The notes under the pieces: generated by a model
What the model was told of the DNA's origin: nothing
Databases searched by the model: none
What the model saw: only the letters and a program-made list of their open reading frames with translations
Origin: Ignavibacteriota bacterium
GTDB taxonomy: Bacteria > Bacteroidota > Ignavibacteria > UBA10030
DNA: 36,561 nucleotides
Reading direction: 5' to 3'
Assembly: GCA_022616555.1 (NCBI GenBank)
Contig: JAKEEG010000059.1
Location: forward strand, 1-36,561
Program-made: the position numbers and the translations under genes
Shown here: piece after piece, positions 1 through 36,561 of the stretch
Layout: each line of letters starts with the position of its first letter
Numbering within the stretch: position 1 is the stretch's first letter

Positions 1-1
1 G

Positions 2-532
<531 letters not shown>

Positions 533-564
533 CGCGAATATTCTTCTGACTGTCAGGACTATCG

Positions 565-597
565 GCGGGCTGAGAATGTTCATCGCTCTCAGCCCGC
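565..597 (+). terminator. Hairpin between gap and pgk
   Basis: An 11-bp perfect stem (GCGGGCTGAGA at 565-575 with its complement at 587-597) with an 11-base loop is followed by TTTGTTCTTT. It can work as an intrinsic terminator or partial attenuator after gap. The T-run is interrupted, so some read-through into pgk is likely. Confidence 0.7.
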
Positions 598-618
598 TTT
601 GTTCTTTACGAGACTAAC

Positions 619-1818
619 ATGAACAAACTCACCATTGACGACATATCGCTCAAGGGCAAGCGCGTGCTCGTGCGTGTGGATTTCAATGTGCCGTTGGATG
701 AGAAACAGCAAATTACCGACGATACGCGCATCGTCGAATCGCTTCCAACGATTAAAAAAATAGTTGGCTCGGGTGGACGTGCAATTCTCATGAGCCACCT
801 TGGCCGCCCGAAGGGTAAGCCGAAACCGGAATTCAGCCTGCGCCCCGCTGCAGAAAGGCTGTCGAAGCTCTTAGGCAAGCCTGTGCAGATGGCGCCGGAC
901 TGCGTGGGAGATCCTGTCAAGAAAATGGCAGATGGACTCAAAGACGGCGAGTGCCTGATGTTGGAGAACCTGCGCTTTCATAACGAAGAGGAGGGCAATG
1001 ATCCTGGCTTTGCCAAACAACTTGCGAGCCTGGGCGACGTATATATTAATGATGCGTTCGGCACAGCCCATCGCGCACACGCTTCAACAGAAGGTGTGAC
1101 GAAATTCATTGCGACTTCTGCGGCTGGATACCTGATGCAGAAGGAACTTGACTATCTCGGCAGGGCAGTGGGAAATCCTGCGCGCCCGTACGTAGCAATT
1201 TTGGGAGGCTCGAAAATCTCCGGGAAGATCGATGTTATCCAAAATCTCATGTCGAAGGTCGATGCTTTGCTCATCGGCGGCGGAATGATGTTCACATTCT
1301 ATAAAGCTCAAGGACTTGGTATTGGTGATTCGTTGCTTGAGGCGGATAAAGTTGAGCTGGCAAAGAAAATACTCGACACGGCGAAAGCGCGGAACGTTCG
1401 TCTCCTGCTTCCTGTTGACTGTGTAGTAGCTGACAAAGTAGATAACGGCGCAACGACGCAGGTTGTCAATGTGAAGTCAATTCCCGCAGGACAAAAGGGA
1501 CTTGATATTGGTCCAGAGTCGGTAAAAACATTTTCTGCTGAAATTCAGAAGGCAAAGACTGTCGTGTGGAACGGCCCAATGGGCGTGTTTGAAGTGGAGA
1601 AATTTGCTGCAGGTACAAACGCTATCGCTCAAGCGCTCGTGAGTGCTACAAAAAACGGCGCGGCAACGATTGTCGGCGGTGGGGATTCCGCAGCCGCCAT
1701 CGCGCAGACGGGATTGCAGAAAGCCGTCTCGCACGTCTCTACCGGCGGCGGGGCGTCGCTGGAATTTCTGGAAGGCAAAGTTCTCCCGGGCGTCGCAGCG
1801 TTAACGGATAAGAAATAG
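619..1818 (+). CDS. pgk: Phosphoglycerate kinase
   Basis: This cytoplasmic enzyme transfers phosphate from 1,3-bisphosphoglycerate to ADP, giving 3-phosphoglycerate and ATP. The 399 residues match the usual family length. The N-terminal substrate domain has VRVDFNVPL, the SHLGRPKGK loop and [13 protein letters not shown]. The C-terminal nucleotide domain has NGPMGVFE, the glycine-rich VGGGDSAAA and [13 protein letters not shown]. The ATG start is directly followed by the expected beta strand; no strong ribosome site is visible upstream. Its position after gap is a common glycolytic gene pair. No missing residues were noticed. Confidence 0.98.
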
Positions 1819-1821
1819 TTT

Positions 1822-1902
1822 CCTCCGAAGGAGTCCCTTTGGGACAGTTATCAGTTGTCAGTTAAAGAACAATCGTCAATCGTAAATCATCAATTGTCAA
1901 TG
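1822..1902. repeat. Small hairpins and AT-rich imperfect repeats after pgk
   Basis: Two adjacent small hairpins follow pgk (CTCC-GAA-GGAG at 1823-1833 and GTCCC-TTT-GGGAC at 1833-1845). After them comes an AT-rich stretch repeating short words such as TCAGTTGTCAG, GTCAATCGT and TCAATTGTCAATGG. There is no T-run, so it is not a clear terminator. The GGAGTCC..TTTGG.AC word recurs near 19077 in reverse-gene context, which suggests a dispersed short repeat. Confidence 0.4.
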
Positions 1903-1908
1903 GTTTAA

Positions 1909-2787
1909 ATGTCTAATTACTATCGTCCGTCGATGTTCGGGGGATTTTCGTTTTTCCCTCCCATGATTAAAATTCTCCTCCTCTCCAACGGCGTGGTGTT
2001 TTTATTTATGGCAGTGTTTGGGGATTTCAGCATTGATGGCAGATCCCTCAACTCATATTTGACGGAGTACTTCGCTTTAATCCCGTTTGGGTTCGGGTTT
2101 TTGCCGTGGCAGTTGGTCACCTATCAGTTCATGCACGCCGGCTGGTCGCATATCCTTTATAATCTCTTCGGTCTGTGGATGTTTGGAATGGAGATTGAAA
2201 ATATCTGGGGCTCGAAAAAATTCCTCATCTATTATTTGGTATGTGGGGTTGTCGCCGGGATATTCCAGCTTGCGCTTGCCCCTGTATTTGAGCCAACGCA
2301 ATTGGCGCCCACTGTCGGTGCTTCGGGGGCAGTGTATGGTGTCTTGATAGCGTTTGCGATGATGTTTCCCGACAGATACATTTTTCTGTATTTCCTATTG
2401 CCAATCAAGGCAAAATATTTCGTTGGCGGACTGATTTTGCTAGGTGTGTTTGCCGTCGGTAGTCCGGGCAACGTCGCTAACCTTGCCCACCTCGGCGGCG
2501 CGTTTGCCGGTTTCCTAATGATTCTCAGCGACCGGGGACAGATTCCGTTTACGCGGACGTTCAACAACATGCGTTCGCGGATGCGACAACAACAACGCGT
2601 GTGGCCAGGCGAGGATGTTCTCGATGCGAAAGTGTATGACATCAAAGACGGAAAGCCGAAAGACGACCGCAACGAAACCCAGCGCCGGGTGGATGAAATC
2701 CTCGATAAAATTTCCCGCAGCGGTTACCAAAACCTGACAGACGAGGAAAAGCGCATCCTCTTTGAAGAGAGCAAAAAGCTGAATTAA
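1909..2787 (+). CDS. Rhomboid-family intramembrane serine protease
   Basis: Rhomboids are membrane proteases that cut transmembrane helices of other proteins. This 292-residue protein has about six hydrophobic segments between residues 20 and 210. The catalytic serine is in GASG (Ser139) and the catalytic histidine in AHLGG (His194); the conserved HxxxN motif is at His81-Asn85. The C-terminal 80 residues are soluble and charged (about 210-292), a cytoplasmic tail often seen in bacterial members. The ATG at 1909 precedes a short soluble N-terminus. The next gene starts 8 bases later, so the two are probably co-transcribed. The substrate cannot be inferred. Confidence 0.93.
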   Translation: MSNYYRPSMFGGFSFFPPMIKILLLSNGVVFLFMAVFGDFSIDGRSLNSYLTEYFALIPFGFGFLPWQLVTYQFMHAGWSHILYNLFGLWMFGMEIENIWGSKKFLIYYLVCGVVAGIFQLALAPVFEPTQLAPTVGASGAVYGVLIAFAMMFPDRYIFLYFLLPIKAKYFVGGLILLGVFAVGSPGNVANLAHLGGAFAGFLMILSDRGQIPFTRTFNNMRSRMRQQQRVWPGEDVLDAKVYDIKDGKPKDDRNETQRRVDEILDKISRSGYQNLTDEEKRILFEESKKLN

Positions 2788-2795
2788 GGGAGAAC

Positions 2796-3224
2796 ATGAC
2801 AAAATCAAATAAATTCATAACAGGATTTCTTGGGATATCCTTTTTCATGTTCGGAGTCTTGAAGTTTGTCAATCCTTTCAAGGAATGGTATACAATGCAA
2901 ATAACTGCCAGCGAGTTACCGTTTCCTTCTTATTGGCTGGGTCAACTTGGAGAAATTTTAATTGGAGTATCGTTCCTGCTTGTGCTATTTCTTCGTAAAA
3001 AAATCAGCCCGATACATGTGAACCGCATTCTTTACCTCACCAGTGCAGCGTACATTATTATGGTGTCGGTAATTTTTTATGTGCACTTTCATCCTAATGT
3101 CCCGGCGGAGGTCTTACCATTAGGGATTAAACCGCCGTTCCTTCCCGGAATGTTTTTAGTGCTTGCTGCTCTGAATCTATACTTAACAAGGAAGGCAACG
3201 GCACTTGGCGAAGGGCTAAAGTAG
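2796..3224 (+). CDS. DoxX-like small integral membrane protein
   Basis: This 142-residue protein has four hydrophobic segments (about 7-25, 45-65, 75-97, 110-130). An N-terminal FMFGVLKFVNP motif resembles the DoxX/DoxD-like superfamily, whose members are often linked to quinone or thiol redox chemistry, although most have no proven role. There is no CGC motif like that of the MauE-like protein at 15714-16154. A good ribosome site (GGGAGAAC) lies just before ATG 2796. It follows the rhomboid gene by 8 bases. The function is not known. Confidence 0.7.
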   Translation: MTKSNKFITGFLGISFFMFGVLKFVNPFKEWYTMQITASELPFPSYWLGQLGEILIGVSFLLVLFLRKKISPIHVNRILYLTSAAYIIMVSVIFYVHFHPNVPAEVLPLGIKPPFLPGMFLVLAALNLYLTRKATALGEGLK

Positions 3225-3262
3225 TATAGTGCAGGGCTGATATTCATAATCTTTTCTTTGCG

Positions 3263-3282
3263 CCTGCCTGCCGGTAGGCAGG
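3263..3282. repeat. 20-bp palindrome
   Basis: CCTGCCTGCCGGTAGGCAGG is a nearly perfect 20-bp inverted repeat between the DoxX-like gene and ispG. There is no T-run. It looks like a dispersed palindromic extragenic element rather than a terminator, and no second copy was found in this window. Confidence 0.6.
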
Positions 3283-3342
3283 TCTCTGTGAGAGACAAAA
3301 GGGGATTGTGTGAAGGCAATTTATTCCTTACCTTAATACACT

Positions 3343-4473
3343 ATGTCATTTGAAATTGTCGTTCCTGAAATACACACCAACGGCTGGAAGCCGCATCCGA
3401 CGTATAAAGTGAACCTGCGCCGCACCACGCGGCAGGTGAACGTCGGCGGAATCAAGATCGGCGGCGACGCGCCTATTTCCGTCCAGACGATGACGAAAAC
3501 GAAGACGGACGACATCGCCGGGACGGTTGGCCAGATTAAAGCGGCGGCGGAAGCCGGTTGCGACATTGTGCGCGTGACGGTGAACGACAAGGAAGCAGCG
3601 GAATCGATGGCAGAGATTGTCCGCCAGTCGCCGTTGCCGATTGTTGCGGACATTCACTTCAACCATATCTTCGCGCTTAAAGCTGTTGAAGCCAACGTCG
3701 CGAAAGTACGCATCAATCCAGGCAACATCGGTTCGAAGGACCGCATTCGTCAGGTGCTCACTGCGGCGAAAGACCGCGGCATTCCTATCCGCATCGGCGT
3801 AAACTCCGGTTCGCTCGAAGAAGACATTTTGGGGAAACACGGCTACCCGACGCCAGAGGCGCTGTACGAAAGCGCCATGCGGCATGTGGGAATCTGCCAC
3901 GAGTTCGATTTTCACGATATCGTTATTTCCGTCAAGTCCACAGATGTTAAACTGATGATTGAAGCGTACCGTCTTGTCGCGGAGCGGACGGATATTCCTT
4001 TACATCTCGGCGTCACCGAAGCAGGCACGACACGCGTCGGCACTATCAAATCTGCGGTTGGAATTGGTACCTTGTTATCTGAAGGCATTGGCGATACGAT
4101 TCGCGTTTCATTGACTGATGACCCGGTAAAGGAAGTAGAAGTCGGTAAAGAAATCCTCCGCTCGCTCAGTCTCGCCTCGCGCAACATCGAGCTGATCGCC
4201 TGCCCGACGTGCGGAAGGTTGGAGGTAGATCTGTTCGGCATTATGCACCAGTTGGAGGAAAAGCTTGCGGGCGTGAAAAAGCCGGTAAAGATCGCCGTGC
4301 TTGGTTGCGTTGTCAACGGTCCCGGCGAAGCGAGCGAGGCTGACATCGGCATTGCCGCGGGAAAAGGTGTTGCCATCCTCTACCGCAAGGGCGAAGTGGT
4401 CAAACGTGTGAAAGAGGAAGAGATTGTCAGCACAGTATTAGAAGAGGTGGAGAGATTCCAGCCGGAAAGTTAG
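3343..4473 (+). CDS. ispG: 4-hydroxy-3-methylbut-2-enyl diphosphate synthase
   Basis: IspG (GcpE) is the iron-sulfur enzyme of the non-mevalonate isoprenoid pathway that converts methylerythritol cyclodiphosphate to HMBPP. The 376-residue protein has the N-terminal TIM barrel (VNVGGIKIGGDAPISVQTM, ADIHFN, VRINPGNIG). The C-terminal [4Fe-4S] domain carries the three cluster cysteines in CPTC (287 and 290) and VLGCVVNGPGE (322). It is the short two-domain form; many Bacteroidia and Chlorobi members carry a large central insertion that is absent here. A UUCG-loop terminator follows directly. ATG 3343 is preceded by a weak ribosome site. Confidence 0.96.
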   Translation: MSFEIVVPEIHTNGWKPHPTYKVNLRRTTRQVNVGGIKIGGDAPISVQTMTKTKTDDIAGTVGQIKAAAEAGCDIVRVTVNDKEAAESMAEIVRQSPLPIVADIHFNHIFALKAVEANVAKVRINPGNIGSKDRIRQVLTAAKDRGIPIRIGVNSGSLEEDILGKHGYPTPEALYESAMRHVGICHEFDFHDIVISVKSTDVKLMIEAYRLVAERTDIPLHLGVTEAGTTRVGTIKSAVGIGTLLSEGIGDTIRVSLTDDPVKEVEVGKEILRSLSLASRNIELIACPTCGRLEVDLFGIMHQLEEKLAGVKKPVKIAVLGCVVNGPGEASEADIGIAAGKGVAILYRKGEVVKRVKEEEIVSTVLEEVERFQPES

Positions 4474-4498
4474 ATTAATAGGAGTGCAAATGATGCAT

Positions 4499-4530
4499 AA
4501 TGCCCGCTTCGGCGGGCATTGCTGTTTTTA
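4499..4530 (+). terminator. Intrinsic terminator after ispG
   Basis: A 9-bp perfect stem (AATGCCCGC / GCGGGCATT) closed by a TTCG tetraloop is followed by GCTGTTTTTA. It ends the ispG transcript and separates it from the sigma-factor operon. Confidence 0.85.
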
Positions 4531-4635
4531 GCCCAGTTTTTCTTATTTTCTATTGAACCTTTTTTAGCAAACGCAGTCTTATCTATTGACCGGCTGCAGT
4601 ATGCTACAGCAAGAAGATTGCCAGAAGGAGAACGT

Positions 4636-5181
4636 TTGACTGACAACGAACTGATGTTCAAAGTACGCGACGGCGAGGTGGGGAAATTGGGTACTCTTTT
4701 CGAGCGCTATCACGAAAAGCTCTATGGCTTTTTTGTGAGGCACACCGGCAAGAAAGAGATAAGTGAAGACCTGGTGCAGGAAGTATTTTTCCGCGTGCTC
4801 AAATACCGGCATACGTTTCGCGGAGAGGCTCCGTTCACAGTGTGGATGTATCAGCTGGCACGGAATGCCTCAGCGGATTATTTCCGCAAGTGGAAAAACG
4901 AATCGCCGATGACCGAGTATACCGAGGAGCAACAAAGCGATGACCTACTTCCCCATGAACAAGTGCAAGAGCAGGAAGAACATCGGCTGTTGAAATTAGC
5001 GCTGTTGAAATTATCTGACGAAAAGCGGGAAGTGCTGGTGATGAGTCGGTTTCAAGAACTAAAATATGAAGAGATCGGGAAAATTCTTGATTGTCCCGTC
5101 GGCACGGTCAAAGCCCGTGTGCATTATGCGTTGAGAGATCTGCGCGATGAATATATGAAATTAGTCGGTGCGGAAGTTTAG
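4636..5181 (+). CDS. ECF-type RNA polymerase sigma factor
   Basis: This 181-residue sigma factor carries region 2 (about residues 15-85: LFERYHEKLYGF, EDLVQEVFFRVLKYRHTF, FTVWMYQLARNASADYFRK) and region 4 (about 120-175: LSDEKREVLVMSRFQELKYEEIGKIL, then CPVGTVKARVHYALRDLR). The longer frame runs back to 4519, but that lies inside the upstream terminator. TTG at 4636 has AAGGAG five bases before it and gives a normal N-terminus, so I chose it. The anti-sigma gene follows 55 bases downstream, the usual pairing. It most likely directs transcription of this operon and of unlinked envelope genes. Confidence 0.9.
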   Translation: MTDNELMFKVRDGEVGKLGTLFERYHEKLYGFFVRHTGKKEISEDLVQEVFFRVLKYRHTFRGEAPFTVWMYQLARNASADYFRKWKNESPMTEYTEEQQSDDLLPHEQVQEQEEHRLLKLALLKLSDEKREVLVMSRFQELKYEEIGKILDCPVGTVKARVHYALRDLRDEYMKLVGAEV

Positions 5182-5236
5182 ACAAACTCAATCTGAATTG
5201 GAAATTGTCTTTTGGTAATGGTAACAGGGTGACATT

Positions 5237-6076
5237 ATGACGACACAACAACATGTAGTAGACCTTTTGCCTGATTTTTTAATGGGCTCATTTACAGAAC
5301 CCGAGCGCAGCTCGATCCAAACACACTTGAAATCCTGTGCAGCGTGCAGGAAGGAGTATGAAAGCTTGAGCATGCTCTGGAATTCGCTCAGCACGCTGCC
5401 GGAAGAAAAGCCAAGTCCGGCTATGCGCGAGCGTTTCAACGCGATGCTTTCCGCCTATGAGCAGGGGATCCGCCACGGCGCGAAATCCTCGTTCTGGGAA
5501 AGTCTCAATGCAATTTTCGCTCGTCTTCTCCCGAAACAGCCCGCGATTCAGTTTGCGCTGATGCTTGTGCTTGTGGTCGGTGGTTTCACGCTCGGCAGCC
5601 GTTCGGCTGACGGAATAGTATCGGATGGCATCGAACAAGATAGCCAAACCGAAATAGCCCAGCTCCGGGGCGAAGTTCAAGCCATGAGCCGTATGCTGGC
5701 TGTCTCACTGTTGCGCCAACAATCTGCGAGCGAGCGAATCAAAGGTGCGAGTTGGACAGAGCGATTGACCCAGCCGGATGAACAAGTACTCGGCACGTTG
5801 GTAAAAACGTTAAACTACGACCCGAATGTCAACGTTCGCCTCGCGGCGATGGACGCACTCACGAAGTATGCGGAAGAACCCGAAGTGCGCGAAACGTTTG
5901 TCGAATCGCTCACAAAACAAACATCACCGCTGATGCAAATCGCGCTCGTGGAAGTGATTGCGGAGCTCAAGATTCCGGGCGCTGCATCCGCGTTCCGCGA
6001 AATTCTCAAGAGTGAGCAGATTAATGAGACTGTGAAAGAACGAATCCAGCAACGGTTATCCGAACTCGAGGAGTGA
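5237..6076 (+). CDS. Zinc-finger anti-sigma factor with C-terminal HEAT-like repeats
   Basis: The N-terminus shows the zf-HC2 anti-sigma zinc site: His6, then HLKSCAAC with His30, Cys34 and Cys37. A single membrane helix follows at about 103-120 (IQFALMLVLVVGGFTLG). The outer part has a short coiled region (about 130-170) and then helical repeats resembling HEAT units (about 185-279, e.g. DPNVNVRLAAMDALTKYAEE). Such proteins bind their sigma factor in the cytoplasm and release it on a signal from outside. The HEAT-like domain on the far side of the membrane is a plausible protein-binding sensor. It lies between the sigma gene and two DUF4097 genes, 7 bases from the first. Confidence 0.88.
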   Translation: MTTQQHVVDLLPDFLMGSFTEPERSSIQTHLKSCAACRKEYESLSMLWNSLSTLPEEKPSPAMRERFNAMLSAYEQGIRHGAKSSFWESLNAIFARLLPKQPAIQFALMLVLVVGGFTLGSRSADGIVSDGIEQDSQTEIAQLRGEVQAMSRMLAVSLLRQQSASERIKGASWTERLTQPDEQVLGTLVKTLNYDPNVNVRLAAMDALTKYAEEPEVRETFVESLTKQTSPLMQIALVEVIAELKIPGAASAFREILKSEQINETVKERIQQRLSELEE

Positions 6077-6083
6077 GGAAACG

Positions 6084-7001
6084 ATGAAGAACATGACCAT
6101 ACTCTATGCAGGAATGTATTTGGCGGTTTTTTCGAGTCTCGCGATAGGACAAGACGTCACGGAGAAAGAAGAAATCCGCAAGACGTTCGTGCTGAAAGGC
6201 GTAGAAGACAAACGGATCTTGCTTGACAATACCGACGGCTCGATTGAAGTAAAGGGCTACGACGGGAATGAAATTCAGCTCGTCGTCCGAAAGGAAATCG
6301 AAGCGGAATCGGAGCGCAAAATCCAGGAAGCGAAGGAGGAAGTGATTCTTGACATCAAGGAGGAGACAGATAAACTCCTGATCTATGTCGATGCGCCATG
6401 GCGGAGGTCAGACGGCTCGATCAACTATCGCGGGTACGAGTACTATGGGTATCGCGTGAAACATGATTTTGAGCTTCGAGTACCGAAAAAGATGAGCCTC
6501 TACTTGAGAACTGTCAACCAAGGAAAAGTAACCGTCCAAGACGTCGAAGGAGAATTTGAGGTCCGAAACGTCAACGAGGGAATCGAAATGCTGAATATCG
6601 CGGGTCCTGCGAGAGTGGCGACGGTCAACGGCCCCATAAAGGTCACATTTACGAAGAATCCGAAATCAGATTGTTCATTCAAGACGGTCAACGGGAATGT
6701 GGAAGTGGAGTTTCAAGAAGGCCTTTCGGCAGTCCTCAGGTTTAAAACATTTAATGGGGAAGTCTATACAGATTTTGATGTCACTGACTTGCCGCCAGGT
6801 GACCGGTTAGTTGAAACGAAAAAAAGAGGCAAGAAAGTTTATCGGAGAGGCGATTTCTTCTCCGTGCGAGTGGGCGAAGGCGGTGTCGACGTCGATTTTC
6901 AAAAGAAGAGTTGGTCGTCTTCCGCACGCGCTGATGAAGGCGGTCCTGAATTTTTGTTCAACACATTGAACGGCGACATTTACATCGTCAAACAAAAGTA
7001 A
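6084..7001 (+). CDS. Exported DUF4097-family protein (first of two)
   Basis: This 305-residue protein has a signal peptide (about 1-22, then QDVTEKEE). The rest is strand-rich with repeated short motifs of the DUF4097 type, such as NTDGSIEVKGYDG, NEGIEMLNIAGPARVATVNGPI, TVNGNVEVEF, TFNGEVYTDF and the C-terminal LNGDIYIVKQK. DUF4097 proteins are thought to fold as right-handed beta-solenoids in the envelope; their activity is not known. The gene starts 7 bases after the anti-sigma gene and is a clear paralogue of the next gene, so the two arose by duplication. A role in envelope stress sensing is an inference from the operon. Confidence 0.82.
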   Translation: MKNMTILYAGMYLAVFSSLAIGQDVTEKEEIRKTFVLKGVEDKRILLDNTDGSIEVKGYDGNEIQLVVRKEIEAESERKIQEAKEEVILDIKEETDKLLIYVDAPWRRSDGSINYRGYEYYGYRVKHDFELRVPKKMSLYLRTVNQGKVTVQDVEGEFEVRNVNEGIEMLNIAGPARVATVNGPIKVTFTKNPKSDCSFKTVNGNVEVEFQEGLSAVLRFKTFNGEVYTDFDVTDLPPGDRLVETKKRGKKVYRRGDFFSVRVGEGGVDVDFQKKSWSSSARADEGGPEFLFNTLNGDIYIVKQK

Positions 7002-7030
7002 CAATTCATTTTTAATTGAGGAGTAGTATC

Positions 7031-7879
7031 ATGAAGAAGTCCATAACTCATTTCAACTCATTGCTTGCTGTTATGTTTTTCCTCCTTGCAGGGACGGGAT
7101 TGTCTGCGCAGGAGACGCAAGTTGACAAAGTCAACGTGCCCCTCTCTGACCCCGCGCGCCCGGTCAAGCTCGAAGTGGGAATTATGAACGGTAGTATCAC
7201 GGTGAAAGGTGTGCAAGGTTTGAAGGAGGTGATTGTGGAGGCAGCGCCGCGTTATCGAGAGGAAAGCCGCAGGCGTGAACAGGAGCGGAAGGATGGGTTG
7301 AAACGGATTATGAACACCACAACTGGCCTCACCGTGGAGGAGGATAATAATAAAGTTGATGTGAGCACCGGTATGTCGGGGCATTCACGAACGATTGATT
7401 TGACGATACAGGTTCCGACGAATACAGCCATGGATTTAAGCACAGTAAATAGTGGTGATGTCTATGTAGAAAATATCGTCGGAGACCTTGAAATCAGCAA
7501 CACCAATGGCAAAGTAACCGTGGACAATATCTCGGGCTCAGCTGTCATCCATGCGTTGAACGGGAACATCGTTTCCACCTTTGCAAAGGTGAACCAACAA
7601 AGCCCAATGTCGTTCAGCTCGATGAATGGCAGAATCGACTTAACATTCCCCGCCGACATGAAGGCAACAGTTTTCATGAAGAACGTTCAGGGTGAAATCT
7701 ACACGGACTTCGATATGAAGGTTGAGCAATCGGCGATCCGAACTGAAGAGGGAGAGGGGAAGCGGGGTAAATATAAAGTGTCATTCGAACGAGGGATGAA
7801 GGGTTTCATTAACGGTGGAGGTCTGGAGATACAAGTCAGCAACTATAACGGCGACGTGTACATCAGGAAAGGAAAGTAA
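7031..7879 (+). CDS. Exported DUF4097-family protein (second of two)
   Basis: This 282-residue protein starts at ATG 7031, with GAGGAG 7 bases upstream; the in-frame TTG at 7016 overlaps that ribosome site. A signal peptide (1-26, cleavage after LSA) is followed by DUF4097-type strands: MNGSITVKGVQG, NSGDVYVENIVGDLEI, TNGKVTVDNISGSA, SMNGRIDLTF and the C-terminal YNGDVYIRKGK. It shares domain order, end motif and the KATVF.KNVQGEIYTDFD-type segment with its upstream paralogue. It is the last gene of the sigma/anti-sigma operon and is followed by a terminator. Its function is not known. Confidence 0.82.
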   Translation: MKKSITHFNSLLAVMFFLLAGTGLSAQETQVDKVNVPLSDPARPVKLEVGIMNGSITVKGVQGLKEVIVEAAPRYREESRRREQERKDGLKRIMNTTTGLTVEEDNNKVDVSTGMSGHSRTIDLTIQVPTNTAMDLSTVNSGDVYVENIVGDLEISNTNGKVTVDNISGSAVIHALNGNIVSTFAKVNQQSPMSFSSMNGRIDLTFPADMKATVFMKNVQGEIYTDFDMKVEQSAIRTEEGEGKRGKYKVSFERGMKGFINGGGLEIQVSNYNGDVYIRKGK

Positions 7880-7921
7880 TTCGACTGTAGATTTCTGATC
7901 ACGGATAGTTTAAGCATTAAA

Positions 7922-7950
7922 AAAAGGCTGGATGTATCATCCGGCCTTTT
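7922..7950 (+). terminator. Intrinsic terminator of the sigma/DUF4097 operon
   Basis: A stem of about 13 bp with one G-T pair (AAAAGGCTGGATG at 7922-7934, complement at 7938-7950) and a 3-base loop ends in CCTTTTCGTTTT. The A-run on the other side makes it potentially active in both directions. Confidence 0.85.
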
Positions 7951-8021
7951 CGTTTTGCCGGACCTCCTGTATCGGCTTGCCTTTCACGCCATCCTTCCCT
8001 ACATTTTTTATCCACACTTGA

Positions 8022-8408
8022 GTGAACGTTGTGACCCTTGATGCTATTCGAGATTACTGTCTGAAAAAGCCGGGGAAAATTACCGAGGGCTTTCCGTTCG
8101 GTGAGGGTGCGCTTGTCTATAAAGTGAACGGGAAAATGTTCCTGCTTGTGATGATTGATGAGAAGCCACTTTCGATGAATTTGAAAGCAGACCCTGAGCA
8201 AGCCGTTGAATGGCGCGAACAATACGAAGCCGTCCAGCCCGGCTACCACATGAACAAAAAGTTGTGGAACACTGTTACACTGGATGGCAGCATACCGCGT
8301 CAGGAAATTGTGAAGATGATCGACCATTCGTACGAGCAGGTAGTGAAAGGGTTAAAAAAAACCGAGCGTGAAAAGATATTGAAACAACTCACACATTCAG
8401 ATATTTAG
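8022..8408 (+). CDS. MmcQ/YjbR-family protein
   Basis: This 128-residue cytoplasmic protein matches the MmcQ/YjbR family (CyaY-like fold). It opens with a helix ending in CLKKPG, followed by FPFGEGALVYKVNGKMFLLV, LSMNLKADPEQAVEWREQYEAVQPGYHMNKKLWNTV and a C-terminal helix SYEQVVKGLKK. Family members have been proposed to bind DNA, but the biochemical role is not settled. GTG 8022 or GTG 8031 could be the start; neither has a strong ribosome site. It lies between the terminator of the previous operon and the dienelactone hydrolase gene. Confidence 0.88.
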   Translation: MNVVTLDAIRDYCLKKPGKITEGFPFGEGALVYKVNGKMFLLVMIDEKPLSMNLKADPEQAVEWREQYEAVQPGYHMNKKLWNTVTLDGSIPRQEIVKMIDHSYEQVVKGLKKTEREKILKQLTHSDI

Positions 8409-8423
8409 TTAAGAGGAGAAGCT

Positions 8424-9308
8424 ATGAGACGGTTTACTGTGGTAATCATGATGGTATTGGCGGCATCCGTTGCATGGACGCAAGAGCACGATCATTCAGC
8501 ACATGCTACTGCAGAGGCAAACAGCGCGGTTACCATGCAGCAGGATGCAAACCTGCCGGTTGGGGAGGCCAACGCGCTCATGGCGTTAGAGAAATCCCCG
8601 CGGCACGGCGAGTTTGTCGATGTCCCCTACGAAGGCAGCGCATACCCGATTAAAACCTGGATCGTGTATCCAGAACGAAAAGAGAAAGCTGGCGTCGTCA
8701 TAGTGATATGTGAAATTTATGGCCTCAGCGATTGGCTTCGTGCTGTCGCCGACCAGTTAGCACAGGATGGATTTATCGCCGTTGCGCCGGATTTGATTTC
8801 CGGACTCGGTCCCGGCGGTGGCGGAACATCTTCGGTTTCCACGCGAGACTCGGTTGTTCAACTGATACGCGGCCTCAACGCCGAGGAAACGTATAAGCGT
8901 TTGGACGCTGTGCGTTCCTACGCTCTGAAGATTCCAGCCGCCAACGGCAAAACCGCGACCGTCGGGTACTGTTGGGGTGGTGGCAGAAGCTTCGGCTATG
9001 CCTGCGCACAGCCGGGGTTAAACGCGGCGGTAGTATATTATGGAACATCGCCTGACTCCGCAGAACTCGCTAAGCTCGATGCGCCTGTGCTTGGCTTGTA
9101 TGGAGGGGATGATGCTCGCGTAAACGCAACCATAGAACCCGCAGCCTCCCATGTGAAGAAGATGAGCAAAGTTTATGAGTATGAAATCTACGAAGGCGCC
9201 GGGCACGGATTCCTGCGGGCACAGACAGCGCGCGAAGGTGCGAACATGAAGGCGACTCAACACGCATGGCCGCGGACAATTGAATTCCTCAAAAAGCATT
9301 TGGAGTGA
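8424..9308 (+). CDS. Exported dienelactone hydrolase-family protein
   Basis: This 294-residue alpha/beta hydrolase has a signal peptide (about 1-19) and a histidine-rich mature start (EHDHSAHA). The nucleophile is a cysteine in GYCWGGG (Cys183), with an acid near GGDDARVN (Asp229/230) and a histidine in GAGHGFL (His261): the Cys-Asp-His triad of dienelactone hydrolases. Cytoplasmic members open dienelactones from aromatic breakdown. This exported form stands alone, so its substrate is unknown and it may be a general esterase. GAGGAG precedes ATG 8424. It starts 15 bases after the YjbR-like gene. Confidence 0.9.
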   Translation: MRRFTVVIMMVLAASVAWTQEHDHSAHATAEANSAVTMQQDANLPVGEANALMALEKSPRHGEFVDVPYEGSAYPIKTWIVYPERKEKAGVVIVICEIYGLSDWLRAVADQLAQDGFIAVAPDLISGLGPGGGGTSSVSTRDSVVQLIRGLNAEETYKRLDAVRSYALKIPAANGKTATVGYCWGGGRSFGYACAQPGLNAAVVYYGTSPDSAELAKLDAPVLGLYGGDDARVNATIEPAASHVKKMSKVYEYEIYEGAGHGFLRAQTAREGANMKATQHAWPRTIEFLKKHLE

Positions 9309-9344
9309 TGTGCCAGCAAAAGCCGTCAGAGCTCTTTAGGTCGT

Positions 9345-9366
9345 GAGCCGAACGGCTCCGTTGTTT
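9345..9366 (+). terminator. Weak terminator-like hairpin
   Basis: GAGCC-GAAC-GGCTC at 9345-9358 is followed by CGTTGTTTTT. The stem is only 5-6 bp, so it is a weak candidate for ending the dienelactone hydrolase transcript. Confidence 0.45.
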
Positions 9367-9433
9367 TTCCCGGGAACCGTTGGCTGTTCTGATTGGTTTC
9401 AGATGACAACCACTCAAGCATCGGAGAAACAGC

Positions 9434-10111
9434 ATGAAAATACTTCATTCCACTGCAATTATTGTGTTTGTTACAGCTACCCTAGCATCTGCCCAGACGG
9501 AGTCTGAGTCGCCCTCGCTCTGGCGTCTAGAGGGCGGCATAACATTTCGCCACTTCCAACAACAGGTGAAAGCCGAAGTCGGGCAGCCGCGCGGAGACCG
9601 GTTGGTCAACGAGTTCGAGCTTGGTGCGCTCGTGTCCGGGCTGTATGAACTGAACGAGTACATCGCCGTTGGGGCCTTCCTGCGCGTAGACCGCGGCGAG
9701 CGGTTGGCTGCGCGCTTCGACGGGTTCGATACAGACGGCACAACAAAAACGCGCGATGCCGTGGGTGGCTTATACTCAGAACTCTGGCTCGGTCCGTTCG
9801 TGCAAGTCAGGTGGAAACAGCTCTCACTCGACCTCGGCTATGCGCCTGTCGGAATTCGCGACGATATGGCTCGCACTGATGTACCTTCCTCCACCGGAGA
9901 CACCGACGCGGCATTTTCGCTACACCCGACAATAGCATGGGTCGTTTCACTTGGAGCAAACGTTCCGTTGTCGGAGTCGCTGGATGTCATTCTCAAAGCG
10001 GAGTATCGCCCGCGCTATTACAGCAAGCGTGGGGGAGAGCCGCTTGTGGGGAATATCGAGCATGGCACGCAGAGTATTGCACCGCTGATTGGGATAGGGT
10101 GGAGGTTTTAG
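9434..10111 (+). CDS. Small outer-membrane beta-barrel protein
   Basis: This 225-residue protein has a signal peptide (about 1-20, ending TLASA). It then shows alternating polar/hydrophobic strands typical of an 8- to 10-strand barrel, such as LWRLEGGITFRHFQQQV, ELGALVSGLYEL and YSELWLGPFVQVRWKQLSLDLGYA. The terminal IGIGWRF ends in phenylalanine, the usual barrel-assembly signal. No specific family was recognised. A GGAG ribosome site lies 7 bases before ATG 9434. The gene stands alone, with hairpins on both sides. Confidence 0.72.
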   Translation: MKILHSTAIIVFVTATLASAQTESESPSLWRLEGGITFRHFQQQVKAEVGQPRGDRLVNEFELGALVSGLYELNEYIAVGAFLRVDRGERLAARFDGFDTDGTTKTRDAVGGLYSELWLGPFVQVRWKQLSLDLGYAPVGIRDDMARTDVPSSTGDTDAAFSLHPTIAWVVSLGANVPLSESLDVILKAEYRPRYYSKRGGEPLVGNIEHGTQSIAPLIGIGWRF

Positions 10112-10112
10112 T

Positions 10113-10162
10113 GTAGAGTCCGATTTGTAATCGGACCTATCCGATTGCGAACCGGACTCTAC
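10113..10162. repeat. 50-bp imperfect palindrome overlapping a stop codon
   Basis: Arms of 23 bases (10113-10135 and 10140-10162) pair with three mismatches around a 4-base loop. The left arm begins GTAGAGTCCG and the right arm ends CGGACTCTAC. The right arm contains the stop codon of the reverse SirB1-like gene. It sits between two convergent genes and may act as a two-way transcription barrier, or it may be a REP-like element. Confidence 0.75.
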
Positions 10163-11016
10163 TCCTCTTCGCTTTCATCACCCTCTTCGCCTTCGTTTTC
10201 CATCATCTCGAGCAGCTCGGTCATCAGCTCGACATTGTTCACGTTGCCTTCTTGTTGGTACGCATTGATGAGATTGCGCAGCACGCGCGCGATGATTGTA
10301 TGCGCATCGCACTCCAGCGGTAGCAAATCCTTAATCGGAACGGGTGGACCGTTGTTCCACGAGACAGCTTCCTGCTCGCCGAGGCACCTGCCTCCGTTAT
10401 AGCAATCAACAATGAATGAGCGTTTGCTTGTAACTGCGCGGGCGAGAAAGTGCCCCGGGAAATTAATCCCCTCTACATCGTATTGCAACCGCTTGCCGAC
10501 GAGAATGTACACGCATGCGAGGCTGATGGGAATGCCGCGTTTTTCTTCAATGACATAGATCAGGTTGCTGTTGATCGGGTTGTAGTAATCAGCGTCGGCG
10601 CCTTTAAGCCGGCGAACCTTAAAGAGAAAATGCGCGAGTGTGAGAGCATCCTGTTTCTTTGCCGTTTCGCGAAATTCCTCAGCCAGTTCGTCCAGCAACG
10701 TTTTGAGCTGCACGGGGTAGCCGCGGCCATATTGATATTCCGCCAGTAAACCCATAGCGATCTCGAGTTTCTCTTTATCGTTCTCGAGGTCGAACCAACT
10801 GTGCCATGCCTCGCGCAGCCAACGCCCGTTGTATTCTTCGAGCAAGTTGGTCATTTTCTGCTGGAGGTCATCGCTGACGGGGATATTCAACTTAGCAAGC
10901 TCTCGCTTGAGCGAGGGACCGAACGACGAAAGCTCCTTCAGCACGTTCTCCTGCACCACGGGCGAATCATCGTCCAGTAGTTTCAGCAGATGCGGTAAAT
11001 TTTTTGGATTCGGCAT
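10159..11016 (-). CDS. SirB1-like transglutaminase-fold protein with N-terminal HEAT-like region
   Basis: The protein has an N-terminal helical region (MPNPKNLPHLLKLLDDDSPVVQENVLKELSS, about 1-60). The SirB1 N-terminal domain with transglutaminase-like fold follows: YYNPINSNLIYVIEEKRGIPISLACVYILVGKRL, then a histidine in GINFPGHFLARA and FIVDCYNGG. The catalytic triad is only partly conserved in this family, so activity is uncertain. The last 15 residues are mostly glutamate. The open frame continues upstream to 11136, but the helical repeat begins at ATG 11016, which I prefer; its ribosome site is weak. No neighbour points to a pathway. Confidence 0.8.
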   Translation of the reverse strand: MPNPKNLPHLLKLLDDDSPVVQENVLKELSSFGPSLKRELAKLNIPVSDDLQQKMTNLLEEYNGRWLREAWHSWFDLENDKEKLEIAMGLLAEYQYGRGYPVQLKTLLDELAEEFRETAKKQDALTLAHFLFKVRRLKGADADYYNPINSNLIYVIEEKRGIPISLACVYILVGKRLQYDVEGINFPGHFLARAVTSKRSFIVDCYNGGRCLGEQEAVSWNNGPPVPIKDLLPLECDAHTIIARVLRNLINAYQQEGNVNNVELMTELLEMMENEGEEGDESEEE

Positions 11017-11082
11017 AACGAACAGTGACGTTCCCTTGTCTCGGAGAATGATATCCCGACTTTCGATGAAAGTCAAATTCAA

Positions 11083-11112
11083 TTGTGTCTCGACTCCCCG
11101 CTCTGCTATAAT
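11083..11112 (+). promoter_or_regulatory. Possible sigma-70 promoter with long leader to the 11354 gene
   Basis: TTGTGT (11083-11088) and a perfect TATAAT (11107-11112) are 18 bases apart, reading forward, upstream of the divergent lipoprotein gene. The leader would be about 235 bases and contain the hairpin/direct-repeat element at 11138-11249. Only one box is ideal, so this is a low-confidence call. Confidence 0.3.
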
Positions 11113-11137
11113 AGAAATCCACATACTGAAAATCAAG

Positions 11138-11249
11138 AGAAGTGAAAATATCGTTTATTTGTGGCGTCAGGAGTTTCCTCCTGATGCACAGCCCTTTCGG
11201 TCAGGACGTAAGTCTTGACCGCACTAAACATAGAAGTGAAAATATCGTT
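11138..11249. repeat. Two hairpins flanked by an 18-bp direct repeat
   Basis: AGAAGTGAAAATATCGTT occurs at 11138-11155 and again exactly at 11232-11249. Between them are a perfect 7-bp hairpin (TCAGGAG-TTTC-CTCCTGA, 11167-11184) and a 10-bp hairpin with one G-T pair (11198-11221, loop GTAA). The layout resembles a small inserted palindromic element with a target duplication, or a structured leader. Confidence 0.65.
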
Positions 11250-11353
11250 AAACCGTTAATTGTTCAAAATGTCCAATAAACACAACAACATTTTAGCCTG
11301 TAGCGCTGACTCAAATTTTCGTATTTTTCCGCTTACTGAAGAAAGGAACAAAC

Positions 11354-12187
11354 GTGGAATCCCTTACAACCGTACGCCAACCGGACAAAGCCACTATGCG
11401 TATTTTCGTGAGTCTCACACTATGTCTCATTGTGAGTCTCGTTATTGCCGGTTGTTCCGGCATACAGCTCACCAGCAATTTGCGCCAATCGCCCATACAG
11501 ATCGATGGCAAGGTCGGCGATTGGGACCGGCTCCCCTCGTACAGTGCGCGGGAGGGAATCAGGCTGAGCATTACGAACGACCGCGAATATTTTTATATAC
11601 TCTTTGCTACGCACCAACGCGAAGTAGCGCGCCAAGTGGTGATGCGCGGCTTTACGCTATGGTTCGACCCGAACGGCGGAAGCAAGAAAACCATCGGGCT
11701 CAACTATCCTCTCGGCGTGATGGAGCCGGGCATGCGCGAGCGCATGGGCGACATGGATCCATCGGAGCGCACGGACATCCGCGAAGATTTAATGAACCGC
11801 TCGCTGCAGGAGTTTGAATTTTTAGGTCCCAACGAAAACGACCGCGTCCGAGTATCGAAAAACGAGGGCAAGGGCGTTGAAGTCCACGTGAGCGATGAGA
11901 GCAATCTGTTCGTGTATGAAGCGAAAATCCCGCTCATCTTTTCCATGCAGCATCCGTATGCGATTGAAACGAGTACTGGCTCAACAATCGGACTGACGAT
12001 TGAAGTTGGCAGCCGCGAGATGTTCATGCGCCGCATGGGTGGCATGGAGGGCGGTAGACCCGGCGATGGCGGCGGATTCTCCGGTGGCAGAGGCGGCCGT
12101 ATGCCTCCCGGCGGCGGCCAGAGACCGTCAGGAACGCAGAGAATGCAGTTCGAGCCGATTGAGCTTACAGTGCGCTTAGCGGAATAA
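11354..12187 (+). CDS. Lipoprotein with CBM9/DOMON-like domain and Gly/Arg/Met-rich tail
   Basis: This 277-residue protein starts at GTG 11354, with AAAGGA 7 bases upstream; ATG 11396 is an alternative without a ribosome site. A lipobox VIAGC marks lipid attachment. The mature part has a strand-rich segment (IQIDGKVGDWDRLPSY..., about 45-215) typical of the CBM9/DOMON-like folds that bind sugars or heme in exported proteins. The C-terminal 60 residues are low in complexity, rich in Gly, Arg, Met and Pro. The ligand cannot be read from the sequence. It is a single gene, likely transcribed from a promoter within the 11017-11353 region. Confidence 0.65.
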   Translation: MESLTTVRQPDKATMRIFVSLTLCLIVSLVIAGCSGIQLTSNLRQSPIQIDGKVGDWDRLPSYSAREGIRLSITNDREYFYILFATHQREVARQVVMRGFTLWFDPNGGSKKTIGLNYPLGVMEPGMRERMGDMDPSERTDIREDLMNRSLQEFEFLGPNENDRVRVSKNEGKGVEVHVSDESNLFVYEAKIPLIFSMQHPYAIETSTGSTIGLTIEVGSREMFMRRMGGMEGGRPGDGGGFSGGRGGRMPPGGGQRPSGTQRMQFEPIELTVRLAE

Positions 12188-12229
12188 TGCGTAGTATTTT
12201 CATACATTGTAGTCAAGTATCTACTTGCC

Positions 12230-12278
12230 GATGCCCGCTCATCCTTCGACAGGCTCAGGGCTCAGGATGGCGGGCATC
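12230..12278. repeat. Hairpin with CCTTCGACAGGCTCAGG-type core
   Basis: Arms GATGCCCGC...ATCCT and AGGATG-GCGGGCATC pair at the two ends. The loop carries CTTCGACAGGCTCAGG. The same core (CCTTCGACAGGTTCGGG) occurs in another hairpin at 14743-14775, so this is a dispersed palindromic repeat. It may also act as a barrier between two convergent genes. Confidence 0.7.
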
Positions 12279-12301
12279 AATATCTTAAGTAATAGTACGA
12301 C

Positions 12302-12817
12302 TTATCCAGCGGCGGCGTGCTGCCTGCGCCTCTCAAGAATCATAATGTACCACACGAGCATGACGAGCCACGGGAGTTCCTTGTAGGAGCTTCCGCGTCG
12401 CCGCAGGTCGACGTTGTATGTGCCGCTGAAGAATCCTTTCCGCTTCACTTCCGCAAGCATCTCGCCCGTTTCCGTTTGGAGACTGAATTTCCATCCCCAG
12501 AGATCTGTTGCCAGCAGCAGTTTTTCCCCGCCGGGCAATTGGATCTCGAATTTTTTGCCCCATCGTTTTCCTTCGAACGAAACGATCGGTTGCTCATCTT
12601 CGCACTCGAACACGGAGATGGTTGTTTTCCAGATCCCCTTGCGCGTGAATTTCCAGCAGCCGTCTGCACTTTCGGCCCGCGCCTCCTCGCTGAAGAGGCG
12701 GGGTAGGGTGAGCTTCGCAATGACGGTGCTGCTGTTGCGCAACTCAAACACTTGTTTGAAAATACTCGGCTGCACCCATTGTAAATCGCGGCCTATGACT
12801 GATTCGATTGTTCGCAT
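12302..12817 (-). CDS. Unknown protein, possible scramblase/LURP-like fold
   Basis: I do not recognise this protein with confidence. The likely start is ATG 12817 (MRTIESVIGRDLQWVQPS), giving 171 residues; the upstream 20 codons consist of a pyrimidine-rich intergenic stretch. The body is a series of short strands with aromatic residues (WKFTRKGIWKTTISVFE, IVSFEGKRWGKKFEIQL, WGWKFSLQTETGEMLAEVKRKGFFSG). That pattern resembles the tubby/scramblase/LURP-one beta-barrel fold, a weak analogy only. The end is hydrophobic (LPWLVMLVWYIMI), then basic, so a C-terminal membrane anchor is possible. It is downstream of the SPFH pair on the same strand. Confidence 0.6.
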   Translation of the reverse strand: MRTIESVIGRDLQWVQPSIFKQVFELRNSSTVIAKLTLPRLFSEEARAESADGCWKFTRKGIWKTTISVFECEDEQPIVSFEGKRWGKKFEIQLPGGEKLLLATDLWGWKFSLQTETGEMLAEVKRKGFFSGTYNVDLRRRGSSYKELPWLVMLVWYIMILERRRQHAAAG

Positions 12818-12884
12818 AAGTTTTTTCTGAACCCATCCCCCTGCCCGTTCCGAGGGTGGGAGAAGGGAGTAAAGCATCGCTTTT

Positions 12885-12912
12885 GTAGGGGTTCAATATA
12901 TTGAACCCCTAC
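12885..12912. repeat. 28-bp perfect palindrome
   Basis: A perfect inverted repeat with half-site GTAGGGGTTCAATA and no spacer lies between the reverse genes at 12302 and 12926. There is no T-run. It is probably a dispersed extragenic palindrome; the TTGTAGGGGT edge also appears once at about 22231. Confidence 0.8.
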
Positions 12913-12925
12913 GATTATTAGATAG

Positions 12926-13114
12926 TTATCGTCCACCGGGCTTCGCTTTCTGTGAAGCAGCCTGCTGTTTCGTGCGCCCCGCTTTTTTTACTGCATCGGT
13001 CAGAAGAAATTCTATCTCCGCGTTGACGCTGCGCAGGTCGTCCGCTGCCCACTTCTCCAAAGCCTCGTAGAGGTCCTCGTCCAGTCGCAGCAGGAATTTC
13101 TTCTTTTCACTCAT
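12926..13114 (-). CDS. Small ribbon-helix-helix (Arc-like) DNA-binding protein
   Basis: This 62-residue protein has an Arc/MetJ-like ribbon-helix-helix: a basic strand [16 protein letters not shown] (residues 4-19), then a helix and a second helix [18 protein letters not shown] (about 29-46), with a basic tail. Such proteins bind DNA as dimers of dimers at palindromes. Its ATG overlaps the stop of the SPFH gene (ATGA), so the two are translationally coupled. A concentric dyad over the shared promoter at 14004-14041 is a good candidate for its target, giving autoregulation; that link is inferred. Confidence 0.85.
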
Positions 13115-13986
13115 TGATACAGCGTCCCTGTGTTAATGATGGGCTGGGCTTCCGATTCGGATACGAGCGCAACCATTAGGTTATTGACCATTGTTGCCTT
13201 CTTGTCTTCGTCAAGCTCGACAATTTTGTTTTCGCTCAACATGCGCAGGGCGTCATCTACCATGCCGACTGCGCCTTCGACTATTTTGCGGCGCGCGGCG
13301 ATAATTGCCTGCGCTTGCTGGCGACGCAGCATTGCCTGGGCAATTTCCTGTGCGTAGGCGAGGTGGCTTATACGCGACTCGGTGACTTCCACGCCGGCAA
13401 CTTCAAGCCTGGTTTGGAGTTCGCGCTTCAGATGGTCGGCGATTTCCTGCGGATTACCGCGCAGGGAAGCCAAGTTCTCATCGCCCCCGTCGTAGGGATA
13501 TTCACTGGCGAGACCACGGATCGCTGTCTCGCTCTGGACGGCGACAAACTCCTCGAAATTCTCCACGTCGAACAGAGCTTTTGCGGAATCCACTACACGC
13601 CACACCACTACGGCGGCGATTTCAATCGGGTTACCGTGGAGGTCGTTGACCTTGATTTTTTCACTGTTGAAGTTGCGAATCCTCAACGAGACATGCTTGG
13701 CAATGGTGAAGGGATTGACCCACCAGAAGCCATCGTTTCGCACAGAGCCGACGTATTTACCGAAGAGTATCAGTACTTTTGACTCGTTCGGCTGAACGAT
13801 GAAGAAGCCGAACAGATAGGTGAACGTGAGAAGAAACAGAGGAATCTCAACCCACATATAGATTCCAGCTGCGTTGACAGCCATGAAGTTAATAAGCCAT
13901 GCATTGGCAGCCAAGAGCAGAACAAATCCGAATGCTGCAACGTAGCCATTCATCCGTTTGCCGGTGGTTTCAGTGAGGTTTTGCAT
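13111..13986 (-). CDS. SPFH/band 7 domain membrane protein
   Basis: This 291-residue member of the stomatin/prohibitin/flotillin group starts at ATG 13986, with AAGGAG 7 bases before it. Two hydrophobic stretches lie at the N-terminus (about 15-35 and 40-65). The SPFH domain follows ([26 protein letters not shown], then [40 protein letters not shown]). The helical region [31 protein letters not shown] is typical of the family. SPFH proteins form ring-like scaffolds in membranes and often affect proteolysis or lipid domains. A strong promoter is 30 bases upstream. Confidence 0.93.
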
Positions 13987-14003
13987 AGTGGTGCTCCTTG
14001 AGT

Positions 14004-14041
14004 AAGTTGATAGCACAATGATATCATAATAATATCAACTT
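14004..14041. promoter_or_regulatory. Concentric three-block dyad (operator candidate)
   Basis: AAGTTGATA (14004-14012) and TATCAACTT (14033-14041) are perfect 9-bp inverted arms. Exactly between them is the perfect palindrome TGATATCA (14019-14026), separated by 6 bases on each side. All share one centre at 14022/14023. The dyad covers the -10 box and spacer of the SPFH promoter, as expected for a repressor site. Confidence 0.65.
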
Positions 14042-14046
14042 GTCAA
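14018..14046 (-). promoter_or_regulatory. Sigma-70 promoter of the SPFH/RHH operon
   Basis: On the reverse strand TTGACA (14041-14046) and TATCAT (14018-14023) are separated by 17 bases. Transcription should start near 14011, about 25 bases before the ATG at 13986. Confidence 0.8.
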
Positions 14047-14290
14047 GGGAAATTTTAACAAATCGCACGAATGTTGTAAAATGCTCGTCAATACTGGATT
14101 TCTTAGCTGCTGAAGATCGGTTTTCTGACAGAAAGGGCGCACCGATAAGTATGCATCCGAAGGCGATTCGGCGGCTCAGCATCATAGGGGTGAATGGCTG
14201 AGGAAGGTAAGGCGACTCATTTCCTTCCGATTGGGTTTATGACGTGGACGATATGTTCAGGGCTGTACTGCTTGCGTTCTCTTTCTTCAT

Positions 14291-14461
14291 TATCCTAAAA
14301 CGGAGGCGCTGCGTCGGGCAAATAAATAGATAGACAGGGCCCGGACGCGAAAGAAGGGGTACTTCAACGCCTCCGAGTCAGGATAGAACGTTTTTGTTCT
14401 CGTCGCACGCGAGATGGCGCCACCTCGTTCGTACAGCGTACCGTCATAATGGCAGTGAATT
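14291..14461 (-). ncRNA. Candidate structured RNA
   Basis: An ideal promoter (14468-14496, reverse) is followed by a highly foldable sequence without a convincing gene. From 5' to 3' on the reverse strand: small hairpins (GAGGTG-GCGC-CATCTC type near 14417, AGAAC..GTTCT near 14393), then a long hairpin at 14291-14385. That hairpin has a 6-bp stem (14380-14385 with 14291-14296), a 4x4 internal loop, an 11-bp stem with one G-U (14365-14375 with 14301-14311) and an inner stem of 8 bp with one bulge. No T-run follows. It does not match 6S, tmRNA, SRP or RNase P signatures I know. A 68-codon frame also crosses it, but its possible starts fall within the promoter. Confidence 0.35.
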
Positions 14462-14467
14462 TGTCCC

Positions 14468-14496
14468 ATGATAACACGCATTTCATTAAATGTCAA
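14468..14496 (-). promoter_or_regulatory. Sigma-70 promoter (reverse strand), downstream product unclear
   Basis: TTGACA (14491-14496) and TATCAT (14468-14473) are exactly 17 bases apart, identical in both boxes to the SPFH promoter. The upstream sequence is A/T-rich. Transcription would start near 14461 and read through the folded sequence down to 14291. Confidence 0.65.
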
Positions 14497-14837
14497 GAAG
14501 AAAATATTACAATAATTATTTATTTTTTACATTTTAATAGCTAAATTCTTGTGAAATATGGGGTTACGGCTTCGGGTAAGGCAATAGGACGCGAAAGGAG
14601 CGGATACAAAACCGGGTAGAAGCGGATTTAGGCAAGTGTGAAGTCGGAAGGGCGAACTAAGAAGTAGATGGGTGGTGAGGAAATGGGGCTTGGAATATGG
14701 GATGTAAGACACGAGGAAAACCAATAGAACAGAACACGGAACCCCGCCAAGCCTTCGACAGGTTCGGGTGGCGGGACACAAAAAAATGGAGGCGGATGTG
14801 TCGGATAAGAGCGGATTATACTGTTGGGCGCGCAAGT
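14497..14837. other. Intergenic stretch without a gene
   Basis: No supported gene is present; the frames on the reverse strand look random. It starts with an A/T-rich tract (14497-14540). It contains four GCGGAT words (about 14603, 14626, 14791 and 14811) and the palindromic repeat at 14743-14775. Confidence 0.6.
14743..14775. repeat. Hairpin with CCTTCGACAGG core, second copy
   Basis: CCCGCCA (14743-14749) pairs with TGGCGGG (14769-14775) around a loop carrying CCTTCGACAGGTTCGGG. It shares this core with the repeat at 12230-12278. Confidence 0.65.
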
Positions 14838-14873
14838 GAAAAAAAGGGCTTGCACAAAAAATGCAAGCCCTTT
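14838..14873 (-). terminator. Strong intrinsic terminator of the cysteine-rich peptide operon
   Basis: A 12-bp perfect stem (14862-14873 with 14843-14854) with a 7-base loop is followed on the reverse strand by a run of T (complement of the A-tract at 14839-14845). It lies 28 bases after the stop codon of the peptide gene. Confidence 0.92.
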
Positions 14874-14901
14874 CGTGTTACATAAATACCGGTTGTTGCG
14901 T

Positions 14902-15102
14902 TTAATCACATCCCTCAGCACACCAAGTGGTACATGACGGGGTGTAGCTTGCGCTACATCTGCACGACACGGGCGCAGGTGGATTGCATGAGTTGCATGT
15001 AGTCATGCTGCAATTACCAATGACCATTTCTGCGCTGACAACGCCAACAATCATCACCGAGAAAACGGCGATGACAAAAAGCAACATCAGAGCGCGTTTC
15101 AT
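14902..15102 (-). CDS. Exported cysteine-rich peptide
   Basis: This 66-residue precursor has a clear signal peptide (basic MKR, a hydrophobic core and VVSA, cleavage after Ala24). The predicted mature peptide of 42 residues holds eight cysteines at 31, 36, 39, 47, 49, 57, 61 and 65 (spacing C4C2C7C1C7C3C3C), with little charge and a central NPPAPVSC. No cysteine is in the signal. This is the pattern of a compact disulfide-rich peptide. I know no family with this spacing. It is the last gene of an operon with a thioredoxin-like and a MauE-like protein and directly precedes a strong terminator. Toxin, signal, metal carrier or redox substrate are all open. Confidence 0.8.
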   Translation of the reverse strand: MKRALMLLFVIAVFSVMIVGVVSAEMVIGNCSMTTCNSCNPPAPVSCRCSASYTPSCTTWCAEGCD

Positions 15103-15131
15103 AAAGCCTCCTAAAAAATTGTTTGAAAAGG

Positions 15132-15701
15132 TTAATTATGTGTAACTAAAGCGACCTCTGTAAGTTCCGGAAGTTGCTCTTTTTTTAATCTGCCGAGTAT
15201 AATTTTTTCCACCGAACCGTAATTATTTCTCATGATGGTTTTAGGTACAGTCGTACCTTTTATTTGTTCTATGAACCATTCAACGTCGCCGGGGAGAAAC
15301 ACGGGGAAATTGATTTCATGTTCTACGAGGTAAGCGGTTGTATTTTCGAGCGGATCTAACGAGATTCCAATAACGGAATAGCGTGTGTTATTTTCGTTTG
15401 CCATTTGTTTCCAGAATGGCAGGCTATCTTTACAGAATGGACATCTTGTCGTGAAGATAAACACCAGTTGCTGGGAGCTGTTCGTATCAGGTACCGCGCC
15501 TTCACGGACAGGCTCAAGCTCGCCGTAGTAAAAGTAGTCTCCTTCCTTGAGTTGTTCTTTCTGTGCTGCGACTGAAGGGTTTTTTAATTCATTATTTTGC
15601 CTTGCCAGAACCACCACTTGCAACGCAAGGACTATGACAGCGATATGCAAGAATCCAATATACAGGTTTTTGCTGGAGAACATCTCTTTGGAAAATTTCA
15701 T
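15132..15701 (-). CDS. Membrane-anchored thioredoxin-like (TlpA/MauD-like) protein
   Basis: This 189-residue protein has one N-terminal membrane helix (about 13-34) and then an exported thioredoxin-fold domain. The active site is CPFC (Cys87, Cys90) after LVFIFTTR, and the expected cis-proline is in TTVPKT (Pro153). The loop IGISLDPLENTTAYL fits the AhpC/TlpA branch. Such proteins reduce, oxidise or shuffle disulfides outside the cytoplasm. In the methylamine dehydrogenase cluster MauD plays this part next to MauE. It lies 12 bases after a MauE-like gene and 29 bases before an eight-cysteine peptide, so the peptide is the likely client. Confidence 0.88.
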   Translation of the reverse strand: MKFSKEMFSSKNLYIGFLHIAVIVLALQVVVLARQNNELKNPSVAAQKEQLKEGDYFYYGELEPVREGAVPDTNSSQQLVFIFTTRCPFCKDSLPFWKQMANENNTRYSVIGISLDPLENTTAYLVEHEINFPVFLPGDVEWFIEQIKGTTVPKTIMRNNYGSVEKIILGRLKKEQLPELTEVALVTHN

Positions 15702-15713
15702 GGTGAGCTCCGA

Positions 15714-16154
15714 TTACGAGTTTGTTGCTGGATGTTTTTGTATCTCCTCATTCGAGTTGCGTTCAACGCGTTTCAACATGAGCATTGATAGCCCGAACAA
15801 AAGAAAGTTTCTCACAAAGAACCACTCGTCCACCCTGGACTCCAACAACTCACCAAAACACCCGCAGGAAGTGTCCGAGCCTGCATTAAGTCCGCCTAGC
15901 ACGAATGCAATCAAAAAGAAAAACGCTGAGATGAGTGCGACAGCCGGAAGTGCCCTGCCGCTAAAGAGAACGCCGGCAAGAAGGCACTCCGTGAGCGAGA
16001 GAGCAATCACTGCGCCGTGAGAAATCAAACTACCAACCCCAAAAATCTCAGCGAAAAAACTTGCCGCGTCTTGCGGTGAAAATAATTTCGAGGCTCCGCT
16101 CACCAAAAAGACGAGCGCCAAGGCGTACCTGATAATGAAAGCCGCTTTATTCAT
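15714..16154 (-). CDS. MauE/DoxX-like redox membrane protein
   Basis: This 146-residue protein has four hydrophobic segments (about 5-24, 43-65, 68-90, 108-126). The N-terminal motif VFLVSGASKLFSP and the SCGCFGELL motif (Cys97 and Cys99) are the marks of the MauE branch of the DoxX superfamily. MauE is needed with MauD for forming the disulfides of the methylamine dehydrogenase small subunit. The Cys-Gly-Cys pair probably passes electrons between the thioredoxin-like partner and the membrane, perhaps to quinone. It is the first gene of the three-gene operon. The C-terminal tail is polar. There is no clear ribosome site before ATG 16154. Confidence 0.87.
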   Translation of the reverse strand: MNKAAFIIRYALALVFLVSGASKLFSPQDAASFFAEIFGVGSLISHGAVIALSLTECLLAGVLFSGRALPAVALISAFFFLIAFVLGGLNAGSDTSCGCFGELLESRVDEWFFVRNFLLFGLSMLMLKRVERNSNEEIQKHPATNS

Positions 16155-16228
16155 ATCAACAAATTCTTACGCTTGCAAAAACTACAGTACGGCAGAGAGC
16201 AAAGCAATCAAAAAGCATTGCCGAGAAC

Positions 16229-16272
16229 GGTTGGTTGTCTTGGTTGCTACAAACGGTTGTTTATTTTGGTTG
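16229..16272. repeat. Five GGTTG repeats upstream of the MauE-like gene
   Basis: GGTTG begins at 16229, 16233, 16242, 16255 and 16268, the last three 13 bases apart. They lie 75-120 bases upstream of the MauE-like start, where an activator would bind. Confidence 0.4.
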
Positions 16273-16301
16273 GCAAAAACGGGAGAGCTGTGAGGGGGAT
16301 G

Positions 16302-16629
16302 TTAAGGTCTGTGATTATCTCTATAGGCTTCCATGGTCATTCCGGTTACTTTTTTAAAAGTTTTTTGCTCCGGTGTCTTCCCGCTCGAAGCCTACCTCGA
16401 AGCAAATCTCGAAACATTTCATGTCCGGATTTTCTTTGAGAAGTTGTTGTGCCTTGCGCACTCTTGTTTCGATGATGAAGGCGTGAAGATTTTTCCGTTC
16501 CTTGCGCCGGAAATCCTTGCGCAGAGTTTCGACGGATACGTCAAAATGTTCGGCGATATCTGCGAGCGCGTTAACGCCGCGGATATTTCCTTCGACCCAT
16601 TTTTTGATGTCGGTGGTATTTATGCCCAC
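16302..16629 (-). pseudogene. AraC-type HTH protein interrupted by a +1 frameshift
   Basis: The first frame (GTG 16629 to TAA 16354) codes 91 residues that cover most of an AraC-type DNA-binding domain: LADIAEHFDVSVETLRKDFRRKE, then IIETRVRKAQQLLKENPDMKCFEICFEVGF. It stops at the sequence AAC TTT TAA. Skipping one T restores the family's normal end, KKVTGMTMEAYRDNHRP, to a stop at 16302-16304. The distance from VGF to FKK then equals that of intact AraC proteins. Cause: mutation, a homopolymer sequencing error, or a programmed +1 shift, since Phe-tRNA can re-pair on UUU. It lies 32 bases after the hybrid kinase on the same strand and is probably its output partner. Confidence 0.7.
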
Positions 16630-16661
16630 AACCTTCTTCAGTAGCTCGTTGGACTGTTACG

Positions 16662-18566
16662 TCATTTCCCAAACATCTCCGCCAACATTGTTAGCAGCTT
16701 CTCGGCCGGGTAGGGCTTTTGAAGGAAGGCGATGTGCTCGCCGGATTCAAGCTCAATGACGTGCTCGTGGCGCAGGAAGCCGCTCGCCGCAATGATTTTA
16801 ACGGTGGGGAGAATTTTGCGTATCGCACGGATAGTTGCCATACCGTCCATGAGGGGCATATTCATATCACACACAATCGCGTTGATTTCGGATGAGTGCT
16901 TGGCGGTGACGACGACGCCTTCGGCGCCATCGGCTGCGGTCAGTACGCGATAGTTGAAAGATTCGAGCATCGTCTTGGTGATTTCAAGAATGCTCGTTTC
17001 GTCGTCGATAATAAGGATCGTCTGCCCGCTACCCGTCGGGAGGTCGCGAGATTCTCCTTCCGCTTTTTCCGTGGCGGCGGAGGGGACTGCAGGGAGATAG
17101 ACTTTGAATTCCGTTCCCTTGCCGACCTCGCTGTACACGCTCATAAATCCGCCATGGCTGCGCACGATGCCGTAGGAGGTGGAGAGTCCAAGCCCCGTGC
17201 CTTTGCCGGGTCCCTTGGTGGTATAGAACGGCTCGTAGATCTTTTCCAGCAAATGGTGTGGGATGCCGACACCGGTGTCGGCGACGATGAACATCACGTG
17301 AGGGCCGGGCTTGGCATCCGTATGGAATCGGGCGGTGTGCTCATCCACCACGACGTTGTCAATCGTGACGGTCAGCAGCCCACCAGACGGCATAGCGTCG
17401 CGTGCATTGACACACAGGTTCAGGAGCACCTGATTGAACTGGGTTGGGTCGCCAGTGGTATTCCACGGCTGTGAGGAGACTTTCAACTGGAAGTCGATGT
17501 TTTTCGGGAACGTCTCGCGCACCATCTGCTCGATTTCCAGAACGAGATGCTTGGGTTGGATTTCGATTTTCTTCCGCTCGACGCCGCGTGCGAAGGTCAG
17601 AATATGCTTCACCATATCAGCACCGCGCTTGGTGACGGCTTCGAGCATATTGACCATCTTCTGGTCTTCTTCCAGCGGTAATTTTTTTCGCAACAGCTGA
17701 AGAGCGATCATAATAGGGCCGAGCACGTTATTGAGGTCGTGCGCGATACCGCCCGCGAGCGTGCCAATGCTTTCCATGCGCTGGGAGCGGAGGAATTGCG
17801 CTTCCAGGCGTTTCTTTTCGGTGATGTCGGAATCCACAACATAAATCGATTGCGGATTTCCGTCGTCGTCACGCATCAACAGCCAGCGGCTATAGACTGT
17901 CAATTCGTGTCCGTCCTTTAGGATGTGCGTCCATTCTCCTTCCCATCGGCCGTGGGTGAGGACTGACTGGAGTGCTTCGTCGTACTGGACGGGCAGGTCT
18001 TTCTTGCTCAGCTCAGTCGAGCGTTTGCCGATGATCTCCTCTTTGGAAAAGCCGTAGAGCCGTTCGGAGCCCTTGCTCCAGAATTTGATTTTGCCCGTCG
18101 TGTCCATGACGATGATTCCATCTGGGTCGATATCCAACAACTCCGCTTGCAGGCGGATTTGTTCTTCGTTGAGGCGTTGTTTGTGGCGTTCTTCCTTGTC
18201 GCGCAAAGCCCTACGGACGACTGAGGGGAGCCGTGCGATGCGGTCCTTCAACACGTAGTCTGTTGCACCGCGTTTCAGCGCGTCGATGGCGCGTTCTTCC
18301 CCGATTGTTCCGGAGACGTAAATCATCGGGACGTGCGGCGATATTTCTTTTGCGAGCGATAATGCCGTCAGTCCGTCGAACGAGGGGAGATTGTAGTCGG
18401 AAAGAATGAGGTCGATTGCCAGCGTGCGCAGCGCCTCAAGGAATGTGTCACGCGAGTCCACGCGAACAATACTGCAGGCGATACCGTCCTCGGTAAGCAC
18501 CTGTTGAATCAGCTCGGAATCGTATTTATTGTCCTCAAGGTTGAGGATTCGTAACGGTTGAGTCAT
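16662..18566 (-). CDS. Hybrid histidine kinase, REC-PAS-HisKA-HATPase-REC
   Basis: The 634-residue protein starts at ATG 18566, with AGGGAG 6 bases upstream; the frame extends 7 codons further without a ribosome site. Domains: receiver 1 (about 3-120, NLEDN, acceptor Asp57 in ILSDYNLP), PAS (about 138-250), HisKA with His276 in GGIAHDLNNVL, HATPase with NLCVNARDAM, ADTGVGIP and GTGLGLSTSYG, and receiver 2 (about 515-634, LIIDDE, acceptor Asp567 in VCDMNMPLMDG). There is no membrane helix, so it is cytoplasmic. The leading receiver suggests it takes phosphate or signal from the upstream kinase/REC pair. Confidence 0.94.
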   Translation of the reverse strand: MTQPLRILNLEDNKYDSELIQQVLTEDGIACSIVRVDSRDTFLEALRTLAIDLILSDYNLPSFDGLTALSLAKEISPHVPMIYVSGTIGEERAIDALKRGATDYVLKDRIARLPSVVRRALRDKEERHKQRLNEEQIRLQAELLDIDPDGIIVMDTTGKIKFWSKGSERLYGFSKEEIIGKRSTELSKKDLPVQYDEALQSVLTHGRWEGEWTHILKDGHELTVYSRWLLMRDDDGNPQSIYVVDSDITEKKRLEAQFLRSQRMESIGTLAGGIAHDLNNVLGPIMIALQLLRKKLPLEEDQKMVNMLEAVTKRGADMVKHILTFARGVERKKIEIQPKHLVLEIEQMVRETFPKNIDFQLKVSSQPWNTTGDPTQFNQVLLNLCVNARDAMPSGGLLTVTIDNVVVDEHTARFHTDAKPGPHVMFIVADTGVGIPHHLLEKIYEPFYTTKGPGKGTGLGLSTSYGIVRSHGGFMSVYSEVGKGTEFKVYLPAVPSAATEKAEGESRDLPTGSGQTILIIDDETSILEITKTMLESFNYRVLTAADGAEGVVVTAKHSSEINAIVCDMNMPLMDGMATIRAIRKILPTVKIIAASGFLRHEHVIELESGEHIAFLQKPYPAEKLLTMLAEMFGK

Positions 18567-18616
18567 AGTCAGCTCCCTTCTTGACACGGCGACTTTGAGG
18601 TCGCATTACCCTTGCG

Positions 18617-19603
18617 CTACATCTTTTTTGCCTGGCTTCCCGGCGGCGGCTCGTTGATGAGCGCCCAGAAGACGCCCAATTGTTTCACAGCGTCAATGAA
18701 TTCCTGAAACTCCACCGGTTTGACGACGTACGCGTTGACGCCGAGTTTGTAACTGTTGACAACGTCCAGCTCTTCGCGGGAAGAGGTGAGCATGACGACG
18801 GGGATGACGCACAGCTCTTTATCCGCTTTGATTGTCCGTAGGACTTCCAAGCCGTCCACTTTCGGCATTTTCAGGTCGAGCAGAATCACCGCCGGGTGCC
18901 CCGGCGTGCGTAGGCGATAATTGCCTCGCCGGAAGAGGTAGTCCAGCGCTTCTGCGCCGTCGCGGACGACGATAACTTCGTTCGCGAGGTTGTTTTCGCT
19001 GAGCGCGGCGAGTGTCAGCTCGACGTCGTTGGGATTATCTTCAGCGAGAAGGATGCTTTTAAGCTCTGTGACCATAGGAGTCCCCTTTGGACTATGTTCT
19101 TTACTTGATTGCACGGTACTTCGATGTGTTTCGTACTTACTGAGGATCCATAGCATTCGCTGCATCATGGGCTGGCGCGGAAAATTGATGCCCGCCATGT
19201 ACAGGTGCACGCGTTGTTTCGAAACCCCTAACTCTGCCGCCAGCCAGTTCTGATTTTTGCCTATCCGTTTCAGCTTGCTGCTGACCAGCTGAGAAAAATC
19301 CTGCTGGCTGAACAAAATGGTTGTGTTTCGTTGTCTGTGATATTGCCGCTTGAATTCATAGTAAACATTGAACCATTCCTGCTCAGTCCATTCGGTGCTC
19401 TGATGATGCCCATCGCCAAGTTGATGAAGCCGTTGCAGGAGCATTTTTTTGAATGTTTTGAGCTTCGGGTACTGACTGTTGATGCTGAAAAATCGACGGT
19501 ACGCGTTCTCAAACGTATAGCCGTTTCGTTCAGCGACGGCTTCGAGGTGTTTCCGCAAGCCCGTTATGAGTGCCGCTTGCCGTCGCCGATGCTCCGAGCG
19601 CAT
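18617..19603 (-). CDS. HTH-receiver fusion (Rcp1-like response regulator)
   Basis: The 328-residue frame joins two parts. Residues 1-170 are helical and basic, with a Cro/XRE-type helix-turn-helix at about 118-140 ([20 protein letters not shown]). Residues 180-320 are a receiver of the Rcp1 type ([13 protein letters not shown], acceptor Asp243 in [17 protein letters not shown], and KPVEF). An internal ATG at 19075 has AAAGGGG 7-8 bases upstream and would give a 152-residue free receiver, the usual Rcp1 size, so two products are possible. The ATG at 19603 is 6 bases after the upstream kinase stop, which implies coupling. Confidence 0.85.
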
Positions 19604-19609
19604 GTTATG

Positions 19610-21643
19610 CTAAACGGTATGTTCGCCGGGCGTTTCGACCGGCAATGAAAAATAGAACGTTGCCCCCTTGTCCAAAACTCCTTCTGCCCATGTTTTTCCG
19701 CCGTGACGTGAAATGATCCGGCGAACATTTGCCAGCCCGATTCCCGTACCCTCGAACTCGTCTGCGCGGTGTAGGCGCTGGAAGACGCCGAACAGTTTCT
19801 CAACATATTTCATATCGAATCCGACGCCGTTATCCCGCACATAAAAGACCAGCTCGCGGCTGTTTTCCCTGCAGCCGATTTCGATCTGTGTTTGCGGACG
19901 TGGGCGGGTGTATTTTACGGCGTTGCCGAGAAGATTTTGAAACACTAGCCCGAGCATTTCTCTATCGGCCGTGACTCCCGGAAGTTTTGTGACGTTCCAG
20001 TCGATTTCGCGCTCCGCCGTTTCCTGGCTCAAACTTGCGATCGCTTCGCGTACGAGAGCGTTGGAATCGAAATGAGACCTTCGCATTTCGGCCCTGCCCA
20101 TTCGGGAGAAGACGAGCAGGTCGTCGATGAGCGCGCCCATATGCTTTGCCGCGTTGCCGATCGTATGGAGATACCGTTTGGATTGGTCGTCGAGTGATTC
20201 GGCAGCCCGCTTGACCAATAATTCGGTAAATCCGTCGATATGCCGGAGCGGGGCTCGGAGGTCGTGCGAAACAGAGTACGAGAACGCTTCGAGTTCCTTA
20301 TTGGCGTTTTCAAGCCGTATGTTCAGTTGTTTGAGATTGTGCTCAGCCTGTTTTCGCCCGGTAATATCATTAAAGACAACCACGCCACCATGTTGCGTGC
20401 CTTCAGGGTCGAGGAGAGGCCTGCCGGAGACTGACAGCCATACACCTTGCGGGTTATCCGGGTGCCGCAGGAATTGCTCCTCTGCATCAGTCGGCTCGCC
20501 TTGCAACGCGCGGACGAGTGGCGAGCGCTCGGGTGGGTACGGCGTTTGTTGGTCGGGGAGAAAGACGCCGTAATATTCCGACCATTGTTGAGAGGGTACA
20601 TCGGCGGACCCGCGGCCGACAAGCCGTCGTGCTGCTTTATTCCAGATGATAAATTTTCCGTCCATATCGGCTACGACGACGCCGTCTCCCATGCTGTCCA
20701 AAACCGAGTTGAGAATATTGGTTTGCTGCGCAAGCGTTAATGTCAACTCGCGGAGTTTTTGGTCGGACCGGCTTAGGGCGAAGGCATTCCACCATACTGC
20801 GGGCAGGATGAGCAGGATGACGGCAACTGAATTCAACGCGACGCCGAACTCCGTACTGTACAATCCGATGTTCTCACCCCAAATCCTCAAGAGTCCGATA
20901 ACGACTATGATGATGGTGACTGAGGGAAGCAGTACGCGCAGCGAAGCCCCTCCGGGGTCGTCTGCGAGCAGCAGTTGGACCATTCTCCAATTTGGATGAG
21001 CACAGATTATACCGCTGCTGAGAATCAAGAAGGTAAGTGAGGTATGGATCGCCATAAAAAAATTTGAAAAGAGCCCGGAAAACGGCTCCACTCCGTACAG
21101 ATAGCCGAGGATGGCGATGAATGAAAACACAGCGACCGCGTGATTGAGCATGATAGCGAACGTGTCGGCCAAACTGCTTTTACGTTGGATTTGCGAAATC
21201 AGCAACACGAACGATAGCAACAGAAAGTTTATGGCTGTTGCCGGAGCCATCTGCCCCGGTTTTGCTGTCGCGACTGGATGCGGTTCATCGACGAATAACA
21301 ATTCGTTGATGCCCGCATTCCACTCAAACAGATACTCGCTGAGTGTGAGTAGTGTGATGATTGCTACGAGAATGGGAGAAGCAAGAGCGGCGTTTTGTCG
21401 CCACGTTCGCGGGGATGCGGTTGCTGGACGATCGCTTTGGAGAAAATACAGTGTAAGGCCAAGAAGGATGAAACAGATTGCCGTGTTCGCCTTCATGGTG
21501 ACAAACCCGGGTAAGATACTTTTAAGCAGGGGGAGACCGAACATCCAGCCGAAGAGGACGAGGATTCCCACAAGCATTGTCCAAATACTCGCTGCTTTTG
21601 AGAGTGATTGCAACAGTGATGCACGACGTAGAATAGAATTCAC
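19610..21643 (-). CDS. Multi-pass membrane sensor histidine kinase with PAS domain
   Basis: I start this 677-residue kinase at GTG 21643, preceded by GGGGGGAG at 8 bases; the open frame runs to 21874 but the extra 77 codons look random. The first 300 residues hold about eight membrane helices in a MASE-like sensor unit. A PAS domain follows (NSVLDSMGDGVVVADMDGKFIIWN...). HisKA has the SYSVSHDLRAPLRHIDGF motif, and HATPase has NLLGNAVKYT, DNGVGFD and GTGIGLANV. Kinases with the SHDLRAPLR motif commonly pair with Rcp1-type receivers like the next gene. The signal is unknown. Confidence 0.93.
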   Translation of the reverse strand: MNSILRRASLLQSLSKAASIWTMLVGILVLFGWMFGLPLLKSILPGFVTMKANTAICFILLGLTLYFLQSDRPATASPRTWRQNAALASPILVAIITLLTLSEYLFEWNAGINELLFVDEPHPVATAKPGQMAPATAINFLLLSFVLLISQIQRKSSLADTFAIMLNHAVAVFSFIAILGYLYGVEPFSGLFSNFFMAIHTSLTFLILSSGIICAHPNWRMVQLLLADDPGGASLRVLLPSVTIIIVVIGLLRIWGENIGLYSTEFGVALNSVAVILLILPAVWWNAFALSRSDQKLRELTLTLAQQTNILNSVLDSMGDGVVVADMDGKFIIWNKAARRLVGRGSADVPSQQWSEYYGVFLPDQQTPYPPERSPLVRALQGEPTDAEEQFLRHPDNPQGVWLSVSGRPLLDPEGTQHGGVVVFNDITGRKQAEHNLKQLNIRLENANKELEAFSYSVSHDLRAPLRHIDGFTELLVKRAAESLDDQSKRYLHTIGNAAKHMGALIDDLLVFSRMGRAEMRRSHFDSNALVREAIASLSQETAEREIDWNVTKLPGVTADREMLGLVFQNLLGNAVKYTRPRPQTQIEIGCRENSRELVFYVRDNGVGFDMKYVEKLFGVFQRLHRADEFEGTGIGLANVRRIISRHGGKTWAEGVLDKGATFYFSLPVETPGEHTV

Positions 21644-22139
21644 GGCGTGATCTCCCCCCAGTTTTTTGAACGCAACCTCAGCGCGGAACCAGAAGCAATC
21701 AATGCCAGCCCGGCAACCCAGGCAAGCCGGGCGACCTGTGCGGGATAATTTGCGACAGCCGATGCAATCGCAAAAAATCTCACGGATGTTGATATAATAT
21801 ACGTACTCAAACTTCTGAGATGCAAGGAAAAGGGACACACCGGGAAATTTAGTGTGTAGCGCCTCGTATCGCAAGGTGTTGCTGCGCTAACTAAAGTAAT
21901 ATGACTGCGATATCGGGCTTTCCGACTTGGTGGAATGAGCAAAAGTGTAAAATGACTGTTCAAAATTCAATTCTGAAAAAATAAGAAAAAAACTCGGTGG
22001 AGTTTTTATATCCGCGTCGTTCTTGAGGCTGCATCGGTACAAGCTTCTTTGCAAACACAGAGAAGACATCAGCTATGCTCCATCACAATAAACCCTTTAT
22101 TCCACAGGTGATATATCGAGAAAAGGGGGGAAAGTATCA

Positions 22140-22204
22140 ATCCGTACAAGTACGGATAATGCTTTATCCGTACTTGTACGGATAGTATCCGTACAAGTAC
22201 GGAT
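22140..22204. repeat. Three copies of an 18-bp palindrome
   Basis: ATCCGTAC-AA-GTACGGAT occurs at 22140-22157, as its complement with TT centre at 22166-22183, and again with AA centre at 22187-22204. Arms are identical in all three. Copy 2 can pair fully with copy 1 (8-base loop) or copy 3 (3-base loop), giving mutually exclusive hairpins. As DNA it could bind a dimeric regulator three times. Confidence 0.85.
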
Positions 22205-22343
22205 TGCGGGTAACATGAAAAGGACTAATTTGTAGGGGTGAACAGTGTAGTTTTTACACAGTGCAGTAAAAGCGGTTCCTCCTTCCACAACGTGGGCACA
22301 ACACTTGGCGGTGCTTTGTGCAGCACGGGATTCATCGCATGAG

Positions 22344-22388
22344 CTTGTGGTTGCTAGCGCTCCACTATAGCAGCCACAAGCCTTGTGG
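22344..22388. repeat. Cluster of CTTGTGG inverted repeats
   Basis: CTTGTGGTTGCT (22344-22355) pairs with AGCAGCCACAAG (22369-22380) with one G-T pair. CCACAAG-C-CTTGTGG (22374-22388) is a second palindrome sharing the same arm, so two hairpins compete. It lies between the NarL-type gene end (22467) and the triple palindrome and could be a terminator-like or regulatory structure. Confidence 0.5.
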
Positions 22389-22466
22389 TGAAGCAATGAG
22401 CAGAGCAGCTTCAGTTCGACAATAAATAGTTTTAGTTGAAGAGACTACAGTGAGAGTGAATCCCGA

Positions 22467-23135
22467 TCACCCCTTCTCAACAATCCCCTGGTTAATGGCG
22501 TAGGCAGTCAGCTCAGCGACGGAGGACAGATTTAATTTACTCATCACCGATTTGCGCTGGGTTTCGATCGTGCGCACGCTGAGGTGGAGTTTGTCGGCAA
22601 TTTCCCGGCTGGTTAGTCCTTCGGCGATGAAACGGAGCACCTCTACTTCGCGGTGCGAGAGGACGGTGTCAGAAAGCATTTTGGTCGGGCGGGAGTGCTT
22701 TCGCACTTCATCGATGAGCAATTGTTCCACGGACGGGCTGAAGAATGAGCCGTGCGAGTGCACGCGCTCGATTGCTTCGAGGAGATCGGCAGGCGGCGAA
22801 TCTTTGAGGATGTACCCTTGCGCGCCGGCGCGGATTGTCTCAAGCACATATTCCTTGCTCTTGTGCATCGAGAGAATAAGCACTTGAGTATTGGGCAGTG
22901 CGGATTTCAGCAGCTTGGTCGCTTCAAGGCCGTTCATTTCCGGCAGGGAAATATCCATAAGCACGACTGCGGGCTTCGTTTGTTTTGCAAGCCGGATCGC
23001 GTCGCTCCCGTTTGACGCCTCGCCCACGATTTCGAACTTTGGATTCCCAGAGAGGGAGTTGCGAAGTCCCGAGAGGACAATCGGGTGGTCATCAACCAAC
23101 AGGACTTTAATCGGGCCGGGTTTTTCGGTTCTCAC
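22467..23135 (-). CDS. NarL/FixJ-family response regulator
   Basis: This 222-residue regulator starts at GTG 23135, whose bases overlap the stop of the kinase gene (GTGA); the frame continues upstream but only inside the kinase in another frame. The receiver spans about 9-128 (VLLVDDHPIVLSGL, acceptor Asp61 in VVLMDISLPEMNG, LILSMH, and the Lys in YILKDS). The LuxR-type helix-turn-helix is at about 158-218 (LSHREVEVLRFIAEGLTSREIADKLHLSVRTIETQRKSVM). It is the partner of the adjacent NarX-type kinase. Targets are unknown; the palindromes at 22140-22204 are one option. Confidence 0.95.
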   Translation of the reverse strand: MRTEKPGPIKVLLVDDHPIVLSGLRNSLSGNPKFEIVGEASNGSDAIRLAKQTKPAVVLMDISLPEMNGLEATKLLKSALPNTQVLILSMHKSKEYVLETIRAGAQGYILKDSPPADLLEAIERVHSHGSFFSPSVEQLLIDEVRKHSRPTKMLSDTVLSHREVEVLRFIAEGLTSREIADKLHLSVRTIETQRKSVMSKLNLSSVAELTAYAINQGIVEKG

Positions 23136-24748
23136 GACGCAATGCCCCGAATGTGGTGTTGCGTCAATGGATTTGTTTCGGCACGCGTTGGCGCGTGGGG
23201 AATTTGAAGAAGAATTTCCGAGCCATTGCCGGGCGTTGAGGAAATTTGCACTGTGGCGCCAATGGAAGCAGCGCGCTCGCGAATGCTTTCTAATCCTATC
23301 CCGCGGGCAGAATACGCTCTTGTCCGCAAGCGTTCCAGGTCGAACCCCCTGCCATTGTCGCGCACGGAGACTTTGAGAGAAGAATTGTGACGCTGTAGTC
23401 CAACGAAAAGTGCAGACGCACCGGAGTGTTTTTCCGCGTTGTGCAAAGTTTCCTGAATTATTCGAAAAACGGCAAGCTCGATATCGGAAGAAAAGCGGTG
23501 CGGTATTGATGGGAGCTGCAGGTCGATGGGAACTCCGGTTCGTAATGTGAATTCGTCGCACAGCGCCCGCACAGCCGAAAGCAATCCGAGGTCGTCCAGC
23601 GCGCTGGGCCGGAGGTTCTGCGAAATGCGTCTGATTTCCTGAATAGTCATTTCGAGGTGCGAGTCAATTTCCGACATCGAGCGCCGGTTGGACACCGGAG
23701 CGGCTTTCATCAGGACGTTGTGCAGACGGAATTTGACCGCTGAGAGAAGTTGCCCAACGCTGTCGTGTAACTCTCGCGAAATACGCTTGCGTTCCGATTC
23801 CTGCGCGTCGATAATGCGTTTTGTCAGGTATTCGCGCGTTTCTTCGGCATGCTTGCGCTCGGTCGTATCCCGTGCAATGCCCAGGATGGCCGTGACGCGA
23901 TCACCCCCTTGCAGCGGAACGGCATGGATTTCCAGCCAGCGGCTTGTACCGCGCTTTCCGGTGATTCTGAACTCGAGTTTACCTTTTTTGCCGTCCAGAA
24001 CGTCTCTCAGCAAAGCGTTGAATTCTCTTCGGTGTGCAAGCTCAACGAATTTGTTTATCGGCTGGCCGCGTAAGTCTTCCACAGAATCTGCTTCCACTAC
24101 CGAAAGCCCCGCGGGGTTGAGAGACACAAGATTGCCGTCTGTGTTCAGCACCATCACACATTCAGGCGTTACGTCAATGATCGTTCTTAAGAACTGCTCC
24201 CGCTCGGCAAGCATACGTTCCGCTTGTTTTCGCTCGGTAATATCGCGCACGACATTGCGGAAGCCTGTCGGGGCGCCCGTGTCATCCCGCAAAATTCTCG
24301 TAACTTGCTCAACCCAGATGGAGGTACCGTCTTTGTGCCGTGCGCGGAACTCGCAGGATGTATCGAGTATACCGTTTGTGACGCAGTTTAAGAAATGAAT
24401 AACGACCCGCCGTCGGTCCTCTCTGGCGATCAGACGGATATAGAGTTGTCCAAGCAGCTCACGCTCCGAATAACCTGAGGCGTGGAAAAGATTCGGGCTG
24501 GCATAGGTGAGCTTGCCGCGGGCGTCGGTGACGTAGTAAATATCCTTGATGTTTTCAACGAGGTTGCGAAAGCGCGATTCGCTTTCGCTTAGCGCGCGCA
24601 TTTTTTCGCGTTGTGCGGCAAGGTAGCGGCGCTGGCTGACGTAGAGGGACGCGATAAATGCGGTCACGAGAGCGACCAGAGCGCCCGTGCCGATAATGAT
24701 AGTCCAGAGCAGATCTATTGATGAAGACGAAGTAGCAGTCTCTGGCAT
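23132..24748 (-). CDS. NarX-type histidine kinase with two PAS domains
   Basis: This 538-residue kinase has one membrane helix near the N-terminus (about 13-36), a short coiled linker, PAS 1 (about 55-175, ending RDITERKQAE) and PAS 2 (about 183-300, ending RDTTERKHAE). The HisKA_3 helix carries the phosphate acceptor His328 in ISRELHDSVGQLLSAVKFRL. HATPase shows ETLHNAEKHSGA, DNGRGFD and GIGLESIRERAASIG. It has almost no outer domain, so it likely reads a cytoplasmic or membrane-proximal signal through PAS. ATG 24748 has GGGA 5 bases upstream. It overlaps its regulator gene by 4 bases. Confidence 0.95.
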   Translation of the reverse strand: MPETATSSSSIDLLWTIIIGTGALVALVTAFIASLYVSQRRYLAAQREKMRALSESESRFRNLVENIKDIYYVTDARGKLTYASPNLFHASGYSERELLGQLYIRLIAREDRRRVVIHFLNCVTNGILDTSCEFRARHKDGTSIWVEQVTRILRDDTGAPTGFRNVVRDITERKQAERMLAEREQFLRTIIDVTPECVMVLNTDGNLVSLNPAGLSVVEADSVEDLRGQPINKFVELAHRREFNALLRDVLDGKKGKLEFRITGKRGTSRWLEIHAVPLQGGDRVTAILGIARDTTERKHAEETREYLTKRIIDAQESERKRISRELHDSVGQLLSAVKFRLHNVLMKAAPVSNRRSMSEIDSHLEMTIQEIRRISQNLRPSALDDLGLLSAVRALCDEFTLRTGVPIDLQLPSIPHRFSSDIELAVFRIIQETLHNAEKHSGASALFVGLQRHNSSLKVSVRDNGRGFDLERLRTRAYSARGIGLESIRERAASIGATVQISSTPGNGSEILLQIPHAPTRAETNPLTQHHIRGIAS

Positions 24749-24890
24749 AGGAATCCCATGATGGACTTTAAACGGATTGCGATAAATTGAAATCCGGCGT
24801 CGCTAAAGCGCAGTTCGTTAGCTTCATAACATGGTAAACTTACTACTTCTCTGATTAAACTTCAATTAAAATCACTGTAGCATAACCTTG

Positions 24891-25568
24891 TTAAGCCCCA
24901 TCCACGGTGACGAGGTTAACAGCTGATGAGTATTGTTTCCGGGCGCAGATAAACGCCCCGGCAAAACAGACGTGTGACACGATAACGGATGTTGATTGAA
25001 TTGGCGCCCAGAGCATCCGCAGCATTTCGGCCGATTCTTTCAAGAGGATGTTACTGAGTGCGAAGAGTATCATCGTTCCCGTAAAGTAGATAAGCGTGCC
25101 GGATGCCGCCCAGAAAGCCGGCGTACTGAAAATCGGTTTTGTTTCGTCTTTATTGATGATAAAAAGCGTATAGCATGAAAACGAAATGAGGAGAAGCGCC
25201 TGTAACGGTCTGGTATAGGAGCTGAATGCTGAAATGCTCTCGAACCCGAGAAAGACGATAAGCCAGATACTGAAGAATATCGGAATCGAGAGCAGAAGGA
25301 GTTTTCTTGTGCGAGCAGTATGCCAAAAAGAAAACAGCCACGTCAGCAGACTATACTGGAGTAATGTCGAAAGATGGATGACCCAGAGATTGTTAATTCC
25401 CTGCACCGCTAATACAATCATGGTGCTGCCGAGAAAGAAGCTGACAAATATCGACAAGAGCAAGATCCTCATCTCTGTCTGTTGCAGTGTCCGCACAGTA
25501 ACAAAGCCGAACAATATAACAACGACTTGTGTGACCATCGCAATCAGTGTGGGAATGGGGATGTTCAT
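24891..25568 (-). CDS. Seven-helix membrane protein of unknown function
   Basis: This 225-residue protein consists almost wholly of seven hydrophobic segments (about 6-26, 33-54, 62-80, 88-108, 118-137, 150-172, 190-208) with short polar loops. A polar N-terminus faces outside by charge balance. It looks like a stand-alone membrane sensor unit of the kind fused to kinases, but no family was recognised. It lies 142 bases upstream of the NarX-type kinase on the same strand. It could supply the sensing part that this nearly helix-free kinase lacks, which is an inference from position. Confidence 0.65.
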   Translation of the reverse strand: MNIPIPTLIAMVTQVVVILFGFVTVRTLQQTEMRILLLSIFVSFFLGSTMIVLAVQGINNLWVIHLSTLLQYSLLTWLFSFWHTARTRKLLLLSIPIFFSIWLIVFLGFESISAFSSYTRPLQALLLISFSCYTLFIINKDETKPIFSTPAFWAASGTLIYFTGTMILFALSNILLKESAEMLRMLWAPIQSTSVIVSHVCFAGAFICARKQYSSAVNLVTVDGA

Positions 25569-25629
25569 GTTCAGTCTATACGATGATATTGGTTTTTCAG
25601 AAACTTCATGTCGATCTGTCTTGCTCTGT

Positions 25630-25941
25630 TTAACTGTTCAAAGGATTGTCTGCACCACAGTACGGCGGGCAAGGTAAGTGGTCATCAGAGAGAAGGCCTT
25701 GATCGATGTCATTCCCGTCTTCTGTCACTCCTGCAAGCACCATTGTCGGGGTCCCGTCCTCGTGAAGGCCAAAATACACTCTGATACCGACACAGTTCGC
25801 TTGAGCAAGGATTTTTTCGAAGGCAGTTCGAGAGAAGTAGCCGCCTTTAATCCCATGCTTCGGCCTCGACTCGCGGTAGCGCCTTGTTTGCTTGCTCGCT
25901 TGATCAAGTGATATTCCGTGATCTTCTTTTCCGGTGAACAT
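25630..25941 (-). CDS. Small conserved-looking protein, CPPYC motif
   Basis: This 103-residue soluble protein starts at ATG 25941, with AAGGAG 7 bases before it; the TTG two codons upstream is less likely. The N-terminal half is basic and helical (ASKQTRRYRESRPKHGIKGGYFSRTAFEKILAQANC). The second half is strand-rich (GIRVYFGLHEDGTPTMVLAGVTEDGNDI) and ends in LPCPPYCG. Similar small proteins with this layout occur in Bacteroidota-like genomes as hypotheticals; that is from memory. Three cysteines may bind metal. It lies 61 bases upstream of the seven-helix gene, possibly in one transcript. Confidence 0.7.
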   Translation of the reverse strand: MFTGKEDHGISLDQASKQTRRYRESRPKHGIKGGYFSRTAFEKILAQANCVGIRVYFGLHEDGTPTMVLAGVTEDGNDIDQGLLSDDHLPCPPYCGADNPLNS

Positions 25942-26467
25942 ATTCAAGCTCCTTTAAATAGTGGGGAAGAGTTTGTGAGTTACGACTATATTCACGATGT
26001 GATTAATAATGAAACAGAGAGACAATAGCAAGTATTTTTGATTATGAGACACTTTGTGGGTGTTAATTTTTCGCTGAATGAGTATTTTTCTGTTAGTCTG
26101 TCATGTGTAGGGCTATACTGACGATGCAGAAGCGGCCATGGTCTTGGGGAAACGAACTAATGATTCATAATGCTGTATCAATGTGAGAATCCCCCGTTGC
26201 TGCAATATTGCTTAGGATCTGTTGACACCATGAGTTGTGAAGAAATTGGCTAGTCCAATCTTCAAATTATACGGTGTCCGGGCCACATAAGTCCTGAACG
26301 GAATCGTGTTGCTCCTACGGAGCTTTCCGACTCCTTATCCTTTCTATGTAATACGTATTTCATCCCTGACGGGATTTTACGGACGAATCCGCAACCCACA
26401 ACCTCATGTAGAGGGGCTCCTAGCAAGCTTTAAAATTTCGACATAAACGCGCTCCAAAATTTAGTAC
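25942..26467. other. Intergenic stretch between divergent genes
   Basis: No gene is supported. Small hairpins are present: GCTCC-TAC-GGAGC (26311-26323), the palindrome AATACGTATT (26350-26359) and ATCCC-TGAC-GGGAT (26362-26375). The left part is A/T-rich and probably holds the promoter of the reverse gene ending at 25941. Confidence 0.6.
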
Positions 26468-26496
26468 TTGACTTTTAAGTTTGCCTTTCTTAATAT
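26468..26496 (+). promoter_or_regulatory. Sigma-70 promoter of the iron operon
   Basis: TTGACT (26468-26473) and TAATAT (26491-26496) are 17 bases apart. Transcription would start near 26503, inside the operator, about 25 bases before the first ATG. Confidence 0.85.
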
Positions 26497-26511
26497 TTAG
26501 GTAAGCCTAAA
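26496..26511. promoter_or_regulatory. DtxR/MntR-type operator
   Basis: TTTAGG-TAAG-CCTAAA is a 16-bp dyad of the TTAGGnnnnCCTAA type bound by DtxR/MntR-like regulators. It lies immediately after the -10 box over the predicted start of transcription, ideal for metal-dependent repression by the product of the next gene. Confidence 0.75.
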
Positions 26512-26528
26512 AATTAAATGAGGCATAT

Positions 26529-27182
26529 ATGCCGAGCGAACAAGTCGAAAATTACCTCAAAAATATCTATAAGCTGCAGGAAGACGAAGGGAAGGTCAGC
26601 ACGACCTTGCTTTCCGAAAAACTGCAAATCTCCCCGGCCTCGGTGACGGAGATGATCAAAAAGCTTGCCGACGCCGGCAGTTTGAAATACACGCCGTACC
26701 GCGGCGTAGAACTGACGGAACAGGGGAGAAGGAAAGCGTTGCGTATCATCCGCCGTCACCGATTATGGGAATTATTCTTAGTGGAAGTGCTGCAGTATGC
26801 CTGGCACGAGATCGATGAAGAGGCTGAACGCCTTGAACATATCACATCCGAAAAATTGGAGCAAAGGCTCGACGCCGCGTTGGGGTTTCCGACGAGAGAC
26901 CCGCACGGCGACGTTATCCCGACGACTGATGGGAAGATAGCCGATGTACAGAGGGCGTCGTTATCAGAAGTGAAGCCGGGCAGGACTGTCAAGATTGCGC
27001 GCGTGAGCGATGCAAGTCCCGAAATTCTTCAATACGCCGCGAAGGTGGGCATCAAACTGCGCGGAAAAATCAAAGTAAGAGAAAAGATCGCGTTCGACGG
27101 CTCGCTCCGCGTTGAAATCAACGGGAAGGAGCAGTTTATCAGCGCGAAGTTGTCGCAAAACATTTTTGTTGAGGCTGTGTAA
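26529..27182 (+). CDS. DtxR/MntR-family metal-dependent regulator
   Basis: This 217-residue regulator has the winged helix (about 5-65: YLKNIYKLQEDEGKVSTTLLSEKLQISPASVTEMIKKLADAG), the dimer and metal domain (about 66-140: RRHRLWELFLVE, EEAERLEHITSEKLEQRL, GFPTRDPHGDVIP) and a C-terminal SH3/FeoA-like domain (about 145-217). The HxxxE and ExxEH metal residues are present. The N-terminal ligand position (Met10 in DtxR, Asp8 in MntR) is Asn here and the next one is Lys, judged by eye. It is the first gene of the feo operon and probably represses it. Confidence 0.92.
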   Translation: MPSEQVENYLKNIYKLQEDEGKVSTTLLSEKLQISPASVTEMIKKLADAGSLKYTPYRGVELTEQGRRKALRIIRRHRLWELFLVEVLQYAWHEIDEEAERLEHITSEKLEQRLDAALGFPTRDPHGDVIPTTDGKIADVQRASLSEVKPGRTVKIARVSDASPEILQYAAKVGIKLRGKIKVREKIAFDGSLRVEINGKEQFISAKLSQNIFVEAV

Positions 27183-27188
27183 CTGACC

Positions 27189-28181
27189 GTGGAAATTATC
27201 CTAACCATAGCGCTTCTCGTTGGAGGTACGGTTGCCGGTTTGTTGTGGCGAAAGGGCAGCTTCTTGCGCGCAATTCGCCGCGACAAAGCAAGAGTTCAGC
27301 TTGAAGACGCTTTGAAACATATCTATGACTGTGAATATAATCGGCTCGCCTGCACCCTGGAGAGCGTCGCTGGTACGCTTGCGTTGACGCCGGATAAGGC
27401 TTCTGAGGTCATTGCGCGTCTCAACGCACTGCAGTTGGTAACACACGACGGCAGAGAACTGCGACTGACAGAAAAAGGGCGCGACGACGCGTTGCGGGTT
27501 ATACGGATTCATCGCTTGTGGGAGAGATATTTGGCTGATGAAACTGCTGTGCGAGAGCAAGATTGGCATAGCGATGCCGACAAGAAAGAACATCTCCTGA
27601 CGCCACAAGAAGCGGGTGAATTGGCGAAGCGGCTTGGCCACCCGCCGTTTGACCCGCATGGGGATCCGATTCCCACGGAAGAAGGAGTGATTCCTGCGCA
27701 GCGCGGGAAGCCCCTTTTGGATTTTCACGCAGGGGAGACTCTCAAAGTTACGCACGTTGAGGATGAACCGGAAGCCGTTTTCGCCCTGCTTGTGCGGGAA
27801 AAGATTTTCCCGGACGTCGTGGCAAAGGTGGCGGCGAATTCGCGGAAGGGGTTGGAGCTGGAAACAGAAGGGAGAATGATTTTTCTTTCTGCAATTGCCG
27901 CAGCGAACGTCAGAGCAGTCGCGTTTGAGCAGCCGGACATTGCCCCCGAAGCCAGCAAAACGCTACTCTCGCTGCGGTTGGGAGAATCAGGCAGGGTCAT
28001 TGGTATTTCCCATACATGCCGCGGTGTGCAGAGGCGAAGGCTGATGGATTTGGGCATCGTTCCGGGCACAGAGGTAACCGCCGAACTGCAAAGCGTATCG
28101 GGCGACCCGGTTGGATACAACATTCGCGGCGCAACAATCGCACTGCGAAGGCAGCAAGCGGAAATGGTGTTTATCGAGTGA
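27189..28181 (+). CDS. Membrane-anchored DtxR-like protein fused to FeoA
   Basis: This 330-residue protein starts at GTG 27189, 6 bases after the previous gene. One membrane helix (about 3-20) is followed by a basic stretch, a DtxR-like winged helix (about 38-95), the DtxR dimer/metal region (IHRLWERYL, ADKKEHLL, GHPPFDPHGDPIPTEEG) and a C-terminal FeoA domain (about 255-330: LRLGESGRVIGIS, then RRRLMDLGIVPGTEV). FeoA works with FeoB in ferrous-iron uptake. The fusion would tether a metal-sensing, FeoA-bearing protein at the membrane next to FeoB. Whether it still binds DNA is open. Confidence 0.9.
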   Translation: MEIILTIALLVGGTVAGLLWRKGSFLRAIRRDKARVQLEDALKHIYDCEYNRLACTLESVAGTLALTPDKASEVIARLNALQLVTHDGRELRLTEKGRDDALRVIRIHRLWERYLADETAVREQDWHSDADKKEHLLTPQEAGELAKRLGHPPFDPHGDPIPTEEGVIPAQRGKPLLDFHAGETLKVTHVEDEPEAVFALLVREKIFPDVVAKVAANSRKGLELETEGRMIFLSAIAAANVRAVAFEQPDIAPEASKTLLSLRLGESGRVIGISHTCRGVQRRRLMDLGIVPGTEVTAELQSVSGDPVGYNIRGATIALRRQQAEMVFIE

Positions 28182-28189
28182 GGTAGTGT

Positions 28190-29011
28190 ATGAAGAACAT
28201 TCCTGAACAATGCGAGGTTTGCCCTGTAAACAAGCAGGCGCGTTTGGTGCGGCTTGGCGTGGACCTTTCGAATTATGATTTTGCGATTGCCCTTGCTGGG
28301 AACCCGAATGTTGGAAAGAGCACGGTCTTTAACAGCCTTACCGGATTACGGCAACATACGGGCAACTGGCCGGGGAAGACTGTTGTTCGCGCGGAGGGCG
28401 GGTACTCATACGACAATAAGCGCTATAAAGTTGTCGATCTGCCGGGGACGTATTCTCTGCTTTCCACCAGCTCAGATGAGGAAGTGGCGCGGGATTTTAT
28501 TCTCTTCGGCAAACCGGACGTCACGGTGATTGTCGTTGACGCGACACGGGTGGAACGGAACATGAATCTCGTTCTCCAAGTCCTACAGATTACAGACCGA
28601 GCGGTGGTATGCCTCAATCTCATAGACGAAGCGGAACGGCACGGTATTAAGATTGATGAGCGTCAGCTCATGCGTGAGCTGGGTGTGCCTGTTGTGCCGG
28701 TTATTGCCCGGACGGGGGAGGGTGTTCCGACGCTTCTCCGAAACATTGCGGATGTTGCGACGGGAGCATTTGTGTGCCGTCCCAGGCGTGGATGGACGGA
28801 ATCGGGCAGCTTGAAAAAAGCTGTCGACACGCTTGCCGAAAAAATCGGCAACGAGTTTCCCGGCCTGCCGAATGTCCGGTGGGTGGCGCTTCGCTTGCTG
28901 GAAGGCGACCAGAGAATTATCGACGCTATTCGTTCGGGCGAGTTGACAAGTTTGGCAGAGCGGGCTGAATTACAGAAGAAAGGAGACACACAGTATGTCG
29001 CCGCGTCATGA
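28190..29011 (+). CDS. feoB: FeoB N-terminal G-protein, split subunit
   Basis: This 273-residue protein is the cytoplasmic GTPase half of FeoB. G1 is GNPNVGKST (37-45), G3 is DLPGTYSL (83-90) and G4 is NLID (143-146). The helical inhibitor-of-dissociation region follows to the end. A short N-terminal extension holds CEVC (Cys8 and Cys11), a possible iron or Fe-S site. The gene ends inside the start of the permease gene, in a different frame (17-base overlap). GAGGT before ATG 28190 is a fair ribosome site. It gates ferrous-iron flow through the membrane partner. Confidence 0.94.
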
Positions 29012-30419
29012 GGAAATACTTCATACAGCTGATATGTTGCGATGGGAATTGGGCGAGCAGTTCCATGACCGCACGGTTGAAGCCTTGTACGGCGATGCGG
29101 CACAGATCGCTAAAAAGGCGGTCATTATGCCGGGGAAGAAAACGCGGTTGAACTTCGAGCGCACGCTTGACCATCTTGTGACAAACCGCTGGACGGGCTT
29201 CCCCTTGATGTTTCTCCTCCTCGCCATTGTGTTCTGGATTACCATCGAAGGCGCCAATGTTCCATCTGCTCTCTTGGCCGATGTTTTTCTTGATTCACTC
29301 TACCCAATGCTGAAATCATTCGGGGAAAATATCGGTCTTCCGTGGTGGCTCAACGGGTTGTTGTTCGATGGCATGTACCTCGCCATGGCATGGGTCGTGA
29401 GTGTTATGCTTCCGCCGATGGCGATCTTTTTTCCGCTATTCACCTTGGCAGAGGATTTCGGATATTTGCCCCGTGTGGCGTTTAATTTAGACAGCATGTT
29501 CCGAAAATCCGGAGCGCATGGCAAGCAGGCGTTGACGATGGCGATGGGATACGGCTGTAACGCCGCGGCGATTATTTCGACGCGCATTATCGATAGCCCG
29601 CGCGAGCGTTTGATCGCCATCCTTACTAATAATTTTGCGATCTGCAACGGCAGGTGGCCGACGCAAATTCTCATTGCAACGATTTTCGTAGGCGCGTTGG
29701 CGCCGGCGCACTTATCCGGGCTTGTTTCGTCGCTCGCAGTGGTGACGGTAGTGCTCATCGGAATTTTCTTTACGTTTCTCGTATCGTGGGGATTGTCCAA
29801 AACGTTGCTGAAAGGCGAGGCGTCTTTTTTTAGCCTTGAGCTTCCGCCGTACCGCCCGCCGCGCATTTGGCAAACGTTGTACACATCGGTGATCGACCGC
29901 ACGCTTATCGTGCTCTGGCGCGCGGTAGTGTGGGCGTTACCCGCGGGCGCAGTGATTTGGCTTGTGTCGAACATTCATATCGGCGGCGTCTCGCTTGCTG
30001 AGCATGCCGTCAATGCGTTTGACCCCTTTGGTATTCTCATCGGGTTGAACGGCGTTATTCTGCTTGCGTACATTATTGCCATTCCGGCGAATGAGATTGT
30101 CATCCCCACGGTCTTGATGTTAACAGTGTTGGTCACAAAGGTTGCCGGCGTTGGGAGTGGAGCCGGAGTGATGTTCGAGCTGGACTCCGAGTTGGCAACG
30201 GCGGAAGTGTTGAGAACCGGAGGATGGACGCTCCTCACGGGAGTGAATCTCATGTTGTTCAGTTTACTCCATAATCCCTGTTCGACGACACTCTATACAA
30301 TTTATAAAGAAACAGGCAGTGCGAAGTGGACGACGCTTTCGGCGGTTATCCCTCTCGGCATTGCCTTTGTCGTGTGCTTTGTTGTCGCTGTTGTATTTTC
30401 TGCAATCGGGTTGACCTAG
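28995..30419 (+). CDS. feoB: FeoB membrane permease, split subunit
   Basis: The 474-residue protein is the transport half of FeoB. A soluble helical start (1-60) is followed by about eight or nine membrane helices with the two Gate motifs: [16 protein letters not shown] with [12 protein letters not shown], and [14 protein letters not shown] near the end. Cysteines of the Gate motifs are thought to line the iron path. It has its own ribosome site (AAAGGAGA, 8 bases before ATG 28995) inside the end of the G-protein gene, so the split is a real gene arrangement and not only a frameshift. It carries Fe(II) into the cytoplasm. Confidence 0.94.
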
Positions 30420-30437
30420 TACTCGAGGAGATGCTCC

Positions 30438-31652
30438 ATGAATGTTAAACATTGTGTCGCATTGTTTACTTTTCTTGTTTTCGTTTCATTGGTTGTCGGC
30501 GGTTGTGATGCACTCTTTACCGAAGCACCGGAAGCGGGAGAGTCGTTCGATGAACCGTTATCGGGGTTGACGATGCAGCAGCTTGCCGCCTTTGCGCGAG
30601 GGGATGAAGGTTTCGGAAAGATCTTTTCCGTGACTGAAGGACTTGGCCCGATCTTCAACCAACCTGCCTGCGAAACCTGCCATCCCCGCGATGGAAAGGG
30701 AAACCCACGTACAAACCTTATTCGCTTTGGGCTGACTACGAACGGCATGACCGACCCGCTTCTTGAGTTCGGTGGACCTCAGCTACAGGATCGCAGCATT
30801 CCGGGAGTATCGCCGGAAACATTGCCCGCGCATGTGAACGCCATTTCGCGGCGCAGCGGTCCCGTCGTCTTTGGGTTGGGGCTTATTGAAGCGATACCGG
30901 ATGCCGAAATCATTCAGCGCTTAGATCTCACAGATGCGAATGGCGACGGAATCATCGGCAAAGTTAATTGGGTGCCAGCCGCGTCATACCTCGGAAAAGC
31001 GGATAGCGTACTGTATGTCGGGCGTTTTGGGCGAAAAGCTGGTGTTCCATTTTTGTTGCAGCAAGTGGTAACGGCCTATCACCAGGACATCGGCATTACG
31101 ACCGATTATTTGCCTGTTGAGAATGCTCATCCGCAGTCCGGCTCCTCCGTGCGCGATGAAGCGAGCGACCCCGAGCTTCCCGCCTCGGTGGTGGATGACG
31201 TCGTATCCTATTTGCTTACACTCGCGCCGCCTAAACGAGGTCCAATTACCCCGCAGGTGCTGGAAGGTGAGCAGGTGTTTCTCAATATCGGCTGCGCAGG
31301 CTGCCACACGCCTTCGATGACGACCGGTACTCACCCCATTGCCGCATTGAGCAATGTCGAAGTGCCGTTGTACTCTGACTTGTTGTTGCACGATATGGGA
31401 CTCGAACTCGCGGATAATTTCTATGAAGGCATGTCGACAGGAACAGAATGGCGCACAACTCCACTTTGGGGACTTCGGTTGGTGAAGGAGTTCCTTGGCG
31501 GTACTCCATATTACTTGCACGACGGGCGCACATCGTCTTTGCGTGAAGTTATTAACCTGCATGGCGGAGAAGGCGACGGTGCGAGAAGCGCATTTCAGGG
31601 GTTATCTGCGAGTGAGCAGGAAGCACTCTTCAAATTTTTGGAATCGCTATGA
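30438..31652 (+). CDS. Di-heme oxidoreductase (DHOR-type) lipoprotein
   Basis: This 404-residue protein has a lipoprotein signal (VVGGC, Cys23) and two heme c sites: CETCH (Cys78-His82) and CAGCH (Cys286-His290). The spacing and motifs (GPIFNQPACETCHPRDG, TTPLWGLR, YYLHDGRTSSLREVINLHGGE) fit the di-heme thiol-oxidoreductase (DUF1111) group, related to MauG and di-heme peroxidases. Members are often near iron-uptake genes, but few have proven reactions. It sits in the envelope, 18 bases after feoB, with a Rieske gene overlapping its end. It may move electrons during iron capture (inference). Confidence 0.92.
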   Translation: MNVKHCVALFTFLVFVSLVVGGCDALFTEAPEAGESFDEPLSGLTMQQLAAFARGDEGFGKIFSVTEGLGPIFNQPACETCHPRDGKGNPRTNLIRFGLTTNGMTDPLLEFGGPQLQDRSIPGVSPETLPAHVNAISRRSGPVVFGLGLIEAIPDAEIIQRLDLTDANGDGIIGKVNWVPAASYLGKADSVLYVGRFGRKAGVPFLLQQVVTAYHQDIGITTDYLPVENAHPQSGSSVRDEASDPELPASVVDDVVSYLLTLAPPKRGPITPQVLEGEQVFLNIGCAGCHTPSMTTGTHPIAALSNVEVPLYSDLLLHDMGLELADNFYEGMSTGTEWRTTPLWGLRLVKEFLGGTPYYLHDGRTSSLREVINLHGGEGDGARSAFQGLSASEQEALFKFLESL

Positions 31653-32092
31653 CCATGCAGAGCCGTACGCGGCGGGATTTCTTGAAAGGCACGGCGCTTG
31701 CCTTAGGCGGCGCAATTGTCGGTCTGTCAGAGGTTAGCTGCGTTGCATCTTCTGCACCGGTCGTGCGGGTCGCGATTGAATCGAATATCCTACGCGTGGA
31801 AACCGCGCGGCCAGAATTATTCAATGTCGGTGACGGAATCCAGCTAAATGCGCCGGAGTTAGAATATCCCATTCTGCTTATCAAGACATCGGAAAGCAAA
31901 TTTGTTGCTCTCTCGACCGCCTGCATGCATCTTGGCTGTACAGTGAAGAAGCAGCCGTCGGTTATCCGGTGTCCGTGTCACGGCTCGGTCTATGATTTGG
32001 AGGGAAACGTGTTAAACGGTCCGACGCAATTGCCGCTTCATCAATACAGTCTAACAATGTCCGGTACACAAGCAGTTATCGTTGTGGATTAA
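31649..32092 (+). CDS. Tat-exported Rieske [2Fe-2S] protein
   Basis: This 147-residue protein starts at ATG 31649, overlapping the stop of the di-heme gene by 4 bases (ATGA). A twin-arginine signal (TRRDFLKGTALALGG) is followed by a possible lipobox (EVSC, Cys31). The Rieske domain has CMHLGC and CPCHGSVYD: cluster ligands Cys92, His94, Cys108 and His111, with Cys97-Cys110 as the stabilising disulfide, as in high-potential Rieske proteins. It is too small for a cytochrome bc subunit with its anchor and has no cytochrome b next to it. The likely electron partner is the di-heme lipoprotein. Confidence 0.93.
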   Translation: MTMQSRTRRDFLKGTALALGGAIVGLSEVSCVASSAPVVRVAIESNILRVETARPELFNVGDGIQLNAPELEYPILLIKTSESKFVALSTACMHLGCTVKKQPSVIRCPCHGSVYDLEGNVLNGPTQLPLHQYSLTMSGTQAVIVVD

Positions 32093-32110
32093 CGACAGGG
32101 AAGAAATCGA

Positions 32111-32923
32111 ATGAATTCATTTCAACAATTTGAGCATGAGGGTTGGGAGCGGGTAGCGGATAACTACAGCACAACCTGGATCTCCTTGACAACGCAATTC
32201 ATTGAGCCGTTGCTCGATGCTGCCGGTGTGCGTAAAGGGAACCGGGTTCTCGATATAGCCTGCGGGCCCGGGCAACTCGCAGTCGCGGCATCACAACGGG
32301 GTGCGAGTGCTGTCGGAGCGGATTTTTCAAAAAACATGGTTCGCATCGCGCGACAACTGCACCCTGAAATTGAATTCATTGAAAGCGATGCTGAGCGGCT
32401 TCCGTTCCCCGCAGGTATGTTTGATAGCGTGCTTATTAACTTTGGCGTATTGCATTTTGCGCGTCCGGAGCGAGTTTTTGCCGAAGTGCGGCGTGTATTG
32501 GCGCGCGGTGGAACAGTCGGCTTTACCGTTTGGGCTGATACAGACATGAACGAAGGGGGGAGGATCATGAACGAAGCTATGAAAGCGAACGCGGATTTTT
32601 CAGTGCAGATTCCGGAAGGTCCGCCAGTCTTTCTGTTTGGCAACCCCGATGAGTGCCGCAAGACCCTCGAAGCGGCAGGTTTCAACGGTGATGCTTTGCG
32701 CTTTACGACAAAGACCGTACTCTGGCGCGTGCCGACGGCGCGATACCTCGTTGATGCGGAACGTGATGCCGGTGTTCGTACCGGAGGAATATTAAAGCAT
32801 CAAACACCTGAGCGGCTTGAAGCCATCCGTGTTGCCGTAGAGAAGCAGGTTGAACGCCATGCCGTGAACGGTGGATATGAGATTCCAATGACAGCCCATC
32901 TCATCTCAGCGAGCGCCAGATAA
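32111..32923 (+). CDS. Class I SAM-dependent methyltransferase
   Basis: This 270-residue cytoplasmic protein has the methyltransferase fold of the UbiE type: motif I VLDIACGPGQLAVAA (about 46-60), an acidic residue in GADFSKNM, FIESDAERLPFPAGMFDSVLINFGVLHF, and RRVLARGGTVGFTVW. The substrate is not evident; small-molecule targets such as quinones, thiols or metalloids are typical for the family. It lies 18 bases after the Rieske gene, with AGGGAAG before ATG 32111, so it shares the iron operon transcript. Its role there is unclear. Confidence 0.9.
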   Translation: MNSFQQFEHEGWERVADNYSTTWISLTTQFIEPLLDAAGVRKGNRVLDIACGPGQLAVAASQRGASAVGADFSKNMVRIARQLHPEIEFIESDAERLPFPAGMFDSVLINFGVLHFARPERVFAEVRRVLARGGTVGFTVWADTDMNEGGRIMNEAMKANADFSVQIPEGPPVFLFGNPDECRKTLEAAGFNGDALRFTTKTVLWRVPTARYLVDAERDAGVRTGGILKHQTPERLEAIRVAVEKQVERHAVNGGYEIPMTAHLISASAR

Positions 32924-32969
32924 TAATACAAAGTTAAATAATAAATCCTTTGATGCATCAGGAAAAAAC

Positions 32970-34151
32970 ATGAAAAAGACTACGGTTGTCGTTCGACTGT
33001 TTTTTGTTGTAACACTCATCGTCTGTGCGTTCGTACAGCTCTTGGCTCAGGATACAACGGCAGCCCGGCCGTTCGTCGCCGGCGGGATTTACGACAAGCC
33101 GTTTATCACTCGGCTCGGCAGCAAGACCACGATAGGCGGGTATATGGATGTGCTCGGGTCGTTCCATCGCGAAGATGGCATTAATGAAGGCTGGTCGTTT
33201 GAGGCGCGGCGATTTAACCTGTTTACGTATTCAGTTATCACCGATGGCATAGTGGTTGCCTCAGAAATCGAGATGGAGCACGGGGGCGAAGAGTTTAAGC
33301 TGGAGTATGCGTTATTGGATGTAACGTTCCATGAAGCACTTAATTTGCGAGGAGGAATTATCCTTTCGCCGCTTGGAAAGACGAATCTCGTGCATGACAG
33401 TCCCAAGCATGAGCTTGCCGAGCGTCCGCTCGTTGCGACAGAAATCATCCCCTCCACGCTTTCAGAAGCTGGTATTGGGTTTTTTGGATCGCTATATCCG
33501 ACAACACTCTCACGGCTGACGTATGAACTGTACGCCGTCAACGGTTTCACGCAGGATATCGTCGAGAATGCGGAGCGGACGAACATTGCGATGGGAAAGG
33601 GAAAATTGTTTGAAGAAGATAACAATGGAGAACCGGCGCTGGTTGGGCGCGTAGCATATAGTCCCACCTACGGCACGGACATAGGGGTTTCCTTCCATCA
33701 TGGGGCATATAATGTTTTTCTGTCGGAGGGATTGGAAATTGATGACAGGCGCGCGCTGTCTATTGTTGCGGTGGATGCAGAGCACAACGAGGGATGGATT
33801 CATGTGCAGGCGGAGGCAGCGTTGGTTGCGTTGGATATTCCGCCATCGTTGGTTGGATTGTTTGCCGATAGGCAATCCGGCTACTTTGTGCAAGTCAACG
33901 TGCCTTTTGGAGAAGGGCTATTCCCGCTGTGGCAGCGCTCGAAATTTACGGCTTCCGTGAGATACGACGCAGTAGATTTCGACAGTGACTTTGTTGGCGA
34001 CGATCACTCCCGCATTACAGTAGGGATAAATTTCCGTCCAGTGTCGGATACTGTTTTAAAACTCAACTATGAGCAAAATTGGATGTATGACCGGGAGAAT
34101 AACCTGGCTCGTTCTGTGGGCATTATTGTTGCTCTGGCGTCGTACTTTTGA
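32970..34151 (+). CDS. Porin-like outer-membrane beta-barrel protein
   Basis: This 393-residue protein has a signal peptide (about 1-26, ending LLAQD). It then shows many amphipathic strands (TTIGGYMDVLGSFHRE, WSFEARRFNLFTYSVI, EEFKLEYALLDVTFH, LNLRGGIILSPLGKTNL) and ends in ALASYF with the barrel-terminal phenylalanine. The layout resembles porins of the phosphate-selective/OprO-like group, but no specific match is claimed. It follows the methyltransferase by 46 bases and is the last forward gene. In this operon it may admit a metal or complex through the outer membrane. Confidence 0.78.
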   Translation: MKKTTVVVRLFFVVTLIVCAFVQLLAQDTTAARPFVAGGIYDKPFITRLGSKTTIGGYMDVLGSFHREDGINEGWSFEARRFNLFTYSVITDGIVVASEIEMEHGGEEFKLEYALLDVTFHEALNLRGGIILSPLGKTNLVHDSPKHELAERPLVATEIIPSTLSEAGIGFFGSLYPTTLSRLTYELYAVNGFTQDIVENAERTNIAMGKGKLFEEDNNGEPALVGRVAYSPTYGTDIGVSFHHGAYNVFLSEGLEIDDRRALSIVAVDAEHNEGWIHVQAEAALVALDIPPSLVGLFADRQSGYFVQVNVPFGEGLFPLWQRSKFTASVRYDAVDFDSDFVGDDHSRITVGINFRPVSDTVLKLNYEQNWMYDRENNLARSVGIIVALASYF

Positions 34152-34158
34152 TTTGTCG

Positions 34159-35133
34159 TTACTCCACCGCCACCTTCATCTTGTACACTGCGCCGCTTTC
34201 GGTGGTGAAGACAATTGTTCCATCTTGTGCAGCAGAAGGATAGAGCGCAATTTCATTTAATCCTTCGGTCAAATTCATTTTCATTTTGCCTTCAGCGTCG
34301 GAGATCCAGATTGTGCCGGAGGTAATCCGGTATCCGTCGTCCTCTGTGACCATGTACACAAGGTATTGGTTATTGATCCACGCGGGATATTCGCCTTTTG
34401 GGTCGAGAAGGTTGGAGGTTTTGCCGTCATCCGTCACCATATACAGCGAGGGCCTGCCGGAAAACTCTACGGCTGAGCGTTTGCCGTCCGGCGACCAATC
34501 GTTGTTCAGCACTTCCCGTGTTTCGCGGAACGGCTGTGTATATTGAGTTGTTGCCTGCTGGTGTGTTTCGAGAGCGCTGCTTGTCCAGCGTTTGAAAGAA
34601 ACTTCAGCGGGGTTGGGTGTGAGAATGGTGACCGCCGAATCCCCAATTTGCGCTTTTCTTAACACAACTCCTTCGTTCGTTGAGAATACAAGGATGTTTG
34701 CGCTTGACCAGTGCGGCAAGGAAAGCCGTGCTCGGGAATCGAGCAACCCGGTAGCTGAAGCTGAGCGTTTGCTGAAGACGTAAAACACTTCGAGAGAAAC
34801 GCGTTTCGTTTGTTGTTCCGGGTGATTGGCGCGCGCAGCGATAAGTCTTCCGTCGGGCGACCATGTATGGCCCCATCCGATGCCGGCGTAAGGACTGAGC
34901 TCGGTTATAACCATTCCCCGAGAGTCGGTAACGAACAACCCGTTGAATTTTTCACCGGAGAACGAAATATACGCTCCTGTTGGGGAGATTTTCGCGATAC
35001 TCGCTGGCGGAAGAGGGAGCAGTTGCGGCAGTTCGATGATTCTCACTTGCTGAGCAAGTGCAGCTGTGTAGCAAAGCACGGCAATGCCGATTAGTGCAGT
35101 TTTGGATAAGTAATTTTGTACTCTTTTGTACAT
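34159..35133 (-). CDS. Exported TolB-like beta-propeller protein
   Basis: This 324-residue protein starts at ATG 35133, with AGGGGG 7 bases before it; the frame continues upstream but without sense. A signal peptide (1-26, ending ALAQ) precedes WD40/TolB-like propeller blades with the motifs GWGHTWSPDGRLIAAR, LSLPHWSSANILVFS, LNNDWSPDGKRSAVEF and GEYPAWINNQYLVYM. Such domains bind proteins or peptides in the periplasm. It is convergent with the porin gene (7-base gap) and 113 bases after the amidase on the same strand, with a hairpin between. Confidence 0.82.
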   Translation of the reverse strand: MYKRVQNYLSKTALIGIAVLCYTAALAQQVRIIELPQLLPLPPASIAKISPTGAYISFSGEKFNGLFVTDSRGMVITELSPYAGIGWGHTWSPDGRLIAARANHPEQQTKRVSLEVFYVFSKRSASATGLLDSRARLSLPHWSSANILVFSTNEGVVLRKAQIGDSAVTILTPNPAEVSFKRWTSSALETHQQATTQYTQPFRETREVLNNDWSPDGKRSAVEFSGRPSLYMVTDDGKTSNLLDPKGEYPAWINNQYLVYMVTEDDGYRITSGTIWISDAEGKMKMNLTEGLNEIALYPSAAQDGTIVFTTESGAVYKMKVAVE

Positions 35134-35166
35134 TGGGAAACCCCCTGCTCGCGGTAAAGCGCTCGC

Positions 35167-35187
35167 GTCCCCCTTGGTTAGGGGGAC
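35167..35187. repeat. Perfect GTCCCCCT/AGGGGGAC hairpin
   Basis: An 8-bp perfect stem (35167-35174 with 35180-35187) and a 5-base loop lie between the amidase and the propeller gene. No T-run follows on either strand, so it is a palindromic repeat or mRNA stabiliser rather than a clear terminator. Confidence 0.6.
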
Positions 35188-35246
35188 AAAGAATGCTTGT
35201 GCTGCGCGTTTTCTCCTGAGTAGTCGGTATCGCATGACTGCATTGC

Positions 35247-36560
35247 TCATCGTACAAAGACCATTTTTCGCGTTAACGTAGCGGACCCGTGGCGCAATTT
35301 GTAAAAATACACGCCTGAGGGGACGACACTTCCGCGCGTGTTGGTGCCGTTCCAAGTTACCTGATAGGTGCCGGCTTCGCGGTTTTCATCGACAAGTGTG
35401 CTGACGAGTTCGCCGAGCAGGTTGAGAATATCCAGTCGAACTTTGCCCGCCTCGGGCAGCGTAAACTCAATCGACGTTGTCGGGTTAAACGGATTGGGAT
35501 AATTTTGTTCCAGTGAAAATTCCAGCGGTGGCTCTCCGCCTCCTGCGACGCTGGTCACATACGCTCGTCGGAGCTGGATATCTTGAAATGTAAAGAATGT
35601 ATCGGCAACGGTGATAAAGATGGTCGTGTCGCGGTAGCCGTCCGCGCGGAATGTGAAAGGCGATCTCCCTGCGGGAAGGTTTTCAAAGTAAAAGATTCCG
35701 TTTCCGGCAGTTGAATCGAATACTTCCCATGATCTAAACGTATCGAAATAGGAGTTCGTTTTATACGACCGTCCACTTGTTTCTACTGTAGCATCGTTCA
35801 GCGGTATACCCGTCCGGTGTTGTCGGACGACCCCGAGCACTGTTCTCACCGCCGGGCGTTTGATGCCGTAGTACTCGAGGAATGACATCCAAAGCGCCCT
35901 AGCTTCCGCGCGCCGGTACTCGTCATTCATATCGCGTAAGTTTTGTGCCGGGTGAGTGTGAAACGCTCCCTCGCTCAATGTGGAGGGCATCATCGATGAG
36001 CGGAGCACGCCCAAGGTAAAACCGCCGGATAAACCGCCGTAGAAAGTCCAATCAAGACGCATACCGCTGTTGAGAATGCGATGTGCGCGCGCGAGTTTAT
36101 CCGCCATCAATGTTGCCATGGCATCCGACTTGCCAGACCAGTAAGCCGAGCCGGTCCCCGCTCCGCGGTCCGTGCTGGCACTGAAACGGCTGTCACTTTT
36201 TTCGCGCCGCTCTTCGAGGAGAACCATGGAATAATTGATCGATGCCGGATTGAGATTTTCCGGTGCTGCGTTGCTGTGAATGGAATGAAACCAGTCGACG
36301 TTGTAATTGTTCGCGATGGCTGTCCGCTGTGTGAGACTGACTTCGGCAGTGTTGGAGTTACGGGTAAGGATAACCGCGCCCACGCCGGAAGATTCGAGCA
36401 TGGACTTCAGGTGGAGAGCGACCGAAAGGGCTTTTTCGGTTTCCGAGAAACCGTAAGCGCCTTTGTTCGCGAACGAGCCATCGGCCCCGAGGCCGTGGCT
36501 GGGGTCGAGGCAAATAGAAATATCCGCCAGGTCAGCCTTCGTTTGGCTCCGCGCGCGCTC
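35247..36560 (-). CDS. N-acetylmuramoyl-L-alanine amidase with type IX secretion tail (5' end outside window)
   Basis: The visible 437 residues begin inside an Amidase_3 domain: ICLDPSHGLG with the first zinc His, SETEKALSVALHL with the zinc Glu, FHSIHSNAA with the second zinc His, and TLSEGAFHTHP with the catalytic Glu. This enzyme cuts the amide between MurNAc and the stem peptide. A carboxypeptidase-regulatory-like strand domain follows (about 250-335). The last 90 residues are a sorting domain of the FlgD/T9SS type A kind (YPNPFNPTTSIEFTLPEAG, then GVYFYKLRHGSATLTRKMVFVR). The frame is open to the window edge. Secretion through T9SS is inferred. Confidence 0.9.
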   Translation of the reverse strand, partial: ERARSQTKADLADISICLDPSHGLGADGSFANKGAYGFSETEKALSVALHLKSMLESSGVGAVILTRNSNTAEVSLTQRTAIANNYNVDWFHSIHSNAAPENLNPASINYSMVLLEERREKSDSRFSASTDRGAGTGSAYWSGKSDAMATLMADKLARAHRILNSGMRLDWTFYGGLSGGFTLGVLRSSMMPSTLSEGAFHTHPAQNLRDMNDEYRRAEARALWMSFLEYYGIKRPAVRTVLGVVRQHRTGIPLNDATVETSGRSYKTNSYFDTFRSWEVFDSTAGNGIFYFENLPAGRSPFTFRADGYRDTTIFITVADTFFTFQDIQLRRAYVTSVAGGGEPPLEFSLEQNYPNPFNPTTSIEFTLPEAGKVRLDILNLLGELVSTLVDENREAGTYQVTWNGTNTRGSVVPSGVYFYKLRHGSATLTRKMVFVR

Positions 36561-36561
36561 A

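Follow-up and report, generated by a model that had tools for sequence, protein, structure and literature searches.

A row of TGATATCA-type boxes over the promoter of an SPFH operon is a probable operator for the operon's own Arc-family ribbon-helix-helix protein

What is the palindromic element that covers the promoter of an SPFH gene in an Ignavibacteriota bacterium, and which protein reads it? The window considered here is the whole stretch of 36,561 nucleotides analysed from contig JAKEEG010000059.1. A sequence-only reading of this window had described the element as a concentric dyad bound by a ribbon-helix-helix (RHH) protein from the same operon, which would make the operon an autoregulated SPFH membrane unit. 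The features on which our argument depends are the following.

13111 to 13986, minus strand: gene for an SPFH/Band 7 membrane protein of 291 aa (Pfam Band_7, 89 bits, cut-off 23.6)
12926 to 13114, minus strand: gene for an Arc-family RHH protein of 62 aa (Pfam Arc, 29.8 bits, cut-off 20.4)
12302 to 12817, minus strand: third gene of the unit, 171 aa (homologues in the SPFH/RHH loci of relatives)
12885 to 12912, no strand: perfect 28-bp palindrome between the RHH gene and the third gene, an interspersed repeat
14041 to 14046, minus strand: -35 hexamer TTGACA (with the -10 hexamer, 11 of 12 consensus matches at a 17-bp spacer)
14018 to 14023, minus strand: -10 hexamer TATCAT, mostly within the central box (promoter-site search)
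14004 to 14041, no strand: the whole putative operator as a 38-bp dyad (pattern and palindrome searches)
14030 to 14037, minus strand: putative operator box 1, TGATATTA (from the sequence; a box lies at -11 in relatives)
14019 to 14026, minus strand: putative operator box 2, the central box, TGATATCA, an exact 8-bp palindrome (exact in 78 of 80 loci)
14008 to 14015, minus strand: putative operator box 3, TGCTATCA (from the sequence; a box lies at +11 in relatives)

The PDB sequences matched by the SPFH profile are those of QmcA and the stomatin PH1511. The predicted SPFH model has a mean pLDDT of 65.8, with two N-terminal helices (residues 14-38 and 41-58) at a pLDDT of about 90 and low confidence outside them. 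The ATG of the RHH gene overlaps the SPFH stop codon (ATGA), and the Arc domain match spans residues 1-47 of the RHH protein, the tails of which are variable among relatives. The RHH profile matched eight PDB sequences, all of them Arc entries or named as Arc family, and the predicted RHH monomer model is one long helix. The third protein matches five genes located between SPFH and RHH in many Ignavibacteria (25-33% identity, E about 1e-19 to 1e-32), and in close relatives (L004, L005) the third gene begins at the very end of the RHH gene. This protein has a hydrophobic PWLVMLVWYIMI stretch near its end; a profile search found no PDB relative and the window protein has no Pfam match, while its homologues have single weak matches in four Pfam families, the window protein in none of them. 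The RHH gene had been placed at the end of the operon. It does belong to the same operon, but it is not the end of the unit, because the 171-aa gene that belongs to the unit lies behind it. Among the nine window proteins scanned around the operon, no NfeD match was found, and PADLOC returned no match for the three operon proteins. The partner of the RHH protein is an SPFH protein, and an assignment to toxin-antitoxin or defence systems, which was considered, gained no support from the PADLOC search of these three proteins.

The 28-bp palindrome was considered as a second operator or as a terminator and was rejected in both roles, since the genome contains 11 interspersed copies of it at up to 3 mismatches (7 of them exact) and no T-run follows it; a 71-nt RNA around it folds with a z of -6.1. 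Elsewhere in the surroundings, positions 14902 to 16154 (minus strand) hold a possible small operon for a 66-aa cysteine-rich, secreted-looking peptide, a redoxin-like protein and a MauE/DoxX protein, with which an inverted repeat with a 12-bp stem (14843-14873) goes.

The pattern AAGTTGATA-N6-TGATATCA-N6-TATCAACTT is exact in the window at 14004-14041, with its centre at 14022.5, and the earlier description of 9-bp arms and an inner palindrome that share one centre across 6-base spacers was accurate. A search of the window for concentric palindromes with an inner 8 bp, outer arms of 9 bp or more and spacers of 2-12 returned this 38-bp dyad alone, and 60 Markov-1 windows gave none. With up to 2 mismatches allowed in the bacterium's own genome (2.99 Mb searched, 99 contigs), the three-box core matches at this operator only, and the two-box pattern matches at just two overlapping positions, both inside it.

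The dyad overlies a predicted strong sigma-70-type promoter of the SPFH-RHH operon. On the minus strand, TTGACA and TATCAT are separated by a spacer of 17 bp (14040-14024), and in relatives the positions from 20 to 16 bp ahead of the central box most often read TTGAC. From the coordinates of the two hexamers, the dyad therefore starts at the last base of the -35 hexamer and spans the spacer, the -10 hexamer and the expected start site. That it covers the -10 box and the spacer had been noted before, and both (14023-14018 and 14040-14024) do lie inside it; the range then given, 14004-14046, has the correct start, but the dyad ends at 14041 and the bases up to 14046 take in the -35 hexamer. Promoter-like sites number nine in 12200-14600 compared with 2.0 expected. 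A second promoter-like site with the same hexamers, TTGACA-17-TATCAT, occurs at 14468-14496 (minus strand), about 450 bp upstream of the putative operator, and no structural RNA was matched in Rfam at the gathering score within 11000-17000, a range that includes the region around this second site. The likely SPFH start is the ATG at 13986, which has AAGGAG ahead of it and is separated by 17 bp from the end of the dyad; the GTG at 14016, the upstream start of the longest open reading frame, is a less likely start than this ATG with its AAGGAG.

If the element is functional, it should accompany the gene pair in other genomes. Among the genomes of 61 relatives, the RHH gene is present in 30 and the SPFH gene in exactly those 30. 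The upstream motif is present in 26 of the 26 relatives whose upstream region fell within the short loci, mostly with 0-3 mismatches to the core (4 in L017). Three loci (L008, L009, L012) were left out of the 26 as truncated by the contig or short in flank, and L037, a longer copy of the L012 locus, carries the full three-box motif. In one relative, the RHH gene is followed at a distance of about 1 kb by a diverged second copy (G008:C15:95375-95533).

A search of genome contigs with the RHH profile gave at least 598 stretches, of which at least 574 were confirmed, and 80 loci were kept. Among the matches listed, an SPFH match lies upstream of RHH in 76 of these 80; in the other four (L059, L071, L081, L102), the stored sequence starts no more than 867 bases before RHH. 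Together with the earlier loci, 105 loci had both genes; removal of duplicates left 85, of which 80 had 60 bp or more of upstream sequence (L033, L062, L063, L107 and L009 were dropped). Loci L032-L111 were drawn by the RHH profile and are related, and therefore they are not independent draws. Among the matches listed, an exact TGATATCA occurs upstream in 78 of the 80 non-redundant loci with SPFH and RHH, compared with 0.59 expected by chance in these 80 upstream regions (maximum of 3 in 100 simulations). None of 74 control windows taken downstream of RHH has one. The exact box is missing from L020, which has TAATATCA in a three-box row, and from L076, a locus of the Calidithermus phylum with its box further upstream. 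The 80 loci span about a dozen phyla according to group labels that were sorted by hand from record titles, and titles of metagenome-assembled genomes (MAGs) may be wrong. Ignavibacteria/Bacteroidota account for 51 (unassigned ones included), and the others belong to Krumholzibacteriia, Bacillota, Armatimonadota, Cyanobacteria, Deinococcota, Schekmanbacteria, a deltaproteobacterial MAG, Acidobacteriota, Aminicenantes, Myxococcota and Actinomycetota.

The spacing of the boxes is conserved as well. When likeness to the box is measured by distance from the last exact box, the mean is 5.91 of 8 at both -11 and +11, the next-best offset is -5 (mean 4.17 of 8), and most offsets are near 2. A box of at least 6/8 stands at -11 in 63 and at +11 in 65 of the 78 loci, and a second box of this quality lies at plus or minus 11 bp in 74 of the 80 regions. 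These counts bear out the check that the sequence-only reading had named, namely the dyad upstream of SPFH-RHH pairs in relatives. However, the single symmetric concentric dyad was dropped, as its outer arms past TGATA vary among relatives and the 11-bp repeat is kept. Because this repeat is conserved and the arms beyond TGATA are not, we prefer three tandem boxes to a concentric dyad. As far as comparison of the loci can tell, the conserved unit is a row of 8-bp pseudo-palindromic TGATATCA-type boxes at a pitch of 11 bp, one turn of DNA, and the concentric dyad is the appearance of three such boxes in this window; its symmetry is exact, but it is not the conserved unit.

We extended the comparison to 296 genomes from what we take to be the window's own phylum, Bacteroidota in the wide sense. 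SPFH is present in 54 (E up to 1e-60) and RHH in 57 (E up to 1e-5), and all 54 are within the 57. Of 40 regions fetched, one repeats another (L151 and L069), and 39 have an SPFH match (tblastn); exact TGATATCA is found in 35 of the 39, and the remaining four (L119, L132, L133, L134) have a TAATATCA-type pair at the 11-bp pitch. In many of the more distant regions, from Bacteroidia, the boxes directly follow TATCTTTG-like text, which we take to be the Bacteroidetes -7 element. Thus, the promoter type changes and the operator does not. The three genomes with RHH only differ from each other: G288 has an SPFH match after all (L148), G246 (L147) has kept the operator and RHH with an SPFH remnant, and G095 has no SPFH match nearby and a box pair of 13/16 about 200 bp before RHH.

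In 111 genomes of Deinococcota, the Calidithermus phylum, SPFH is present in 49, RHH in 49 and both in 46; SPFH occurs without RHH in G368 (fragments), G448 and G449, and RHH without SPFH in G358, G366 and G433. Forty-seven loci were read (G368 and G401 were left out), and an exact box lies within 500 bp of the SPFH match in 20 of them. The other 27 comprise two loci without RHH (G448, G449), two of Calidithermus, 20 that are Thermus-like, two with degenerate pairs of 12/16 and 13/16 (L207, L213) and one without a box (L214/L228). In both Calidithermus loci, the box stands directly before the preceding hydrolase-like gene, about 1 kb upstream of SPFH; this gene, assigned by eye from a GSGPTDRDGN-like motif, has no Pfam match. 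Nine of the 20 Thermus-like loci (L217-L225, the genus presumed) were read with about 10 kb. In all nine, the operon strand carries a single TGATATCA, accompanied by a second box of 4-6/8 at +11 and placed just before an operon of ABC transporter ATPase, ABC-2 permease, SPFH and RHH (Pfam matches ABC_tran and ABC2_membrane in L217). TTGAC is present at the corresponding place in some Thermus-like loci, and in many loci of this phylum only two boxes are clear. No SPFH match was obtained in the G433 genome, in which a box lies 1.8 kb upstream of RHH and a further gene looks hydrolase-like by eye. The operator can head operons that start with an ABC transporter or hydrolase-like gene in other phyla.

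Does the row of boxes belong to SPFH or to RHH? The two genes come apart in a set of named plasmid and phage-labelled records. Ten of these records have both genes, and TRATATCA boxes lie upstream in eight; a Prevotella record has a TGATATTA pair at 11 bp, and a Rhizobium record (L164) has 7/8 boxes, TGATATCG and CGATATCA, that are 25 bp apart rather than 11. Six records have SPFH without RHH (D. proteolyticus, D. radiophilus, Pseudomonas sp. Leaf58, a P. aeruginosa plasmid, and Enterococcus- and Listeria-labelled phage records), and the upstream stretches read contain no box in any of the six, or in any of eight with G448 and G449; RHH absence in the six means absence from the stretch read, host chromosomes lying outside it. 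The four plasmids among the six also had no RHH match in the RHH search. The Enterococcus and P. aeruginosa records share upstream text, and therefore at most seven of the eight are independent. Conversely, seven RHH loci lack an intact SPFH gene, and an exact box is kept in four (G433, L109, L111, L147); in the last three, SPFH survives as a C-terminal piece, as a frame shortened internally or as a broken remnant, for which an assembly error of the MAG is possible. A fifth locus (G095) has the degenerate pair, and no box was found in the stretches read of G358 (L231, a weak RHH relative) or a transposase-rich T. thermophilus plasmid (L162/L230). Locus L226 (G366), which is cut by its contig, stands outside the seven, and L228 (G427), with complete SPFH and RHH, has no recognisable box in the stretch read. 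Boxes were thus absent from all eight SPFH-only loci and exact in four of the seven with RHH but no intact SPFH gene, and it is the RHH gene that they accompany, although with exceptions. The comparison thereby shows, besides the sequence, conservation and pitch of the boxes, their linkage to this gene.

Some of these records are of interest for their annotation or content. On the T. thermophilus plasmid (L162 1414-3677), the RHH relative follows a lanthionine-synthetase-like gene and an ABC ATPase gene, with no SPFH match. The RHH gene of Deinococcus sp. QL22 (L152 3238-3435) is annotated as 'PTS ascorbate transporter subunit IIC' and that of Qipengyuania (L155 3213-3404) as 'HicB family antitoxin', both of which are likely misannotations.

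The best Pfam family of the RHH protein is that of P22 Arc (PF03869), and the RSVN loop is common to both. In the alignment, position 10 of the RHH protein corresponds to Arc R13, the Arc RSVN loop is aligned, and the ribbon is KKFLLR here compared with QFNLR in P22 Arc. R10, R28, S29 and N31 do not vary across 124 loci, K5 is found in all but one of them (123), and L, V, A, P, I or M occupies position 8; outside the 124, the Bosea and Rhizobium proteins have a ribbon without KK. We assume roles as in Arc, with R10 as the DNA-facing arginine of the ribbon and RSxN as the phosphate-contacting loop, and by the same analogy positions 6, 8 and 10 should face DNA. Adjacent Arc dimers are about one turn apart, and the Arc operator consists of two half-sites. 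The putative RHH subsites are likewise neighbours on the same DNA face at intervals of about one turn, but there are usually three 8-bp boxes rather than two half-sites, and the setting is a bacterial chromosomal operon with an SPFH partner. The presumed reader and its candidate operator are both nearly constant across phyla.

It is highly probable, in our view, that the 38-bp element serves as operator for an operon that regulates itself: the operon's own Arc-family RHH protein would bind the boxes cooperatively and repress transcription. Binding by this RHH protein, cooperativity, repression and induction are steps that we infer, and they may proceed as follows. Each RHH dimer would read one TGATATCA-type box through its two-stranded ribbon, and three dimers would sit side by side on one DNA face, as the 11-bp pitch would permit, presumably in a cooperative manner. 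The bound dimers would span from the edge of the -35 hexamer to the start site and block RNA polymerase, and the operon of SPFH, RHH and the third gene would stay off until a signal, probably related to the membrane, removes the repressor. The autoregulated SPFH unit predicted from the window is supported by a conserved putative operator, with the difference that its linkage is to the RHH gene rather than to SPFH.

Autorepression by RHH proteins over promoters has tested precedents in RelB and TrcR, to which the present case is analogous as far as the available parts of the two reports go (PMC2812701, PMC10272220). In RelB/RelE, a small RHH protein represses its own operon with RelE as co-repressor, and the site of RelB comprises four 6-bp repeats, arranged as two adjoining half-sites of 12 bp, unlike the 8-bp boxes at 11-bp pitch and the SPFH membrane partner of the present operon (PMC2812701, in part). 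TrcR, an RHH protein of Anabaena that represses its own gene, has an 8-bp consensus site situated at the -10 or close to it, and its targets include a slipin gene (PMC10272220, in part).

The RelB/RelE case, in which an RHH repressor is tuned by its operon partner (PMC2812701, in part), invites a toxin-antitoxin-like reading: SPFH or the third membrane protein might bind RHH as a co-repressor or anti-repressor, and occupancy of the operator would then report how much SPFH is at the membrane or in what state it is. The one-to-one co-inheritance of SPFH and RHH in the closer relatives and, in many of these, the overlap of the stop of one gene with the start of the other agree with this circuit, and they make a direct SPFH-RHH link possible; moreover, the two N-terminal helices of the SPFH model, if both cross the membrane, would leave the SPFH domain in the cytosol. 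However, the operator and RHH persist where SPFH is absent or fragmentary (G433, L109, L111, L147), and because of this persistence SPFH is not required for upkeep of the operator. The absence of a PADLOC match for the three operon proteins and the variable RHH tails also speak against such a circuit, which we regard as rather unlikely, if worth keeping in mind.

The autorepression model is to be set against a second alternative, in which an unlinked regulator reads the boxes and RHH acts elsewhere. TrcR offers a precedent because it controls a slipin gene from outside that operon; by its number, the slipin gene alr0740 is at a locus other than that of trcR (all0854) (PMC10272220, in part). 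However, the boxes and RHH rise and fall together in many phyla, as the SPFH-only loci (0 of 8) and those without an intact SPFH (4 of 7) demonstrate, and the window's own genome has no second site at up to 2 mismatches. The TrcR site is TGTAGTAT-like, not TGATATCA, and TrcR is a global regulator of translation genes for which the available part of PMC10272220 notes no three-box row; a TrcR-type global regulon was rejected because its TGTAGTAT-like site differs from the TGATATCA boxes. We therefore find an unlinked reader very improbable. When 12 distant genomes were searched for the two-box pattern with up to 2 mismatches, 11 had it, nine of them at the operator of the SPFH operon only; Cyanomargarita has five matches at four places, and the Sporotomaculum genome has no match to this pattern. 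Among the 61 relatives, the 31 genomes without the gene pair contain 62 three-box matches (up to 3 mismatches) compared with 16 for the reversed pattern and 40 two-box matches (up to 2 mismatches) compared with 5, and the corresponding numbers in the 30 genomes with the pair are 58 compared with 9 and 74 compared with 2. The degenerate matches in pair-less genomes indicate that weak sites have a background above the reversed control, and because of them our confidence in the autorepression model is slightly lower.

That the element is a conserved promoter only (TTGACA-17-TATCAT), with the palindromes as a by-product, could be argued from the near-consensus -35 and -10 hexamers, fixed relative to the boxes in most Ignavibacteria, and from TTGAC in some Thermus-like loci, but this explanation is close to negligible, given that two of the boxes, box 1 within the spacer and box 3 past the -10, occupy positions without promoter constraint, and that boxes are kept in loci without a clear -35 at that place, such as those of Phytohabitans (L104) and Acidimicrobiia (L108), and beside another promoter type in Bacteroidia.

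Under the autorepression model, the operator may control more than SPFH. The genome of Carbobacillus altaicus (G347) has a second three-box site (L169 1546-1575) on a contig other than that of the SPFH operon, directly before an ABC transporter ATPase gene that is followed by permease-like frames (by eye). This second site and the ABC operons of the Thermus-like loci suggest that SPFH, an ABC-2 transporter and sometimes a hydrolase are one regulated membrane set. A bolder proposal, which we put forward as speculation and consider unlikely, is a pan-bacterial membrane-state switch with one operator code. The cytosolic side of SPFH would hold or release RHH, and membrane disturbance would derepress a repair set of SPFH and the third membrane protein, which in other phyla would also include the ABC-2 exporter and the hydrolase.

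NfeD is the known conserved partner in SPFH operons, and such NfeD-linked operons are also conserved around the SPFH gene, but the constant partner in the present group is RHH (PMC2636767, in part). The terms 'DNA-binding' and 'repressor' are absent from the main text of that paper as far as its available portion goes, and 'band 7' and 'ribbon-helix-helix' appear once each in the available portion of PMC3877243. In the one open-access paper in which 'SPFH' and 'ribbon-helix-helix' occurred together, the latter was in the reference list only, and among the papers listed from open-access PubMed Central we found no description of an RHH gene or a TGATATCA operator with this SPFH group. RHH autorepression is already known; what would be new, as far as these listings go, is a dedicated RHH repressor and a pan-phylum multi-box operator for an SPFH operon.

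If the model is true, SPFH operons of this group and the ABC transporter and hydrolase genes co-regulated with them could be found by sequence. The operator would also give a simple reporter for the inducing signal and a handle on the control of poorly understood membrane proteins. The operator sequence is almost constant from Ignavibacteria to Deinococcota and Actinomycetota, and the putative pairing of a ribbon ending in L-R with TGATATCA would represent an unusually constant protein-DNA code across very distant phyla.
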